Shown piece by piece: positions 1 to 59,944 of a stretch of DNA of 59,944 nucleotides. The stretch is taken from positions 1 to 59,944 of the IMG/VR virus record IMGVR_UViG_3300005525_000005. The stretch is one strand, 5' to 3'. The DNA is from a virus. A model generated the notes under the pieces. The model had not been told where the DNA came from. It was given only the letters and a program-made list of their open reading frames with translations, and made no database searches. Made by a program: the position numbers and the translations under genes. Position 1 is the stretch's first letter. Each line of letters begins with the position of its first letter.

Positions 1-120
1 ACCACCAGCGTGAAGTCGCTATCGTCAAGGTCTTGAGCCGTAACTTGAGTGCCACGGGCATAGTTCTTGACAGCGATTTCAGGTTCCTTGATGATCTTCA
101 CCGAATCGCCCACATTGGCG
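1..120. repeat. 120-bp direct terminal overlap, left copy
   Basis: Identical base for base to 59825-59944. It lies inside the capsid gene and keeps the frame, so it is best read as the closing overlap of a circular assembly and not as a physical packaging repeat. Confidence 0.95.
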
Positions 121-263
121 ATTTCGCCAAAGTAGTCGTTGTTCGTGATAGCTTCAACAACGGAAGACTTACGGAAAGCAAGCTGAACTTGCTTGGAATA
201 GATAACCGGCGACCAGTTACCGTTAGGAAGATTGCCCCAACCCGGAGCAGCAGCAAATGCCAT
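1..263 (-). CDS. Major capsid protein, N-terminal part (gene continues at 59944)
   Basis: This is the first 87 codons of the major capsid protein. The start is the ATG at 263, with AGGAG about 8 bases upstream. Its frame joins exactly to the segment ending at 59944 through the 120-bp terminal overlap, giving a protein of 356 aa. The N-terminus (MAFAAAPGWGNLPNGNWSPV) is typical of HK97-fold coat proteins of small podoviruses. The gene has a 210-bp leader that begins just after a terminator at 411-439, so it is probably transcribed from its own promoter or by late readthrough. Identity as coat protein rests on family resemblance, abundance-type sequence and position near the portal and scaffold genes. 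Confidence 0.85.
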   Translation of the reverse strand, partial: MAFAAAPGWGNLPNGNWSPVIYSKQVQLAFRKSSVVEAITNNDYFGEIANVGDSVKIIKEPEIAVKNYARGTQVTAQDLDDSDFTLV

Positions 264-410
264 TTTGGTTTCTCCTATGTTAGCATTTAATACTGTCTTA
301 GGTTTTTATCGGGCCTTGCGAGAAATAGGTGGTCAATATTGTTTGCTCTAGATTCAAATAATATATGACGGCTATCTGCTAGGGTTGTCGATACAACACT
401 TGACAGAAAC
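264..410 (-). promoter_or_regulatory. Leader and probable promoter region of the capsid gene
   Basis: AT-rich, gene-free stretch between the terminator at 411-439 and the capsid start at 263. On the minus strand it contains TATATT/TATTAT-type -10 candidates near 355-365, a TTGACC near 330-335 and the inverted repeat GTTGT-CGAT-ACAAC. No single -35/-10 pair is convincing, so the exact promoter is not assigned. Confidence 0.4.
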
Positions 411-439
411 AAAAAGACGTTGCCATTTCTAGCAACGTC
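411..439 (-). terminator. Rho-independent terminator between scaffold and capsid genes
   Basis: On the minus strand an 8-bp perfect stem (GACGTTGC with GCAACGTC, loop of 8) is followed at once by TTTTTG. It lies 36 bases after the stop of the scaffold-like gene and would end the terminase-portal-scaffold transcript before the capsid gene. Confidence 0.85.
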
Positions 440-474
440 CCCGTTAGAACAGAAAAATCTTAGCTTGTCAAGCT

Positions 475-1332
475 TTAGCGAGCATTTCCGCTAATATCGT
501 AAACAAATTTGCCAGAACGCATAGCCTTTACGATGTTTTCTTGATTTTGCTCATATTCAGCAATCGACATCTTCTGCACTTGGCTTTCGTAGAAGACGCC
601 TTCTTGATCGGCTGTAGCGCTTGGTGTAGCCCGTCCGCGAGTGTTGACAGCTTCAGCAGCACCCTTCGTTTCAGGAGCGCGTGTACGCTTGTTGATATTG
701 CGATCAGCCTTGTACAGATCGATGACACGTGCCGCAGAGCGGAAGTCATCATCGTTCTCGTACAGCGCATCCTGCACCCACTTAGGCTGCTCTTCAGCCC
801 AATCATGGAAGTCTTCGCTGTCTTCAATCTTGTCGAAGTCGGGATGTAGCTTCAACAATTCGACACGTGCTTTTTCACGCGAAGTATTGCGTTCACTCTC
901 ATCAACCTTACGCATACGCTCTTCAAGCGTCTTCGTTGTTTCCTTTGCCTTCTTCATCGCAATGCTTTCAACAATGCGATAGACATCAGGATATTGCTTT
1001 GCCCAAGAGTCGATGTCGTCTTCGTTTGCAGGCAGCTTCATTTGCTTTTCTGTTGCTGTCTGTACCAAAGCCTTCAACTCTTCGACTTCTTTGCGAAGAT
1101 CGTTTTCAACCTTCTGCGAATGCCGACGAAGATCGCTGTAACGCTTTTTGAAAGTCGCTTCTTCCGCAGACAGATTTTCCTCAGCAGCTTCTTCCTTAGC
1201 TGGTGCAGATTGATTTTGTTTGAGGATTTCAAGTTCTTCCTCGCCTTTCTTAATGCGCTCTTCCGATGCGTTTCGACGCATGGAGAATGGTGCAACCTTA
1301 GTTTGCACAGGGACAGCAATAGCAGCAGTCAT
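475..1332 (-). CDS. Putative scaffolding protein
   Basis: A 285-aa protein, likely the internal scaffold for capsid assembly. It is strongly charged (Glu/Lys rich) and predicted almost wholly helical, with coiled-coil character from about residue 25 to 110 and again at 125-160. It sits between the portal-proximal genes and the capsid gene, the usual scaffold position in podoviruses. The C-terminus is basic and ends in GNAR. The ATG at 1332 is chosen because AAAGAAAGG lies just upstream. No protease motif is visible. The function is inferred from composition and gene order, not from a recognised motif. Confidence 0.7.
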   Translation of the reverse strand: MTAAIAVPVQTKVAPFSMRRNASEERIKKGEEELEILKQNQSAPAKEEAAEENLSAEEATFKKRYSDLRRHSQKVENDLRKEVEELKALVQTATEKQMKLPANEDDIDSWAKQYPDVYRIVESIAMKKAKETTKTLEERMRKVDESERNTSREKARVELLKLHPDFDKIEDSEDFHDWAEEQPKWVQDALYENDDDFRSAARVIDLYKADRNINKRTRAPETKGAAEAVNTRGRATPSATADQEGVFYESQVQKMSIAEYEQNQENIVKAMRSGKFVYDISGNAR

Positions 1333-1335
1333 CAA

Positions 1336-2985
1336 TTACCTTTCTTTAGTCGCTCGTTCTTTGAAGAAGCTAGGATCAATTTTAGGACTAGACATCCCCA
1401 TGTATGATCCAAAACCTAAACCTTCTTCGTCTTCTTCATCTGAGGATTTTTCCTCTTCATCCATTGTACCCCAGAAATCTCCAAACAAGGCATCGTCTGA
1501 TGTGAATTCAAATGGGTCAGACACTTCTACAGTGGGTGTTGTACCGAACAAAGAATTGGCAATTTCTACTCTAGTCAAATCAGCACCACCAAATGCTAAT
1601 TGATTTTGATAAATTGCATCAACAGCAGCATTCTTGGCGTCGTTAATAGCAGTGTTAATGTCAGTACCTCTAACAACTGCATCTGCCGCACGTTGTGCGA
1701 AAGAGCCAATTTGATCGTCAGAAAGACCAGTGTTTCTTAGAGCATCTGAAACGGCATTGCTTGCATTGGCAGCAATGCCGCCTGTACCAATAGCACCGGA
1801 AGTTGCTGCAGGAGCCTGTGCTCTTACGTCATCTTTATATATTACTTGATCAATCTGTGAAGCAGCAGAGGCTATACCTTCTGGTGTTGATGTGTCAACA
1901 CCGCTTGCTCTACCCATCGTTTCTCTATTTACCTCACCAAGATATGCATTAACTTTATCGGCTCCAAATTTATTAACAGCAAGACGAAATGGCAAAGTTA
2001 AAATGCCGGGAACACCCATTGTTGATGCAATTGCGCTTAATACAGTGGTTCCAAGTTTAACATTGGCATTGCTAATGCTTGAGTTCCATAAGTCTTCACC
2101 CATAACTTCACCAGCAGGCCCGCTACCACCCGGATTATAAATCATGTCGGCCCTACCGAAGTCAGCGAGATTTTTTCCGGTATAGGTACCATAAACGTCT
2201 TGTGTGCCCCATGTTTCACCGACAGTTTTTGATGTTGTTGTAGCTGTGTCTGTTTTATTAGTGAGGCCACCAGTGATTCCACCACCAACAACGCTAAAAC
2301 CACCAGCGCCACCAGTAGCACCACCTTCCTTTTCATCATCGTCGGTAGTAGTAGTAGTGCCTGTAGGCATGCCGATAGGTGTAGCACCATTAGGCATAGG
2401 CTTCATAGGCTTGCCATTGATAAACGGCATATAGAAGTCTTTTCCTGCGCTGTCTTTGAAGTAACGAATGTCTAGTGCGGGATTCTTTGGAGCCTTTGTC
2501 AAATCGTAATAGCTCTGATTTACGAAGCCACCAGTGTTAAAAGCCATCTCTGTTTGACGACCAGTTTCTTCCTTATCAACTTCCTTCATTATCTCATCAA
2601 TATCACTTTTAAACTTGTCATCATCTTCTTCACCTTCTTCGTAAGTGTCATCGGCTTTTTCACCAGCTTCTTCGGCATTGCCCATCTGACCAATGTCGTT
2701 CATACGCATCAAGCCCTTCTTAGCTTGATCACGCATCTGCATCAGGCGCTCAAGACCAATGAAGCGAACAACGTCAGCAGGAAAGACGAATTCGCCCGGT
2801 GACAACTTAGCGTCAACGTCATCTCTCACTTCTTCAGCGAGACTGCCCATAGGCACATCGTTGCCACTGACGGGATCGACGTCTTTGCCATCGTCCATCA
2901 TGCCACCTTCGGCAAACAACTTCTTTTTGTTGGTAGTAATGGCTCCGACGCCAACTTTATTACTACGTTTCTTTCCGAAGCCCAT
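1336..2985 (-). CDS. Late structural protein with N-terminal GG motif
   Basis: A 549-aa protein of a type that follows the portal in many environmental podoviruses; its function is not established. The first 30 residues are basic and carry the motif LFAEGGMM, followed by an acidic segment, then KLSPGEFVFPADVVRFIG, a conserved-looking block. A long Asp/Glu-rich helical stretch covers about residues 110-145, and Gly/Thr-rich linkers lie at about 195-260. The internal ATG at 2985 has AAGGA at correct spacing and is preferred over the ATG at 2994. Its stop is 3 bases from the scaffold-like gene start. It may be a minor head or internal protein. Confidence 0.65.
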   Translation of the reverse strand: MGFGKKRSNKVGVGAITTNKKKLFAEGGMMDDGKDVDPVSGNDVPMGSLAEEVRDDVDAKLSPGEFVFPADVVRFIGLERLMQMRDQAKKGLMRMNDIGQMGNAEEAGEKADDTYEEGEEDDDKFKSDIDEIMKEVDKEETGRQTEMAFNTGGFVNQSYYDLTKAPKNPALDIRYFKDSAGKDFYMPFINGKPMKPMPNGATPIGMPTGTTTTTDDDEKEGGATGGAGGFSVVGGGITGGLTNKTDTATTTSKTVGETWGTQDVYGTYTGKNLADFGRADMIYNPGGSGPAGEVMGEDLWNSSISNANVKLGTTVLSAIASTMGVPGILTLPFRLAVNKFGADKVNAYLGEVNRETMGRASGVDTSTPEGIASAASQIDQVIYKDDVRAQAPAATSGAIGTGGIAANASNAVSDALRNTGLSDDQIGSFAQRAADAVVRGTDINTAINDAKNAAVDAIYQNQLAFGGADLTRVEIANSLFGTTPTVEVSDPFEFTSDDALFGDFWGTMDEEEKSSDEEDEEGLGFGSYMGMSSPKIDPSFFKERATKER

Positions 2986-3184
2986 TGATTTCATCCTTCA
3001 GTTTTGTGAGCGCTCGTAGCGCCATTATTGCGCCTTGCGCTCTATACACCTCTGACATATCTGTTGTCTGCTCAAGCTTACGTCGATTGTTGTCAATGTA
3101 AAACTCAAGCATTTCCATATACGCTTCCCACGTATGATGGTGTATCAGCGCAGATAGCTTTGGTAAATAACGCTTCTCTATCAT
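2963..3184 (-). CDS. Small conserved-type protein after portal
   Basis: A 73-aa mostly helical protein whose ATG overlaps the portal stop (ATGA at 3181-3184) and whose 3' end overlaps the next gene by about 23 bases. This indicates translational coupling within the portal operon. The sequence has aromatic and charged residues (HHHTWEAYMEMLEFY) and no recognisable motif. It may be a head-completion or portal-associated factor; that is inferred from position only. Confidence 0.65.
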   Translation of the reverse strand: MIEKRYLPKLSALIHHHTWEAYMEMLEFYIDNNRRKLEQTTDMSEVYRAQGAIMALRALTKLKDEINGLRKET

Positions 3185-5253
3185 TGCATCGGAGGCTGTT
3201 GAGGAGCAGCGCTAAAGCCTTGTTCGCCCGGAGTAGGAGCAGTGCCAACACCAATGTTGCCACCACCACCACCGCTAGTATCAGACACCGGCATTGGCTG
3301 TTCTCCCATTTCGGGAGCAGCGCCAGCAGGCGCGGCAGGAGGCTGCATCTTCTGCAGCAACAACGCTTGCTTTGCAGCTTCTTCCATGTCGTTAGAAACC
3401 AGCTCTGGGTCCAAGTCCATCGACTTAGCAATCTCTCGGACAATGTAGGGCAACTTAGCAAACGGAGCCAATGTCGGGTTCTGCACCACTTGCAGAAATT
3501 GCAACAGACGTTGACTACGCACTTCGTTAGCCATCAACGACTCTGTACCACGTGCGTTCACTTCCAAGTCACCAACAATATCAGGATCAGGATCAAACTG
3601 CATATTAAAGCTAAAGAAAGCTTCACCAATAGGACGAAGCAAATAGTCGTCCATGTTCTTAATGACAGTTTTGATATTGATGGAGGCAGCATTCATCAGC
3701 ATGGAGATGCCAGATGATGTGCGACCAACACCGCTAACGCCTGTTTGCCCGTGAGCAAACGACGGCATGCCTGTAGACTCATCGGCAAGCACTCGCGCCT
3801 TGTCGAATAGCTGAAGGTTGGTTTGAGCTACGTTAGGAAACGATGTTCCAAACAACGCCTGACCGGGTGCGCCACCTTGACGACGGAACACCTTGCCGGG
3901 AAAGACAGTGAGATCTTGTCCGGGAACAAGATTGGTTTCATCAACTTCGAAGACGAGATTGCCAGAGAGAACAGCGTTGTCTACAGCAAGACGCATGAAT
4001 CCATTCATCAACGTCTGTGTATCATCCATGTTCTCAGACACACCAACACCGTACATTGAGTACGGATTTAGCTCATACGGCACCACGTAATAGGGGATAC
4101 GAGCAGGCTTAAAAGGATTGAGGACAAGACGTATGACTTTGCCACCGCTGAACCAGATGTTTGCCTGCAATTCAACGCTGTCCCCAAACTCTTCTGGGAT
4201 GTCAATGTCGTTGTCACGTAGCAAATCGACATCAACAGCACCCCAATATTCCAATACTTCCCAACGCTCAACGCCCATGTTGGGTTGATAGTCGCTCAAG
4301 TCGTCTTCCCAATATTCTTTGATGTAGTTGGGACCATCAACAACAAGAGCATCAATAACGCTACCACGGAACATAGGTCGACGCTTTAGCTCAAGCATCT
4401 GCGTCTTACTAAGCTTATGTCGCTCAATGAAATAAGAAGACTCTGCAATGTTGCTAGCATCAGGATCAACATAGCTGTTCCAAACGCTAACATGCGACGA
4501 TTTCGGCATCGTCTTCATAATAGGCTTGTATTTGCCATTTTCCCAACGCGGATATTCCTTGTCTACAGCGAATGGGCCTTTCATAATGCCTGTGCCAAAC
4601 AATGCACATTCAAACGCTGTAGAACGAAGATGAGTGGCAGCACCGCTTTCGTCTAGCTGATCCCGTATCTTCTTATCCATCTTCTTCGCAGCAACTTGTG
4701 CAGGAGAAAACGTAATTTGTGTTGGAAGCTTGCCAGCGCCTTCTTTGACATTGAGTCCTTTGAAGGCATTCTTCATCGATCCGAGCAAGTCTCCAATCTT
4801 TGTGCCGGGAGGCAAAGGCTTGCTGATGTCAATGGCAGGCGCTGCAGGCTGTCCAGCAGCCTTCTTCTGCTCTTCTGCCATGTCGATGTGGACATGCTCT
4901 GCAACACCAATGGGCTGCGGTGTAGGATCAACAGAAAGAGGAAACTTGTTGCCGGAAAACAAGACATCTACGATTTGTCCATACGCAGCCAACACCTTTG
5001 TCTTCGTCACCTTGATGAATACGCGAGACTTCTCAGCCTCTGTAAACTTCATGTCGGGTCCATAGATGCCGCGATAGTTGCGATAGGCACGAAGCCAGCG
5101 TTCTTCGTCATATCGACGGGATTGCTTAGAACGGCTATATCGTTCTTTGACAAAGCTGACAAGAGAGCCACCAGAGAAGGTGGTTTCACCACTATCATCT
5201 GGTAAAGCTACAGACTTGTCATCCATAAAAGGTTTATCGTTACGAATAGCCAT
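3181..5253 (-). CDS. Portal protein (head-to-tail connector)
   Basis: A 690-aa portal protein, the dodecameric ring at the capsid vertex through which DNA is packaged. The size matches the larger podovirus portals. Recognisable portal-type segments include the core with long helices around residues 430-560 (GVGRTSSGISMLMNAASINI, then DYLLRPIGEAFFSF) and a C-terminal Gln/Pro/Gly-rich tail, possibly the barrel or an unstructured extension. The ATG at 5253 is chosen because AAGGAAAAC lies 7 bases upstream. An HNH gene is inserted between portal and large terminase. Confidence 0.9.
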   Translation of the reverse strand: MAIRNDKPFMDDKSVALPDDSGETTFSGGSLVSFVKERYSRSKQSRRYDEERWLRAYRNYRGIYGPDMKFTEAEKSRVFIKVTKTKVLAAYGQIVDVLFSGNKFPLSVDPTPQPIGVAEHVHIDMAEEQKKAAGQPAAPAIDISKPLPPGTKIGDLLGSMKNAFKGLNVKEGAGKLPTQITFSPAQVAAKKMDKKIRDQLDESGAATHLRSTAFECALFGTGIMKGPFAVDKEYPRWENGKYKPIMKTMPKSSHVSVWNSYVDPDASNIAESSYFIERHKLSKTQMLELKRRPMFRGSVIDALVVDGPNYIKEYWEDDLSDYQPNMGVERWEVLEYWGAVDVDLLRDNDIDIPEEFGDSVELQANIWFSGGKVIRLVLNPFKPARIPYYVVPYELNPYSMYGVGVSENMDDTQTLMNGFMRLAVDNAVLSGNLVFEVDETNLVPGQDLTVFPGKVFRRQGGAPGQALFGTSFPNVAQTNLQLFDKARVLADESTGMPSFAHGQTGVSGVGRTSSGISMLMNAASINIKTVIKNMDDYLLRPIGEAFFSFNMQFDPDPDIVGDLEVNARGTESLMANEVRSQRLLQFLQVVQNPTLAPFAKLPYIVREIAKSMDLDPELVSNDMEEAAKQALLLQKMQPPAAPAGAAPEMGEQPMPVSDTSGGGGGNIGVGTAPTPGEQGFSAAPQQPPMQ

Positions 5254-5289
5254 AAGTTTTCCTTGGTGTTCTGCGTTATATCTCAATTC

Positions 5290-5799
5290 TTACCGAATTG
5301 GGAAGTAGGGCTTGCAGTGTCGATTTCCCTTCGATAAGTTCCATTTCGCAGGAACAACTTGTATGTTGTAGGGATTGTGAAGACCTGATACTTGTTTAGA
5401 GCAAAGTGGATAAATGTGATCAAGATGCCAATCTGTTCCTAAATTTTTCTTACGGAGATCACATAGACGATATGCTTCTTCAAAAACAAACTCAAAAAAC
5501 TCAACGTCCCACTCAACAATTCTTTGTTTTCTTTTTGCGCGATTTATAGACTTTAATGAGTTTCTATACGCTTTATTTTTAATATCAAACTGACGATCAT
5601 ACTCTGCCTTTTTATCTTTACGTGAATCTCTATACTCTTGAGTTTTTTTACGATAAGCATCAGTTTTTGTAAAGTGTGACATGCACATTACACATGTTCC
5701 TGTAGATGTATATCTTAACGAATCGTGATTCTGAGGACACTTTTTATCACTACGATAAAAAAGTTCACTATTTTGTTTTGCAAGTTTACGATAGTTCAT
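5290..5799 (-). CDS. HNH endonuclease, probably a homing-type insert
   Basis: A 169-aa HNH nuclease. Two Cys pairs form a putative zinc knuckle (CPQNH, then CVMCMSH) near residues 22-45, a basic helical middle follows, and the HNH core is WHLDHIYPLCSKQVSGLHNP with a downstream asparagine-histidine (NLSKGNRH). The ATG at 5799 starts 1 base from the large terminase stop. The gene is clearly more AT-rich than the terminase and portal around it. Such free-standing HNH genes next to terminase are often mobile; whether it cleaves DNA to spread or assists packaging cannot be decided here. Confidence 0.85.
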   Translation of the reverse strand: MNYRKLAKQNSELFYRSDKKCPQNHDSLRYTSTGTCVMCMSHFTKTDAYRKKTQEYRDSRKDKKAEYDRQFDIKNKAYRNSLKSINRAKRKQRIVEWDVEFFEFVFEEAYRLCDLRKKNLGTDWHLDHIYPLCSKQVSGLHNPYNIQVVPAKWNLSKGNRHCKPYFPIR

Positions 5800-5800
5800 A

Positions 5801-7390
5801 TCAATATCCAAAAGTTTTATCAAATGGATTATTGTATCGATCTTTATGGTTTGAATTGTAGTCAAAAATATTTGCACTACGCGGACGAGTCATTATTCCA
5901 TAACGTAGAGCGTCGATTGTATGGTCATTTTTTACCTTAGTATCGACATCCTCTGGATTATTTTTGTCTAGAGGAATTGAAGGAAGATCGGCAATCAATT
6001 GTGTGCAGTTTTGGAAGATGGTCATGCGAGGATGACCTGTGTAGGTGTCAATTTGCAGCCTACGATGTATCTCATTCTTACCAGCAATGCGACTACCAGC
6101 ACTTCTGTCAGAAGGTCGCCACTTACATCCCTTCAATATCATTCGTTCGGCAATAGATGGCCCAGTATCTCCACGTTTTGCCCAACAAGAGCTATCCAAC
6201 ACACCATATCTGATGCGTTCACCAGCTTCAAGCGTCAATATTTTCTCTGCCAAGTCTTCGGCAAGCACTTTTGTAACGTATAGCTCACGATACACCACCA
6301 AACTATCATCAGGAGCAACAGCAATCCATAGCACAGCACTAAAACTGCCATAGCCATAGTCGCAAGCACGAAAACGAGTCCAATCGGAAGGGATAGAATA
6401 AGGCTCGACCACATGAATTGATCGTTTGAACTCAGGAAATGCAGCACCTTCCGCAACATCCCAATCTCCTTCTAGTAGTTGACGTCTTTGATGCTCTGGC
6501 AAAGACAAAAGCATTGTCTCATAGTCACCAGACTTAGTCAAAAACGGATTATCAGAGAGCTTTGCAGGAATAAATCGACGCTTAAATAGCGGCTGTCCCT
6601 GTTTGCTGTGCCCTTCTGGGTAGGTCATCACATCGCCAGTGTCGATGTCAGTAGCCCAGAACGCTTCACCGGGTGGTGAAGGGTCAATGAACATCTTCTT
6701 AACCCATGCATGCCCTCTGTTGCCGGGGTTTGTAGACGCTCTCATATACACAGGCAAGTCAGACGCCGATGTACGAAGACGAGAACGCATGTAGTTCCAC
6801 GCAAACGGTGTTGCCCACTGTGTCAATTCGTCAAAACCAATCCAGCTAAACGACAAACCTTGATAGCGAAGCACATCTTCGTCTCTATCAAGGTAGGACA
6901 TCCACAGCCTGCCACCACCCGGCACTTCCCATTGAAACTTACGCTCACTCCATTTGATGCCGGGAATGATTTTGGGATAGAGTTCTTGAGACTTCCACAC
7001 CAGTTCTCGTAGTTCTTCTGTGGTGTGACGAAGAAGCAGCCCAGAAAACTGCGGATGCGTGATGTAGCGCAGAGGGTCTGCAAGCATCGCATAGCTCTTG
7101 CCACCGCCTGCAGCACCCCCATACAGCACCTCACGCTCAGAAGACGCTAGAAAGGCTGTCTGAGGCCCTGCATTGGGCTTGAAGATGACGTTCTGCAGCG
7201 CAGCATCATTCAATTCGCTCTGGGATTGGGTGTCGCTCGTAGAGACTGAGATATGGCTCTTGATCGAAGAAGGCTGTTTTGTCTTTTTTGCCGAGGGTGG
7301 TTTCGAAGGCTTTTGCCTTTTCGAGCGCGTCTTTGTATCTGCTGGCAAGGGCAACATAGAAATTGTATTTATGCTTTCGCCGTCTTTCAT
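5801..7390 (-). CDS. terL: Terminase large subunit
   Basis: A 529-aa ATPase-nuclease that translocates DNA into the prohead. The N-terminal ATPase shows a Walker A-like GGAAGGGKS at residues 91-99 and a Walker B segment WIGFDELTQW. The C-terminal RNase H-like nuclease shows acidic motifs ACDYGYG, GVLDSSCW and a late Asp in NDHTIDALRYG. The first 60 residues are basic, low in complexity and overlap the preceding gene by 185 bases, so a later non-ATG start remains possible; the ATG at 7390 has only a weak GAG upstream. The packaging strategy cannot be told from sequence alone. Confidence 0.93.
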   Translation of the reverse strand: MKDGESINTISMLPLPADTKTRSKRQKPSKPPSAKKTKQPSSIKSHISVSTSDTQSQSELNDAALQNVIFKPNAGPQTAFLASSEREVLYGGAAGGGKSYAMLADPLRYITHPQFSGLLLRHTTEELRELVWKSQELYPKIIPGIKWSERKFQWEVPGGGRLWMSYLDRDEDVLRYQGLSFSWIGFDELTQWATPFAWNYMRSRLRTSASDLPVYMRASTNPGNRGHAWVKKMFIDPSPPGEAFWATDIDTGDVMTYPEGHSKQGQPLFKRRFIPAKLSDNPFLTKSGDYETMLLSLPEHQRRQLLEGDWDVAEGAAFPEFKRSIHVVEPYSIPSDWTRFRACDYGYGSFSAVLWIAVAPDDSLVVYRELYVTKVLAEDLAEKILTLEAGERIRYGVLDSSCWAKRGDTGPSIAERMILKGCKWRPSDRSAGSRIAGKNEIHRRLQIDTYTGHPRMTIFQNCTQLIADLPSIPLDKNNPEDVDTKVKNDHTIDALRYGIMTRPRSANIFDYNSNHKDRYNNPFDKTFGY

Positions 7391-7667
7391 CTCTAAGTCG
7401 TTTCCTTAACCCGTCGCCAGATATTGAGCGTCCTGTTTGCTTTGTAAGCCAGTTTGCAACCTGCTGAAATGTATATCGTTTGCAATATTGTTCAGCAATC
7501 TTTAGAGCATCAAGCTCTTTTGGTATTGGGACATACCAATTTGGATCGGATGGCTCAACATAATATCCAAAGGGAATGAGCATCCCTTTTCTAAGTCGTG
7601 GTATCTTGACGTATTCGGTGCGCTCTACAGGTTGCGGAAGAAGCCAGTGTCCTAAATCTCTAGTCAT
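7206..7667 (-). CDS. Helix-turn-helix protein between terminase subunits
   Basis: A 153-aa basic protein that starts 8 bases inside the small-terminase gene and overlaps the large-terminase start. The middle (QQVANWLTKQTGRSISGDGL) reads as a resolvase/HTH-like DNA-binding helix pair, followed by a strongly basic segment RKRLRDERRRK and a helical, charged C-terminus. It may bind packaging sites or assist small terminase. The role is inferred from the HTH and the context. Confidence 0.7.
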   Translation of the reverse strand: MTRDLGHWLLPQPVERTEYVKIPRLRKGMLIPFGYYVEPSDPNWYVPIPKELDALKIAEQYCKRYTFQQVANWLTKQTGRSISGDGLRKRLRDERRRKHKYNFYVALASRYKDALEKAKAFETTLGKKDKTAFFDQEPYLSLYERHPIPERIE

Positions 7668-8022
7668 TGTCCTTCGGAGGCAAAATCATAATACCACCAC
7701 TCGACTGCACCTCTAGCTTCTCTGTCTTAACAACACCAGACCTGTCAAGCAAGTCTTTGGCAGCAGCCAGCTTTTCCTTGATGCCAAGCTCTGTAGGGTC
7801 GTCAATGCCGCTGATGACAGCCATAGCCGCTTTAGGCGCATGCATAGCAATGTATAGCTGCGTTGCTTCGATGATGTGCTCTTTCAGAGCAAACATCAAC
7901 TCCTTTGTAGGATAGTTTTTGCTGTAGCCTGCAAGCTCTTTAGCGCGAACAGGACTACCATTGGCATCACCAAGCAATGCATCAATGAATTTCTTCTGTT
8001 GTTCGTTGAGAGGTGTTTTCAT
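7660..8022 (-). CDS. terS: Putative terminase small subunit
   Basis: A 120-aa protein with the features of small terminases: an N-terminal segment LNEQQKKFIDALLG resembling the Terminase_2 helix, an internal helical oligomerisation region, and a C-terminal KTEKLEVQSSGGIMILPPK, a tail seen in many small terminases. It would recognise the packaging site and stimulate the large subunit. Position just upstream of the HTH protein and terL supports this. Confidence 0.8.
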   Translation of the reverse strand: MKTPLNEQQKKFIDALLGDANGSPVRAKELAGYSKNYPTKELMFALKEHIIEATQLYIAMHAPKAAMAVISGIDDPTELGIKEKLAAAKDLLDRSGVVKTEKLEVQSSGGIMILPPKDND

Positions 8023-8024
8023 AA

Positions 8025-8360
8025 TTAGAGTTTGGTAGCGTAATATTCTTCTGTCTTGATAGAAACAGTGATGGCGCTGCTGCCAACATTGGCAAAGCCA
8101 GTTATTTTATCGTTCTTGTCTAGATAGAGAGGCGCAGTGATTTGAAGAATACTACGAGGCTTCATTCTCACAGCATCCATAATGTCATATGACACAGCAT
8201 CAACAGCACTATACCACTGTATCGTTACATTAATCGTTACATCACTTCCATTAGAAACAAAGATGCTGCTAACGTCAGCTTTGAATGCTGAGGGGACAAC
8301 GTAGATGTCTTGTGGACTTGTTGTCAGCGCCAACGCCACTGTTCGTTTCTTATTACTCAT
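8025..8360 (-). CDS. Small virion-type beta protein
   Basis: A 111-aa beta-rich protein beginning at the ATG at 8360, which overlaps the end of the upstream structural gene by a single spacer base. The sequence (SSIFVSNGSDVTINVTIQWY) suggests a beta-sandwich, as in head-decoration or fiber-linked proteins. No family name can be given with confidence. Confidence 0.65.
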   Translation of the reverse strand: MSNKKRTVALALTTSPQDIYVVPSAFKADVSSIFVSNGSDVTINVTIQWYSAVDAVSYDIMDAVRMKPRSILQITAPLYLDKNDKITGFANVGSSAITVSIKTEEYYATKL

Positions 8361-8361
8361 A

Positions 8362-9621
8362 TCACCTACTGATTTCTTCCCAATCCAATGACGCCAACAC
8401 CTGATCACCGTTAGTTGCAGAGGTGCATATAAGCGTTAGTTCATATGGAGTGGGTGTAAACGAATTGCGTTCAAGCTGAAACTTAAACAAAGCTTCCTTC
8501 AAGATGTCAATTGTTGACGATCCCTGATTTGAGCCTTGGAAGAAACCAGAAGCAAGCGCTCTACCAGTGCCTATAGAAAATGATGTTCCGGTAGTGTTAT
8601 ATTCAACGGAGGAATCAGCACCAGCACTTGTCCAAGTGCCACCAGTTGTTGTTCCAGAAGCAACCAGTTGCCATTTATAGTTGGCATTGTTAGTGATACC
8701 AAGTATTGAGATGGCTGTAAGAATGACAATGCCATCAAGCCTAGTAGACTTCAGACGAATAGAAACAATGGGATAAATGGTGCCGGCTGTAGTGAGCGTC
8801 TTAGGGCTTGTTACATCAGTGCCGATAGTTTGCTGCACTCCACGAAGCTCATAGCCGCCTTCAGAAATAACAGACGAACACACTTGCTTCAATGTGCTAG
8901 AGGATGCCGTCGTTGATGTGTTGGTCATCTCGTAACGAAGCGGCAATGACGCAGTGGTGATGTACGTTGTAGTGATGAGGTTTGCGTGATGGAAACTATG
9001 TGCAGGAACAAAGACACCATCGATGACAAAACCCATCCGCACAGTGCCAAGACCAAGCCATTCAACATCCATGTACAAAATCTGTGCTTTGGATGCGTCA
9101 AGAGTGATGCCGGACTCACCTGTACCATCAAGCTTGTCTTGATTCCAACTCGCCTGAGCTACACGTGTATTGGCTGTAGAGCCGCTAACACCGCTACGCT
9201 CAACAAAATATAGGGCTGTGCCGTCTCGTTCGAAATAGAGCCCGTTGCTGGCTCCAAAATATCCACATCGCTGACGCAAATTTGCTTTTGCTTCTCCGAA
9301 CACAAACGTAGACATTACAAGCAAACTCTTACCGGGCTGATAAGAAAACACCTTCGTTGTTTCACGAATAATTTCATCACCGCTGGCTGTACCAACAGAA
9401 AGATTGATGAGCCCTTCGTTAGCGCTGAAGGTGGCAGAAGCAGTGCCTGTAATTTTGTCTGCCCACAAGTCATTGTCACTGAATCGATGTGACGAATCAA
9501 ACAATGTCATTGGGCTGCTAACACGCACTCGCCCAAAGGCATCGACGGAAGTGCCGCCAATAGTGACGGTGTTTCCGGTTTCGTCAATGCGTACCAGCGC
9601 GGGATAGCTTGTTATGCTCAC
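8362..9621 (-). CDS. Beta-rich structural protein
   Basis: A 419-aa Thr/Ser/Gly-rich protein with many predicted beta strands and a repeated pattern of hydrophobic and polar residues, consistent with a jelly-roll or fiber-like virion component. A protein of this style precedes the terminase genes in other environmental podoviruses. The segment SVDAFGRVRVSSPMTLFDSS near the N-terminus looks like a conserved attachment region. No enzymatic motif is seen. It is late and probably part of the virion. Confidence 0.7.
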   Translation of the reverse strand: MSITSYPALVRIDETGNTVTIGGTSVDAFGRVRVSSPMTLFDSSHRFSDNDLWADKITGTASATFSANEGLINLSVGTASGDEIIRETTKVFSYQPGKSLLVMSTFVFGEAKANLRQRCGYFGASNGLYFERDGTALYFVERSGVSGSTANTRVAQASWNQDKLDGTGESGITLDASKAQILYMDVEWLGLGTVRMGFVIDGVFVPAHSFHHANLITTTYITTASLPLRYEMTNTSTTASSSTLKQVCSSVISEGGYELRGVQQTIGTDVTSPKTLTTAGTIYPIVSIRLKSTRLDGIVILTAISILGITNNANYKWQLVASGTTTGGTWTSAGADSSVEYNTTGTSFSIGTGRALASGFFQGSNQGSSTIDILKEALFKFQLERNSFTPTPYELTLICTSATNGDQVLASLDWEEISR

Positions 9622-9773
9622 TTCTTTTTCCTACGAGCTTCAGACAACGCAATAGCAACAGCCTGTTTCTGACTCTTGACAACAGGAGCCTTCTTACCAG
9701 CACCGCTATGCAGAGCGCCAGCCTTAAACTCCTTCATCACTTTGCCAACTTTGGCTTGTTGCTTAGGTGTCAT
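9618..9773 (-). CDS. DUF6496-type small basic protein
   Basis: A 51-aa protein whose start (MTPKQQAKVGKVMKEF) and end (QAVAIALSEARRKKK) match the DUF6496 pattern of short, basic phage proteins. Its ATG overlaps the stop of the previous gene and its stop overlaps the next ATG (ATGA couplings on both sides). The function is unknown. It may bind DNA or be packaged in the head. Confidence 0.8.
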   Translation of the reverse strand: MTPKQQAKVGKVMKEFKAGALHSGAGKKAPVVKSQKQAVAIALSEARRKKK

Positions 9774-9979
9774 CACTTCTTCTTACTCCCGCACATGCCA
9801 CCCATATTCATCTTCGTCTTGCCTTTGCCCTTAGCAGGCATAGCAATCATAATGGCTACAGCAGCACCGGGCTTCTTGCCTTTGACAGCACCACCCTTTG
9901 CCATTTTCTTCTCAGCCATCATGCACTTGCCTGCTTTCTTACAGGCAGCGGTGTTGGGACATCCTGCACATGGCTTCAT
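9773..9979 (-). CDS. Small basic Cys-containing protein with AKGG motif
   Basis: A 68-aa, very basic Lys/Gly/Met-rich protein. It starts with four spaced cysteines (CAGCPNTAACKKAGKC), which could bind a metal ion, and then carries KMAKGGAVKGKK. It ends in SKKK. It is translationally coupled to both neighbours. A nucleic acid-binding or internal head role is possible, but no family is recognised. Confidence 0.65.
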   Translation of the reverse strand: MKPCAGCPNTAACKKAGKCMMAEKKMAKGGAVKGKKPGAAVAIMIAMPAKGKGKTKMNMGGMCGSKKK

Positions 9980-10356
9980 TTCTTTTTCCCCTTTGCTGCA
10001 ACAGTTTTCTTCTTAACAACACCACCCTTTGCAAAGTCTGATGGCATAGTAAATTGTTTACCTACAGCACCCCTAAGAATTTGTTCTGCACCAGCTTTGT
10101 TGCCGGTACGACGAAGATAACGCAAAGCATCTGCTGATGTATATCGACGTTGTTGTGCTGGAGCTGTTGGTGCAGCACCACCGCCCGGCATATACGGAGC
10201 AGATTGTGGAGCAGACTTAGCCATTTCAGATTGCTGTGCCATCATTTGTGGTTGTTTAGCTGCCATATCTTTCGGAGGTGCTTGCATTCCTGTATTAGGA
10301 ACGCCACCACCCATAGCATACTTCTTAGCAGGCTTCTTTGTCATCATCGTCTTCAT
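9976..10356 (-). CDS. Basic late protein with two GG motifs
   Basis: A 126-aa protein with YAMGGGVP near the start, a Gln/Ala/Pro-rich middle, a short helical domain (YTSADALRYLRRTGNKAGAE) and a C-terminal FAKGGVVKKK followed by a basic tail. It overlaps both neighbouring genes by 4 bases. The arrangement of a small domain between two GG motifs resembles the proteins on either side, and a packaged DNA-associated role is plausible. Confidence 0.65.
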   Translation of the reverse strand: MKTMMTKKPAKKYAMGGGVPNTGMQAPPKDMAAKQPQMMAQQSEMAKSAPQSAPYMPGGGAAPTAPAQQRRYTSADALRYLRRTGNKAGAEQILRGAVGKQFTMPSDFAKGGVVKKKTVAAKGKKK

Positions 10357-11102
10357 TTCTTCTTTCCTTTCACAGCACCGCCATACGCCAGCTTCTTAGG
10401 CGCAATGGCTTTCGTCTTCATAGAAGACGCACGTGCAAGCATGGGCTTCTTAGGGCCTTTAACGCCTGCATAGATGGTGGGGACGCTGCCACCCTTTGCC
10501 AAGCCAACAGACGCCCGCGCACGTTCGCGAGTGTCGTCAGAGATGTTCTCATGTTGTCCTTCATCTACCTTAGCAGACTTAGGCTTTGCCATCTCTGTTG
10601 TATAGCGCTTGCCCTGCCACGTAAACGTAGCCTTGTCGTCCTTACGCGCAGCAGCAAACGCTTCCTTGAACGTCATGTCAGCCTTCTTAGGCTCTTCCTT
10701 CTTAGCCTCTTCTTTACGCGGAGCAGGCTTGTCTTCATCCATTGTCCGAGGAGCAACAGAAACACGCTTAGGAGCGCTGTCTTCTTCGTCATCCATCATA
10801 GCCCTACCAGCACCATAGCCAGCGAGCCCAGCGCCTGCTACAGCGCCTGCACGGCTACCTGTACGAAGCATAGCCCTACCACCAGCCTCTTGCACACTAC
10901 GACGACGAAGTTCAGCGCCCTTCTTGATGTCTTCAGCTTCGTCAACACGTGCGCCCAAAGCCTTACGCATCTGAGCAACATCGCTCTTGGTTTCCTTGAC
11001 AACATCGTCGTCAAGATCGCCAGCAAGCCTGTTCTTGCCTTTGTTAGCAGCACCACGACGGGTAGTGCCACCAACACCCCTAGTCAACAAACGAGCTAAC
11101 AT
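10353..11102 (-). CDS. Basic, low-complexity late protein with GG motifs
   Basis: A 249-aa Ala/Arg/Lys-rich protein. After a basic N-terminus it has a glycine-rich hydrophobic segment at residues 85-105 (AVAGAGLAGYGAGRAMM), a charged linker and a compact block TFKEAFAAARKDDKATFTWQ ending in GKRYTTE, which recurs in other phage late proteins. It closes with LAKGGSVP and LAYGGAVKGKKK. The role is unknown; it is probably a minor virion or head-internal protein. Confidence 0.65.
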   Translation of the reverse strand: MLARLLTRGVGGTTRRGAANKGKNRLAGDLDDDVVKETKSDVAQMRKALGARVDEAEDIKKGAELRRRSVQEAGGRAMLRTGSRAGAVAGAGLAGYGAGRAMMDDEEDSAPKRVSVAPRTMDEDKPAPRKEEAKKEEPKKADMTFKEAFAAARKDDKATFTWQGKRYTTEMAKPKSAKVDEGQHENISDDTRERARASVGLAKGGSVPTIYAGVKGPKKPMLARASSMKTKAIAPKKLAYGGAVKGKKK

Positions 11103-11105
11103 ATT

Positions 11106-11477
11106 TCATTTCTTCCTATATTTAGCTGTCTTAGCAGCTACGCTTTCTGGTTGAGCAACAAATTGCTTACCAGCTTTACCACCAGCAGCCTTAGCAGCGT
11201 TTGTGGCTTTCTTTTCGCTATCACTCAAAGCAGACCAAGCCGCTTTAGGCAAATAACGCCGCTTTCCATCAGAGGGCTTCCCAGAAGACGTTGTCCACTC
11301 CTGCTTAGTCCATTTTGTCATAGACTTTTGAGCTTCTGTCTTTTCTCCTGTATAGCCACCACCCTTATCCTTATACATCTTACCAGCAAGCTGCATGGCT
11401 CTAGCTGAATGACCACCCATCTTAGCCTTCGCCTGAGCCTTTGCAGACTCCCACAGCCTTTCGTTAGTGCGTCCCAT
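11106..11477 (-). CDS. Basic protein, DUF5872-like
   Basis: A 123-aa basic protein. The middle (KWTKQEWTTSSGKPSDGKRR) and YLPKAAWSALSDSEKKAT resemble the short DUF5872-type block found in several phage and giant-virus proteins; the assignment is from memory and tentative. The C-terminus ends KYRKK. Its ATG touches the stop of the HNH-like gene. Confidence 0.6.
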   Translation of the reverse strand: MGRTNERLWESAKAQAKAKMGGHSARAMQLAGKMYKDKGGGYTGEKTEAQKSMTKWTKQEWTTSSGKPSDGKRRYLPKAAWSALSDSEKKATNAAKAAGGKAGKQFVAQPESVAAKTAKYRKK

Positions 11478-11749
11478 TAACGTAAACTTCCGTCTTGCTT
11501 ACGCTTAACGCTTCTGTTCTTGCTGGCAGCGACAACGCGCAAATTACCACGCCCATTGCCACCACCCTTCGACAAAGGCTTTTTGTGATCGACATCACGC
11601 CCGTCTCCTTTGTAAGCCCTTCCCTCTTCCATCATCAACGCTCTAGCAGCATTACGCTTTGAACGCTCTTTGACACGTGTGGGCTTGTTGTCCTTTTCCC
11701 ACTCAAGCTCGGCAGAATAGTTTCTCTGCCCATTCTTCATAAACGGCAT
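11477..11749 (-). CDS. Small HNH-like nuclease
   Basis: A 90-aa protein with an HNH-like core DVDHKKPLSKGGGNGRGNLR followed by a basic tail. It lacks the flanking zinc cysteines of larger HNH enzymes. Such minimal HNH proteins encoded near terminase genes can act in packaging in other phages; here the role is inferred. Confidence 0.75.
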   Translation of the reverse strand: MPFMKNGQRNYSAELEWEKDNKPTRVKERSKRNAARALMMEEGRAYKGDGRDVDHKKPLSKGGGNGRGNLRVVAASKNRSVKRKQDGSLR

Positions 11750-11754
11750 ATGTG

Positions 11755-12021
11755 TTAATGGAAAAATTTACTACCAAACTGAATAAGAGCAAACAACGTA
11801 ATGGCAAGGCTCCATACACCAATGCCTCTGTTCACCCACATCTGCACCGTCTTGTCTGTCTTGCCTACAGCAGTCTCAACAGCTACAACACGCTGCTCCA
11901 CTCTACCAATACGTTCGCCTTGATTTGCCAGCCGCTCTTCAACAAGAACAAGCTTCATAACAGCATCAGCCAACTTATCCACTTTGCCTTCAAGGCGACG
12001 AAAGTCTTCATCATTCATCAT
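11755..12021 (-). CDS. Coiled-coil membrane protein, XhlA/holin-like
   Basis: An 88-aa protein with a long amphipathic helix at residues 5-60 (heptad-like LVEERLANQGERIGRVEQRV) and one C-terminal membrane segment (VWSLAITLFALIQFG). The architecture matches the hemolysin XhlA/holin-associated type. It could assist lysis or be an unrelated inner-membrane protein. It lies far from the lysozyme cassette, so the lysis role is uncertain. Confidence 0.6.
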   Translation of the reverse strand: MMNDEDFRRLEGKVDKLADAVMKLVLVEERLANQGERIGRVEQRVVAVETAVGKTDKTVQMWVNRGIGVWSLAITLFALIQFGSKFFH

Positions 12022-12022
12022 G

Positions 12023-12274
12023 TTAACATGCCCAAGCTTTTAATGACAACGCCTTGCGCGTTGGCTTACCTTTATCATCCTTCATAGGCCCCGGCATAGC
12101 TCCCATGCGGGAGCAAAAGCTCTTGCGCCTGTTAGCGTCCTTCTTCGTCTTTGGATTGGGTGCTGGAGGCTTCAGATTGCCACCAGTGGCTTTGTTGTAA
12201 GAGGCTCTGCCTTTGGCATTGAGGCCGCCTTTGGCATCCTGTCCCTCTTTACGTTGCCACGCTAAAGTTTTCAT
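12023..12274 (-). CDS. DUF6321-type small protein
   Basis: An 83-aa basic protein containing GGLNAKGRASYNKATGG and SFCSRMGAMPGPMKDDKGKP, the hallmark blocks of DUF6321 proteins found in many phages. Function unknown. The ATG at 12274 matches the usual family start; an upstream TTG at 12304 is possible. No strong ribosome binding site is seen. Confidence 0.8.
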   Translation of the reverse strand: MKTLAWQRKEGQDAKGGLNAKGRASYNKATGGNLKPPAPNPKTKKDANRRKSFCSRMGAMPGPMKDDKGKPTRKALSLKAWAC

Positions 12275-12319
12275 AGGAGCGCGTTGTATCACTAAAAGAA
12301 ACAACAGACAACATGTCTG

Positions 12320-12571
12320 CTATTTCTTCCTTCTATTAACAACACCCTCATACCAGCCTTCGGCACGCATCGCTTTTTCAACAAGAGGAAGGGGTATAAC
12401 AAATCCTGTATGCTTCTCTAATGCACTTCGTAAATAATAGACATCAGAATGAAACGCAACTGTCTTTACTTCTTCTCGTTGCTTAAAAACTTCCTTCATT
12501 GCTAACGAATAGTAGCTATGAGGAGGCTTATTAATTTTGTTCTTAAGTTCTTCTCGCGTTTGAAATGGCAT
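12320..12571 (-). CDS. First gene of the leftward block, unknown
   Basis: An 83-aa protein starting MPFQTREELKNK (an upstream ATG at 12595 would add 8 residues but has no ribosome binding site). It is compact and charged, without a recognised motif. It follows a near-consensus minus-strand promoter at 12615-12643 and so is the first gene of the leftward transcript. Confidence 0.6.
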   Translation of the reverse strand: MPFQTREELKNKINKPPHSYYSLAMKEVFKQREEVKTVAFHSDVYYLRSALEKHTGFVIPLPLVEKAMRAEGWYEGVVNRRKK

Positions 12572-12614
12572 TGAAATGGCTTTCTGATGAAACATAGAGC
12601 TTCAACAAAAATAC

Positions 12615-12643
12615 ATTCTAAACAACTATGCATGTGTTGTCAA
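12615..12643 (-). promoter_or_regulatory. Sigma-70-like promoter for the leftward block
   Basis: Minus strand: perfect -35 TTGACA (12643-12638), 17-base spacer, -10 TAGAAT (12620-12615). Its transcript would start near 12608 and enter the gene at 12571. Confidence 0.75.
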
Positions 12644-13598
12644 CTATATAGCTATATAGATGTTATCGTTGCTATAGCGCTGATAGCGCTAATGAAATCG
12701 TTGATGTATCAACAAAATAAACAATGATGTATCAATGATTCCATCAGTGCAAATTAGAAAACGTTGACAAGTGTTAAGGATATTTTTAACTGATAGCGCT
12801 GATGTATATTCATTAATTACTTCAACACTATGTTATTACTATTGTGTAGACGGACTTAGCCTTCCTGCTTAGTCCTTTACACAACATGGTTGCGACTCGG
12901 AAGCCTTTCGACATTAGGACGCTGCCTTCGCCATCCTGTTGCGCTGTTTCAATGTCTATCCCGCAGTAGCGCTTTAACGTCTTTGCAGACGCTGCCAGAT
13001 GCTGCCGTTATCCGTTCATCCGACAGCGCCAGTTTTACACGCGGTGACATGTGTTGTCAAGAGCTTTGGCAAAAATGATGTTGTTCCTAAGATCGTCAGT
13101 ATGCTGATGAAAGTGACATTGTCGTTGGAGCTGTGTTTGGATGGTGGCGTGTGGGGGAGACTATGTTAGTAGGCGCTAACATGTGTTAAAATACCTGTTC
13201 TGTGTGTCAGCGTGTATATAGTAGCGCTGCCACCCCCCAGTGGCCCACGCCCGCCCCCGTCATGCCAGCGCCTCACGCACAGCGCATCAGGCATGTGCGA
13301 TCACGCATAATGCGCTGCGTCATGTGATCACGTGTGTGTGGATTTCCTATAGAAATCAACAACTTAGCTCTATGTCTATGACATAAACGAAATTGCCGTC
13401 AGACGGTGAAAATCGTTATATAAGTAGTCGCTTATATAAGCCTTCATCGAAGATGAAGAGACGATGTATGACATCAACCCCCATCACCCTACGTCACAAT
13501 GCACACCCCCTATGATGCGTGACATCATGCGCCTACACCGCATATACGCGCATGCACGGCAACGTAGTTGCCAATGAAGGACGACAAAGACCCTACGT

Positions 13599-13628
13599 TT
13601 GACTCGGACATTAAAAGGTCGGCACAAT
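13599..13628 (+). promoter_or_regulatory. Early promoter P1
   Basis: TTGACT, 18-base spacer, CACAAT, then the leader GCATCCCATCG shared with P2 and P6. Upstream context CCCTACGT. It drives the gene at 13680. Confidence 0.8.
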
Positions 13629-13679
13629 GCATCCCATCGAAACAACGGCATCCCGCCGAGTCCTGAAAGGAAACATAGC

Positions 13680-13901
13680 ATGTGCAATCAAGTGGAAGTT
13701 ATCCGCATCGTCTTTCACGAAGTGAAAGGGGATGATGGCAAGTGGACGAAGACGAGCCGTGCGTTTATGAGCAATGCTGACGCAGTGCGTGAGATTGAAA
13801 CGCTGCAAGAGTTTGCAAAGCAAAGGCGCCCATTCATCCGTAAGGTGGTGCCTGAGCCTATGCTGACGGTGCTGTACCCGACACAAAACCCCTTCGCTTG
13901 A
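13680..13901 (+). CDS. Small early protein, unknown
   Basis: A 73-aa protein behind promoter P1, with the ribosome binding site CTGAAAGGAAAC 5 bases before the ATG. It is a mixed alpha/beta sequence (VEVIRIVFHEVKGDDGKW) that ends in the peptide NPFA. The TGA stop is embedded in the -35 box of P2. Being the first rightward gene, it may be a host-takeover factor; no family is recognised. Confidence 0.7.
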   Translation: MCNQVEVIRIVFHEVKGDDGKWTKTSRAFMSNADAVREIETLQEFAKQRRPFIRKVVPEPMLTVLYPTQNPFA

Positions 13902-13927
13902 CAGGGTTTTTCGTAAGCCCCGATAAT
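13898..13927 (+). promoter_or_regulatory. Early promoter P2 (inside a terminator-like hairpin)
   Basis: TTGACA, 18-base spacer, GATAAT, then GCATCCCATCG. The flanks AAAACCC and GGGTTTT pair around the -35 box, so a terminator-like hairpin for the upstream transcript overlaps the promoter. Confidence 0.8.
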
Positions 13928-13975
13928 GCATCCCATCGACGGCACAGTGTCATCGTCTTCCTGAAAGGAAACATC

Positions 13976-14620
13976 ATGATCCGTATCAGCGTCACCAGCA
14001 AGCTTGATGGCAATCGCTCATGGAGCTTGCAAGCTCTCGACACTTGCCCCGGTAGCATCTCTGCCGCTGGTGTACTTGTAGATGCATGCTCTGGTTGCTA
14101 TGCAACGACGGGCAACTACCACTATCCCAACGTGAAGGAGCCACGCATTGCCAATCGTGAAGATTGGAAGCGTGATGCATGGGTTGATGACATGGTGGTT
14201 GCATTGGCGAAGGACAAGTTCTTTCGCTGGTTCGACAGTGGCGACATGTATGCTCTCGGCCTTGCCGAGAAAATCTATCAAGTGATGCAGCGTACACCAT
14301 TAACCCGCCATTGGTTGCCTACTCGCATGGCGAAGTTTGCCAAGTTTGCCGACGTCATCCGTAGGATGAAGGCGCTTGACAATGTGTCCGTTCGCTTTAG
14401 CAGCGACAGCATCGATGGTGTGTATGGTGCAGAACATGGCTCTGTCATTGTCCACGATGCTGAGTCTGCCCCTGAAGGTGTGTTTCTGTGCCGTGCTTAC
14501 GAGAACGATGGCAAGTGCAGCGGATGCCGTGCATGCTGGAACAAGGATGTGCCTGTCATTGCCTACCCTGCCCACGGTGCGAAGATGATGAAGGTGATTA
14601 GGTTGAGCGCCGTACACTGA
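13976..14620 (+). CDS. Gp88-like protein (PF17338 type)
   Basis: A 214-aa protein resembling the phage gene product 88 family. It shows CPGS followed by CSGCYATTGNYHYPNV at about residues 24-52, the typical family opening, an internal segment FFRWFDSGDMYA, and a C-terminal cysteine cluster CSGCRACW. The spaced cysteines suggest a bound metal or iron-sulfur cluster. The molecular function of the family is not known to me. It has its own promoter (P2) and the standard CTGAAAGGAAACATCATG start region. It is the largest protein of the early cassette array apart from the DUF932 gene. Confidence 0.8.
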   Translation: MIRISVTSKLDGNRSWSLQALDTCPGSISAAGVLVDACSGCYATTGNYHYPNVKEPRIANREDWKRDAWVDDMVVALAKDKFFRWFDSGDMYALGLAEKIYQVMQRTPLTRHWLPTRMAKFAKFADVIRRMKALDNVSVRFSSDSIDGVYGAEHGSVIVHDAESAPEGVFLCRAYENDGKCSGCRACWNKDVPVIAYPAHGAKMMKVIRLSAVH

Positions 14621-14665
14621 ACGACGGAGGGGCTGTAAGCCCCACGTTTTCGAAAGACCCTACGT

Positions 14666-14695
14666 TTGACAGGGCTTTTCGAAAGCGTCAATAAT
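14666..14695 (+). promoter_or_regulatory. Early promoter P3
   Basis: TTGACA, 18-base spacer, AATAAT; upstream context GACCCTACGT as in P1. The following 150 bases have no gene. Confidence 0.75.
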
Positions 14696-14843
14696 GTAAG
14701 CAATGCAGCACGATGCGAGTCGGTGAGAAGCTAGCCGGGTGATGCCGGGTTCCGACAGACACATCATGCTGAAGTGTGACGGAGCATGTAGGTTACATGT
14801 AACGTTGTGCGAAAGCTGACGGCAGAGTCGAAAGGCCCTGCAG

Positions 14844-14873
14844 TTGACTCGGGAAATGACATCGCCCTACAAT
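14844..14873 (+). promoter_or_regulatory. Early promoter P4
   Basis: TTGACT, 18-base spacer, TACAAT; upstream context GGCCCTGCAG. The first clear gene downstream is at 15140. Confidence 0.75.
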
Positions 14874-15139
14874 GGATGCCTCGGCAAGCCTCGGTTTGCC
14901 ATCGATGCGAAAGCGTCAACGCTCTTTAACAACCCGCTGCTAGTGTCGGTGCATGTGACAGATGCACTATGGACTAGCGTGAATGATGCATACGTCAATG
15001 TGTCATGCACCATCACACATGGTGCTGAAAATGTGTGAGCTTCCCCGAGTGAGAGTGGGTGCTCTTGCGTTAGGGGGTTTTCTTCAGCGTTGCGAGTCAG
15101 CGCTGAACAAAGCAATGGCTTTTCCGAAAGGAAACAAAC

Positions 15140-15337
15140 ATGTGGAATAAGCAAGGCATGCAAGTGAAGGCAACGTATCACGGCAAGTATGTGTCGGGCG
15201 TTGTCACATCTAGCCGCGTCAAGTATGGCGGCACAGTGCAGCACACCATCTCCCTCAATGCACCTATCATGCTGCGTTGGCGCAGTGAGCCGGTGCATAC
15301 TGTTCTGGTTGACGACGACAACGTTGTCCTTTCCTGA
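15140..15337 (+). CDS. Small phage protein of SSRVKYGG type
   Basis: A 65-aa beta-rich protein with the segment VTSSRVKYGGTVQHTISLNA followed by PIMLRWRSEPVHTVLV, a short family I recognise from other phages but cannot name. GAAAGGAAAC lies 4 bases before the ATG. It is transcribed from P4 or by readthrough from P3 and forms a pair with the membrane peptide at 15349. Confidence 0.7.
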   Translation: MWNKQGMQVKATYHGKYVSGVVTSSRVKYGGTVQHTISLNAPIMLRWRSEPVHTVLVDDDNVVLS

Positions 15338-15348
15338 AAGGAAACATC

Positions 15349-15423
15349 ATGACATACACACTGCTTGTGCTATTCGCTCCCATCATTCTGATGGGCATCG
15401 CCATCATCATCGCTGGAGAATAA
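15349..15423 (+). CDS. 24-aa membrane peptide
   Basis: A 24-aa peptide that is a single hydrophobic segment (LLVLFAPIILMGIAIIIAG) with a short polar start and acidic end. The array's standard ribosome binding site (CTGAAAGGAAACATCATG) precedes it exactly, which supports translation. It may modify the host inner membrane early in infection. The TAA is followed at once by P5. Confidence 0.7.
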   Translation: MTYTLLVLFAPIILMGIAIIIAGE

Positions 15424-15431
15424 CCCCACGC

Positions 15432-15461
15432 TTTACTCGGCTTTGATAACGTCGATATAAT
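15432..15461 (+). promoter_or_regulatory. Early promoter P5
   Basis: TTTACT, 18-base spacer, TATAAT. The upstream block TAACCCCACGC and the spacer are almost identical to P6, so the two arose by duplication. Confidence 0.8.
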
Positions 15462-15498
15462 TGTCGGCATCACTTCCTCCTCACACAAAGGACACACC

Positions 15499-15717
15499 AT
15501 GTACATGAACGCAATGGTCACAGAATGCGACGTCACTGGTGCCCGTTATGATGCACCAGTTGCGGGTTCATATGCGGTAGCACGTGGTGCTACAGGGCGT
15601 TGGTGTGTAGTGCTTGCCTTCGGCCCAGAGGCAACAAAGCAACATGCTGGTAAGCTGTTGAGCGAAGACGATGTAAGAAACATCGTCGAAGCAAAGGGGG
15701 AATGGCTCGACTATTAA
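15499..15717 (+). CDS. Small early protein, unknown
   Basis: A 72-aa protein behind P5 with AAAGGACACACC before the ATG. It is compact, with beta strands in the first half (GSYAVARGATGRWCVVLAFG) and a helix in the second (SEDDVRNIVEAKGEWL). No family recognised. Its TAA overlaps the conserved block of P6. Confidence 0.65.
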   Translation: MYMNAMVTECDVTGARYDAPVAGSYAVARGATGRWCVVLAFGPEATKQHAGKLLSEDDVRNIVEAKGEWLDY

Positions 15718-15725
15718 CCCCACGC

Positions 15726-15755
15726 TTTACTCGGCTTTCACAACGTCGATATAAT
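15726..15755 (+). promoter_or_regulatory. Early promoter P6
   Basis: TTTACT, 18-base spacer, TATAAT, followed by GCATCCCATCG as in P1 and P2. Confidence 0.82.
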
Positions 15756-15803
15756 GCATCCCATCGGCAGCACTTCGCTGCTCTCTTCCTGAAAGGACAC
15801 AAC

Positions 15804-15983
15804 GTGAACGACATCATCTCCGCCATCCGCCGCACCCTGCAACGTAAGCTTGCCCGCTACGTCATCACCGTCTATTGGGAAGGCGACACGTTCAAGCACT
15901 ATACATTCAAGCGTAATGAAATCAGGGAATGGGTTGACGCCTACCCTGCCGACGTTGACACCATCGTCATTGCCCGTTACTAA
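15804..15983 (+). CDS. Small early protein, GTG start
   Basis: A 59-aa protein starting at GTG 15804, 5 bases after CTGAAAGGACAC, the array's ribosome binding site. An amphipathic basic helix (ISAIRRTLQRKLARYV) precedes a small beta domain (VITVYWEGDTFKHYTFKR). It may bind nucleic acid or a host protein; no family is recognised. Confidence 0.65.
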   Translation: MNDIISAIRRTLQRKLARYVITVYWEGDTFKHYTFKRNEIREWVDAYPADVDTIVIARY

Positions 15984-16010
15984 CCCTCCGCTTTCCTGAA
16001 AGGAAACACC

Positions 16011-16418
16011 ATGACATTGTCCGCATCAATCGCAGGTAAAGTATTCGTCTACTTCAATCTGCATCGCAAGTGCCTCAGCATCAAGGCGCTGGAGGGTGAA
16101 TACAAGGGTAAGGTGATAGGCTATGCCGACACGGTGGCGCTGCACAATTGCAAGTTCAAGGTGTCAGAGGCAGGGCGTCAGCGTGTCATCCGTGAGAAGC
16201 GCAAGAATGTGCATGCTGGTGTTGTCGGACACCTCATAAGCCTCAATCCCTGCGGCTATTTCATCGACGCCATCAAGAACATCGGCAGCCCCGTCAAATA
16301 TAACCCATACAAATATACGTCATTCGTTCATGCTGTGAACGAGACACCTGTACATGAGGCACGACACGTTGCCATCATTGCCAGCAATGGCAAGGCTTCC
16401 ATCTTTGCGGAGACTTAA
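16011..16418 (+). CDS. Early protein, unknown
   Basis: A 135-aa basic alpha/beta protein with the standard CTGAAAGGAAACACC leader. The N-terminal half (GKVFVYFNLHRKCLSIKALE, then YADTVALHNCKFKV) resembles a small beta-barrel module seen in other phage early proteins. It shares P6 with the gene at 15804 and is followed by the gene at 16421 after 2 bases. Confidence 0.65.
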   Translation: MTLSASIAGKVFVYFNLHRKCLSIKALEGEYKGKVIGYADTVALHNCKFKVSEAGRQRVIREKRKNVHAGVVGHLISLNPCGYFIDAIKNIGSPVKYNPYKYTSFVHAVNETPVHEARHVAIIASNGKASIFAET

Positions 16419-16420
16419 AC

Positions 16421-16639
16421 ATGCTCTCACATCGTTTCTACCTATCAGGTGGCAGCAACGGCTGGTGCATCAACGACGCAGCAATGGGCATGCCAGTGTG
16501 TGCTGACAAGCGTACACCACAGGCTGCGTTGGAGGTGGCGAAGGAGCTGAAGCTCGACATCTCCCCGCAGATGTGGTGCAGGAACACGCTGCAATGGGTT
16601 GACATCGTTGCCACGCTGTACAAAAGCCCCTCTGCTTGA
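16421..16639 (+). CDS. Small early protein, unknown
   Basis: A 72-aa protein, Trp- and Cys-containing (SGGSNGWCINDAAMGMPVC), without a recognised domain. It begins 2 bases after the previous stop, so it is coupled. Its TGA lies within the -35 box of P7, as the 73-aa gene's stop lies within P2. Confidence 0.6.
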   Translation: MLSHRFYLSGGSNGWCINDAAMGMPVCADKRTPQAALEVAKELKLDISPQMWCRNTLQWVDIVATLYKSPSA

Positions 16640-16665
16640 CTCAACAAATATCTTTCGCTTACACT
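16636..16665 (+). promoter_or_regulatory. Early promoter P7
   Basis: TTGACT, 18-base spacer, TACACT. Two copies of a GCAGC-AATGTC-GCTGC inverted repeat lie just downstream, between the start site and the DUF932 gene. Confidence 0.72.
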
Positions 16666-16674
16666 TCAATCCGT

Positions 16675-16714
16675 CGCAGCAATGTCGCTGCAACAAACGC
16701 AGCAATGTCGCTGC
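16675..16714. promoter_or_regulatory. Twin inverted-repeat operator candidate
   Basis: CGCAGCAATGTCGCTGC occurs twice (16675-16691 and 16698-16714), 23 bases apart center to center. Each copy has 5-bp arms GCAGC/GCTGC. The position just after P7 and before the ribosome binding site suits a repressor or RNA-level control site. Confidence 0.55.
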
Positions 16715-16734
16715 CTCCTTCTGAAAGAAACATC

Positions 16735-17589
16735 ATGCGTCAATCCCTCATCTTCTCCCGTCGCACCGACAACGGCATCATGTCTGCAAACGACATCATG
16801 TCCCGTGCTCCTGCCGTGTTCTCTGACACGAAGGCATCACGACTGACCGACCGTTACCAATCTCTGCGTACTAGCGACCTGCTGCCTGTCATGGCAGACT
16901 ACGGCTACTTCCCGACACAGGCTGCACAGAAGCGTGTGACGAAGGCATCGCCGGTTGCTGCCGAGCATAAGACACACATGGTTGCGTTTGCCAAGCATGA
17001 CGACAACGGCAACGGTAATGTGAGAGGCGAGATCATTGTGTACAACAGCCACGACGGCACCTCTGCAGTGCGGTTGTTTGCTGGTGCCTATCGCTTCATC
17101 TGCAGCAACGGCATCGTTGCTGGTGAAGGCATGCAACAGCGCATCCATCACACTGTCAAGTCGCTGGCAAACTTCGAGGAGTCGCTGCGTACCACCGTCA
17201 GCAATCTGCCGATGGTGCTGGCAGCGCTTGAGGCTGCACGTAACATCACCCTCGACGGACAACAGCGCTATGAGCTGGCGAAGCAAGCGGTGATGAAGCG
17301 TTGGGGCTTGTTCGACGACACCATCGTCGACGTTGACGGACGCCCCGTGAAGGGCAGCTATGCCACGACGAAGACCATTGCTGATGCTCTCGGTGTACAG
17401 CGTAGTGAAGACGACTTGTCCGACGCCTTCACTGTGTGGAATCGCATTCAGGAGAATGTGTTGCGTGGCAACGTGATGATCAAGTCCATCACCGACAACA
17501 ACGTCGGCATGCGTAAGGCTCGACCCATCACCGCAGTGGCAGAGCATGTCCGTGTCAACACGGAGTTGTTCGACCTGCTGCCTGCATAA
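16735..17589 (+). CDS. DUF932 family protein
   Basis: A 284-aa protein of the DUF932 (phage/plasmid-like, TIGR03299) type. It shows the family's central segment, a beta-rich core ending in FAGAYRFICSNGIVAGEGMQ, followed by long helices (VKSLANFEESLRTTVSNLP) and a C-terminal helical region. The biochemical function of DUF932 is not established. The ATG at 16735 has GAAAGAAACATC upstream. It is driven by P7 through the twin inverted repeats. Confidence 0.85.
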   Translation: MRQSLIFSRRTDNGIMSANDIMSRAPAVFSDTKASRLTDRYQSLRTSDLLPVMADYGYFPTQAAQKRVTKASPVAAEHKTHMVAFAKHDDNGNGNVRGEIIVYNSHDGTSAVRLFAGAYRFICSNGIVAGEGMQQRIHHTVKSLANFEESLRTTVSNLPMVLAALEAARNITLDGQQRYELAKQAVMKRWGLFDDTIVDVDGRPVKGSYATTKTIADALGVQRSEDDLSDAFTVWNRIQENVLRGNVMIKSITDNNVGMRKARPITAVAEHVRVNTELFDLLPA

Positions 17590-17602
17590 GGGCTGACGTC
17601 TT

Positions 17603-17728
17603 GTGACGTCATGCCCTCAGCCTCCGAAGGTGTGGCCCTTCCCAACGTGGAAGGGTCTGCCTTACAAGCCTCCGAAGAAGCCTAAGCCTGAGCCGGTGTG
17701 GAAGACAACTCCCCCGGCTCCTTTTTGA
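17603..17728 (+). CDS. Possible 41-aa proline-rich peptide
   Basis: A GTG-initiated frame encodes a Pro/Lys/Trp-rich peptide (KVWPFPTWKGLPYKPPKKPK). The amino acid pattern looks selected, but no good ribosome binding site is present and its 3' end overlaps a terminator-like hairpin. It might act as an SH3-ligand-like or host-factor-binding peptide. Low certainty. Confidence 0.35.
   Translation: MTSCPQPPKVWPFPTWKGLPYKPPKKPKPEPVWKTTPPAPF
17690..17726 (+). terminator. Terminator-like hairpin after the DUF932 gene
   Basis: A 7-bp stem GAGCCGG/CCGGCTC with a 17-base loop is followed by CTTTTTG. It closes the promoter array and precedes the ORFan cluster at 17739. Confidence 0.55.
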
Positions 17729-17738
17729 AGGAACACAT

Positions 17739-17930
17739 ATGCAACACGTTTGGGTAGTGGAGTCTCTTGGTGACGACACACCAACATTGTTATCGGTGCA
17801 TACCGATAAAGAATCAGCCAATGCAGCCCGCGATGCTTACGTCAAGAGCTACAGATATGGCGGCATTCAATCCGATTATTGGATTCACTCTATGAAACTC
17901 AACCCGTGTTTGGTTGAGGATGATATTTGA
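17739..17930 (+). CDS. Small ORFan
   Basis: A 62-aa protein with GAAGGAACA before the ATG. The sequence (HTDKESANAARDAYVKSYRY) resembles small phage proteins that carry a strand-helix-strand fold. It opens the tightly packed ORFan cluster. Function unknown. Confidence 0.65.
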   Translation: MQHVWVVESLGDDTPTLLSVHTDKESANAARDAYVKSYRYGGIQSDYWIHSMKLNPCLVEDDI

Positions 17931-17947
17931 AAACGAAAGGACATCAC

Positions 17948-18214
17948 ATGAAAACCTTCACCGTCATCATCTACAGCGATCCCGGTCATGCTTGGGCTAA
18001 ATGTCGTAGAGAGGTATTGAGCAACCTCGGCATTGCTAACAAGGTGTCAGCGTATTCCTATCAGCGTGGAGACTACGTCTACCTTGAAGAGGATTGCGAC
18101 TACCCTCTGCTGGTGGATGCGTTGCGTCAGCGTAACACCCGCGTCAAATGCGTAGAGCGTAGTGCCAACAACAGCAGCCGCATCCGTGGCTATGAACGCT
18201 ACGTGAATGTCTGA
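17948..18214 (+). CDS. Small ORFan, GIY-like fold not supported
   Basis: An 88-aa alpha/beta protein (FTVIIYSDPGHAWAKCRREV) with AAAGGACATCAC before the ATG at 17948. The sequence AYSYQRGDYVYLEEDCDY is a conserved-looking block seen in similar small phage proteins. No catalytic motif. It is followed by a 4-frame overlap with a membrane peptide gene. Confidence 0.65.
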   Translation: MKTFTVIIYSDPGHAWAKCRREVLSNLGIANKVSAYSYQRGDYVYLEEDCDYPLLVDALRQRNTRVKCVERSANNSSRIRGYERYVNV

Positions 18215-18281
18215 CGACGACAGCATATTCTGGGCAGCAGCTATATTGGCGCTGCCCTTCTTCCTTCAATTCATTGTGTGA
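18207..18281 (+). CDS. 24-aa membrane peptide
   Basis: A 24-aa peptide with an acidic start (MSDDDS) and one membrane segment (FWAAAILALPFFLQFIV). Its ATG overlaps the stop of the previous gene by 8 bases, and it is followed 4 bases later by the next ATG. It resembles the micro-peptide at 15349 in design. Confidence 0.5.
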   Translation: MSDDDSIFWAAAILALPFFLQFIV

Positions 18282-18285
18282 ACAA

Positions 18286-18429
18286 ATGAACATCGAACAA
18301 ACCCTGTTGGAAATACGTAGCCGTAATGAAGAACGTCTGCGTGATGCCATCGCTAGGATGGGTACAAAATATCTTCTGCATCCTGCTAACAGGGTGAAGA
18401 AGCTTTCGAAGAAAGGAAAACGCAAGTGA
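18286..18429 (+). CDS. 47-aa basic helical protein
   Basis: A 47-aa charged peptide (IEQTLLEIRSRNEERLRDAI) ending in a basic cluster KKLSKKGKRK. It is likely helical and may bind nucleic acid. The stop overlaps the GTG start of the next gene. Too short to classify. Confidence 0.5.
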   Translation: MNIEQTLLEIRSRNEERLRDAIARMGTKYLLHPANRVKKLSKKGKRK

Positions 18430-18635
18430 TAAGCGAAGTCGATCTGCGTGATTGGGAACAGCTTGATACAGTGCCGCTGTATTCTGTGCCGCGTAACACC
18501 TACATCAAATTGGGTGACGACTACTTCTTCTTCGATCACATCGATGGCATGTATTCATTCTGTCTCGACATGAATAATATGGTCTATCACATCATGGCAA
18601 CAACCCCTGTCATTCCTCTGAGGAAACCTGCATGA
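18426..18635 (+). CDS. Small ORFan, GTG start
   Basis: A 69-aa acidic, aromatic-rich protein (YIKLGDDYFFFDHIDGMYSF) beginning at GTG 18426 after AGAAAGGAAAACGCAA. Its end overlaps the ADP-ribosylglycohydrolase start by 4 bases (ATGA), so the two are coupled. Function unknown. Confidence 0.6.
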   Translation: MISEVDLRDWEQLDTVPLYSVPRNTYIKLGDDYFFFDHIDGMYSFCLDMNNMVYHIMATTPVIPLRKPA

Positions 18636-19459
18636 AACGTGAACAAGTTGTCGGTATGTTCGTCGGCGTATTCCTTGGCGATATGCTGGGTGCGCCATAC
18701 GAGTTTCAAGATGAGATGGACGTTGACGACGTTGTTCTCAAGACAGGCGGCGCTCACAAGGTGTCGTTGGGCGAATACACCGACGACGGAGCGCTGACGT
18801 TAGCTCTTGCAGAGAGCTACATTGCCCGTGGCTGCTTCGATGCACACGATGCCAGCAATCGGTTTAAGCAATGGAAGACCACTGGCAAGTATGGCACACG
18901 TGGCTATGCCTTCGACATTGGACGCACCACTGCAGCAGCCATCGACAGGATGCCTTCTGTTGTGTACGCTGCAGATGGTGGAGACATGGACAGTGGCAAC
19001 GGTAGCATGATGCGTATTGCTGCCTGCATTGCTGCCAACCACAACAACCCAATGAAGGCATTAGCAGATAGTATAGCTGCCAGCCTGATGACGCATGGCA
19101 ACAGCGACATCCTCGCCTATACCACAGCATATGTCGATGAGATATTTAATGGAGCAATGTCGCGATATAAGTCGCTGAAGTCTCATCCAAATAAATATGC
19201 CCATGCCAGAGGCACGGTGATGTATGCATACAACGCTGCTCGACATGCCCTGCATCATGGTGGCAGAGATGGTGGCGCTGTGCTGCGTCATGCCATATCA
19301 TATGGACACGACACCGACACCAACGCTGCCATTGCTGGTGCTTGGGTAGGTGCGAAGTATGGCATCGATTGCTTCCCACAGGAATATATCGATGTGCTGC
19401 AGAATAAGCAACGCATCTTCGATGTGGCAAATAAGTTGTTTGAGATGGGAGAGATGTGA
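18632..19459 (+). CDS. ADP-ribosylglycohydrolase family protein
   Basis: A 275-aa ARH/DraG-type enzyme, expected to remove ADP-ribose from protein or nucleic acid. The family's metal and substrate motifs are present: GDMLGAPYEF at residues 16-25, YTDDGALTLALAES at 49-62, GNGSMMRIA near the middle and HDTDTNAAIAGAWVGAKYG near the end. All the key aspartates are kept, so it should be active. The length is normal for the family. It lies among ORFans, upstream of replication genes, and may counter host ADP-ribosylating defences or balance a phage ADP-ribosyltransferase. Confidence 0.88.
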   Translation: MKREQVVGMFVGVFLGDMLGAPYEFQDEMDVDDVVLKTGGAHKVSLGEYTDDGALTLALAESYIARGCFDAHDASNRFKQWKTTGKYGTRGYAFDIGRTTAAAIDRMPSVVYAADGGDMDSGNGSMMRIAACIAANHNNPMKALADSIAASLMTHGNSDILAYTTAYVDEIFNGAMSRYKSLKSHPNKYAHARGTVMYAYNAARHALHHGGRDGGAVLRHAISYGHDTDTNAAIAGAWVGAKYGIDCFPQEYIDVLQNKQRIFDVANKLFEMGEM

Positions 19460-19824
19460 TGACCGACCTTCGCAGAATGCGTGAAGCCGACTACCATCCC
19501 GACCGCTGGATGATATTGAAGATATTTGAACGTGAGTCTGCAAAGACTCACTATCGCGTCTTTGCTACATGGGGTGGCAGCTATCTCGGTGGTCAATCAT
19601 GGCAGATGAACAGTGGCATCGTCTCAGTTGATGAGGATGATGCATATTTCTATTTCAATGGTTCTTCTGGTAGCGTCTATGCCTGCCACAAGAGTGATGG
19701 TGCATATGGTGCATTCTCCTTTGGACTATCGCAGCTTCATTACATGATGGAGCAGGCAAGAGGCATGATAGAAGTGATTGAAATGCCTGAACATACAAAC
19801 TGGAAAGGACTAAAATATGACTGA
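19456..19824 (+). CDS. Early ORFan
   Basis: A 122-aa protein coupled to the ADP-ribosylglycohydrolase by a 4-base overlap. It is Tyr/Trp-rich (RVFATWGGSYLGGQSWQMNS) with beta strands and a C-terminal helix (LHYMMEQARGMIEVIEM). No domain recognised. The close coupling suggests that it acts in the same process as its neighbour, but this is only positional. Confidence 0.6.
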   Translation: MMTDLRRMREADYHPDRWMILKIFERESAKTHYRVFATWGGSYLGGQSWQMNSGIVSVDEDDAYFYFNGSSGSVYACHKSDGAYGAFSFGLSQLHYMMEQARGMIEVIEMPEHTNWKGLKYD

Positions 19825-20011
19825 AACAATGGATTATTTAGCTAGCGACTTCGCACGTTGTGCCAGCAACCCGTTGCATGTTGAATGCAGCACATGCCTG
19901 CGTAACGTCAACATCAGTCCTGTCAAGCCTGACACGCGGCAGGTATGGATAGGATTTTGGGTGCTTGATACACCCTGTGCTTCACGTGTACCAATGGAGA
20001 CATCGAAATGA
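19817..20011 (+). CDS. Small Cys-containing ORFan
   Basis: A 64-aa protein with two CxxC-like sites (CSTC, then further Cys) within LHVECSTCLRNVNISPVKPD. It could be a small zinc-binding protein. It overlaps both neighbours (8 bases upstream, 4 bases downstream). Confidence 0.55.
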   Translation: MTETMDYLASDFARCASNPLHVECSTCLRNVNISPVKPDTRQVWIGFWVLDTPCASRVPMETSK

Positions 20012-20163
20012 AAATGTGTAACGGCACCTGTCAGCAGGGACGCAAAGAATGCAATTGCAACTACGACGAAGTCGATGAAATATATGTTGCATTCATCAAG
20101 AGGATAGTGCTTGTCACCATCATCTTCGTTTGCTTGATTGGCTATTTGATGGTGGCAGCATGA
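20008..20163 (+). CDS. 51-aa Cys-rich membrane protein
   Basis: A 51-aa protein with an N-terminal cysteine cluster (MCNGTCQQGRKECNC) and one C-terminal membrane segment (IVLVTIIFVCLIGYLMVAA). ATGA overlaps link it to the genes on both sides. This is a soluble metal-binding head with a membrane anchor in miniature. Function unknown. Confidence 0.6.
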   Translation: MKMCNGTCQQGRKECNCNYDEVDEIYVAFIKRIVLVTIIFVCLIGYLMVAA

Positions 20164-20459
20164 GCGGTGGATATTTCAACTACGATCAATATAAGATTGG
20201 ATATATCGTCCACTCCATTGAGCAGCTTGTTATTAATAATGACAGCAAAGAGCTTAATGACTGGGGAAATGCCAAAGGCAGAGGCTATTCCAAAGACACC
20301 ATCGAAGCCTTCGAAGAAGCCATCTTCTTTCTACGCACTGCACAGATATATGCACATCGCATAGATTGGTTGGTGAGTGGAGATGATGGTGAAGAAAACT
20401 TTCACATCCGTCTCAACAAAGAACTGGAAGAGGAACAGCATGATAAAGCTGAAACGTAA
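20160..20459 (+). CDS. Early ORFan
   Basis: A 99-aa acidic helical protein (SKDTIEAFEEAIFFLRTAQI) starting within the previous stop codon. A second start in another frame at 20440 overlaps its end by 20 bases. No family recognised. Confidence 0.6.
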   Translation: MSGGYFNYDQYKIGYIVHSIEQLVINNDSKELNDWGNAKGRGYSKDTIEAFEEAIFFLRTAQIYAHRIDWLVSGDDGEENFHIRLNKELEEEQHDKAET

Positions 20460-20703
20460 CGAACGTGTCGTTGCTGTCATTCCGGAAATAATTACTGGTG
20501 CAGGCTATCGCAACAGTCCTCTGTGGGTCTACATTGTTGACAACATTGCTGGGACATACAGAGAAGAATGTTTACAGCCTGAAGACCAGAACGCTAGAAT
20601 GCGTGTGTTGTTTTCAACACTTGAAACAGCGCATGAGACGATGAAGGCTCTGGTGATGGTGAACAATGTTGTTCGTGAAGACATTCAACCACATGGGTAT
20701 TGA
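20440..20703 (+). CDS. Early ORFan
   Basis: An 87-aa alpha/beta protein (RNERVVAVIPEIITGAGYRN) with AGAGGAACAGC before the ATG. No motif seen. Its frame ends 3 bases before the next ATG. Confidence 0.6.
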   Translation: MIKLKRNERVVAVIPEIITGAGYRNSPLWVYIVDNIAGTYREECLQPEDQNARMRVLFSTLETAHETMKALVMVNNVVREDIQPHGY

Positions 20704-20705
20704 CT

Positions 20706-20882
20706 ATGATCGATGACAAGTTTCAACAACTCTGCAATACCTTTGGCTTCGCCCCGTCACGGGCACTGCGGGAGTTGATTGATTGCGTGAGAACGCAGGA
20801 GATTGAGGCGTGTGTGCGTCTGGCCGAGGAGACGAAGGCTCCGTTTACAGCGGATGTAATTAGGGCAAGGAGTAACACATGA
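20706..20882 (+). CDS. Small helical protein
   Basis: A 58-aa protein (MIDDKFQQLCNTFGFAPSRA, then a second helix with EIEACVRLAEETKAP). It marks the start of the GC-richer stretch, and its style matches short proteins common in beta- and gammaproteobacterial phages. Function unknown. Confidence 0.6.
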   Translation: MIDDKFQQLCNTFGFAPSRALRELIDCVRTQEIEACVRLAEETKAPFTADVIRARSNT

Positions 20883-21160
20883 CACAACCCGAAGCCCTGC
20901 GGCTGGCTGATGAGTGCGACGAAGGCATGGTTGATTTTCCAGATGTCGCTGCCGAACTGCGCCGCCTTCATGCTGAACTGGAGCGGTGCAAACAAGTGTG
21001 CTCTGCCACTTCTGAGAGTTGGCGGGCAGATGCTGAATCGTGGAATGCCCAGCGTGATGCGCTGCTGGAGGCGTTGAAGAACATTGAACACAGAACCAAC
21101 GATCCCGTGACTGTTGCAATGGCGCAGGTGGCTATTGCCAAAGCAGAGGAGAACACATGA
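20879..21160 (+). CDS. Helical protein of RCKQVC type
   Basis: A 93-aa helical protein with AAGGAGT before the ATG. The opening (TQPEALRLADECDEGMVDFP) matches a widespread family of short phage proteins, and the middle ERCKQVCSATSESWR recurs in the gene at 21632. It is GC-rich compared with the genes to its left and right. Function unknown; it is probably part of an acquired module. Confidence 0.7.
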   Translation: MTQPEALRLADECDEGMVDFPDVAAELRRLHAELERCKQVCSATSESWRADAESWNAQRDALLEALKNIEHRTNDPVTVAMAQVAIAKAEENT

Positions 21161-21252
21161 CCCGCATCCATTACTGGTGCCCGGTGTACCGGGCGTATGT
21201 CTATGCCTTGGTGCCGACCGAGGTTGCTTTCAAACTGATGGGGTGGGTATGA
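21157..21252 (+). CDS. 31-aa peptide
   Basis: A 31-aa peptide (TRIHYWCPVYRAYVYALVPT) with GAGGAGAAC 4 bases before the ATG and ATGA overlaps at both ends. It is aromatic and mildly hydrophobic. Translation is likely, function unknown. Confidence 0.5.
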   Translation: MTRIHYWCPVYRAYVYALVPTEVAFKLMGWV

Positions 21253-21635
21253 CCACCCTGCGAACCGCCGCCCAGCAGGCGCTGGAGGCGTTGGAAGAAA
21301 GCCTGTACGCAACCACAGACAAATCGCAATTCCTTGCATTTGAAGCCATCACCGCCCTCCGCGCCGCGCTGGCAGAGCCGGTGCAGGAGCCGGTGCAGGA
21401 GCCTGACCTTTCCCGCTGCCCCCAATGCGGAGGCCCTGCCGACAACGGCCACGACCGAAGCATTCCACCATCACCGTACTTCTGTACCAAGTGCATGGCA
21501 GAGCCAGTTCCCGTGGCGTGGATGCACGTACCGTACCCCGGAAACGCAATTAGCCCGATGCTCAGCCTGAGCAAGCACCGAGAGCCAAGCATATACGCAG
21601 CGTCGGTGCCGTTGTATATCAAGGAGCAGCTATGA
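21249..21635 (+). CDS. Zinc-ribbon-containing small phage protein
   Basis: A 128-aa protein. The N-terminal helix (TAAQQALEALEESLYATTDK) and a second helix with ALRAALAEP are typical of modular accessory proteins of proteobacterial phages. Then CPQCGG and, 22 residues later, CTKC form a zinc ribbon, followed by a PVAWMHVP segment. A short tandem EPVQEPVQEP joins the parts. It is GC-rich. Role unknown; similar proteins are exchanged by module shuffling. Confidence 0.72.
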   Translation: MTTLRTAAQQALEALEESLYATTDKSQFLAFEAITALRAALAEPVQEPVQEPDLSRCPQCGGPADNGHDRSIPPSPYFCTKCMAEPVPVAWMHVPYPGNAISPMLSLSKHREPSIYAASVPLYIKEQL

Positions 21636-22081
21636 AGGACTTAGCCGACGACCTTGCACTAAACGTGCGTAACGCCATTGCGTACATCAAGGAACTAGAG
21701 GCAGAGCTTGCAAGATGCAAACAAGTGTGCGCTGCTACCGCCGAGGCATGGCGCGAGGAGGCCGCGCTGGCAGAGCCGGATGTTCCCGCAACCAACTTCG
21801 GGAACATGGAGCCGGTGGCGTGGCTGTGGCAGCACAGAGAGACAGGCCGCACCCGTGTGCTTATGCCCGATGAGCGCACCGCGACTGATGTTGCAGCCGC
21901 ATGGGATGTGGTCGGCCCGTTGTATCTTGCCCCGCCCCAGCGCAAGCCCATGAATGAATTTGATGCTTTGCGCCTTGTTACGGAATCAATAGGTCGCCTG
22001 CAATCCGCAGGCCCGGTGGAAGGGTTGATAGGAATAATTCGCGCCATCGAGCGGGCGCATGGGATTGGAAAACATCGATGA
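21632..22081 (+). CDS. Modular accessory protein with RCKQVC segment
   Basis: A 149-aa protein. Its N-terminal helix carries ARCKQVCAATAEAWREEAA, nearly the same as in the 93-aa protein at 20879, then an EPVAWLWQHRETGR segment and a C-terminal helical domain (FDALRLVTESIGRLQSAGPV). AAGGAGCAGCT precedes the ATG. GC-rich, probably acquired along with its neighbours. Function unknown. Confidence 0.7.
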   Translation: MKDLADDLALNVRNAIAYIKELEAELARCKQVCAATAEAWREEAALAEPDVPATNFGNMEPVAWLWQHRETGRTRVLMPDERTATDVAAAWDVVGPLYLAPPQRKPMNEFDALRLVTESIGRLQSAGPVEGLIGIIRAIERAHGIGKHR

Positions 22082-22395
22082 CCTGCCGCTACCCATATTG
22101 CGATGCTGGAGAAATGGGAGCATTCTGCAAAGATGAATGCCAATCATGTCCACACGGTGTAGACGATGGCAATTGCAAAGAATGCTATGAACAAAACACT
22201 CGCGAAGTATGCAAACATTTCAATCCAGTAGACCAGCCTTGCGACAAATGCAAAGTCGAAAACGCCGCATCCAAAGAACGTCAATTCATCATCAATTTTC
22301 TGGAGAGTATGCATGAGCGCTGTCTTGGAACACACAACTACTACCTCCACGCAGCCCATTGCATCCGCAACCTGCCTTCCACTAAATCTACGTAG
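22078..22395 (+). CDS. Cys-rich protein upstream of the recombinase
   Basis: A 105-aa protein with 13 cysteines in the first two thirds (for example CRYPYC, CKDECQSCPHG, CKECYEQ and CDKCKV), a strong sign of zinc binding. The C-terminal part is helical with His and Tyr. It overlaps the recombinase start by 83 bases in a different frame. It may be a recombinase regulator, but that is inferred from position only. Confidence 0.65.
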   Translation: MTCRYPYCDAGEMGAFCKDECQSCPHGVDDGNCKECYEQNTREVCKHFNPVDQPCDKCKVENAASKERQFIINFLESMHERCLGTHNYYLHAAHCIRNLPSTKST

Positions 22396-23503
22396 ACGCG
22401 CTGCCGATCTCTATTACAACCCAACACAGGGTGTCATCGACGCTGGTGTTGTGAAGAGGAAGTCATTTCCTCTGAGCAAGATTGAAGAAGCATGCAGATA
22501 TGCTGTCGAATGCAATGAGCGCATCGAAGAGTGGCGTAAAGAAACATCACACATTGCAGGCTTACAGAAGGATGGCAAAGTGAAAGACGTTGTCTTTGCC
22601 TATCTGCATAGCATCGACTTCACCCGTCTTGCTGACATTACGAAGACGCAATATAAGTCATCGATTGAAGCGTGGCGTAATGTTCGTGTCGCTGGCATGG
22701 CTCTGCAACATCACAAGCTTTCCAATTTGGAAACGCCGATGATTCAGCGCATGTATGACGAACAAGTGAGGCAGACATCCCCACACATCGCCAACTACAA
22801 CATGACGGTCTATCGCATCGTCCTCAACTACGCAATTAGATGTGGCTATACACGCCACAACCCGTTTGAGAAGGTGAGGAAGAAGGCGACAAAACATCGC
22901 AAGGTGATGTGGGAGCGTGACAACGTTCGTGCCTTCCTAAACGTAGCCTTCAGCCGCTGGCAATGGCGCAACATTGGCATTGTCTTTTACATGATTTACG
23001 AATGGGGACAACGTGTCAGCGACATCCTCAATCTCAAATGGGACAATATTAACTTCGACACCAACACTGTCACCATCACGCAGAGTAAGCGTGGCGCAAC
23101 AGTGAAGTTGCCCATCTCTGAAGGGCTTGCTACAATGCTGAAGCAGCAACAGAAAGACTTCTTCTTGTCTTCCTATGTTGCCCCGCAGATGGTACGTAGG
23201 CAGGGCAAGTGGACACCGTACAGCATTGCCACGTTGAACAATCATGTCATTGACATCATGGCTGAAGCAAGGCTCGACAAGGAATTACAGCTTCGTGATC
23301 TTCGTCGCACTGCCATCACCGAAACCATTGAAAATGGTGGCGACTTGTTGACAGTGATGCAGATGAGTGGACACCAGCATGCTGCGTCAGTGACACCGTA
23401 TTTCGTTCACACCCGGCGAGGCGCTGCCAAGGCTCAAGAGATAAGGCAGTTTCCTCAACATCTCATGCAGCAACCTACGCTGCTACAAAGGAGTGCAAGA
23501 TGA
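22313..23503 (+). CDS. int: Tyrosine recombinase / integrase
   Basis: A 396-aa tyrosine recombinase. The N-terminal half includes a SAM-like core-binding domain (about residues 85-185). The catalytic set is readable: Arg234 in EWGQRVSD, Lys259 in SKRGATVKLP, Arg331 in LRDLRRTAIT, His354 in MSGHQH and the nucleophile Tyr363 in TPYFVHT. The usual histidine of the HxxR box is Arg328, a substitution also seen in other phage integrases. GGAGAG lies before the ATG. No repressor gene or clear attP is adjacent, so it may act in integration or in resolving genome multimers. Confidence 0.9.
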   Translation: MSAVLEHTTTTSTQPIASATCLPLNLRRRAADLYYNPTQGVIDAGVVKRKSFPLSKIEEACRYAVECNERIEEWRKETSHIAGLQKDGKVKDVVFAYLHSIDFTRLADITKTQYKSSIEAWRNVRVAGMALQHHKLSNLETPMIQRMYDEQVRQTSPHIANYNMTVYRIVLNYAIRCGYTRHNPFEKVRKKATKHRKVMWERDNVRAFLNVAFSRWQWRNIGIVFYMIYEWGQRVSDILNLKWDNINFDTNTVTITQSKRGATVKLPISEGLATMLKQQQKDFFLSSYVAPQMVRRQGKWTPYSIATLNNHVIDIMAEARLDKELQLRDLRRTAITETIENGGDLLTVMQMSGHQHAASVTPYFVHTRRGAAKAQEIRQFPQHLMQQPTLLQRSAR

Positions 23504-23640
23504 TTGAAGAAGCATTGGAAATATTGTTATGGGCTAGTCTTGAACGACCAACCCCATTGACAGAAGATGAACTAAGTAATGCTCTCATGGGACTTATTGT
23601 CCTTGTGAAGCTCGACAAAGAACGAAAGGTGATGCTATGA
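23500..23640 (+). CDS. 46-aa helical protein after the recombinase
   Basis: A 46-aa peptide (IEEALEILLWASLERPTPLT) with AAAGGAGTGCAAG before the ATG and a 4-base overlap with the recombinase end. Helical, acidic then basic. Possibly a recombination directionality factor by position, but it lacks an obvious HTH. Confidence 0.55.
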   Translation: MIEEALEILLWASLERPTPLTEDELSNALMGLIVLVKLDKERKVML

Positions 23641-23819
23641 CACCGAAGTTTAATACTGTCCTTGAATATGCCATCGAAACTGGCATCAAGATTGGATATG
23701 CACGTGCCCATAAGCACACGGATAAGCCTGATGAATATGTCATCTATCGCTACATCGAAGATGCTATCTGGAATGAAATACATGAATGGTTTGACTTCGA
23801 TGAGAAGGGAATAGAATGA
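23637..23819 (+). CDS. Small helical protein
   Basis: A 60-aa protein (NTVLEYAIETGIKIGYARAH) coupled by ATGA to both neighbours. The pattern EYAIETGIKIGYARA is common in short phage proteins of unknown function. Acidic C-terminus. Confidence 0.6.
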   Translation: MTPKFNTVLEYAIETGIKIGYARAHKHTDKPDEYVIYRYIEDAIWNEIHEWFDFDEKGIE

Positions 23820-23959
23820 GCGAGATAGAACGCATGTGGGCGGCATTAAACCAAAAGTTTAATACCAATCGTCAATGGCATCTGCTTGACCCTATGGAGC
23901 AGATGTCAGTAGTGCAGGCAGTGAATGCCATTCTTTCAATTATTCATCGACGACAATGA
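23816..23959 (+). CDS. 47-aa small protein
   Basis: A 47-aa helical protein (SEIERMWAALNQKFNTNRQW) linked to its neighbours by 4-base overlaps. No motif. Confidence 0.55.
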   Translation: MSEIERMWAALNQKFNTNRQWHLLDPMEQMSVVQAVNAILSIIHRRQ

Positions 23960-24228
23960 ACGATCTACGAAACGCTGTAATAAGTGCTCTAGACTTTCTA
24001 GAGTTTGGTGGAAGACGACATGATCGTGTTCTACACATCGATGCGCTGAGAGAGGCTTTGAGATATGACACCACTTCACCAACTGGTCCGGTCGATTGCA
24101 GACAATGTCAACATCTGGATCGAAAGAAAAACTGCGCGAGTGACCGACCTTGCTCCAATGGAGACGCATTCGTTGCCACACCGCCCCTACAGCTATACGC
24201 TACGGGTGAAGGTGAAGCGCTGTCGTGA
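23956..24228 (+). CDS. Small Cys-motif protein
   Basis: A 90-aa protein with a helical first half and the block CRQCQHLDRKKNC followed by CSNGDAF, a Cys pattern I know from other phage proteins and probably a metal-binding knuckle. Its 3' part overlaps the next frame; the Cys block argues that this frame is real there. Confidence 0.65.
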   Translation: MNDLRNAVISALDFLEFGGRRHDRVLHIDALREALRYDTTSPTGPVDCRQCQHLDRKKNCASDRPCSNGDAFVATPPLQLYATGEGEALS

Positions 24229-24364
24229 TATCTATTGGTATGGACGATACATTGGTGATACCTTTGCTGTTGTCTATCAAGATGCAGATCGATGGTGGGT
24301 GAGAGAGCCTGATGAATTTGGCTTTCTAAATTTCATCCTAAAAGATGACGCTGAAATAATTTGA
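24158..24364 (+). CDS. Small protein preceding the primase-helicase
   Basis: A protein of about 68 aa with a conserved-looking core (DIYWYGRYIGDTFAVVYQDA, then WWVREPDEFGFLNFILK). The start is uncertain: ATG at 24065 would overlap the previous Cys-motif gene by 164 bases, while the ATG at 24158 has no good ribosome binding site and a GTG near 24204 is also possible. It ends 1 base before the primase gene. Confidence 0.6.
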   Translation: METHSLPHRPYSYTLRVKVKRCRDIYWYGRYIGDTFAVVYQDADRWWVREPDEFGFLNFILKDDAEII

Positions 24365-24365
24365 C

Positions 24366-25985
24366 ATGGCATTTTTACGCACACATCTGTCATGTGATGA
24401 ATGCGGGAGCAGCGATGCACGTAGCGTCAACGTGGACGGCAGCAGCTATTGCTTCTCCTGCAACCACTTCACTCCACCGGATGACGATGTTGTCATCGAA
24501 TATTCCAAACCTGTAACGAAGAAAGTGAACATGAATTTCAAGAGTTATTTCGACGACTACTACTCTCCCTCCATCACTACTCGTAGGTTGACGAAGTCCA
24601 CAGCCGAGCGTTATGGGGTGACGTCAGACGGCAACAACTATTATTTCCCCTACTACGACACCAACGGCACTCTCGTTGCTGCGAAGGTGAGGAGCAAGCA
24701 AGAGAAGAAGTTTTCCACTGAAGGTGAGTGGACGAAGGCATCTCTGTTTGGACAACAACTGTTCAGCAGCGGTGGCAAGTATGTCACCATCACAGAGGGT
24801 GAATTCGACACGCTGGCAGTGTTTCAGGCGACGGGTAGCAAATGGCCCTGCGTCAGCATCAGAAACGGTGCTACAGGCGCTCTAAAAGACTGCCGCGCTG
24901 CCTATGAATGGCTCAACAGCTTTGAGAACATCGTTGTCTGCTTTGACAACGACGAGCCGGGTAAGAAGGCAGCGAAGGAAGTGGCTGAGTTGTTTGGCAG
25001 CAAGGCGAAGGTGTACAAGCATGACGTCGATATGAAGGACGCATGCGACTACGTTGCTGCAAATAAAGAAGCCATCTTCGTTCAGCGTTGGTGGAGTGCT
25101 GAGTCTTACATTCCAGATGGCATTGTTGCTGGTAATAATTTGTGGGACTTGGTGTCAACGCCACCAGCGCCAGCACAATGCATGTATCCGTGGGATGGGT
25201 TGAATGGATTGACATATGGCATCCGTCACGGAGAGCTTGTCACCATCACTGCCGGTAGCGGCTTGGGCAAGTCGCAATTGCTTCGTGAAATTGTTTGGCA
25301 TCTGCTTCAGAACACCGAAGACAACATCGGGCTGATGTTCCTTGAGGAAGGCATTCGCAAGACAGGCTTGTCTGTGATGTCGCTTGCTGCCAACAAGCCT
25401 CTGCACTTGCCCGACACGGTGGCAAGCGAAGAAGAACGTAAGGACGCTTTTGATCGTACACTTGGCACAGGCAGGCTGTTCTTGTTCGATCACTTCGGCA
25501 GCACCAGCACAGATAATATTGTCAACCGTGTTCGCTACATGGCGAAGGCTCTCAATTGCAAATACATTGTTGTCGATCACATCTCTATCATTGTGTCCGC
25601 GCAAGACAATGGTGATGAGCGCAAAGCCATTGATGAGATAATGACAAAACTTCGCATGCTTGTGCAAGAAACTAACGTTGCGTTGTTTGTTGTGTCACAT
25701 CTGAAGCGTCCGAATGGAGTTGGACACGAAGAAGGCGCTGCAACATCTCTTGCACAGCTTCGCGGCAGCGGCTCCATTGCACAACTCAGTGACATAGTGT
25801 TGGGTGCAGAGCGTAATGGACAAGACGACGATGTGACAAAGCGTAACACTACATATCTTCGCGTTTTAAAGAACAGATTCAGCGGACTCACCGGACCTGC
25901 ATGTTCGTTGCTGTACACTAAGGAGACAGGACGCATGCTAGAGTACACTCCACCACCTGACGATGAGGAAGACGATGTTCTCTGA
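24366..25985 (+). CDS. T7 gp4-like DNA primase-helicase
   Basis: A 539-aa bifunctional replication protein that primes and unwinds DNA at the fork. A zinc-binding domain carries Cys10, Cys13, Cys29 and Cys32. The TOPRIM domain has TEGEFDTLAV and VVCFDNDEPGKKAAKEVAEL. The DnaB-like helicase has Walker A GSGLGKS at about residues 297-303, Walker B in YIVVDHISIIVS and a late conserved SHLKRP followed by QLRGSGSIAQLSDIVL with the arginine-finger region. The acidic C-terminus (DDEEDDVL) resembles the T7 gp4 tail that contacts DNA polymerase. Confidence 0.95.
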   Translation: MAFLRTHLSCDECGSSDARSVNVDGSSYCFSCNHFTPPDDDVVIEYSKPVTKKVNMNFKSYFDDYYSPSITTRRLTKSTAERYGVTSDGNNYYFPYYDTNGTLVAAKVRSKQEKKFSTEGEWTKASLFGQQLFSSGGKYVTITEGEFDTLAVFQATGSKWPCVSIRNGATGALKDCRAAYEWLNSFENIVVCFDNDEPGKKAAKEVAELFGSKAKVYKHDVDMKDACDYVAANKEAIFVQRWWSAESYIPDGIVAGNNLWDLVSTPPAPAQCMYPWDGLNGLTYGIRHGELVTITAGSGLGKSQLLREIVWHLLQNTEDNIGLMFLEEGIRKTGLSVMSLAANKPLHLPDTVASEEERKDAFDRTLGTGRLFLFDHFGSTSTDNIVNRVRYMAKALNCKYIVVDHISIIVSAQDNGDERKAIDEIMTKLRMLVQETNVALFVVSHLKRPNGVGHEEGAATSLAQLRGSGSIAQLSDIVLGAERNGQDDDVTKRNTTYLRVLKNRFSGLTGPACSLLYTKETGRMLEYTPPPDDEEDDVL

Positions 25986-26044
25986 CATTTTCTATAGAAC
26001 AACAACTTTTCTTTCAGAATGACGATGTTCTCTGACATTTTCTA
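25971..26044. repeat. 24-bp direct repeat, 50-bp period, at the primase 3' end
   Basis: The 24-bp sequence starting GACGATGTTCTCTGACATTT occurs at 25971-25994 and again at 26021-26044. The first copy ends the primase gene; each copy opens a frame beginning MFSDIFY. Confidence 0.85.
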
Positions 26045-26093
26045 CATGTGGCTACTCATTGTCATGCTCATCCTGAAGCAGTTTGGGGTGTAG
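26019..26093 (+). CDS. Possible 24-aa membrane peptide
   Basis: A 24-aa frame (FSDIFYMWLLIVMLILKQFG) with one membrane segment, starting in the second copy of the direct repeat. No good ribosome binding site is visible. The first copy would give a 15-aa peptide whose TGA overlaps this ATG. Confidence 0.35.
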   Translation: MTMFSDIFYMWLLIVMLILKQFGV

Positions 26094-26094
26094 C

Positions 26095-26160
26095 ATGGAG
26101 TTGCTTGCCAATATCATCCACTTCCTTCTAACACTTCTTGAACTCTTCAGGATATTTTGA
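26095..26160 (+). CDS. Possible 21-aa hydrophobic peptide
   Basis: A 21-aa hydrophobic frame (ELLANIIHFLLTLLELFRIF) starting 1 base after the previous stop; its own stop overlaps the polymerase ATG. Coupled arrangement, no independent ribosome binding site. Translation is uncertain. Confidence 0.35.
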   Translation: MELLANIIHFLLTLLELFRIF

Positions 26161-28265
26161 TGGACTACATCTATGATCTGGAAACATACGGTAACACATT
26201 TACATTCTGCGCTGTCTCGGCAGATAAGTCGGAGTCTGTGCAATTTGAATGCTCTCCTCGAAAGAATCAAATCGGAGATATATTTGCGTTCCTTGATCGG
26301 CTTCACGAACATGGAAATCGCATGGTCGGCTTCAATAATATTGGCTTTGATTATCCTATCCTCCATGACCTTCTAAGTGTTCGTGATAAAGCCACTACTG
26401 TTGGTGGCAAAGCCGTAGCTGTACGTGCCTACAAGAAGGCGATGAGCCTCATCAAGAGCGAAGAGAAGTTTGAACACATCATTCGCACCGCTGATGAATA
26501 CGTGCCGCAGATTGATCTGTACAAGATACATCACTTCGACAATAAGGCTAGAGCAACTTCTCTGAAGATGCTTCAGTTTAATATGAAGAGTGACACCATC
26601 GAGGACTTGCCCTTCGATGTTGGCAGTGACTTGACATCAGATCAGATCGACACGCTGCTCAAATATAATATGCACGATGTTGTTCGCACTCTCGACTTCT
26701 ACAACGAAAGCTTGAGCGCGATTAAGTTTCGTGAAGAGTTGACACAGAAGTATGGGCGTAACTTCCTCAATCACAACGACACCAAGATTGGGAAAGACTA
26801 CTTCATCATGCGTCTTGAAGAGGCACTGCCGGGTAGCTGCTACAAGTATGACGGTAAGAAGCGTTCCATCAATCAGACGAAGCGCAAGCACATCAACATC
26901 AAAGACTGCCTCTTCGACTATTATTACTTCCAGCGTCCAGAGTTTAAGGCTGTATTCAATTGGTTTGCGAAGCAGAAGATAACGGAAACCAAAGGCGTCT
27001 TCTCTGAGATTGATGAAGCTGCGTTGGGTGATGTAGCCCAATATGCAGCGCTGTACACAAAGCGTAAGAAGTTTGCGCGTGTGCCTTCGTTTGAAGACAT
27101 TGACGAGTTCAAGAAAGAACATCCTCTCGGTTGGGTTGAGAAGGTGGAGTTGAAGGCTAAGAAGAAAGGCGAAACTCAATACAGCCATTGGATGTGCTGG
27201 AAAGAAGCTGACAACCTGAACGTAGTTGTTGACGGCTTCCGCTTTGACTTTGGCACTGGTGGCATTCATGGCAGCGTAGAGAACACCATCGTTGAGTCTG
27301 ACGATGAATATGTCATCATCGATGCTGACGTTGCTTCGATGTATCCCAACGTAGCCATTGCCAATCGTGTCTATCCAGAACATCTCTCGGACAAGTTCTG
27401 CGACATCTACGAAGACGTCTACGAACAACGCAAGAGCTACCCCAAAGGCACCGCTGAGAACGCGATGCTGAAGCTGGCATTGAATGGTGTGTACGGAGAC
27501 AGCAACAACCAGTACAGCCCCTTCTACGACCCTCAGTACACAATGTCGATCACCATCAATGGTCAACTGAGCCTATGCAATCTGGCAGAGCAACTGCTGC
27601 AGATTCGTGGGTTGCGTCTGATACAGGTGAACACTGACGGCATCACGGTGTTGTGCCCGCGTAAGTATCGACGCTGGTATGACACCAAGTGCAAGATATG
27701 GCAAGAGAACGTAGGACTGCAGCTTGAGTTTGTTGAGTATTCGAAGATGCTGCTGCGTGACGTCAACAACTACATTGCTGTCTACACTGATGGCAAGGTG
27801 AAGCGTAAGGGTGCCTATCAGTACAAGGGATTGGGATGGCATCAGGATCAGGGTGGACTCATCATCCCCAAAGCTGCTGAAGCTCACATGCTTGACGGTG
27901 TAGACATAGAAAGCTACATTCGTCAGCATACTGACAACATCTATGACTACGTGATGCGTACTAAGGTGCCGCGTAGCAGCAAGCTGGTGTTGGTTGGTGA
28001 AGACGGTGTAGAAGTGCAGCAGCAGAACATCTGTCGCTATTACGCCAGCACCAGCGGTGGCAAGCTTGTGAAGATAATGCCGCCGATAACACCAGATGGT
28101 GAGCCTCGACGCATTGGTGTAGACACTGAGTACACGGTGAAGACCTGCAACAACATTGCCGACTTCAACAAGGACGACATTGACTACAGCTACTACGTAG
28201 CCGCTGCCAAGAAGTTGCTGATTAACAACACCGATGTTGACCAAGAAGTTGCTACCTACCTATAA
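26160..28265 (+). CDS. Family B DNA polymerase, compact
   Basis: A 701-aa replicative polymerase with proofreading. Exonuclease motifs: DLETYG at residues 6-11, GFNNIGFDYP near 65 and YNMHDVVRT near 165. Polymerase motif A is DVASMYPN (Asp390, Tyr395), motif B is KLALNGVYG (Lys438, Asn442, Tyr445), and motif C is NTDGI with Asp493 followed by glycine in place of the usual DTDS. A later RDVNNYI and KRKGAY match the family B KxY-type region. Pairing a family B polymerase with a T7 gp4-like primase-helicase is less common than family A. No terminal-protein domain is seen. Confidence 0.9.
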   Translation: MDYIYDLETYGNTFTFCAVSADKSESVQFECSPRKNQIGDIFAFLDRLHEHGNRMVGFNNIGFDYPILHDLLSVRDKATTVGGKAVAVRAYKKAMSLIKSEEKFEHIIRTADEYVPQIDLYKIHHFDNKARATSLKMLQFNMKSDTIEDLPFDVGSDLTSDQIDTLLKYNMHDVVRTLDFYNESLSAIKFREELTQKYGRNFLNHNDTKIGKDYFIMRLEEALPGSCYKYDGKKRSINQTKRKHINIKDCLFDYYYFQRPEFKAVFNWFAKQKITETKGVFSEIDEAALGDVAQYAALYTKRKKFARVPSFEDIDEFKKEHPLGWVEKVELKAKKKGETQYSHWMCWKEADNLNVVVDGFRFDFGTGGIHGSVENTIVESDDEYVIIDADVASMYPNVAIANRVYPEHLSDKFCDIYEDVYEQRKSYPKGTAENAMLKLALNGVYGDSNNQYSPFYDPQYTMSITINGQLSLCNLAEQLLQIRGLRLIQVNTDGITVLCPRKYRRWYDTKCKIWQENVGLQLEFVEYSKMLLRDVNNYIAVYTDGKVKRKGAYQYKGLGWHQDQGGLIIPKAAEAHMLDGVDIESYIRQHTDNIYDYVMRTKVPRSSKLVLVGEDGVEVQQQNICRYYASTSGGKLVKIMPPITPDGEPRRIGVDTEYTVKTCNNIADFNKDDIDYSYYVAAAKKLLINNTDVDQEVATYL

Positions 28266-28282
28266 TGTGTAGCTAACACGAA

Positions 28283-28307
28283 GCCACACCGTGTTCAATT
28301 GTGTGGC
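28283..28307 (+). other. Hairpin upstream of the SSB gene
   Basis: A 7-bp perfect stem GCCACAC/GTGTGGC with an 11-base loop in the 59-bp gap between the polymerase and SSB genes. No T-run follows, so it is more likely an RNA-processing or stability element than a terminator. Confidence 0.5.
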
Positions 28308-28324
28308 ACATCAAAGGAAATGAA

Positions 28325-28729
28325 ATGGCTGAAATGCAAAGCGTGAAGATTAAGGCTGATGTCATGTGGGCACAGCTTGACAAAGCTAATGAGATGAGCG
28401 GCAAGTTTCAAATCAACTTGTGCAATCTCTCTGAAGCTGCTGTCGTTGCTCTGGAAGAGATGGGCATCACCGTTGCTGAGAAGGAAGGACAAGGCAGGTG
28501 TATTACTTGCAAGTCCAGCATGCCCATCAAGGCATTCGACGCTGACGGTGTCGAGCTATCTGGTGTCAAGATTGGCAACGGCAGCAAAGCCAAAGCCATC
28601 ATCACCGCTTACGAGTGGAAGTATAAGAACAAGAAGGGTGTGTCGCCTTCGTTGAAGAAGCTTGTCATCACCGATCTCGTTGAGTATGGTGGCGGCAGTG
28701 CAGACCTAGACGACGAAGAAGTGTTGTAA
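28325..28729 (+). CDS. ssb: Single-stranded DNA-binding protein, T7 gp2.5-like
   Basis: A 134-aa protein expected to coat single-stranded DNA and coordinate replication. It has an OB-fold-like distribution of strands and a strongly acidic C-terminal tail (SADLDDEEVL), the mark of phage SSBs that bind polymerase and helicase. AAAGGAAATGAA precedes the ATG at 28325. It lies between polymerase and exonuclease, as in T7-like replication clusters. Confidence 0.8.
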   Translation: MAEMQSVKIKADVMWAQLDKANEMSGKFQINLCNLSEAAVVALEEMGITVAEKEGQGRCITCKSSMPIKAFDADGVELSGVKIGNGSKAKAIITAYEWKYKNKKGVSPSLKKLVITDLVEYGGGSADLDDEEVL

Positions 28730-29457
28730 TGAAAGCGCTCCTTGATGCCGATACGATGGCGTACAGGAGCGCTGCTGCTTGCAAAGACGAAAGCGTCCGT
28801 ACAATGACTCTAACATTAGATAGCATTGTAACGGACGCTTTGTTATCATGCGACACTGATGTTAGATATTATGACAAGTGGCAGCTATACCTAACGGGCA
28901 GCAACAACTTCAGAAAACAAGTATCTGCTGAATACAAAGCCAACAGGACAGCGCCAAAGCCTGAGCATCTGCCAGCAGCACGACAGCATCTCATTGAACA
29001 ATGGGGTGCTGTAGTTGCTGAAGGAGAAGAAGCTGATGATGCCATTGCCATTGAAGCTACAAAGCTCAATGGAGACTTTGTCATCGTGAGCATCGACAAA
29101 GACTTCAAGCAGATACCGGGCTACCATTACAACTTCGTCAAGCGTGAACACTTCTTCGTCACTCCAGAAGAAGGACTTCGATTTCTGTACATGCAGATAT
29201 TGATGGGCGATACAGCCGACAACGTCATTGGACTAAAAGGCATCGGTCCTAAGAAAGCTGAAGCTGCGTTGGCTGAATGCAAGACGGAACAGGAAATGGC
29301 TGATGTCTGTTACGAAATGTATACAGATGTTGACAAAGTAAGACAAAACGGAACATTGCTCTATCTTCGTAGAAAGGAAAACGAACTGTGGACACCACCT
29401 ACCCCGTCCAAGAAGGAAGAAAGTTTGACGAAGGCAAGCCCCGATACGGCTTGCTGA
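28729..29457 (+). CDS. 5'-3' exonuclease (FEN/PolA exonuclease type)
   Basis: A 242-aa structure-specific 5' nuclease that removes RNA primers and flaps. It shows an N-terminal DADTMAYRSA metal site, the segment FRKQVSAEYKANR, EGEEADDAIAIEA, VSIDKDFKQIPG and the helix-3-turn-helix LKGIGPKKAEAAL after MGDTADNVIG. The set of acidic residues for two metals is intact. Its C-terminus overlaps the next gene by 70 bases. Confidence 0.9.
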   Translation: MKALLDADTMAYRSAAACKDESVRTMTLTLDSIVTDALLSCDTDVRYYDKWQLYLTGSNNFRKQVSAEYKANRTAPKPEHLPAARQHLIEQWGAVVAEGEEADDAIAIEATKLNGDFVIVSIDKDFKQIPGYHYNFVKREHFFVTPEEGLRFLYMQILMGDTADNVIGLKGIGPKKAEAALAECKTEQEMADVCYEMYTDVDKVRQNGTLLYLRRKENELWTPPTPSKKEESLTKASPDTAC

Positions 29458-29702
29458 AGCCTGAAGCTTTGGAAGAAGTGGTGAAGGTGTTGACGTATGG
29501 AGCGCAGAAGTATAGTGCCGACAATTGGAAGCATGTCGAAGGCATGCGTGAGCGTTACTTCGATGCCTCTCAGCGTCACGTATGGGCGTATAAGCGTGGA
29601 GAAATCCACGATGTGGAGTCAGGGTATCAGCATCTGGCGCATGCCATTTGCAACCTGATGTTTCTGTTGCAATCTCAAATTGATGAAAGACAACCCTTCT
29701 AA
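29388..29702 (+). CDS. dATP/dGTP diphosphohydrolase-like (DUF5664, MazZ-related)
   Basis: A 104-aa protein of the DUF5664 / dATP-dGTP diphosphohydrolase N-terminal type. Typical blocks are KFDEGKPRYGLLKPEALEEV, YGAQKYSADNWKHVEG and HDVESGYQHLAHAICNLMFL. Relatives (MazZ) clear dATP and dGTP in phages that use 2-aminoadenine; no PurZ or DatZ gene is visible here. The start is a GTG at 29388 after AGAAAGGAAAACGAACT, within the exonuclease gene. Role: likely shaping of the dNTP pool. Confidence 0.82.
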   Translation: MDTTYPVQEGRKFDEGKPRYGLLKPEALEEVVKVLTYGAQKYSADNWKHVEGMRERYFDASQRHVWAYKRGEIHDVESGYQHLAHAICNLMFLLQSQIDERQPF

Positions 29703-30081
29703 GCGTAATGGTGGTTTGTGGACGGAAGCGAAGTTTCGCAGCTTTGTCATCAGTGCGTTACGTGCTGCCTCCCGTCGCTGGCCTGTCAAATGGGCTGTGT
29801 TGAAAGATGCTTTTGCTGGCAAGTCTGTCAATAAAAAGACAGGCAAGTTTGCACAGCACTATCGATGTGCCCATTGCCGTGCCAATTTCCCTGCTGCCGA
29901 TGTGGTTGTTGATCACATCAATCCTGTCGTGGATACAATGAAGGGCTTCACTACATGGGACGAATACGTCGAACGCATGTTTGTTGAAGCTGATGGGTTG
30001 CAAGTGTTGTGTAAAGGCTGTCACAAAGAAAAGACAGCAACCGAAAGAAAGGAACGGAAAAATGTACGATCTAAAAGTTGA
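29683..30081 (+). CDS. HNH endonuclease in the replication cluster
   Basis: A 132-aa HNH protein. The zinc/HNH core reads YRCAHCRANFPAADVVVDHI, followed by NPVV and LCKGCHKEKTATER. It starts 20 bases inside the end of the diphosphohydrolase gene. A protein of this type is a steady member of replication clusters in many podoviruses and has base composition like its neighbours, so it is more likely a resident recombination or repair nuclease than a homing insert. Confidence 0.85.
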   Translation: MKDNPSKRNGGLWTEAKFRSFVISALRAASRRWPVKWAVLKDAFAGKSVNKKTGKFAQHYRCAHCRANFPAADVVVDHINPVVDTMKGFTTWDEYVERMFVEADGLQVLCKGCHKEKTATERKERKNVRSKS

Positions 30082-30373
30082 TGATGAAGTGTTTGATAGC
30101 CTTGTTGTTAGTTACTTGAAGAGTCAAGTGGCAATGGTTCTTCAGGAAAACGAGCACATGACACATCCTGAAGACAAGGCATACAACACGCATCTGTTGC
30201 CTGCCTTGCTCACTGTCATCAAATACTTCAGCATTCCTAATGAATATGATAGATATATTCATCAGGTATTTGGTAGCAATGATGATGATGACGAGCAACT
30301 GTCGTTTAAGTTTGATGAGGATGACAATCGGCACCCCGGATTTCATTACACTGCGAAAGGAGATGACGAATGA
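30062..30373 (+). CDS. Small acidic protein
   Basis: A 103-aa protein with AAAGGAACGG before the ATG. Helical (HLLPALLTVIKYFSIPNEYD) with a very acidic segment NDDDDEQLSFKFDEDDN. Unknown function; the short acidic tail may contact replication proteins. Confidence 0.6.
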   Translation: MYDLKVDDEVFDSLVVSYLKSQVAMVLQENEHMTHPEDKAYNTHLLPALLTVIKYFSIPNEYDRYIHQVFGSNDDDDEQLSFKFDEDDNRHPGFHYTAKGDDE

Positions 30374-30570
30374 TTGTTGAGCTTGTTGAAGAACACGCAG
30401 ATGGCAGCGCCACCTACACCATCAGCGACATTACCAAAGAAGAGCATGATAGCCTCATGCGCTTTGCCATCATGGAAGCGTTGAAGAACGCGATCAAGGA
30501 AGGCGAGAAATATAAGGTTGACTCACTAGAAAGCAAAGATGAAAGTAACGACGGTTTGGAAAACACCTGA
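30370..30570 (+). CDS. Small acidic helical protein
   Basis: A 66-aa protein (HADGSATYTISDITKEEHDS) coupled upstream by ATGA; its end overlaps the ThyX start by 32 bases. Function unknown. Confidence 0.6.
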   Translation: MIVELVEEHADGSATYTISDITKEEHDSLMRFAIMEALKNAIKEGEKYKVDSLESKDESNDGLENT

Positions 30571-31168
30571 TGGTGAACGTCTTATCGCGTACATGGCGCG
30601 AGTGTCCAATCCTGCAAATCAAGCCAATGAGAAATATGCTGGTCTGATTAAATATCTAATCAAGCATAAGCATTGGTCACCATTTGAGATGGTGAATGTA
30701 TGCATGGAAATTGAATGCACTCGCGACATTGCACGACAAATCTTGCGACACAGAAGCTTTTCGTTTCAGGAGTTCAGTCAACGCTATGCTGTCGCTGACG
30801 GCTATGAGTTTTCTGAGCCTCGCCTGCAAGACGAAAAGAATCGACAGAACAGCATTCCTGTTGAAGACAGGGAGATGATGAGGTTCTGGGAAGAACAACA
30901 ACGAAATGTGTTGAAGGCTGCAAAGACTGCATACGAAAACGCATTGAATGCTGGTGTTGCAAAGGAAGTGGCACGTAAGGTGTTGCCTGAAGGATTGACA
31001 ACAAGTCGGATGTATATGAATGGAACGCTCCGTAGCTGGATGCATTACATTCAAATCCGAACTGGCGTCGAGACACAGAAGGAACATCGCGACATCGCTC
31101 TTGCTTGCGAGAAAGAACTGATGCTACATTTTCCTTGGGTAATGGAGGCTTTGAATGAGTTTCGATGA
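30539..31168 (+). CDS. thyX: FAD-dependent thymidylate synthase ThyX
   Basis: A 209-aa flavin-dependent thymidylate synthase that makes dTMP from dUMP with methylene-tetrahydrofolate. The signature RHRSFSFQEFSQR at residues 70-82 matches the ThyX motif RHRxxSxxxxSxR. The substrate-binding C-terminal block (TTSRMYMNGTLRSWMHYIQI) is intact. It starts inside the previous gene and is coupled to MazG downstream, forming a nucleotide-supply cluster with the reductase. Confidence 0.95.
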   Translation: MKVTTVWKTPDGERLIAYMARVSNPANQANEKYAGLIKYLIKHKHWSPFEMVNVCMEIECTRDIARQILRHRSFSFQEFSQRYAVADGYEFSEPRLQDEKNRQNSIPVEDREMMRFWEEQQRNVLKAAKTAYENALNAGVAKEVARKVLPEGLTTSRMYMNGTLRSWMHYIQIRTGVETQKEHRDIALACEKELMLHFPWVMEALNEFR

Positions 31169-31466
31169 GTATCAAGAGAAGGCATGGGCTTGTGCAATGC
31201 CGACAGCAAAGACCACACAGTATTTGGTGCCGGGTCTAGCTGGAGAAGTTGGAGAAGTGAGCAGCTTGTTTGCTAAGTCTCAACGTGACGGCAATGCTCT
31301 TGATCATGCTTCTGTTGCCAAAGAACTTGGTGATGTGCTGTGGTTTGTGTCTACGCTAGCGTTCTATCACGGGTTATCACTTGCTGATATTGCTGAAGCT
31401 AACATCGAAAAGCTTGAAAGCCGTCAAAAGCGTGGGGTAATTGGTGGCAGCGGTGACAATCGCTAG
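31155..31466 (+). CDS. MazG-like nucleotide pyrophosphohydrolase
   Basis: A 103-aa all-helical MazG-type enzyme that would hydrolyse (d)NTPs or (p)ppGpp-like nucleotides. The metal-binding pattern GEVGEVSSLF...KELGDVLWFVS carries the paired acidic residues. It overlaps the ThyX end by 14 bases. Confidence 0.88.
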   Translation: MSFDEYQEKAWACAMPTAKTTQYLVPGLAGEVGEVSSLFAKSQRDGNALDHASVAKELGDVLWFVSTLAFYHGLSLADIAEANIEKLESRQKRGVIGGSGDNR

Positions 31467-31480
31467 AGTTTTGGTATAAC
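31453..31480 (+). promoter_or_regulatory. Probable promoter for the ribonucleotide reductase gene
   Basis: GTGACA, 16-base spacer, extended -10 TGGTATAAC. It lacks the conserved flanks of P1-P7 and would be a separate middle promoter. Confidence 0.5.
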
Positions 31481-31492
31481 ATCTGCCCCCAG

Positions 31493-31511
31493 CGCCGACC
31501 TCGCGTCGGCG
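31493..31511 (+). other. GC-rich hairpin in the reductase leader
   Basis: Perfect 7-bp stem CGCCGAC/GTCGGCG with a CTCGC loop, followed by TTGTCGTCTTC. It may be a weak terminator of the thyX-mazG transcript or a 5' stabiliser of the reductase mRNA. No cobalamin riboswitch is apparent in this short leader. Confidence 0.5.
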
Positions 31512-31536
31512 TTGTCGTCTTCAACAAAGGAAAAAC

Positions 31537-33450
31537 ATGGAAAATATTGCAACGCCTTGGTCAACCATCGGGCTGATTACTTACAAGCGCACTTATGCTC
31601 GACGATTGAATGAGGCAGATGTAAATAGCCCAACGGAGGAGTGGATCGACACTGTCAACCGTGTTGTTAATGCCGCCAACAACCAGCTTGGCTGCAACTT
31701 CACCGACGACGAACAACAACGTCTTCGCAACTATCTGCTGCAACTGAAGGGAACTGTAGCCGGTCGCTTCCTGTGGCAACTTGGCACAGACACCGTTGGT
31801 CGCCTCGGCTTGTCGTCGCTGCAAAACTGCGCCTTCACCGTCGTTGACAAGCCTGTAGAGCCGTTTACGTGGGCTATGGACTTGCTGATGCTGGGTAGCG
31901 GTGTAGGCTACAACATCCAGCGTGAGAACGTAGACAAGCTGCCTCCGGTCAACGAAGACTTCAAGGTACCTAAGCGTGTTGACAGCGCAGACGCTGACTT
32001 CATTGTTCCCGACAGCCGTGAAGGATGGGTAGCATTGCTTGGCAAGACGCTTAAAGCAGCCTTCCTTGCACACAAGAGCGGCAAGCAGACCTTCACCTAC
32101 TCTACACAACTCATTCGCTCTAAGGGCGCTCCTATCAAGGGCTTTGGTGGCACTGCCAGCGGTCCTGAAGATTTGGTGTGGGGCATCAACGAGATTGGTA
32201 AGGTAATTGAGAAACGCGCTGGCAAGAAGATCAGGCCCGTTGATGCTCTCGACATGATGAACATCATTGGCGCTGTCGTTGTTGCTGGCAATGTTCGTCG
32301 CTCTGCACAGATTGCCATTGGCGATCCTGATGACGTCGAATATCTGCTTGCAAAGCGCTGGGACATGGGCAACATTCCGTCATGGCGGGCGATGTCAAAC
32401 AACAGCGTTGTCTGTAATGATGTGACTGACCTTCACGAATTCTTCTGGGATGGCTATGAAGGCAAGGGTGAGCCTTACGGACTCATCAATCTGAAGCTGT
32501 CTCGCAAGATTGGATTGCTTGGTGACACTCGCTATCCCGATCCGAAGGTGCAGGGCTACAATCCGTGTGCTGAACAGAGCCTTGCTGACAAAGAAACTTG
32601 TTGCCTTGCTGAAATCTTCCTACCCAACATCTCTTCATACGAAGAATTTGTTGACGTAGCGAAGCTGCTCTATCGTGTCAACAAGCATTCGCTGGCTCTG
32701 CCGTGCCATCTGAAGACGACAGAAGAAATTGTGCATGCCAACATGCGCATGGGCATCGGCATCACTGGTGTCATGCAATGCACTGAAGAGCAGAAGGGAT
32801 GGCTGCGTAAGGCATACGAAGAGCTTCGTCAGTTTGACAAGCAATACAGCGAAGACAACAACTTCCCCATCTCGGTGAAGCTGACGACGGTGAAGCCGTC
32901 TGGTACGCTGTCTCTGTTGCCCGGTGTCACTCCCGGCTGTCATCCTGCGTATGCTCGTTACATGATCCGGCGTATCCGCATCAGCAGCAATCATCCGCTG
33001 GTGCAAGTGTGTCGTGATCACAACTATCACGTTGAGTATCAACAGAACTTCGACGGCAGCGAAGATCGCAGCACGGTGGTGGTGTCATTCCCGTTCCGTC
33101 ATCCCGATCACGCTGTGCTGGCTAAGGACATGACAGCGCTGGATCAGCTTGAAACCATCAAGTGGCTGCAGGAAAACTGGAGTGACAACAGCGTTAGCTG
33201 CACTGTCTACTACCGCAAGGAAGAGCTTCCTGAGATTCGCAAATACTTGAAGAAGTATTACAAGAATGCTCATAAGAGCTTGTCGTTCTTGCTGCATAGC
33301 GAACACGGATTTAAGCAGGCTCCGTTGGAAGAAATTACGAAGGAAGAATATGAAGCATTGGTTGCTTCGACAAAGCTGATTACGCATGTTGAAGAAGCTA
33401 ATATTGGCCTTGAGGACGATTGCGCCACCGGAGCATGCCCCGTCCGGTAA
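31537..33450 (+). CDS. nrdJ: Adenosylcobalamin-dependent ribonucleotide reductase (class II, monomeric)
   Basis: A 637-aa ribonucleoside-triphosphate reductase of the monomeric class II type. The active-site cysteine region reads SLQNCAF, the catalytic loop NPCAEQSL and a later CCLAEIFLPN are present, and the C-terminal redox tail CATGACPVR matches the swinging-arm cysteines (CxxGACP) of the family. It needs coenzyme B12, so the host must make or import cobalamin. AAAGGAAAAAC precedes the ATG. It is monocistronic, between a promoter/hairpin and a terminator. Confidence 0.95.
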   Translation: MENIATPWSTIGLITYKRTYARRLNEADVNSPTEEWIDTVNRVVNAANNQLGCNFTDDEQQRLRNYLLQLKGTVAGRFLWQLGTDTVGRLGLSSLQNCAFTVVDKPVEPFTWAMDLLMLGSGVGYNIQRENVDKLPPVNEDFKVPKRVDSADADFIVPDSREGWVALLGKTLKAAFLAHKSGKQTFTYSTQLIRSKGAPIKGFGGTASGPEDLVWGINEIGKVIEKRAGKKIRPVDALDMMNIIGAVVVAGNVRRSAQIAIGDPDDVEYLLAKRWDMGNIPSWRAMSNNSVVCNDVTDLHEFFWDGYEGKGEPYGLINLKLSRKIGLLGDTRYPDPKVQGYNPCAEQSLADKETCCLAEIFLPNISSYEEFVDVAKLLYRVNKHSLALPCHLKTTEEIVHANMRMGIGITGVMQCTEEQKGWLRKAYEELRQFDKQYSEDNNFPISVKLTTVKPSGTLSLLPGVTPGCHPAYARYMIRRIRISSNHPLVQVCRDHNYHVEYQQNFDGSEDRSTVVVSFPFRHPDHAVLAKDMTALDQLETIKWLQENWSDNSVSCTVYYRKEELPEIRKYLKKYYKNAHKSLSFLLHSEHGFKQAPLEEITKEEYEALVASTKLITHVEEANIGLEDDCATGACPVR

Positions 33451-33468
33451 TACACTGGTGATATAACA

Positions 33469-33501
33469 AAGCCGCTGCTGGGAAACCTTCAGCGGCTTTT
33501 T
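33469..33501 (+). terminator. Rho-independent terminator after nrdJ
   Basis: AAGCCGCTG/CAGCGGCTT stem with a 12-base loop followed by TTTTT. It sits between nrdJ and phoH. Confidence 0.9.
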
Positions 33502-33517
33502 CACATGAAAGGTGTTA

Positions 33518-34285
33518 ATGAAACGTGCAGCAAAGACCGTTGCAGAACGTGTTAAGAAAGAGAAGTTCATTCGTTTTGATTTTCCGATGTTGTCTGCCAG
33601 AAACGAAAAGCAGAAACAACTCATTCACTCCCTCAACCACAACACACTCGTAGCTGCAACGGGTAGTGCAGGTACAGGCAAAACCATCATTGCCTGCTGG
33701 CATGCCGCCTACAAGCTTCACATTGGTGAAGTACGTAGGGTGATACTGATTAGAGCCTATCAGCCCCTTGCAGGGCGCTCTATTGGCTTTCTGCCGGGTA
33801 GCTTGGACGAGAAGCTGATGCCCTACTATCAGCAGATGATTGACTACTTCGAAGACTTCCTCGGCAAAGCCACAACAGAGATACATCTGAAGCAGAAGAC
33901 GATTGAGATATGTTCACTTGAAACTATTCGTGGACGCTCATGGGACAATGCCATCATCATTGTTGATGAGTCACAATCGTTGTTTGTGCCAGAGGTGCAG
34001 GCGCTTGTCACCCGTATTGGTGAAGGCAGTCAGATGATATTCTGCGGTGATAACAGCGGCACACAAACCGATGTTAGAATTGGCATGGATGGCTTGACAT
34101 ATCTGGAACAGCTTGCGTCACGCTATGGCATTGAAGACACTGCCTTCATCAAATTCACTCGCGACGACATTGTCCGCTCAGGCATCACAAAGGAATTTGT
34201 CATTGCCTTTGAAGAAGAACTACAGCGAGATGATCCTGTGGTGTCATTGACTGATGTAGAAAAGCAGTTTAAGAAAGGAAGATAA
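33518..34285 (+). CDS. phoH: PhoH-like ATPase
   Basis: A 255-aa PhoH-family P-loop ATPase, common in phages and possibly linked to RNA handling or phosphate stress. Walker A is GSAGTGKT at residues 49-56 and Walker B is IIIVDESQSL. ETIRGRSWDNA and the sensor region FCGDNSGTQTD are also typical. The ATG at 33518 follows GAAAGGTGTTA. Confidence 0.92.
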   Translation: MKRAAKTVAERVKKEKFIRFDFPMLSARNEKQKQLIHSLNHNTLVAATGSAGTGKTIIACWHAAYKLHIGEVRRVILIRAYQPLAGRSIGFLPGSLDEKLMPYYQQMIDYFEDFLGKATTEIHLKQKTIEICSLETIRGRSWDNAIIIVDESQSLFVPEVQALVTRIGEGSQMIFCGDNSGTQTDVRIGMDGLTYLEQLASRYGIEDTAFIKFTRDDIVRSGITKEFVIAFEEELQRDDPVVSLTDVEKQFKKGR

Positions 34286-34485
34286 TGGACTTGGTAATTC
34301 GCCCACGACTCGGTTTTGGTTTTGACGTTGAACACAACGAAGACATTTGCTATCGTGCTGGGAAGAACAGCAATGAAGACGAAGCGACTGTGTTGTTGTG
34401 CTATGTAGGGCTTCTCATCAAGCTTCCGTTCTGCACCATCTACCTCGGTGAGTTTTACGAACGGGATAAGCTTAATGATGATTGA
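34285..34485 (+). CDS. Small protein after phoH
   Basis: A 66-aa protein coupled to phoH by a shared base at the stop/start (TAATG). The opening resembles a beta strand pair (IRPRLGFGFDVEHNEDICYR) and the end carries a hydrophobic stretch LLCYVGLLIKLPFCTIYLG. Function unknown. Confidence 0.6.
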   Translation: MDLVIRPRLGFGFDVEHNEDICYRAGKNSNEDEATVLLCYVGLLIKLPFCTIYLGEFYERDKLNDD

Positions 34486-34969
34486 AGTTGAGATAACAGA
34501 TGCAATGATCAATCGATCCCGTGCCAAAGCTAAGGAGATGGGACAACTCCAGAACAGCATCACTATGGGCATGGGCAATCTAGTTGGCTTTATAGGAGAA
34601 GAAGTAGCAGTACATGTACTCAAAAAGCTACATCAGCGACATGTCATTCATCTCAACACATATGACTACGACATTCTTGTTGATGACATACGTGTTGATG
34701 TGAAGACAAAGTCAACGTCTGTAGCACCTCTGCCGCACTACAGCAACAGCGTTGCCGGTTTCAACACATCTCAAAAATGCGATGTTTATGCATTCGTTAG
34801 AGTGAAGAAAGACTTGACAACAGCTTGGTGGTGTGGCGTAATTGAGAAAGACCTGTTCTTCAAAGAGGCTGTATTTATGAAGAAGGGGTCGATGGATGAC
34901 GACAACAAGTATGTCGTCAAAGCAGACTGTTACAATCTTCCTATTTCACAGTTGAGGCAAAGGATATGA
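34475..34969 (+). CDS. PD-(D/E)XK-like nuclease
   Basis: A 164-aa protein with the layout of a restriction-endonuclease fold: GFIGEEVAVHVL, then YDYDILVDDIRVDVKTKS, where Asp and the xVK-type lysine form the expected metal site. It may be a Holliday-junction or repair-type nuclease, or cleave host DNA. It overlaps the previous gene end and the next gene start by a few bases. The assignment rests on the motif pattern only. Confidence 0.65.
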   Translation: MMIEVEITDAMINRSRAKAKEMGQLQNSITMGMGNLVGFIGEEVAVHVLKKLHQRHVIHLNTYDYDILVDDIRVDVKTKSTSVAPLPHYSNSVAGFNTSQKCDVYAFVRVKKDLTTAWWCGVIEKDLFFKEAVFMKKGSMDDDNKYVVKADCYNLPISQLRQRI

Positions 34970-35166
34970 AGTCATATTTCGACAAAGACCATTTCATCTC
35001 GAAAGAGTCGATGTTCGCGTTTCAAGAAGGCTACTACGCTTTCTCTCGCGGCTGGATTGCCAGCAAATACAATCTTGATAGCTTGAAGGGAAAGGAGTGG
35101 CAGCGTGGTTTCAACTGCGCCTACTTCGACAACCTCTATCGCATTCAACAGAATAAGCCCCGTTAG
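34966..35166 (+). CDS. RMF/CrpP-like small protein
   Basis: A 66-aa protein whose spacing of conserved residues (AFQEGYYAFSRGW, then WQRGFNCAYFDNLYR) matches the ribosome modulation factor/CrpP family pattern of GxxA...G...W..G...A. RMF dimerises ribosomes; related phage proteins are of unknown role. If it binds ribosomes it could shape host translation late in the rightward program. The asparagine-proline of classical RMF is replaced (KYNLDSL). Confidence 0.6.
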   Translation: MKSYFDKDHFISKESMFAFQEGYYAFSRGWIASKYNLDSLKGKEWQRGFNCAYFDNLYRIQQNKPR

Positions 35167-35173
35167 TTATAAA

Positions 35174-35647
35174 ATGAACTGTATTCGTTGCGATAAAACA
35201 TTAGAAAAGCAGCAGAAGCTTTTCTGTAGCATTTCGTGTTCTGCAATAACAAACAATAAAAAAAGAGGCAGGAATACAGTTCGTTGTCTAAATTGCAATT
35301 TAGTTTTTGAAGGGAAAAAGACAAAAAAGTTTTGTAATAGAACTTGTTCCACAACTTATAGTCTTGGTAGAACAGTACGCGCTTGGTTAAACGATCAAGC
35401 CTCTGTGACTAGGGTTACAGCAGCAATACGAAAATATCTTATTTCTCTTCGTGGAAATAAATGTGAAGAATGTGGATGGAACAAAGTTCATCCTGTTACA
35501 AAACTTATTCCTTTAGAAATAGATCATGTTGACGGAGATTCGGAAAATAATCTTTTGAGTAACTTGAAAGTATTGTGTCCAAATTGCCACTCGTTGACGC
35601 CAACATTTAGAGCCTTAAACAAAGGCAAGAGTAAACGAAAACGATAA
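35174..35647 (+). CDS. HNH endonuclease with zinc fingers, AT-rich
   Basis: A 157-aa nuclease with two N-terminal Cys4-like fingers (CIRCDKTLEKQQKLFCSISC and CLNCNLVFEG with CNRTC) and a C-terminal HNH core (CEECGW, then LEIDHVDGDSENN and LCPNCHSL). The ATG at 35174 comes 8 bases after the previous stop without a strong ribosome binding site. It is AT-rich, unlike its neighbours, and lies at the very end of the rightward block, the look of a mobile homing gene. Confidence 0.88.
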   Translation: MNCIRCDKTLEKQQKLFCSISCSAITNNKKRGRNTVRCLNCNLVFEGKKTKKFCNRTCSTTYSLGRTVRAWLNDQASVTRVTAAIRKYLISLRGNKCEECGWNKVHPVTKLIPLEIDHVDGDSENNLLSNLKVLCPNCHSLTPTFRALNKGKSKRKR

Positions 35648-35652
35648 CGATT

Positions 35653-35727
35653 GCCTCTGAAGCATTGTCAGTGATGTATCGGCTTTGTATCCCGAAGAAC
35701 AGGGCGCAAATCCCTGCGGAGGCACCA
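35653..35727 (+). tRNA. tRNA-like element, anticodon UGU (Thr), with encoded CCA
   Basis: A 75-nt cloverleaf can be drawn. Acceptor: GCCTCTG with CGGAGGC (one G-U) and ACCA. T-arm: CAGGG/CCCTG. Anticodon arm: TCGGC/CCCGA with one C-C mismatch at the loop, loop TTTGTAT (anticodon TGT at 35686-35688, U33 and A37 kept). D-arm: GCAT/ATGT, weak. The T-loop is CGCAAAT, so the usual TTC is missing, and the D-loop lacks GG. It is either a divergent phage tRNA-Thr or a decayed or mimic tRNA. Confidence 0.55.
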
Positions 35728-35733
35728 AAGAGA

Positions 35734-35753
35734 AAGCCGCTTTACAGCGGCTT
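35734..35753. terminator. Bidirectional terminator between convergent blocks
   Basis: A 7-bp stem AAGCCGC/GCGGCTT with a 6-base loop, T-rich on both sides (CTTTC rightward, TTTCTCTTT leftward). It lies between the tRNA-like element and the leftward 578-aa gene. Confidence 0.75.
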
Positions 35754-35756
35754 CTT

Positions 35757-37493
35757 TCATTTGCGGCTTACTAAGCCACCTCTGTTGAATTTGTCAGTGA
35801 GATCAACAACTCTGCCTGCAGCCTTCGTATCGGTGTCGCTTACGTTGACGAGGTTGTACAGGCTCTCTAGGTTGTCAGCTTTCTCTGCAGCATTGTTCTT
35901 TCGCAACACATCTGCTGCTCTCTTGAACACTGGTGACTTAAACTGCAGCGTGGCAATAGCAGCACCGTAGCTGTGACCCATGCCTGTTTTTACTGATGTA
36001 AGCTTGCCCATGTTGGAGATGGCATAGAGATATTCTTTGGCGTTGCGATAGACATCTAACGCTTGCTTCTGACTCATCTCAATACCTTTGGTTTCAGAAA
36101 CAATCTTGTTGATGTTTTCACCAGCTTGTTTCTGACGCGCTCTAAACTTCTCATACTGAGGAATCTTCTCAGCAATCTCTGTCTGCGTCTGAACATCAGA
36201 GCGCCTACGCATCTTGTCCATCTCTGGCATAGCAGACTCTGTTTCAAACATGTCTGCTCTCGGCAGATTTAGCGGACGAGCGTTGCCGGGAACACCAGTG
36301 ATTGATCTGGCAATGGTGTTGAGGTCTTTCTTCTCATATTGATCTACCGACATGTTGACACGTGAGAACACGTAGTCAGCATATGGCATCTCATATGAGA
36401 CGAAGTTCTCAGGGTTTTTGCCACCAAATCTGTTGCTGGTGAAGTTCAGATTGACATCACTTGTCAACGACGGAGCGCCAACGTTGAGTTCGTCATGCTG
36501 GCTTGAGAACGTCGAAGGTCTTGCAAAGCCAGACTTCTTGATGGATTCAATATTTTCCTGTACGTTGCCGTGATACAGCACCTTGGCAGGCGTGTCAGCA
36601 TACTTCTTACGCAGGCTGTCTAGTTCCTTCTGCTTTGACTGCAGCGTCCTCATCATCAGACGCTGATCTTTGCGGGTGCTTAGATCGGCTTCTCTGCCAT
36701 ACTTCACCCTGAAGTCTCCTTGAGCAACACCAATGACAGCATCGTCAAAGCTCTCAGTATCTGACATGCGTTTAATACGCGAATAGTTGTATTCCCGATA
36801 TTTGCGAATGTCTTCAAGAGCAGCATTACGCTGCTTTGTCCTGATGAAACTCTTCAAGTCGCCACTGAGAAACTCCGGTGTCACTTGAGGCTCTGGCACA
36901 TCTTCAACATCCACCATCGGCTTTGCTTTGAAGTCAGCACCAACCTCTTCAGACGGTGTAAATTCCTTCGGCTTATACGGCAGCGGAGGCTGTTCTTTGT
37001 AAGGAATGCCTTTGAGCCATGCTGCCGTGCTTTGAAGCTCATTAGCGAAGGCTTCGTCATCAAGCTTCTTCGCGTTGAAGACGTTGGCAGTGTTGTTGTC
37101 TTTCAAATAAGCTTCAGCAGCAGCGTAGTCTTCGTCGCTGAAAGCTTTGTTGGGGAAGTTGTAAGCACTCTCAGGCGCTGCAGGTGACGGCAAAGCCTCT
37201 TCAGTCTGTGCAGCAAGGCTCTCACGCTTTGCCATCTGCTCAGACAACGACAGCATCACCTCTTCTTCAGGAACGGCTTCAGAGGCTGCAGGAGCTTCGA
37301 CAGGTGTCTGCGTAGGCTCTTCAGCTTTCAGAGCCTTGGAAGCCTTTTTACGGGCTACCAGAGGCACTTTAGCAGGCGCTGCCTCTACTGCCTGCTGTGC
37401 TAGTTCTTCTGACAGCGATAACGCCACCTTCGGAGCAGCTTTAGCGGCTGTCTTGCTAAGAGCCTTGCCAGCGAGTTTACCAATGAGTGCCAT
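35757..37493 (-). CDS. Ejection-type virion protein with possible ADP-ribosyltransferase-like domain
   Basis: A 578-aa protein, last of the late block. The first 130 residues are Ala/Glu/Pro-rich and repeat a KVALSLSEELAQQ-like motif (near 22 and 79). The middle has charged helices. At residues 305-350, KVLYHGNVQENIESIKKSGF then GAPSLTSDVNLNF resembles the nucleotide-binding start of ADP-ribosyltransferases (His308-Gly309, then a Ser/Thr-Asp segment); the Tyr and Glu of the H-Y-E set are not clear. The C-terminus is FNRGGLVSRK. Position next to the other giant late proteins suggests it is carried in the virion. Confidence 0.6.
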   Translation of the reverse strand: MALIGKLAGKALSKTAAKAAPKVALSLSEELAQQAVEAAPAKVPLVARKKASKALKAEEPTQTPVEAPAASEAVPEEEVMLSLSEQMAKRESLAAQTEEALPSPAAPESAYNFPNKAFSDEDYAAAEAYLKDNNTANVFNAKKLDDEAFANELQSTAAWLKGIPYKEQPPLPYKPKEFTPSEEVGADFKAKPMVDVEDVPEPQVTPEFLSGDLKSFIRTKQRNAALEDIRKYREYNYSRIKRMSDTESFDDAVIGVAQGDFRVKYGREADLSTRKDQRLMMRTLQSKQKELDSLRKKYADTPAKVLYHGNVQENIESIKKSGFARPSTFSSQHDELNVGAPSLTSDVNLNFTSNRFGGKNPENFVSYEMPYADYVFSRVNMSVDQYEKKDLNTIARSITGVPGNARPLNLPRADMFETESAMPEMDKMRRRSDVQTQTEIAEKIPQYEKFRARQKQAGENINKIVSETKGIEMSQKQALDVYRNAKEYLYAISNMGKLTSVKTGMGHSYGAAIATLQFKSPVFKRAADVLRKNNAAEKADNLESLYNLVNVSDTDTKAAGRVVDLTDKFNRGGLVSRK

Positions 37494-37495
37494 AC

Positions 37496-40400
37496 TTATC
37501 TTCCGAATAGCTGATGCATCTGTTGTACCATGCCGCCTTTGGCAAACTTAGTTGGCTTAAGAGCTAGCTCTTTGTATTTTGGCAACAAGTCGTAAGCTTT
37601 GTCTTCTTCCATTGTTCTGCCTTTATGATCTTTGGCATACAACTCGTTAACAATTTTCTTCACTTTAGCTGGCTCACGAAGATATTCTATGCGGTTTAGT
37701 TTTGCTGGAAACTCTTGTGCAAATGTTGCTTCTGTTACTTTTTTAGCTTCTTCAACTGCTTTTTCAATAGCACTATTTATCCGCGCTTGTTTTTGTTCGC
37801 TTGTGAAAGAAGAATAGTCTGAACGCTTAATGGCAGAATCAACAAAGTCAAGGGCATTCTTGTTTACGTTCTGAATGAAGAGCCTGTCAAAGTCTTTGTC
37901 ACCAGTTGGACGACCATATACCTTGTATAGGTCTACGCTGTGCTTGATGATTTCCTTCTCTGCTGCTGTTGGTTCGGTAATCGGACGGAAACCAACAAGA
38001 CGGTTGAAGAACTCGCCTTCCTTCATCGGTGTTTCTTGTTCTTTGAAACGAGTAACGGCAGGAGGTAAAGATTCCTTAACAACAGGCAACTTCGCTTGTA
38101 CACGCTGTACAGCCGCTTCAGCCATGCGACCCGGCATTGTGTCAGCATTCAACACATTAGGATCACGTGCCATGATGGCTTCGTCACCACGAATCAAATC
38201 GAACATGTCGAAGATTTGCTTGGTGACGAACGGCTGAGTGAATCGCCCTAAGAAGTCACCTGAAATTTTACCTAATGATTCAAGAGCCTTTGCACCTTTT
38301 TCATCGCTTTGAAATACTTCTTGAATAGACTGAAGAAAGGTGTGTTGGGTGCCTGCTGGTGCCTTAAATCCAACAATAGATTCCATAATTTCTCTACTAG
38401 GAGCTTGTCCTGTACCGTTGGCAACGTCACGTGCAAACCAATCACCGAGTCCCAAATACTGAGCAATTGGAAAAATAGATTTAACGTCTACTGTCCCAGA
38501 AGGAGTTTTTAGTTCATTCCAATTTGAATCTAAATTATTCTTGCGATAGTCATATGCTGCTGCCAGCATGCCCAAACCAACAGTGGCTTGAATAGCCTTG
38601 GTAGCGCCTTCACGTGCCACCATCTCAGCCTTCTCAAGCTGACCAGCAGCACGAAGCTTTGCAGCTTGTGCAACATACTCGGTAGCACCGACAAAACCCA
38701 ATGGGCTATATTTATATTGGAAAGCAATAGCGTTGGTTACAAAGCGTGGGAACGGAATAAATAGTGACATGGTGGGGAGTTCTGCTCCCTTTACAAAATA
38801 TGCACCAGCCCTCTCAGACAAATCTTCAAATGCAGAAAACGACTTAGCATACATCTGCGGAGAATAAGAAAACGTATCCTTGAATGAATCGTCAAGAGCC
38901 CTCTTCAAAACTGATGTAGGGATGTCCTTGTTCTGAGCTAATACATCTTTATACAAATCAACACCAACACGACGAAGCTCTCTGTCAAGCGATGCAGCAA
39001 ATGATGCGCGGCGATACATGCCATCCATTGCGTTGTTGAGTGTCTGCGACCAACGAGAAAGCTTGTCGAGTGATTGCTCCCAACGAGTATTAGAAACTGC
39101 GTTAAGATCGACATCCGGTGTAGCTGAAGAAATGCGACTGAGCAACGACGGATTGTTCTCCAATACCTTTTCTGTGATGTCTTCAGCAAGACCATTCTTC
39201 CGCATGTAGTAGAAGGTGCCTATAGCGTCCTTGAACGAGTCGCCCATCGTCTGACGTAGGGTGGCTAGCTTCTTACCATCAGCAGCGTCTAGTGCCGTTC
39301 CTACGCTGTAACGGATGCCTTCAAGCATCTGCACACCCGTCTTCATTGAAACACCAATGGTGTTGCCGACGATGTTACGCGCAAGCGTATCGATACCAGA
39401 AGTGATGAGTGCTTTAGATGTTCGCTCAACAGTTCTAACACCTTCACCAAATCTTGTTAGCGCACTAACTTGATTGTTATCAACACCATACAATTCATTC
39501 ATTCGTTTGTCGAAGGCAGGATCAATTTCGCGCATGCGTTTGAGCGCCTTCGCAGCGACAGAATAAGCTTGTAAAATCTGACCAGCTTCAGACGCGGTCG
39601 TCTTCGTCATTGCAGCAAATTGATCTGGTCGCAAGCCAGCTTTGTTAATTGCAGACTCTAATGCTGCGTCATCAATTTTATCTACCTGTGACAATGTCCG
39701 ATTGATGGCATCGCTGACGAGTTCCTTTGCAGGATTAAATCCAAACTGCTCAGGATTGTCCTTCATCAACTGCAAAGCAAAGCGCACAGCCGTCTTGCTG
39801 TAAGCTTCCTGCACTTTGCTGTCTGTTACAGCCGCTGCAGGATCAACTTCATTCAACAAAGCCTTACCATAGGCTTTAACATATTGAGAATGAACAGTTT
39901 CAAAGTCTTTGCTGAGAGCGTTAGAAATAGCCTCTTCGTCTTTTGTCAGAGGTGCCGTAGGATTGGCAGGAGTGATGTTGCGACGAACGAGTTCTTCGCC
40001 AATGATTTCACCACGCTCCTTAATCGTCGGAGCCTTCGTCAGCTTTGCTGACACCGCACCGCTGACAACACCGGGCAATAGCGTTGCCATAGCAGCACCA
40101 GCAGCACTAAACTCTGGCACTTCTTTGCCTTGTTGTCGCGCTGTCTCTTGATCAAGACGCAATTGCGTGGCGTAGCTTGCTCCACCAATGGCAGATTCAG
40201 TGCCAGCAGACACGCCCACTTCAGCCAGTTTAGCTCTTTTACCTAATGCCGTTTTCTGTGCAGCGCGTGTTGTTGCTTCTTCTGCAAGCGATTTAACACC
40301 AGTACGAGCAACAATGCTGGAAGCTGCCTTACCAAAACCAAAACCTAAGTATGTCGATGCGTCAGTGAGAATTGCATAAGCAACATCAAGACCAGCCTTC

Positions 40401-41005
40401 AACTTATTCGGGTTGTCTTCAGCTTCCGAATAAAGCTGACGGAACTGCGCAATCTGATTGGCTTTATCTGCACCAGAGTTTTTAATAGCAATGAGTTCTG
40501 GCACCAATCCAAAGACGTTGTTGTATTCTGTCAGACGTCGATTGGTGTAAGCACGATCAACAAATTGCTTACGTGTCTCTTTAGCTGGATCAAAAGGACG
40601 CTCACCAACAGCCTTCATACCCTTGTTGATGACATCGAGATAGTCATCGCGAGTAATTAGCTCTTGATAGGGAATCTCTAGCGCTTTCTGTTCTTCCTTA
40701 CGAACCTGAATGTTTTGCTGACGTTGCTGTCTGTTCTGTGAAGCAAAGACACCAAAGGCAGCACCACCAGTGCCTTCAACGGGCGCTGTTGTTGACGGTG
40801 CTAGTTCTGTAGATTGCCACCGCTTACGAGCATCGGCAGCTTCTTTACGAATCTTCTCAATGGTGTCTGGAGTGCCACCAACGGGTGTGCCAAACTTTGA
40901 AAAGTCTGGTGTTGAAGAAGGCTCTACAGGCGTACCAAACTTTGAGAAGTCTAGCGCAGAAGAAGACTCAACAGGTGTGCCAAATTTTGAGAAGTCTAGT
41001 GCCAT
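37496..41005 (-). CDS. Giant internal/ejection virion protein with triple N-terminal repeat
   Basis: A 1169-aa protein, the size of T7 gp16-like ejection proteins. It opens with three 15-residue repeats sharing FSKFGTPV (residues 2-46). The bulk is predicted helical with hydrophobic segments such as NIVGNTIGVSMKTGVQMLEG and AIQATVGLGMLAAAYDY, which could insert in the host membrane. The C-terminus is FAKGGMVQQMHQLFGR. No lysozyme or protease motif is seen. Role in DNA ejection is inferred from size, position and lack of a tape-measure gene. Confidence 0.7.
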   Translation of the reverse strand: MALDFSKFGTPVESSSALDFSKFGTPVEPSSTPDFSKFGTPVGGTPDTIEKIRKEAADARKRWQSTELAPSTTAPVEGTGGAAFGVFASQNRQQRQQNIQVRKEEQKALEIPYQELITRDDYLDVINKGMKAVGERPFDPAKETRKQFVDRAYTNRRLTEYNNVFGLVPELIAIKNSGADKANQIAQFRQLYSEAEDNPNKLKAGLDVAYAILTDASTYLGFGFGKAASSIVARTGVKSLAEEATTRAAQKTALGKRAKLAEVGVSAGTESAIGGASYATQLRLDQETARQQGKEVPEFSAAGAAMATLLPGVVSGAVSAKLTKAPTIKERGEIIGEELVRRNITPANPTAPLTKDEEAISNALSKDFETVHSQYVKAYGKALLNEVDPAAAVTDSKVQEAYSKTAVRFALQLMKDNPEQFGFNPAKELVSDAINRTLSQVDKIDDAALESAINKAGLRPDQFAAMTKTTASEAGQILQAYSVAAKALKRMREIDPAFDKRMNELYGVDNNQVSALTRFGEGVRTVERTSKALITSGIDTLARNIVGNTIGVSMKTGVQMLEGIRYSVGTALDAADGKKLATLRQTMGDSFKDAIGTFYYMRKNGLAEDITEKVLENNPSLLSRISSATPDVDLNAVSNTRWEQSLDKLSRWSQTLNNAMDGMYRRASFAASLDRELRRVGVDLYKDVLAQNKDIPTSVLKRALDDSFKDTFSYSPQMYAKSFSAFEDLSERAGAYFVKGAELPTMSLFIPFPRFVTNAIAFQYKYSPLGFVGATEYVAQAAKLRAAGQLEKAEMVAREGATKAIQATVGLGMLAAAYDYRKNNLDSNWNELKTPSGTVDVKSIFPIAQYLGLGDWFARDVANGTGQAPSREIMESIVGFKAPAGTQHTFLQSIQEVFQSDEKGAKALESLGKISGDFLGRFTQPFVTKQIFDMFDLIRGDEAIMARDPNVLNADTMPGRMAEAAVQRVQAKLPVVKESLPPAVTRFKEQETPMKEGEFFNRLVGFRPITEPTAAEKEIIKHSVDLYKVYGRPTGDKDFDRLFIQNVNKNALDFVDSAIKRSDYSSFTSEQKQARINSAIEKAVEEAKKVTEATFAQEFPAKLNRIEYLREPAKVKKIVNELYAKDHKGRTMEEDKAYDLLPKYKELALKPTKFAKGGMVQQMHQLFGR

Positions 41006-41007
41006 GA

Positions 41008-42522
41008 TTAGTTCTTGATGTACACTTGTTTATCTTTAGGGTTGATGTATGGTGTGCCCGGTGGTAGCGCCTCAAATTCTGCCGTTGTTTTAGGCTCTGC
41101 AGGTTTTCTAGCAGCAGCAGGCGCAGCCGCTGGCGCTCCCTGCCCAGCCCTACCCGGACCCGGTGTACGTGGTGGTGCAGATGCTGCAGGCGCTGGTGCG
41201 GCTGATGCTGCCCCTGTTCGTGGCGGCAGTGTTTTGGGTTCGGGTTTCACCTCAACATCTAAACTCCGCTCTGGTTTCGTTGGTGATAACACCTTATTGC
41301 CATCAAACTTGAAGAAAAACTCGCTCAATGCTCCTCTGACAAGAGGATTGACAACAGTGTTGTCTTGCTTAATATATCCAGATTGTTTTGCGGCTTCCAA
41401 TATTGCCTGTTGTTCGGTAAATAAGAGGTGTTGTTCAACAAGTTCTTGAGGCAGTTGCCCGTCATATTGTGATGTCTGACCAACAGTCCTTCCATTTTCA
41501 TCTTTTTGATCAATAATCTTCCAATCTTTCTTTCTTCCGAATGTCCTTAGAACAGCGCTATTAGCTGACCTTCTAAATATATTCCTATAAGCAGACTCTT
41601 TAGTAGGATCAAGCGGGTATGGTTCGTTTCTATCTGCATACTGTTTTCTTTCTTTATCGTCATTATCGAGATATGCCCGCGCCTCCTTCACTTGTTCTTC
41701 TGTATAGTTTTGTGGTGCCCTCACAATGTGCTTATATTTCGCCATAGTTTGAGCATAATCCGCTTGAGGTGGTGTAAGATTTTTACGAATAGTTGTATAG
41801 TTATTAAACGCAGTTCTTGCATCAACGGCTCTTGGATCAGTTTTACCAAACTCCATTTCTGCGCTGATTGCTCTAGCCTCAAGCCTAGCCTGTGTTTGCT
41901 CTGGAGTTAGTTCCTTCTTCTCCTTCTTAGGAAACGCATCAAAATTAATAGCACCAACCGGCTCAGGCATCTTAGGCCCAACACCAGACTCAGCACGTGC
42001 CACATCCTGCAGCGTCAAGCCACGTGCTGATGCAAGCTGTTCAAAGCGCTTGGTTTGAGACGATGCAGACGGAGCAAAGAATGATGACCGACCTTGAGGC
42101 TCCAGCAGCTTTGCAGGCTCTACTTGTTGTTTAGCACGAACAGCGTTGTTAATAGCATCATCAACAGTGCCTGTCATTGTTGAGAGAAGCTGCGTATTTG
42201 CACTGATAAAAGTTTTAGGATCGATCTTAAGGCTCATCTCCGGGTCTGATTTTGCTTTCTTAAAAGCTTCAAAAACCGTAGGAGAAAACAAATAGGCTTT
42301 CTGAAGCTCTGGATCGTCAACACCAAGCTGAATGAGTTCGGCTTTACGCGAACGAAGCTCATCCTCCATCTCCTTAGCTTGCTTCTCTTGCTGCAGCTTC
42401 AACACAGACGCACGTTCAATGCGTCCCTGCAGAGCAGCGCTAGAGAACTTGCGCTCTTCTTCAATGCGCTCATACATGCCTTCGGCAAGGCCAGCGCCAA
42501 ATCCAGCGAGACTAAATCCCAT
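41008..42522 (-). CDS. Internal virion protein with coiled coil and Pro/Ala linker
   Basis: A 504-aa protein. A glycine-rich hydrophobic start (GFSLAGFGAGLAEGMYERIE) leads into a coiled coil (about residues 20-65), a helical middle, and a Pro/Ala-rich linker at about 430-475, and it ends with ALPPGTPYINPKDKQVYIKN, a closing motif known from other phage virion proteins. Probably part of the ejection assembly with the 1001- and 1169-aa proteins. Confidence 0.65.
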   Translation of the reverse strand: MGFSLAGFGAGLAEGMYERIEEERKFSSAALQGRIERASVLKLQQEKQAKEMEDELRSRKAELIQLGVDDPELQKAYLFSPTVFEAFKKAKSDPEMSLKIDPKTFISANTQLLSTMTGTVDDAINNAVRAKQQVEPAKLLEPQGRSSFFAPSASSQTKRFEQLASARGLTLQDVARAESGVGPKMPEPVGAINFDAFPKKEKKELTPEQTQARLEARAISAEMEFGKTDPRAVDARTAFNNYTTIRKNLTPPQADYAQTMAKYKHIVRAPQNYTEEQVKEARAYLDNDDKERKQYADRNEPYPLDPTKESAYRNIFRRSANSAVLRTFGRKKDWKIIDQKDENGRTVGQTSQYDGQLPQELVEQHLLFTEQQAILEAAKQSGYIKQDNTVVNPLVRGALSEFFFKFDGNKVLSPTKPERSLDVEVKPEPKTLPPRTGAASAAPAPAASAPPRTPGPGRAGQGAPAAAPAAARKPAEPKTTAEFEALPPGTPYINPKDKQVYIKN

Positions 42523-42980
42523 TATTTCTTCCTCCGAGCAATGAGGCCACCAGTTTCTTCTTTGACTTCCTGCATTTCGGTGACAGCTTCAGCCATCACT
42601 TTCTCAATAGCTTCAATTGGCATAGTGCGCAGGGTCTGCATGTCTTCAGCTTGGATGACATACTTAACACCATAGATTTCAGCAAGCGCAATCATCAACT
42701 CCACCAGCACAGGCTTTACCAACATGCCAGCATCAATGGTGTGCATGCCTTCCATGACACCCATTCTTATCATGCCTTCAGCAATGGACAACAAAGGCAC
42801 ATCACGCTTGATGACACTAATGACATTAGTAATCATGTCTTCATCAACAAGCCTGTCAGAGTAGTAGTCAACGACTTCGTCTAGTGACACATACTTCGGA
42901 GGCTGCTCCCACGGAGCATTGCCGGGAGCGCCCGTCAACGAAATGCCGGGAATAGGTTGATGAAGAAAATCAGGTTTCAT
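42522..42980 (-). CDS. Conserved-type small structural protein
   Basis: A 152-aa helical protein whose start (IPGISLTGAPGNAPWEQPPK) is a conserved block in podovirus late regions. The C-terminus is ETGGLIARRKK. It shares a base with the gene downstream and overlaps the 67-aa gene by 11 bases. Likely a minor virion or assembly protein; no function assigned. Confidence 0.7.
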   Translation of the reverse strand: MKPDFLHQPIPGISLTGAPGNAPWEQPPKYVSLDEVVDYYSDRLVDEDMITNVISVIKRDVPLLSIAEGMIRMGVMEGMHTIDAGMLVKPVLVELMIALAEIYGVKYVIQAEDMQTLRTMPIEAIEKVMAEAVTEMQEVKEETGGLIARRKK

Positions 42981-43173
42981 TCTTTGCCTTCACTTTCTGT
43001 GCTGTCTTACGGATGGTGGCGATGTAAGAAGCGATGGTGTCGATGTAGTCGCTCTCAGATGATGGCATCTTATCCTTTCGAGACATGATGCCGCCTTCGC
43101 TCTTTGAAGGCTTCTTGTTCATCTTATTGATGCGCTCTTCAACCTGCGCCATAAACTTTTTGTAGTTTTGCAT
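42970..43173 (-). CDS. Small basic helical protein
   Basis: A 67-aa Lys-rich protein with two helices (MAQVEERINKMNKKPSKSEG and TIASYIATIRKTAQKV) joined by a SEGGIMSRK segment. It is coupled to its neighbour. Possibly a partner of the internal virion proteins. Confidence 0.6.
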   Translation of the reverse strand: MQNYKKFMAQVEERINKMNKKPSKSEGGIMSRKDKMPSSESDYIDTIASYIATIRKTAQKVKAKNET

Positions 43174-43182
43174 TGTTATTCC

Positions 43183-46100
43183 TTAGCCCTTAAATGGATT
43201 TGAAAAACCTAACCAATCAAGGCCCTTTTCAAGCCAGTTAAGACCTTCTTCAATCGCCTTTTCGCCAGTTTTTGTACCAGCAAGACCAACGAGCAGTTTA
43301 CCCCAAGCACCGCTAGTTTCAGCATCAATGCCTTCACGCTGTACATCAGCCCGCAACAATACTTCAGCAAACGACGCAGCCCTGTCTTCAGCGCGTTCAT
43401 AGCTATCGAACACCATCTTCACTTGATCGCGATAGAGTTGCACTTCGTTATTATATTGCGCCATCGTCATGTTGTTCATGGCTTGTGCGTTAGCGAAGTT
43501 GGCAGCGTTTGTTGCAGCAGTGTTGGCAGTGCTTACCTGCGCCAATAGTTGCGCGTTTGCTTGATCAATTACTGTGCGATTTGTAACGTTAAATTGCTCA
43601 CGTTGCGACTTTAGCTGCGAGTTATATTTCGCCATTGCATTGGCTTCACCAGTATTAAACTGCTCCATCGCATTCTTTTGAGCAGCATTAAACTGTGACA
43701 CCTGAGTGGTGAGCGATGCAGCAAACTGATCAGCCTGTTGCTTATTTGTAGCATTAAACTGCTTCGCTGCATTCTCAGCCGCAGCATCGGACAACGCAAC
43801 CTGTGCAAGCTGCTGCGCCTTGAACAACGCTGTCTTCTGCGTATTATCAAGATTCGCCATGTCCATTGCCAAAAAGGCTTGAGCATTCTGAACAGCAGCT
43901 TGTTGTCGTGCGTTCAGATTTGCCATGTCCATTGTGGCAGTGGCAGCAGCATTAGCAAGCACTACAGCCTGCTGATTGCTCATGTCTTGCAAGTTGATCT
44001 GCTGAATGAACTGCGCGTTTGCTATTGCGTTCTGTTGCTTTGCAGTGAAGTTCACTTGAGCAATTTCAGCAATGCGAGAAGCATTAACAATTGCTGTTTG
44101 CTGCTTGTTGCTGAGTTCTTGTCCCTTTAGAGATGCTTCAATCTGAGCATTGGCAATTGCTGTTTGTTGACGAGTAGACAAGTTTGCCAAATCAACTTGC
44201 AGATTTTCTGCAGAACGAGCAAGCATTGCCTGCTGTGAGTTTGACAGATTGATGTTGTTAACTTCAGCAACACGGGCAGCGTTAACAAGTGCTGCTTGTG
44301 TGCGAACATCAAGATTTTTCTCAGCAGCAGCAGCACGAAACTGTGCATTAGCCAACACTGTTGCCTGTGTATTAGACAGGTTCTGAGACTGCAACGAAAA
44401 CGCATTAGCGCTGTTTTGCAACGCAGCTTGCTGACGAGCATTCAGATTGGCAAGCTCCATCTGTTGAGCATTAGCAGCGTTAGCCAACGCCACTTGTTGA
44501 CGATTGTTTAGGTTCGTCAACTCCATCTGAGTGAATGTTTGCGCATCAGCAGCAGCAAGCGGTGTAACAGCCTCCATAGCCGCTTGAACAATGGCAGCAC
44601 CTGCCATACTGCTGCCACCAAGACCACGCGCTGCCATAATGGCATTTGCGTTCCTCATGGCACCAGCAGCCCATGCAGGAGTGCCGTCATTGAAATCAGC
44701 CATGTACTTCTCAAGCTGATTACGGACAGTCATTTCAGCTTGTACACGCCCCTGTTGTGCTTCGGCTTGTCCAATAAACAAATTGCCTTGAGCAGCTAGC
44801 GCAACAGCATCGCTATTGAGCTTATCCATTGTTGCTGCAACAGCCTGCACTGTTTCCATTTGCAGCTTTTGCTTATCAACATCGATAAGCTCTCCAGTAG
44901 TTACGTCACGTGTTTTTGCTTCAATTTGAGACTGATATGTAGACTGTTCAGCTTTGGCAGTAGGAGCGCCACCGACATCGGCAACAGTAGCTGCCTTAGC
45001 AAGCATCTCCGGTGTTTGTGCTAACGGCTCAACAGCAGATACTTCTGCAGCTTTAGCAGGCGCAACAGCTTTAGCGATAGCTCCTTCTGACAAAGTGCCT
45101 GTTTGAGCTACGGCTTTAGCACCTTCTGACAATGTGCCTTTTTCTGCAGTGAGCTTGTTCATCTGCTCTTGCACAGTGGGCATTGCTGTAGCGGCTTCGT
45201 AGGTTTGACCAGCAGCGACTTCTCCAGCTTTTGCCTGCTCTGCCTCTGCTGTTTTCGTCAGATCGGCTGTAGGCGCAGCACCGAGTTGATAGTCAGGCTT
45301 TGTAGGATCAAGCTTCAACCCATCTGTAGAGGTTTGTGCCGCTGTCACTTTCTGCGTTGCTCCAGCAATGGGAACACCTGTCGCTGAATATTCCATAGGT
45401 GACGTAGGCGCTGAAGCAGGCGCTGGCGTTGGTGTTGGTGTTGGAGACGGAGACGGAGCTGGAGCGGGCGGTGCCGGTGTAGGCGCTGGTGGAGCAGCAA
45501 CAGGAGCAGGAGTTACAGGCGTAATTGTAGTTGTACGCGGAGGACCAGAGGGTGCTGGTGTAGGAGATGGAGCAGGCGTTGGAGCCGGTGCAGGCGCTGA
45601 TGACGTACTATTCCAAGATATAGCTGGTGGAGCAGATGCACCAGAAGCCACCTCATATCCATTCTGACGCATCCAAGATATTACATCATCACTAACGCCA
45701 ACAGTTTTAAGCCACTCAGGAGTAATGTTGTTCTTGTTGTAAAAATCTATCTTTTTTTGTGCGCCTTCTGGACCCGTCCACGAATCCCACTCAGGCGGAA
45801 GCATTTTTTGTAAAGCCTGCTTTTTATCATATACATATTTTTCATTATATGCATTTTCATATGCAGCAAACTGTTGATGTGACTGAGGCCCATATTTTGC
45901 TTCAATTTGTTTGCGTATCGTATCTGCACTAAAAGTCTGACCTGAGAAACCTTCACGATACTTAATATATTCTGAAGCAATGTTTGTGTCGAAGTTTGTA
46001 GAAACATCACCACCAGTTTGATACTTACGAACAACACCACCCTTTGCCATATACTTATCAGCAACCATGCCATACTTCATCTGCAAAGCAGGAGAGCTTT

Positions 46101-46188
46101 GAAGAAACTCATCAAAGCCCTGCATAGGGCCTTCGTAGCCAAGCTTACGAGCTACGATTTCTTTTTGCTTTGCAGTGAATTTACTCAT
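43183..46188 (-). CDS. Internal virion protein with long 22/11-residue helical repeats
   Basis: A 1001-aa protein. The N-terminal domain carries MAKGGVVRKYQTGGDV (about residues 47-62). A Pro/Ala-rich, low-complexity linker spans about 195-275. From about residue 553 to 790 about eleven 22-residue repeats (pattern NLNARQQAALQNA) follow each other, then at least six 11-residue repeats centred on QFN to about 880. The 11-residue period indicates a hendecad, slightly right-handed coiled coil. A C-terminal helix ends GLNWLEKGLDWLGFSNPF, amphipathic. It is a good candidate for a channel or rod in the ejection apparatus. Confidence 0.75.
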   Translation of the reverse strand: MSKFTAKQKEIVARKLGYEGPMQGFDEFLQSSPALQMKYGMVADKYMAKGGVVRKYQTGGDVSTNFDTNIASEYIKYREGFSGQTFSADTIRKQIEAKYGPQSHQQFAAYENAYNEKYVYDKKQALQKMLPPEWDSWTGPEGAQKKIDFYNKNNITPEWLKTVGVSDDVISWMRQNGYEVASGASAPPAISWNSTSSAPAPAPTPAPSPTPAPSGPPRTTTITPVTPAPVAAPPAPTPAPPAPAPSPSPTPTPTPAPASAPTSPMEYSATGVPIAGATQKVTAAQTSTDGLKLDPTKPDYQLGAAPTADLTKTAEAEQAKAGEVAAGQTYEAATAMPTVQEQMNKLTAEKGTLSEGAKAVAQTGTLSEGAIAKAVAPAKAAEVSAVEPLAQTPEMLAKAATVADVGGAPTAKAEQSTYQSQIEAKTRDVTTGELIDVDKQKLQMETVQAVAATMDKLNSDAVALAAQGNLFIGQAEAQQGRVQAEMTVRNQLEKYMADFNDGTPAWAAGAMRNANAIMAARGLGGSSMAGAAIVQAAMEAVTPLAAADAQTFTQMELTNLNNRQQVALANAANAQQMELANLNARQQAALQNSANAFSLQSQNLSNTQATVLANAQFRAAAAEKNLDVRTQAALVNAARVAEVNNINLSNSQQAMLARSAENLQVDLANLSTRQQTAIANAQIEASLKGQELSNKQQTAIVNASRIAEIAQVNFTAKQQNAIANAQFIQQINLQDMSNQQAVVLANAAATATMDMANLNARQQAAVQNAQAFLAMDMANLDNTQKTALFKAQQLAQVALSDAAAENAAKQFNATNKQQADQFAASLTTQVSQFNAAQKNAMEQFNTGEANAMAKYNSQLKSQREQFNVTNRTVIDQANAQLLAQVSTANTAATNAANFANAQAMNNMTMAQYNNEVQLYRDQVKMVFDSYERAEDRAASFAEVLLRADVQREGIDAETSGAWGKLLVGLAGTKTGEKAIEEGLNWLEKGLDWLGFSNPFKG
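43545..44532 (-). repeat. Tandem repeats coding for 22- and 11-residue helical units
   Basis: Degenerate 66-bp and 33-bp periodic coding sequence within the 1001-aa gene. The consensus unit contains ARQQxAxxNA; the DNA copies are diverged, so the array is old. Confidence 0.85.
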
Positions 46189-46499
46189 ACTACTTTTCTC
46201 GGTGAAAGTAAGGCATCATTAATATATGGCATCAAAACAGTATTGTCTCTAAGAAGAGCAATGATTCCGCTAGTGATACAATATACTTGCCTTTCTGTTA
46301 GTTCAAGCTGAAATATTTCGTCAATGATGTGCAACGATTCGTGCAGTAGTGTATCAGCTTCCAATAGTCGTTGTTGTCCATCTTTGATGACTATTGTGCT
46401 GTTTTCAAAATCTACACCACCAACTTTCTCATCAAATTCCTCAACCTTTATTACATCATATTCTCTACCAACAATTTTTAACGAAGATGGAATTGTCAT
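46185..46499 (-). CDS. Small HExxH metallopeptidase-like protein
   Basis: A 104-aa protein with a zincin motif HESLH at residues 53-57 inside TLLHESLHIIDEIFQLELTE, like ImmA/SprT-type small metallopeptidases found in phages. An N-terminal beta pair (LKIVGREYDVIKVEEFD) fits that fold. It starts inside the lysozyme stop and ends inside the 1001-aa gene start. It may process a virion or host protein; activity is not proven. Confidence 0.7.
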   Translation of the reverse strand: MTIPSSLKIVGREYDVIKVEEFDEKVGGVDFENSTIVIKDGQQRLLEADTLLHESLHIIDEIFQLELTERQVYCITSGIIALLRDNTVLMPYINDALLSPRKVV

Positions 46500-46990
46500 T
46501 TAAGTAGTCTTGCTTCAGCTTGTCTACGTCTGGTAAGACCTGTCAATATTCTACCAGCAGCTTTGTTCCACTTCACTATCTCTTCTGCCGCACCATTCCA
46601 ATCTTTAGCATCAACACGTTTCTTCAATGTTGATATGCGATAGTTTCTGAGTCCGCAGTTATACGCGAAAGAGATAATTGCAGCAATACGTCTTGGAGGC
46701 TCTTGCAACAGCGTTGGAGACATTGTCAATACCCCAGCACAGAAATGTAACAGATGATTGTCTAGAGACTCTTCAGCCTGTTGTTGTGTCCACACAGTGT
46801 CATGCTTCACTTCAGGGCCTGTGCTGCCCCATCCTATCGTCCACGGCTGTGCGCCTGTACCGGGATCGGGATAGGCATGACAATCTCCATTAGGAAGTCG
46901 TCTAGCGTATCCCTCAAAAGGCTTACACAATGCTTCTTTAGCAATGGATATTGCTTCAGCGACCTGTGTATTTTTCAATGGGCCTACCAA
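46496..46990 (-). CDS. Endolysin, GH24 lysozyme (T4/R21 type)
   Basis: A 164-aa muramidase that breaks peptidoglycan for lysis. The catalytic glutamate is Glu26 in KPFEGYARR, with Asp42 in YPDPGTG and Thr51 in WTIGWGSTGP completing the E-D-T set of GH24. The remaining helical fold (ALISFAYNCG-like segment AAIISFAYNCGLRNYR) is typical. No signal-arrest leader is seen, so it needs the holin. Its start overlaps the holin-like gene by 35 bases. Confidence 0.92.
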   Translation of the reverse strand: MVGPLKNTQVAEAISIAKEALCKPFEGYARRLPNGDCHAYPDPGTGAQPWTIGWGSTGPEVKHDTVWTQQQAEESLDNHLLHFCAGVLTMSPTLLQEPPRRIAAIISFAYNCGLRNYRISTLKKRVDAKDWNGAAEEIVKWNKAAGRILTGLTRRRQAEARLLK

Positions 46991-47441
46991 CGTAGTAGAA
47001 CGTCAACACCATCAACAAAATACCAAAGTCTTCTGCTGTCCACACTGTCTTTACTACATCAATTGGAGATAGTCCAGACAATATAGCATGGTGAAGAACA
47101 ACAATCTTTACAGCGGTGTAAAGTCCAAACAACACCCATGCAATACCGGGACGAACCAGCGCAGAAACACTAGCAACCCATTTCCATGCTTTGCTGTCTG
47201 CTTCGGCTTGTTGCTTAAATGCTTCACCAATAGCGTCTAAGCTGGTCTTGCTGAAGTCTACATATTTCTCTTCCATGCGAAACTGACCCTTCATTTTCTC
47301 AAGGTCAGTTTGTAATGTGAACATCTTCAGTTCGTGAGAACGTTCATCTTTCTTATCGAAATACTTCAATACTTCTGGTGCAAGACGGAATAGCCCTCCT
47401 AAGAGGGCTCCGACAAAACCTGTACCGAAAAACTCAAGCAT
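46956..47441 (-). CDS. Holin-like membrane protein (3TM type)
   Basis: A 161-aa protein with one hydrophobic N-terminal segment (GTGFVGALLGGLFRLAPEVL), a charged coiled middle and two C-terminal membrane segments (PGIAWVLFGLYTAVKIVVLH and FGILLMVLTFYYVG). This resembles the 3TM holin family of phages and gene transfer agents. It directly precedes the lysozyme gene with overlap, the normal holin-endolysin order. The ATG at 47441 is nested in the end of the 51-aa gene upstream. Confidence 0.75.
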   Translation of the reverse strand: MLEFFGTGFVGALLGGLFRLAPEVLKYFDKKDERSHELKMFTLQTDLEKMKGQFRMEEKYVDFSKTSLDAIGEAFKQQAEADSKAWKWVASVSALVRPGIAWVLFGLYTAVKIVVLHHAILSGLSPIDVVKTVWTAEDFGILLMVLTFYYVGRPIEKYTGR

Positions 47442-47589
47442 TCTCTGCTTCTGGTACAGGAACCTGCGGCGTTGCTTGCGCTTGAATCTCTTGCACAACA
47501 GCAAACACTTCAGCGTATGGGCGAGTGCCGAGATATTGCAAGATGCCGTTGATAAGACCGAGTGTCAGTGTAATTTTGGTATCGTTCAT
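47434..47589 (-). CDS. 51-aa small protein upstream of the holin-like gene
   Basis: A 51-aa protein (TKITLTLGLINGILQYLGTR) ending in a Pro/Gln/Glu-rich tail. Its first half is amphipathic helical and of a type often encoded beside phage lysis genes. The end overlaps the holin-like start by 8 bases. Possibly a lysis regulator; not proven. Confidence 0.6.
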   Translation of the reverse strand: MNDTKITLTLGLINGILQYLGTRPYAEVFAVVQEIQAQATPQVPVPEAENA

Positions 47590-47592
47590 GTA

Positions 47593-47901
47593 TTAGTTAC
47601 TCCAAGGCACCCCAGCAGCGCTGGTGGGGTTCTTCTGCGCATCGATCTGCGCCTGCACAGCAGCTTCGTGCGCCGCGACTTGATCAGCGCCCATCTCATC
47701 CTTCACCCACTGGATGACGGTGGCTTCCGTCAGGGTGTCGTAGGGGATGAACGTCGGATCGTTGTGATCCTTGTGCGGGAAGCTGATCGTGCCGTAGACG
47801 CTGCCGGAGTGGGTGCCGTCAACGGCTGACAGACGCCAGTGGGCAGTGGTTACACAGCACTCGGGCAGAGTGCGATCCAGTTGAGAGATAGACCAGTTCA
47901 T
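47593..47901 (-). CDS. Small tail-associated protein, GC-rich
   Basis: A 102-aa protein with the recognisable start NWSISQLDRTLPE followed by VTTAHWRLSAVDG, and end SAAGVPW, a family of short phage proteins found next to fibers or lysis genes (name not certain, possibly DUF7936). Clearly GC-richer than nearby genes, so probably acquired together with the lipoprotein gene. Confidence 0.7.
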   Translation of the reverse strand: MNWSISQLDRTLPECCVTTAHWRLSAVDGTHSGSVYGTISFPHKDHNDPTFIPYDTLTEATVIQWVKDEMGADQVAAHEAAVQAQIDAQKNPTSAAGVPWSN

Positions 47902-47910
47902 GTTGTTTCC

Positions 47911-48639
47911 TTAGCAGTTAAGAGCACCGCCAGCACCGCCGGGGGCACCCGCCCCTCCTGCGCCACCGACAGAAGACGTGCTGCCCGGAACCCCCGAGGC
48001 AGCCAAGGCAGGAGACGCCACCGCGTATCCACCAGCGGCACCAGCAGCACCCACACCACCAGCACCCGCCGCGCATGTGCGCGTGAGCGTCCCAGCACCG
48101 ACAACACCGTCACGGCCCAAGCTGTTGGTGGTCGTCTGGTTGGCGTTGGTGGTGGTCGTGGTGTTGGTGGTTGTGGTCGTCGTCGGCTGCGGGATGTGCG
48201 CGGAGACTTGCGCCAGCGCGTTGTAGCTGCCGAGGAAGATGTCGCGGTTGCTCTGGGCTTGCGCGATGGCGACCTGTCCGTTGGTCTGCCCTTGCTTGTA
48301 AGCCATCACGGGGCCGATCCACGGGGTGATGATGCTGTTGGTCAGTTGCAGCACTTGCAGCACCCTGTCCACGGGAGACGGAGCCGGAGCGATGGGCGTC
48401 ATGCTGGCTTGCGCTTGTGGTGCGCCTTGCTGCATGAGGCTGAACATCGCCGCCACCTTGGCTGCGTCACCACCGTTGTTGCCCATCGCGGCGATGGCTG
48501 TGTACCGCGCCTTGTCGGCTTCGGCTTTGGCTACCGCGATGGTCTGCTCGGCGCGGGTGCGGGCGTCGATGGCGTCGTAGTAGGCTTTGTCAGTGGCGCA
48601 GCCTGTCAGGGCTAGGCAGGTGAGGAGGAGGATTCGCAT
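47911..48639 (-). CDS. Phage lipoprotein, GC-rich
   Basis: A 242-aa protein with a lipoprotein signal peptide (MRILLLTCLALTGC, lipobox LTGC at residues 11-14). It continues with an Ala/Glu-rich helix (ARTRAEQTIAVAKAEADKAR), a Thr/Asn-rich stretch (about 150-170) and a Gly/Ala-rich C-terminus ending in Cys. Possibly an outer spanin-like or superinfection-exclusion lipoprotein; no inner spanin partner is obvious. High GC marks it as recently acquired. Confidence 0.65.
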   Translation of the reverse strand: MRILLLTCLALTGCATDKAYYDAIDARTRAEQTIAVAKAEADKARYTAIAAMGNNGGDAAKVAAMFSLMQQGAPQAQASMTPIAPAPSPVDRVLQVLQLTNSIITPWIGPVMAYKQGQTNGQVAIAQAQSNRDIFLGSYNALAQVSAHIPQPTTTTTTNTTTTTNANQTTTNSLGRDGVVGAGTLTRTCAAGAGGVGAAGAAGGYAVASPALAASGVPGSTSSVGGAGGAGAPGGAGGALNC

Positions 48640-48647
48640 GTCGGTCC

Positions 48648-50771
48648 TTAGGCTTCGAGAGCGGCCACACGGGCGCGGAGGTCGGTGATGAGGGCTTGCT
48701 GTTCTTGGATGAGTTTGAGCATTGGGGTAATAAGGTGTGTGTAATTAACACCCCGCAATGTACCGCCTTGCTCTGCATCATCGTAAAAACACAAATCAGG
48801 GTTAACAACCTCTACATCTTCGGCAATTAATCCGTGTTTAAGCGGGCCGTCTGCTTGCTCGGTGTAATTACCTTCTGCATCCTTTTTGCGAAAATTGAAG
48901 GTGACCGGGTTCAGGCGCAAAAGCCATTCAACATTTGATACGGGCGCGATGTTAGTTTTGCTGGCACGGACGGACGAAACGTAGCCGATCTCACCTATGT
49001 TATCGACAAATAGATCGCGATTGGTTGCCCCAACCGTGTAGTTATAAGGCGATGCTGCCGCCGTTCCTGACCTCCATCGTCCGTCGTTCTGAACCGCAAG
49101 CAACAATGCGTTACTGCTGTTTTCAAAGAACATGCAGTAGTTAGAGCCAGTGCTATCAACACCTTTAACATCAAGTCTTGCGCCAGAGGTGGTACTCGTC
49201 GTCCCCACCAGCAAATCCCCCCCGCTGGTGATGCGGGCGCGTTCGGTGTTGTTGGTGTAGAAAAGAAGCGGGTCGTTGCTGGCAACTTGAATGGCCGGGT
49301 CTACCCCTGCGCCTACACCAGAACGAATGTAAAGATCGCCGCCTCCCGACTCTTTAACGAATACGTAGCCGTTTTGTACATTTAGCTTGGCACCTTCAGT
49401 ATTACTCGTCGTCCCCACCAGCAAATTCCCACTAGCATCCAGCGTCATCGCCTGCGTGAAGCTGATCGCGTTACCTGCGGTGCCGGAGGGGGCGGTGAAC
49501 CAGCGATGTGCGCCGCCCCCTTGGTCGTAATACGAAGCTGCGGCTGTAATCTTGTATGTATTGGTTCCGCCTGTTGCAACAAAGGTGTTGTTGTAAAGGC
49601 GTGTGTTGGCGCTTTGCGCGTCAACCAAAGAGGCTGTGGAACCAATATCAAGCGCACGGTCACCAGACCGCCACGCACTCGGCGGCACCCCCAAGCCGAG
49701 GTTGCCGGAGGAGTTGAGGGTCATTTGCGTCGTTGTATTAGTACCAAACAACAGCGCATTGGTTGAATGGCTGTACGACAAGTACCCTTGCGTAGAGTTT
49801 GTGGCGTTTCCAAAATACAACTCTGAGTTGCCTGCACCACCCGCAGAAACAGACGACAAAACTTGCACAGAGGCGTTGGCGTTGCCAAAACCAGCAAACA
49901 AATTCCCACTACCGCGAATGTTTCCAACGACATCAAGTTTTTGCGTAGGCGAACTCGTCCCAATCCCCACATTGCCCGCCACTGCAAGGCCGTTCGTGCC
50001 GATACCCGCGTATGAGGAATACCCAATCAGTTGAGATTGCTTGACTTCCAGACCTGTGGAGGTCAGGCGCATTTGTTCGGTGTTGTTAATGCTAAAATAC
50101 AAAGGCGTGTTTGTCAGATTACGCAACCCTGTTTGAGTGCTCTCCGTGGAAATACGAAAATAGTCTGTTCCATTAAGATTAAAATAAGCGTTAGAAACAC
50201 CGCCAGTAGTGTTTGTCCGCACTCTAAAGTTTGCTTGATCGCTGCTTGCTGACGCATCAAACAAGAGATTATTCGTCCCATCAAACGTCAGCGCACTCCC
50301 GCTCGTCGCCACCTTGCTGCCGTTGAGGTACAGGACGCCGTTGGCGGTGCCCGCGTTCAGCGTCACCGTTGACGATGTTGTCAGCGCCGTAAACGTACCT
50401 GCACCAGCGCTAGCACCGCCGATAGTGACACCGTCAATAGTGCCAGCATTGATGTCAGCAGTGTCAGCAACAAGGCTGTCAATGTTGGCTGTGCCGTCAA
50501 TGAATAGGTCTTTATACTCCAGCGTAGAGCTACCCAGATCAACAGTGTTATCCGTCTTAGGCGTCAACGCTGACGCGCTGGCTACAACATCCTGTGTAGG
50601 CCCAATCTTAGTGATGGGAGCGCCTTCAGTAGAAGTGCCGTCATGCGTATGCCCTGTGCTTGCATTAAACGCTGCTTCAATGGCGTTATATTCATTGTCA
50701 AAGTCTGAAGCATTGATGACGTTGCCATCAGCAATGTTGTTTGTTGTGTCTTGCCTAATATAGCCAGCCAT
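48648..50771 (-). CDS. Tail spike/fiber with S74 intramolecular chaperone
   Basis: A 707-aa receptor-binding fiber. The N-terminal region (about 1-75) has GHTHDGTSTEGAP, a trimerising or attachment motif typical of tail fibers. The middle is repetitive beta structure with several NLGLG/GNVGIGTSSPTQKLDV units. The C-terminal Peptidase_S74 chaperone starts with SSVRASKTNI, holding the Ser and Lys of the self-cleavage site, and ends in a coiled coil (QALITDLRARVAALEA). It will be auto-cleaved during trimer folding. Determines host range. Confidence 0.9.
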   Translation of the reverse strand: MAGYIRQDTTNNIADGNVINASDFDNEYNAIEAAFNASTGHTHDGTSTEGAPITKIGPTQDVVASASALTPKTDNTVDLGSSTLEYKDLFIDGTANIDSLVADTADINAGTIDGVTIGGASAGAGTFTALTTSSTVTLNAGTANGVLYLNGSKVATSGSALTFDGTNNLLFDASASSDQANFRVRTNTTGGVSNAYFNLNGTDYFRISTESTQTGLRNLTNTPLYFSINNTEQMRLTSTGLEVKQSQLIGYSSYAGIGTNGLAVAGNVGIGTSSPTQKLDVVGNIRGSGNLFAGFGNANASVQVLSSVSAGGAGNSELYFGNATNSTQGYLSYSHSTNALLFGTNTTTQMTLNSSGNLGLGVPPSAWRSGDRALDIGSTASLVDAQSANTRLYNNTFVATGGTNTYKITAAASYYDQGGGAHRWFTAPSGTAGNAISFTQAMTLDASGNLLVGTTSNTEGAKLNVQNGYVFVKESGGGDLYIRSGVGAGVDPAIQVASNDPLLFYTNNTERARITSGGDLLVGTTSTTSGARLDVKGVDSTGSNYCMFFENSSNALLLAVQNDGRWRSGTAAASPYNYTVGATNRDLFVDNIGEIGYVSSVRASKTNIAPVSNVEWLLRLNPVTFNFRKKDAEGNYTEQADGPLKHGLIAEDVEVVNPDLCFYDDAEQGGTLRGVNYTHLITPMLKLIQEQQALITDLRARVAALEA

Positions 50772-50782
50772 GTACTTTTCCT

Positions 50783-52738
50783 TTAACGCCTATCGTGAGA
50801 GGCATATTCAAATGTCACAGCGTCAAAGCTGTACGGAGGATCGTTGCTGTTGCTTTCAAACTGCAACGACACTGAGAATCCACTTCCAATCGTCTGAGAC
50901 TCAAACACTCTCAACAGCTTCTCACCAAAAGTGGCAGTGCCATAAGTAGCCAATGCGTTTCCATAGATGCCAATGTTATTGGCAACATTAGTTAGCGTAA
51001 TGGCTTCCGGTTGTACACTACCTTTGTCATCGAAGTCAAGCTTCATGTTCAGTGTAATATTTACACTGCCTTGAGGGTCTACATAGGTGTAGAGCTTGTA
51101 GAAGGTTTTTCTAATTCGCGGATCACTAATAGGCAAATAAGGCGTATAGAAAGATGCCCTGATATTGCTGCCATTAAATGTGTTTCCTTCTTCAAGCTTA
51201 TAGACATATCCATCATTATTAGCGAAGATGACAAGCTCTTCGCGATCATGGTAGTCGCTATCTGCTGTATAAGCTTTAATACCCCTAAGCTCTGCCCATT
51301 CAACTCTGTCAGAAAACTGTGTTCCTAATATGCCTCTAGCACTATCAGGAGTAATGCTGGCAGAATATCCAAACAGGCGATATTGACTCTTAGCTTTGAC
51401 AGTGACAGAAGAAAAGAATGTGCTGCTGCTGATAAGTTGTGTTAGCTCTGTCTGCACCCTATTAGATACAGAAGCCAAGCTGAAGTCGCCAATACGATCT
51501 GTAGCAGACAAAAGACGTAGCCCATCAGGGCCTAAGAACATAATGTCGCCACCAACTTCTCTAATAGAATCGGGAGAGACGCATCCAATCTTTTCTGTAA
51601 TAGGCTGAAGATTATAATCAGCAGAAGTGTTACCAGTGATACGCTTAATAGCTTGTTCACAGAAAATGATGAGCTGTTCTCTAAATACAACTAGTCCTGT
51701 TATATTTCCACCAACATTGATGACACCACCGCCACTAGCAGGAGTGAAGTCTGTATCAGAGAATGGAGCAGAGAAATAAACAGCGTCACCTTTAGCAAAG
51801 AACAACGCATTCTTAAACCACGCTACATACTCAGCGCCTTCAACATCAACCGTTGACGTAACTTTGCTAAAAGTGGTGTTGTTGTAAATGAATGGAAAGC
51901 TAACACCGTTAACGCCAACGATTTTCTCTGTAGAACCGATGCGATAGCGCTCAAATCTAGTCTTAGTGCCTGTATTGAATCTAGCGCTTCTGAAGGTGAT
52001 GGCAGCGTTATCAGCAGGGCTGCTAGCAAGCGCAGGCGATATTGCCAACGTAGCTCCACCAGAAGTGACAGTGGGCACTGCCGTGATGATGTATGTCAGA
52101 TTGACACCAGCAATGGTGAAGGTGTCTCCAGTTTGTGGTACACCTGTCAAGCCGTCAACAGCAAGCGTTGAGCCTGTTTGAGAGCCACCATTAACCAACA
52201 CAGTGCCGTAAGAAGGCACATTGATCTGTGTATATCCAATGCCAGTGCTTTTGTACACATTGCTGCTTCTCACAGCAATGACAGAGCCATCCCATGCAGC
52301 AACACCAGACATAAGGCTGTTGTTATTAATGAAGGTGACAGCAGCTTTATCAGCAGGGCTAGTTACCAAAGCTGACGTCAATGTAAGCGTCAACGATTGC
52401 AGAGTGCTGTTATAGCTAACACCACCAGCAGCAATGGTGTAGGTGTTGGCACCAATGGTGATGGTAGTTCCTGCAACAGGTGCTTCAGTGACACCAGCGA
52501 GTATTAGCGTTGTCCCTGTTTGTCCACCACCTTGAACAACAGCGCCGCCATAATATGGCACCACTGCATTATCAAACTTCTGATACCCTAAGATGCGCTT
52601 ATATCCACCATCAATAGATGGCTCATAGTTACGCAACACACGGGCACTGCCGGGTTCTTGAATGCCCTGTTGAAGAGGCGACAGGTTTGTTACCAACCCG
52701 CCACGAAATTCAACAGGGTATGTTTGCCACCTATCCAT
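50783..52738 (-). CDS. Tail tubular protein B (nozzle, T7 gp12-like) with duplicated insert
   Basis: A 651-aa tail nozzle protein. The overall beta-propeller style and the end (PPYSFDAVTFEYASHDRR) match gp12-type nozzles. Two about 66-residue insert domains (residues 71-136 and 184-249) share QTG(T/S)TL, T(I/F)TI(G/A) and SPAD(K/N)AA(V/I)TF, so they arose by duplication and probably form surface beta domains. It follows tubular protein A directly. Confidence 0.88.
   Translation of the reverse strand: MDRWQTYPVEFRGGLVTNLSPLQQGIQEPGSARVLRNYEPSIDGGYKRILGYQKFDNAVVPYYGGAVVQGGGQTGTTLILAGVTEAPVAGTTITIGANTYTIAAGGVSYNSTLQSLTLTLTSALVTSPADKAAVTFINNNSLMSGVAAWDGSVIAVRSSNVYKSTGIGYTQINVPSYGTVLVNGGSQTGSTLAVDGLTGVPQTGDTFTIAGVNLTYIITAVPTVTSGGATLAISPALASSPADNAAITFRSARFNTGTKTRFERYRIGSTEKIVGVNGVSFPFIYNNTTFSKVTSTVDVEGAEYVAWFKNALFFAKGDAVYFSAPFSDTDFTPASGGGVINVGGNITGLVVFREQLIIFCEQAIKRITGNTSADYNLQPITEKIGCVSPDSIREVGGDIMFLGPDGLRLLSATDRIGDFSLASVSNRVQTELTQLISSSTFFSSVTVKAKSQYRLFGYSASITPDSARGILGTQFSDRVEWAELRGIKAYTADSDYHDREELVIFANNDGYVYKLEEGNTFNGSNIRASFYTPYLPISDPRIRKTFYKLYTYVDPQGSVNITLNMKLDFDDKGSVQPEAITLTNVANNIGIYGNALATYGTATFGEKLLRVFESQTIGSGFSVSLQFESNSNDPPYSFDAVTFEYASHDRR
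51992..52528 (-). repeat. Duplicated domain within the nozzle gene
   Basis: Codons for residues 71-136 (52528-52331) and 184-249 (52189-51992) encode related domains separated by 47 residues. Similarity is visible at protein level, less so in DNA. Confidence 0.75.
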
Positions 52739-53461
52739 TTAGGCTGTTCTCGGTCCAGAAGTAAACATAGCTCCTTGCGGAATATATGTTGAAGTGATGT
52801 ATTCGTACTTGTTAATGAGAACAGTTCGCATTCTCTTCAAGCCTTCGTCAAACTTTCCTTTAGCAATGTTGGCAGCTTGTTCATTGCTTCTGAACATGTA
52901 TGCGTGATATTTAGCACCATCAAGAACAACATACTTGTAGCGCTCAGGAACAAAAGGAACATCTGTAGCATTAATAAGGTCTACAGGAATACGATAGTAT
53001 TCATAGACAAGCTCGTAGTCTTCTTTCGGAGGAGGAATAACAATATATTGATCGCTCGGTGCTTGACATACTTTTGTTGGCACGTTGAGCCTGCTACTAT
53101 CCGACGAATACTCTAAGTCTACATAGTGCTTCAGATAGTCATCATAGGTAATAACTTCAAGACGCACCGTGTCGTTACCGAATGTGATGTCTTCTTTGAT
53201 TCGGAAGCTATCAAAATCAATCTTCGAAGCATCTGACGGGAAAGCGTAGCGGCTAACACCATCGGACAAGATGTCAGTTTGTTCTACGTGATTGAAAGGC
53301 CATTCCTGCCCTGCTTGATTGATGTCACGCAAAGCATTGTTGACAGCGTCTTTAGCGTGAGCGTAAAAGCCTTTGGAGGTAAGAAAATTGGCAGACGTCA
53401 ACTCCACCTCGTTCAAAGAACGAAGCAGAGCGTTAGTGAGTTCAAGGTAGTTGTATGCCAT
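52739..53461 (-). CDS. Tail tubular protein A (adaptor, T7 gp11-like)
   Basis: A 240-aa head-tail adaptor. The opening (NYLELTNALLRSLNEVELTS) and the middle FPSDASKIDFDSFRI are typical of podovirus gatekeeper/adaptor proteins. Immediately upstream of the nozzle gene with no gap. It joins the portal to the nozzle. Confidence 0.9.
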   Translation of the reverse strand: MAYNYLELTNALLRSLNEVELTSANFLTSKGFYAHAKDAVNNALRDINQAGQEWPFNHVEQTDILSDGVSRYAFPSDASKIDFDSFRIKEDITFGNDTVRLEVITYDDYLKHYVDLEYSSDSSRLNVPTKVCQAPSDQYIVIPPPKEDYELVYEYYRIPVDLINATDVPFVPERYKYVVLDGAKYHAYMFRSNEQAANIAKGKFDEGLKRMRTVLINKYEYITSTYIPQGAMFTSGPRTA

Positions 53462-53462
53462 A

Positions 53463-53783
53463 TCATTGCTCCTTAATGCGAAGCTTTATGGTGCGCTCTG
53501 CAATGGACCCGCTGCTGTCAGTGATGCGACAATGGAGTTTATATTCGGTGTTGTTGGTGCCGAGCGCTAAATTGATAGTGGCGATGGTGCTGGTTTGCGT
53601 AACAGCAACATTCTGGAGCCCATTGACAACACCTCCTGCCGTAAACGCTGTCTTCACTCCCGCAGAGTCATCGACAAACCAATTGACAACACTAATGGTG
53701 ACACCGTCGCCTAGCCAGCGTGACCAATCGACACTGTAGTCGAGTTGTTCATCCTTGTCCTTATTAGGCCACCGATACGACAT
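53463..53783 (-). CDS. Phage fiber-tail adaptor-like protein
   Basis: A 106-aa protein whose start (SYRWPNKDKDEQLDYSVDWS) matches the phage fiber-tail adaptor pattern, followed by an Ig-like beta domain ending in TIKLRIKEQ. It lies between the giant tail protein and tubular protein A, where an attachment role for fibers makes sense. Confidence 0.75.
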   Translation of the reverse strand: MSYRWPNKDKDEQLDYSVDWSRWLGDGVTISVVNWFVDDSAGVKTAFTAGGVVNGLQNVAVTQTSTIATINLALGTNNTEYKLHCRITDSSGSIAERTIKLRIKEQ

Positions 53784-53792
53784 ATTGCATTC

Positions 53793-56633
53793 CTATATAT
53801 TTACTGTACGTTCTTTGCTTGTTGTACCACGACTTACGTACACTTGTCTAACATCTCTTGCCACAACAACTTTTCGATCAATTGCTGCTGGCTTTGGTTC
53901 AATATACACCATTCTAGGCTGAACCTCGACATAGACATATCTAGCAATTGTAGGCGTTTTTGCTTCGACGTAAACAACTCTGTTTCTATCGAAGCTATTC
54001 TTTACAGCTTCAAAATCAAACGCAGTGGTGTTGACAACAACAGTGCCAATACTCGTTGTCAGCTCAAGTCCGGAGACAACAACAACTTCATTCTCAAGAA
54101 CAACAACACTGCCAATTTCTGTTGTTGCTTCAACACCGACAACGCTTACATTAGCGTCTGCAACAATAGAGAGAACACCAACAGACGCTATAGCTGCAAC
54201 ACCGGCAGGTTCTGCGTTAGCATCAGCCGTAACAGTGACAGCGCCAACAGCGCTTGTCATTGCCTCAGACTGAGGTCTATGCGTTACGCTGCAGCTACCA
54301 TAGATGGCTTGTCCAAAGATGCCAACACCATAGCAAGCACCGCTGTAGGTTGTTGGTGATGTAGCTGCAAAGGTGTCTGCACCAGCCTCTGATACCGACA
54401 ACGCACCCTGCACCAGCACATCACCAGAAACACCTTGGGGCTGTGCAACATAGTTGTCGTTGACATATCCGCTGTCAACGTAGTCAACAAGAACGACACC
54501 AAAGACATCAGGCTGCTCTGTGACGGCAAAGGTGCCAGTAATGGGTAAGAAGCCAGCAGCAGCGAAAGTGTCAGAGCCTGTTTCAAGCGCTGTCAGAGCA
54601 CCTTCAACCAACACCGTGCCAGAAGCAGCAAAGACATCGCTGCCTGTCTCTGACACTGCCAGAGCGCCGCTAACAATGACATCACCAGTAGCAGCAAAGA
54701 CGTCAGCACCAGATTCTGATACTGCCAACGCACCCTGTACCAGCACGTTGCCAACAGCGGCAAAGGTGTCATTAGCTTCTGTTGCTGCAAAGCTGCCTGA
54801 GACAATGACATCGCCGCTGGCAGCAAATACATCAGCGCCTGTTTCAGACGCTGCCAGAGCGCCTTCGATCAATACTGCGCCACTAGCAGCAAAGACATCT
54901 GCGCCAGTTTCTACAGCAGCAAATACACCAGAGGTGAAGACATTACCGCTAGCAGCAAAGACATCAGAGCCTGTTTCAGACGCTGACAACGCTCCCTGCA
55001 CCAGCACATCACCAATAGCAGCGAAGGTGTCGTTAGCTTCTGTTGCTGCCAGCGCACCCTGCACCAACACTGTGCCAGATGCGGCAAAGGTGTCAGAGCC
55101 TGTTTCTGTAGCTGCTAAATTGCCTTCAACAAGAACAGTGCCGCTAGCAGCGAAAGTGTCGCTGCCAACTTCTGTTGCAGCCAATGCGCCTGTAGCTTGA
55201 CCAACACCAGCAGCAAAGAAAACATCAGAGCCCGTTTCAGTGACAGCAAAGCTGCCAGAAACAATGACGTCACCAGTAGCAGCAAACGTGTCAGCACCAG
55301 CTTCTGTAGCTGCTAACGATCCTGTGACAGTGGAGAAGGCTACAGTACCTGTGGCGGCAAAGACGTCAGAGCCTGTCTCAGACGCTGCCAACGCACCTTG
55401 CACCAGCACATCGCCAGTAGCTGCAAAGGTGTCTGCGCCTGTTTCTGTTGCTGCCAGCGTACCGCGAACAAATACATCACCAGTGGCTGCGAACGTGTCT
55501 GCACCAGACTCTGTAGCAGCGAGTGTGCCTCTGACGATGACATCGCCTGTTGCAGCAAATGTGTCTGCACCAGTTTCAGATGCTGCTAAAGACCCTCTGA
55601 CAATGACGTCGCCAGTAGCTGCAAATGTGTCGGAGCCTGTCTCAGACGCTGCTAGAGAGCCTTTGACAATGACATCGCCAGTGGATGTGAACGTGTCTGC
55701 GCCAGCTTCTGTAGCTGCTAAAGAGCCGGAGATGGCAGAGGCTGAAACAGTGCCAGTGGCGGCGAATGTGTCAGAGCCTGTTTCAGACGCTGCCAGAGAG
55801 CCTTTGACAATGACATCGCCAGTGGCGGCGAATGTGTCAGAGCCCGCCTCAGACACAGCGAAGGTGCCAGTGCGCGTAGGCAGTGCGCCCTCGCGCACGC
55901 GCAGCAGAACAATCGGGCCACGGACGTTGGTGACCGTGCCACCCGCCGTAACAGTGACGGTCGGGGCCGTTGTGCTTGACCCCGCAGTGACCGCAGCCCA
56001 CGCGCTGTAGCCACCAATGTCAAACCCGGTTCCGCTGTCAGGCTCGTTGAGTTCCGTAGCAGCGCCAAACGTAGCACCCGTGGCCGTAACAGAAGGCGCA
56101 GAGAATTGACCCGGCGTACTGACATCAGTCGGGATACACATCGCCCAGATGGCGCGGTCCCCAGTCTGAAAATTGGTTGCGCTCGTCCCGTTCGTGAGCG
56201 CAGTTGCGAACGCGACGTTGACTGTCGGTGCGGTGGTGCGTTGACCGTCAGCCGAACCAAACTCAGCCGCCCCAGCCCCCTTGGGGATGCGGACCATGAA
56301 GGCCCAACTGATGTCGTTGCCAGCTAGCGTGACAGCGAGGTTGCCTGTCTGGCCTGCAACAGGTGTGTTCCACGAATAGACGCGGAGGTTGGTGTTGCCG
56401 GTGTCCGCGCCAATCGTTGTGCCGTAGCCACCCGCTGCCAACAGTTCCTCGCGCAGCGTCCAACCCGTGGGGGTCGTGACTGTGCCGCCGTTGGCTGCGG
56501 TGGGCTTCTGGCCGACAAACAACAGAACAACGTCGGTGGCAAGAATGCCTGCCGGATACGCCGGAGAGACTGTGGTGCCGCCCGCTGTTGCGTTGTATGC
56601 GGCTGCTGCGGCAACTGGGGTTCCAAGCGCCAT
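53793..56633 (-). CDS. Giant tail protein with about 22 tandem 22-residue repeats
   Basis: A 946-aa virion protein. An N-terminal domain of about 250 residues, GC-rich, is followed by about 22 consecutive units of GSLAASETGSDTFAATGDVI type (22 residues, positions about 253-750). Then comes a non-repeat joint with YVDSGYVNDNYV, more Ig-like beta segments and a C-terminal stretch of VYVE-type repeats (YVEAKTP, YVEVQP, YIEPKP). Such repeats usually form long beta fibers exposed on the virion. It is next to the fiber-adaptor gene. Confidence 0.75.
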   Translation of the reverse strand: MALGTPVAAAAAYNATAGGTTVSPAYPAGILATDVVLLFVGQKPTAANGGTVTTPTGWTLREELLAAGGYGTTIGADTGNTNLRVYSWNTPVAGQTGNLAVTLAGNDISWAFMVRIPKGAGAAEFGSADGQRTTAPTVNVAFATALTNGTSATNFQTGDRAIWAMCIPTDVSTPGQFSAPSVTATGATFGAATELNEPDSGTGFDIGGYSAWAAVTAGSSTTAPTVTVTAGGTVTNVRGPIVLLRVREGALPTRTGTFAVSEAGSDTFAATGDVIVKGSLAASETGSDTFAATGTVSASAISGSLAATEAGADTFTSTGDVIVKGSLAASETGSDTFAATGDVIVRGSLAASETGADTFAATGDVIVRGTLAATESGADTFAATGDVFVRGTLAATETGADTFAATGDVLVQGALAASETGSDVFAATGTVAFSTVTGSLAATEAGADTFAATGDVIVSGSFAVTETGSDVFFAAGVGQATGALAATEVGSDTFAASGTVLVEGNLAATETGSDTFAASGTVLVQGALAATEANDTFAAIGDVLVQGALSASETGSDVFAASGNVFTSGVFAAVETGADVFAASGAVLIEGALAASETGADVFAASGDVIVSGSFAATEANDTFAAVGNVLVQGALAVSESGADVFAATGDVIVSGALAVSETGSDVFAASGTVLVEGALTALETGSDTFAAAGFLPITGTFAVTEQPDVFGVVLVDYVDSGYVNDNYVAQPQGVSGDVLVQGALSVSEAGADTFAATSPTTYSGACYGVGIFGQAIYGSCSVTHRPQSEAMTSAVGAVTVTADANAEPAGVAAIASVGVLSIVADANVSVVGVEATTEIGSVVVLENEVVVVSGLELTTSIGTVVVNTTAFDFEAVKNSFDRNRVVYVEAKTPTIARYVYVEVQPRMVYIEPKPAAIDRKVVVARDVRQVYVSRGTTSKERTVNI
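54378..55870 (-). repeat. Tandem 66-bp repeat array in the giant tail gene
   Basis: About 22 copies of a 66-bp unit, several of them highly alike and in frame (examples start at 55860, 55800, 55740 on the minus strand). Copy number may change by recombination without frameshift, altering fiber length. Confidence 0.88.
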
Positions 56634-56643
56634 GCGCTACCCC

Positions 56644-57252
56644 TTATGTGTACGGCGGCGTAAAGCTCGGCGTACCAAACTTGTTGACCTGATAGTAGAA
56701 GTCGATGCCAACGAGGTAGGCACTTGCAGCAAAGGTGTCGGTGCCGCTGGCCCCGTCACGATACAGCCGAATCAGGAACCGCTGATTAGGTGCCGCCGCG
56801 CTGCCGGGGTACGGATCACTGACGGCTTGGATGTGCTTCCACGCAGAGGCGGTGCTGACTGCGCTGTCGATGTAAAACGTGCTGGTGTCGCCAAATGTGC
56901 CGTTCACCGCAGCAGTGGTGAACTCCAACCCCCACCGTACCGTGCCCGTGTTGGTGTTGGTTCCGGGGCTCCAGTGGATAGCGGCGTAGAGGTCTGTACC
57001 TGACGCCCAGTTGAACGGTACATCCCAGTTGACGTAGGTTTCCGACACCGAGCCGTCTACAAACTCATAGGCAATCGTGTTGCCCTTGAATGTCGCCAAC
57101 TCAGCAGGATTACCCACGCCTTCACGCAGCGTCGGCTCAAGACCGTCCATCATCCACGCAAGATCAGTCCTGCCAGCAAGGTCGGCAAAGTTGCCGTCGA
57201 GTTCCGCGTAAGTAAGCGCAGACCCCTTCGTGTTACGTAAAGTGATGGTCAT
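56644..57252 (-). CDS. Structural protein, GC-rich
   Basis: A 202-aa beta-rich protein. It starts TITLRNTKGSALTYAELDGN, a module found at the N-terminus of many tail proteins (the GSALTHAELDxNF attachment motif). The rest (VRWGLEFTTAAVNGTFGDTS) looks like a jelly-roll fiber domain. GC-rich compared with the head genes. Probably a tail-fiber or decoration component. Confidence 0.7.
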   Translation of the reverse strand: MTITLRNTKGSALTYAELDGNFADLAGRTDLAWMMDGLEPTLREGVGNPAELATFKGNTIAYEFVDGSVSETYVNWDVPFNWASGTDLYAAIHWSPGTNTNTGTVRWGLEFTTAAVNGTFGDTSTFYIDSAVSTASAWKHIQAVSDPYPGSAAAPNQRFLIRLYRDGASGTDTFAASAYLVGIDFYYQVNKFGTPSFTPPYT

Positions 57253-57263
57253 AAACCACCACC

Positions 57264-57647
57264 TTAAGCAGCATGCGTAATCGTGGCAGAAGTGATGGTG
57301 ACAGTTTGACCAGCAGTGATGGAAGTGCTGTCAAGGTTGATGTCGCTGCCGCTGGTGCCAACAGTGAGTCCAGTGACAATATCGACGTTGTTGCTGTCAC
57401 GAATACGCGCAGCAGCAGCAGTGCCGGTATTATCAGCAGATGTGTCAGAGCGCGGGAATCCGCTGAACGTCAACACACCACTCGCCGCAGCAGCAGCAGA
57501 CGGATCAGCCAGCGTAATCGTCGCCAGCACAGATGCCATGCCAGTAGTACCAATCTCAAGCTTACCAGCACCAGAGCCAGCATCAATCTGAGCAGTGACA
57601 GCATCCAAACGAGCATTCTTCACCGCAGTTGTGTAAGTGACAGCCAT
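57264..57647 (-). CDS. Small beta-rich virion protein
   Basis: A 127-aa Ala/Thr/Ser-rich protein (TTAVKNARLDAVTAQIDAGS) with repeating beta-strand pattern. It resembles head-decoration or minor structural proteins common in phages with this gene order. Function unknown. Confidence 0.68.
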   Translation of the reverse strand: MAVTYTTAVKNARLDAVTAQIDAGSGAGKLEIGTTGMASVLATITLADPSAAAAASGVLTFSGFPRSDTSADNTGTAAAARIRDSNNVDIVTGLTVGTSGSDINLDSTSITAGQTVTITSATITHAA

Positions 57648-57661
57648 ATTAAAACACCTCT

Positions 57662-58081
57662 TCAGTTAATGCGAACAATCGCATTCGTTCCGGTAGCAGC
57701 AGGAAACACCACCGTAAAATCACCACTGGTGGAAGTTTTGTCTCCACCGAAATCAATAGCAGCAATGGCTCTATTGCTCTTGCTGCTGTTATAAATTAGC
57801 GCACCTCTGGCAGTGATGGTGGCACTACCCCACGTTGTATCACTAAAGTCAACAATGGCAACACTGCCATCTAAAGAAATAACAGCACCACTCAACGTGT
57901 TACCACCAGCAGTGTATCCTGCACCAACCACTTCATTACTGGTGGTGTATGCTGTAGTGCTGGCACCCAATGTTGCAGCGCTGGTATAGAGCGCAAGCTT
58001 GATTACATCAGTATCTAAGTCGTGAATGCCACCAAGCAATTCTTGCTTAAAGCTATTGCAAACCGCTGATGTAATTGCCAT
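57662..58081 (-). CDS. Small virion protein
   Basis: A 139-aa protein beginning with NSFKQELLGGIHDLDTDVIK followed by LALYTSAATLG, a pattern common to short phage structural proteins that often sit beside the previous family. Likely a head-surface or fiber protein. No terminator follows; the next gene is 14 bases away. Confidence 0.72.
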   Translation of the reverse strand: MAITSAVCNSFKQELLGGIHDLDTDVIKLALYTSAATLGASTTAYTTSNEVVGAGYTAGGNTLSGAVISLDGSVAIVDFSDTTWGSATITARGALIYNSSKSNRAIAAIDFGGDKTSTSGDFTVVFPAATGTNAIVRIN

Positions 58082-58094
58082 GATATTCCTAAAA

Positions 58095-58133
58095 CAAAAA
58101 AAACAGAGACAGCAGCATAGCCACCGTCTCTGT
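58095..58133 (-). terminator. Strong rho-independent terminator after the head-decoration-like gene
   Basis: Minus strand: ACAGAGAC/GTCTCTGT, 8-bp stem with a 15-base loop, followed by eight T residues. With the terminator at 411-439 it isolates the capsid, endonuclease VII-like and decoration-like genes as one unit. Confidence 0.92.
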
Positions 58134-58145
58134 TGTCAACACAGC

Positions 58146-58553
58146 TTAAGCCAGAGTGTCGCGATCAACAGAACCGGGAGCAGCCCAATCCTTATTGACA
58201 TCAACAACAATAGCGAACACTCGACCAGCGATCACACCGGGAGAACCAGAGATGGTGGTCACAACGTCGATGGTGTCGTTAGCAGCAACTACACCAGCCG
58301 TAGTACCGATCTTGATGGTGTTAGCAGCGGTGTTGTCGAAGCTAATGTCGTTAGCAAACACGGTGGTGCCATCGGTGATGTCCATCGTATACGTGGTGAT
58401 ATCAGGCACCGTAGTGTAGTTTTGGAAACCGACAGCAAGCACCAGAGTGCCAGCGCCGACAGGGATGCCTACAGCGGTACCGGAAGTGGCGGCAAGCGAC
58501 ACATCCTTTTCCACAACATAGGCGCGATTACGAAGAGATTGAACAGCAGCCAT
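58146..58553 (-). CDS. Putative head-decoration protein
   Basis: A 135-aa beta-rich protein (SLRNRAYVVEKDVSLAATSG) immediately following the capsid and endonuclease genes and preceding a strong terminator. Size, composition and place fit a capsid decoration or stabilising protein. No specific family recognised. Confidence 0.65.
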   Translation of the reverse strand: MAAVQSLRNRAYVVEKDVSLAATSGTAVGIPVGAGTLVLAVGFQNYTTVPDITTYTMDITDGTTVFANDISFDNTAANTIKIGTTAGVVAANDTIDVVTTISGSPGVIAGRVFAIVVDVNKDWAAPGSVDRDTLA

Positions 58554-58999
58554 TATTTTTCCTTTGAAGAGTTAATATATTCTATTGCCGATTGCAGAAG
58601 GTTAACATCGTCGTTTAAGTAGCCGATACCGAAATTACATTTGGCACAGAGAAGTCCACGAACTTTTTGAGTATCATGGCAGTGATCGATAAACAATTTT
58701 CCGCTTTCAATTCTTTCAGAATTTGGAGAATCGGATTTGCAAATCGCACACTTTCCTTCTTGTTCATCAAGCATCTCATAATATTGTTCAGCAGTAATCC
58801 CGTAGGTACGAACAATAAATGCTTTCCACTTGATATGTTCTCGACAAGGTTTGCATTGTGCCCGTAAGGAAACACCACCCCTTGCTTTTTCGTCTCGTTC
58901 TAATTGAAACTCAGATGCTAGCTTAAAAACACCACAGACATTACACTCTCTACCATCTTTATAAGGATGGTCTTCGCGTAGTATCAGTGGTGTCTTCAT
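58553..58999 (-). CDS. Endonuclease VII-like HNH nuclease
   Basis: A 148-aa protein of the recombination endonuclease VII type. A first zinc knuckle (CNVCG, CKPCR), then CAICKS and the core FIDHCHDTQKVRGLLCAKCN with GIGYLNDDVNLLQSAIEYI are the family signature. Clearly AT-richer than the capsid and decoration-like genes on either side. The family can resolve junctions or branched DNA before packaging, but this placement inside the capsid transcript suggests a mobile homing copy. Confidence 0.92.
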   Translation of the reverse strand: MKTPLILREDHPYKDGRECNVCGVFKLASEFQLERDEKARGGVSLRAQCKPCREHIKWKAFIVRTYGITAEQYYEMLDEQEGKCAICKSDSPNSERIESGKLFIDHCHDTQKVRGLLCAKCNFGIGYLNDDVNLLQSAIEYINSSKEK

Positions 59000-59016
59000 T
59001 CTGCTATCTTACTACA

Positions 59017-59944
59017 TCAAGCGACGTTGTACTTTGCGCGCACGATGCCTTCTGCCCGAAGGATTTTTCGCCCGTAGACATGCATACCACGCACGATGTC
59101 AGCAAAGCTGTCAGGATCGCGATAGGTTTCAGTCTTGGTAATCGTCTCAGCCGTAGCAACGGCAGACTCATGACCAGCCACGATGATACCGTAGTTGTCG
59201 TTCTGGTTAGCCGTGCCAGCAGTGCCGGGGCCTGTGCCGATAGCCGGGAGGTTATTCGACACATACACCTTGAAGCCGTGCAGGCTAGACAGCACCAGCC
59301 CGTTCTGCAGACCAGAGCCACCGAAGTCGCTATTCAGCAGACGGCTGTCTTCGTCCTTCAGCATTTCCACGAAGATCGGGTCAACCACAAGGAAACGACC
59401 ATTGGTGTCAACGTTCTGTTGATCCAGCAGACGAGCCATGCGAGAGATGATCATCAGCGGAGACACGCGGTCAGTCGGCAGAGAAGACGTACCCGGCAGA
59501 CGCGGAGTCACAGGGATGGAATGCTCACCAGCAGACGCTGTCGTGATGCTTGCGAAAGAGCCCTTCTTCAGCTTCATCGAAGCCAGCAACTCATCGCTGT
59601 CAGCCGTAGCCACAGCAGCCGTACCAGAAGCGGTAGTGCGGGCAACGTTGGCATTGCCGTTCAGAGCAGCCTGTTGGAAGCCCGTCATGTAGCCCAGAAC
59701 GTCTTGGTCGTAGTTGTCCTTCAGACGATAGGCAGCACGATCAGACGCCAGCGACATCCAGCTAATGTGCGACTGAGAAGCTTCGATATCGTCAACCTTG
59801 AACGCGAAGTAAGCCGACTTATCGACCACCAGCGTGAAGTCGCTATCGTCAAGGTCTTGAGCCGTAACTTGAGTGCCACGGGCATAGTTCTTGACAGCGA
59901 TTTCAGGTTCCTTGATGATCTTCACCGAATCGCCCACATTGGCG
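59017..59944 (-). CDS. Major capsid protein, C-terminal part (gene starts at 263)
   Basis: This holds about 306 codons of the 356-aa major capsid protein, which builds the icosahedral shell. The visible sequence has no methionine start at its right end because the window opens inside the gene; the real start is at base 263 across the circular join. The regular mixed alpha/beta sequence without low complexity, the length and the location after the scaffold-like gene fit an HK97-fold coat protein. No N-terminal prodomain is evident, so assembly probably depends on the separate scaffold-like protein at 475-1332. The stop lies 18 bases before the endonuclease VII-like gene at 58999. Confidence 0.88.
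   Translation of the reverse strand, partial: ANVGDSVKIIKEPEIAVKNYARGTQVTAQDLDDSDFTLVVDKSAYFAFKVDDIEASQSHISWMSLASDRAAYRLKDNYDQDVLGYMTGFQQAALNGNANVARTTASGTAAVATADSDELLASMKLKKGSFASITTASAGEHSIPVTPRLPGTSSLPTDRVSPLMIISRMARLLDQQNVDTNGRFLVVDPIFVEMLKDEDSRLLNSDFGGSGLQNGLVLSSLHGFKVYVSNNLPAIGTGPGTAGTANQNDNYGIIVAGHESAVATAETITKTETYRDPDSFADIVRGMHVYGRKILRAEGIVRAKYNVA
59825..59944. repeat. 120-bp direct terminal overlap, right copy
   Basis: Exact copy of bases 1-120. Removing one copy gives a circular molecule of 59,824 bp. Confidence 0.95.

Follow-up and report, generated by a model that had tools for sequence, protein, structure and literature searches.

An old array of 22-residue repeats in a putative virion surface protein of an HMO-2011-type podovirus, with other arrays behind the same domain in relatives

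The stretch of viral DNA analysed here (IMG/VR record IMGVR_UViG_3300005525_000005, 59,944 nucleotides, hereafter the window) encodes on its minus strand a 946-residue protein, P0001, in which a conserved N-terminal domain (N-domain) is followed by an array of roughly 22-residue repeats (R1) and a C-terminal region (Table 1). The array has 22 units, counted by their D[TV]F anchors (residues 265–752, 0-based; window 54345–55871); a 23rd match to that pattern, at residue 385, was discarded because it sits inside GDVFVRG. Over residues 255–765 the identity at a lag of 22 residues is 0.474, a value that none of 2,000 shuffles reached (maximum 0.16). G2, E8, G10, D12, F14 and G18 are invariant in the 18 full units, and positions 4, 6, 16, 20 and 22 are hydrophobic in 94–100% of them. 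A preliminary description, made from the letters of the window, had reported about 22 copies of a 22-residue unit, two of them one residue shorter (EANDTF) and two with a short insertion. All of this holds, with the unit that it quoted located at 55533–55598 and the insertions being three residues long and lying between units, but a third odd unit, TEQPDVF, was missed, as was the YVDSGYVNDNYV segment at 54447–54482. It had also spoken of a giant tail protein; at 946 aa the protein is not giant, and its assignment to the tail is putative. In the array region TRF, which is DNA-based, reports only 55408–55727 and 55365–55838, because the DNA copies have diverged.

Table 1 Features of P0001 and of the genes around it (window coordinates).
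Feature	Position	Strand	Remarks
P0001, 946-aa mosaic virion-type protein	53793..56633	-	open frame and translation; identical in L002 and L003
N-domain, conserved, predicted beta-rich, residues 1-250	55884..56633	-	52 non-redundant ORFs; block pLDDT 78-96
R1 array, 22 units of ~22 residues, GxLAAxETGxDTFAATGDVIV	54345..55871	-	
Short unit EANDTF, 21 residues	54999..55061	-	
Short unit EANDTF, 21 residues	54738..54800	-	
Insertion between R1 units, 3 residues	55731..55739	-	unit spacing 25
Insertion between R1 units, 3 residues	55326..55334	-	unit spacing 25
YVDSGYVNDNYV segment near array end, before last R1 unit	54447..54482	-	motif type also behind relatives' R1, R2, R3, R4 arrays
C-terminal region carrying GVxATxxxGxV repeats; resembles small proteins of CRP-345, CRP-603 and CRP-207 (Roseobacter phages)	53793..54353	-	
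FDFEAVKN segment, common to CRP-345 gp55 (62.5% over 16)	53973..54020	-	
Companion gene, 202 aa	56644..57252	-	homologue directly upstream of N-domain gene in 25/46 ORFs
Virion structural protein, phrog_3758	57264..57647	-	
phrog_644 protein	57662..58081	-	
GP4 gp77-type fiber-tail adaptor, next gene downstream	53463..53783	-	Pfam PF23148 E 2.9e-15; PDB 8jou_D E 2.8e-5
SU10-type adaptor	52739..53461	-	Pfam PF24175 E 1.9e-21

The capsid protein of the window is 69.0% identical to that of HMO-2011, and its adaptor is 39.4% identical to that of HMO-2011 and 35–52% to those of the CRP phages compared; with the same gene order in the regions compared, capsid upstream of adaptor, the virus is of the HMO-2011 podovirus type. 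An Endonuclease VII-type gene (58553–58999, minus strand) separates the capsid gene from the small structural genes. In Pfam P0001 matches nothing above the cut-off (two matches lie below it), and it has no NCBIfam match and no sequence match in the PDB, so its probable place on the virion is read from gene position. A collar and a fibril of GP4 are described in PMC13243795. In 25 of 46 ORFs, the copy in the window included, the N-domain gene is preceded at 1–13 bases by a homologue of the companion gene, and these ORFs carry R1, R2, R3 or R4 arrays; no homologue was detected in the other 21, of which 20 have more than 750 bases of upstream sequence (the 46 are the ORFs without a flag for being cut by a contig end, and include one fragment of 124 aa, L117). 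Several loci have phrog_3758 or phrog_644 proteins near the N-domain gene, and in four (L113, L079, L095 and L098) other capsid, portal or connector families adjoin it. On plasmid p1 of Caenibius sp. WL, which also has a phage capsid gene of the N4-gp56 family, an R1 array stands directly upstream of a gp4-family adaptor gene.

Stretches of residues 766–946 of P0001 share 31%, 30% and 26% identity with CRP-345 gp55, CRP-603 gp57 and CRP-207 gp50, proteins of HMO-2011-type Roseobacter phages (E of 4e-4, 2e-9 and 5e-4 in a set of 16 proteins), with an FxFEAxKNxYSRxRT-like ending. Like P0001, the CRP proteins are encoded just upstream of a gp77 homologue, in CRP-345 with a 37-aa gene between; unlike P0001, they have neither an N-domain nor an R1 array. 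In its loose form, a YVxxGYV-kind motif is found a single time, towards the end of the protein, in 21 of the 46 ORFs, versus 4 of the 981 other distinct ORFs at the same loci; the strict form is found in 20 of 46 versus 2 of 981, each form being searched with one pattern in both groups. Motifs of this YV-x2-GYV type stand behind R1, R2, R3 and R4 arrays, in L011 with shorter spacing, and our guess is that they might act as a cap closing the array.

That P0001 is a head fiber or a capsid decoration, and not a part of the tail or collar, would agree with a gene that comes after the capsid gene and small structural genes, with the filing of phrog_3758 under head and packaging, and with locus L095, in which scaffolding and major head genes come after the N-domain gene. 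We consider it unlikely, given that the next two genes downstream encode the gp77-type fiber-tail adaptor and the SU10-type adaptor, and that the C-terminal relatives in the CRP phages are encoded immediately before the gp77 homologue or with one small gene in between. A fiber of reversed orientation, anchored by its lineage-specific C-terminus and exposing the widely shared N-domain as its binding tip, has similarly poor odds. The C-terminal segment is indeed common to CRP phage proteins that have no N-domain, and the N-domain is found near other capsid and portal families, but the companion directly upstream of the N-domain is what would be expected if this domain binds a virion partner, and phage fibers are usually anchored by their N-terminus.

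The preliminary description had taken part of the array for a near-identical subset and thus for a recent expansion, which the DNA does not bear out. Adjacent units in 55401–55730 share 68–79% DNA identity and differ at 2/10, 7/14, 10/12 and 11/15 four-fold sites, a low figure in just one of the four neighbour pairs. Across the array silent sites are almost saturated: neighbours differ at 0.545 of their four-fold sites and units more than 10 apart at 0.588 (0.531–0.588 over five distance classes), where random same-box codons would give 0.61. No two R1 units share more than 81% of their DNA, and near-identical DNA copies, the mark of a recently expanded variable-number repeat, were thus not seen; a 31-bp exact repeat joins units 1–2 with units 3–4. 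The units are alike as protein and not as DNA, so the unit has been preserved at the protein level as its DNA drifted apart. Judged by its silent sites, the array is old and bears no sign of a recent burst, which corrects the tempting inference that protein-identical repeats mean recent expansion.

Comparison with related genomes bears out part of the earlier proposal that units are gained and lost in frame. Between some diverged relatives whole units differ: L060 and L012 have 13 and 11 units with two gaps of exactly 22 residues, and one 22-residue gap, beside smaller differences, separates L007 from L008 (9 and 8 units) and L054 from L056 (12 and 11). The lengths of L029/L031, L045/L050 (one of the two cut by a contig end) and window/L004 differ in less regular pieces, and the aligned pairs L004/L006, L014/L023 and L054/L111 have no gap of at least 5 residues. 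Within the same virus, contigs L002 and L003 carry an array 100% identical to that of the window (three assemblies, which may not be independent). Changes in unit number may alter fiber length and perhaps receptor reach. A simple length-tunable fiber, with the copy number of one repeat as its main variable and fast slippage or unequal recombination as its motor, would account for the whole-unit differences and for the 31-bp repeat as a trace of local duplication or conversion; it is less probable still than the two readings above, with units this close to silent-site saturation, no more similar pair than 81%, one and the same array in three contigs and three pairs of relatives without length difference. 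An array produced by faulty assembly or by translation in a wrong frame is very improbable: repeats may be collapsed or expanded in short-read assemblies, but this array lies in a single open frame of 946 codons, is held letter for letter by two further contigs (unless these share one assembly) and has units diverged enough for reads to distinguish.

The N-domain, that is the first 250 residues, is common to 52 non-redundant ORFs, obtained from 106 hits that included many re-fetched copies and L002, the window's own copy. The searches, with the protein (63 loci) and with an N-domain alignment (64 loci) as query, overlapped. Mean column identity is 70% over 38 aligned sequences. At E up to 1 nothing in the phage collection matched the N-domain, and the two matches of its profile in the PDB (E 0.23 and 0.69) were taken as chance. 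A pattern search of genome contigs gave 89 stretches, one of which codes for a relative, of the array. Against Pfam at E up to 0.01, 39 relatives matched six families, each in one member (best Lipocalin_4, 1.8e-4). In L033 two N-domain proteins of 1536 and 597 aa lie back to back in one contig (388–4995 and 5001–6791).

Behind this domain stand arrays of different families. The repeat models class 49 tails as R1 (14), R2 (20; LTPALYTNTNTFYxPTV), R3 (3; AGSFSYTGQ), R4 (1), R5 (2), R6 (1) or none of these (8), with R7 behind R2 in two tails and R8 behind R1 in one. The best period is 20–25 in all 41 classed tails and exactly 22 in 22 of them. Kinship among the arrays was assessed by comparing profiles in 21 pairs, each set against 60 controls with permuted columns. 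The real score exceeded every control for R1–R4, R1–R5 and R3–R5, and few controls reached it for R3–R7 (1/60), R1–R7 (2/60), R4–R5 (2/60) and R1–R6 (5/60); for R2 against the six other families 7 to 41 of 60 controls reached it. The test is a weak one, with only 6–8 units for R4, R5 and R6, at most 60 units per family and a fixed 22-residue cut that fits the variable spacing of R2 poorly. By these scores R1, R3, R4 and R5 could be distantly related, and R2 looked separate from the other families. The minor tail protein family phrog_8501 matches the R2 array of L045 (residues 275–354) and not its N-domain; it is matched by 9 of the 39 members of set A1 and not by the protein of the window.

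Modular phage fibers are well known, and exchange is usually pictured as the swapping of tips; here it is the repeated middle that is replaced, behind a conserved domain, by other repeats of near-equal period. On a tree of 50 N-domains (two ORFs under 200 aa left out) the array class changes 17 times, versus a minimum of 8 and a mean of 26.7 with shuffled labels, none of 200 shuffles having as few changes as the real tree; the classes therefore cluster but switch often. Tree labels were set by eye for L118 (R3), L033_385 and L116 (R6), L024 (R1) and the 'none' and 'lectin' groups; the repeat models give no class for L118, L033_385 and L116, and L024 is too short. The closest N-domains to that of the window, in L060 (94%) and L012 (92%), group with it on the tree and have R2 and then R7 arrays behind them. 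The DNA of the window and L060 is 91.6% identical over 57228–55885, up to residue 250, and there is no blastn hit of at least 80 columns downstream of that residue.

Among eight pairs compared for divergence at the junction, window/L060 has its opposite in two pairs with nearly identical arrays behind diverged N-domains. Four-fold differences fall from 0.19–0.43 in the N-domain to 0.03–0.14 in the tail in L004/L006 and from 0.09–0.28 to 0.00–0.13 in L014/L023, so that the exchange boundary is visible in silent-site divergence in these two pairs. The drop is blurred in L054/L111 and was not seen in L012/L060, L009/L021, window/L004 or L007/L008. More strikingly than in unit number, this family appears to vary by exchange of its entire array, whole-unit gain and loss being the slower process. 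A different array behind the same domain is the bigger source of variation, and one that is invisible from one window. Among the fetched stretches, the N-domain occurs together with HMO-2011-type capsid and adaptor genes only in contigs of the window's own virus (for loci with three or more gene matches, within the fetched flanks), and exchange between lineages is therefore deduced from fragments.

AF2 models the N-domain as confident and beta-rich (block pLDDT 78–96) and the array as short strands of moderate confidence (37–85); that of the R2 array has low confidence (mean pLDDT 54). With VIA-align the array model, at this moderate confidence, aligns to beta-helices, best to the ice-adhesion-type protein 3p4g (Z 19.1, rmsd 3.5, 280 aligned) and also to the adhesin EtpA (18.6), the P560 depolymerase (15.3) and the 9NA tailspike (14.9). 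Foldseek found no match of the model in the PDB at E 0.001 or better; its 14 matches at that level among viral models, mostly unnamed, were left out of the reasoning. According to PMC11795689, AF2 over-predicts beta-solenoids for perfect repeats. The units of the window are diverged, which makes this worry smaller, though still present. On this model the array would be a rigid, beta-solenoid-like stalk.

We read P0001, also in view of its gene neighbourhood, as a modular protein on the virion surface of an HMO-2011-type podovirus, most probably a fiber or an appendage of the collar, and give this a probability of about 0.6. It would have three parts: a conserved 250-residue N-terminal beta domain, found next to other capsid families too; a stalk of beta repeats of about 22 residues, here of the R1 family; and a C-terminal region, partly after the YV-x2-GYV-type motif, that resembles short proteins which cultured relatives encode just upstream of their collar adaptor, gp77. 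The stalk would vary in whole units and, as a block, give way to arrays of other families with an almost equal period. In such a protein the array would probably space a binding domain from the particle, and its exchange would change how the phage meets its host. A wider proposal, which we hold only tentatively, is that several phage lineages share one adaptor system, an N-domain often with its companion, onto which stalks that differ in sequence but have a common geometry, with about 22 residues to each beta coil and a YV-x2-GYV-type cap, are exchanged as cassettes, the stalk and not the tip being interchangeable. If the arrays share a fold, nature would offer in them a range of interchangeable stalks, with which one could ask what stalk sequence contributes to host contact in uncultured phages.

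PMC5601072 describes antireceptors of Streptococcus thermophilus phages with distinct host-recognition domains that are in some cases separated by repeats, as here; those repeats are collagen-like, whereas the P0001 unit has 22 residues and its part in receptor binding is putative. The glycines that never vary in this unit (positions 2, 10 and 18 of 22) form no triplet, so a collagen-like Gly-X-Y repeat is not present. Literature searches listed nothing on point, and we do not claim the feature as unpublished.

Other repeats and length differences lie elsewhere in the window. A 1001-aa protein (43183–46188, minus strand) has a hidden 22-residue period (lag-22 identity 0.169, shuffle maximum 0.108) and no PHROG match at E 0.001; its repeat is A/N/Q-rich and helix-like, probably helical, and it was rejected as a relative of the array. 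Contig L003, otherwise identical over the 11 kb aligned, has no counterpart to 78 bases of the tail-fiber gene at 48648–50771 (49343–49420, 26 codons), an in-frame indel that is natural or from assembly. A 45-bp tandem repeat of 2.8 copies (40879–41002) lies in the 1169-aa ORF at 37496–41005.
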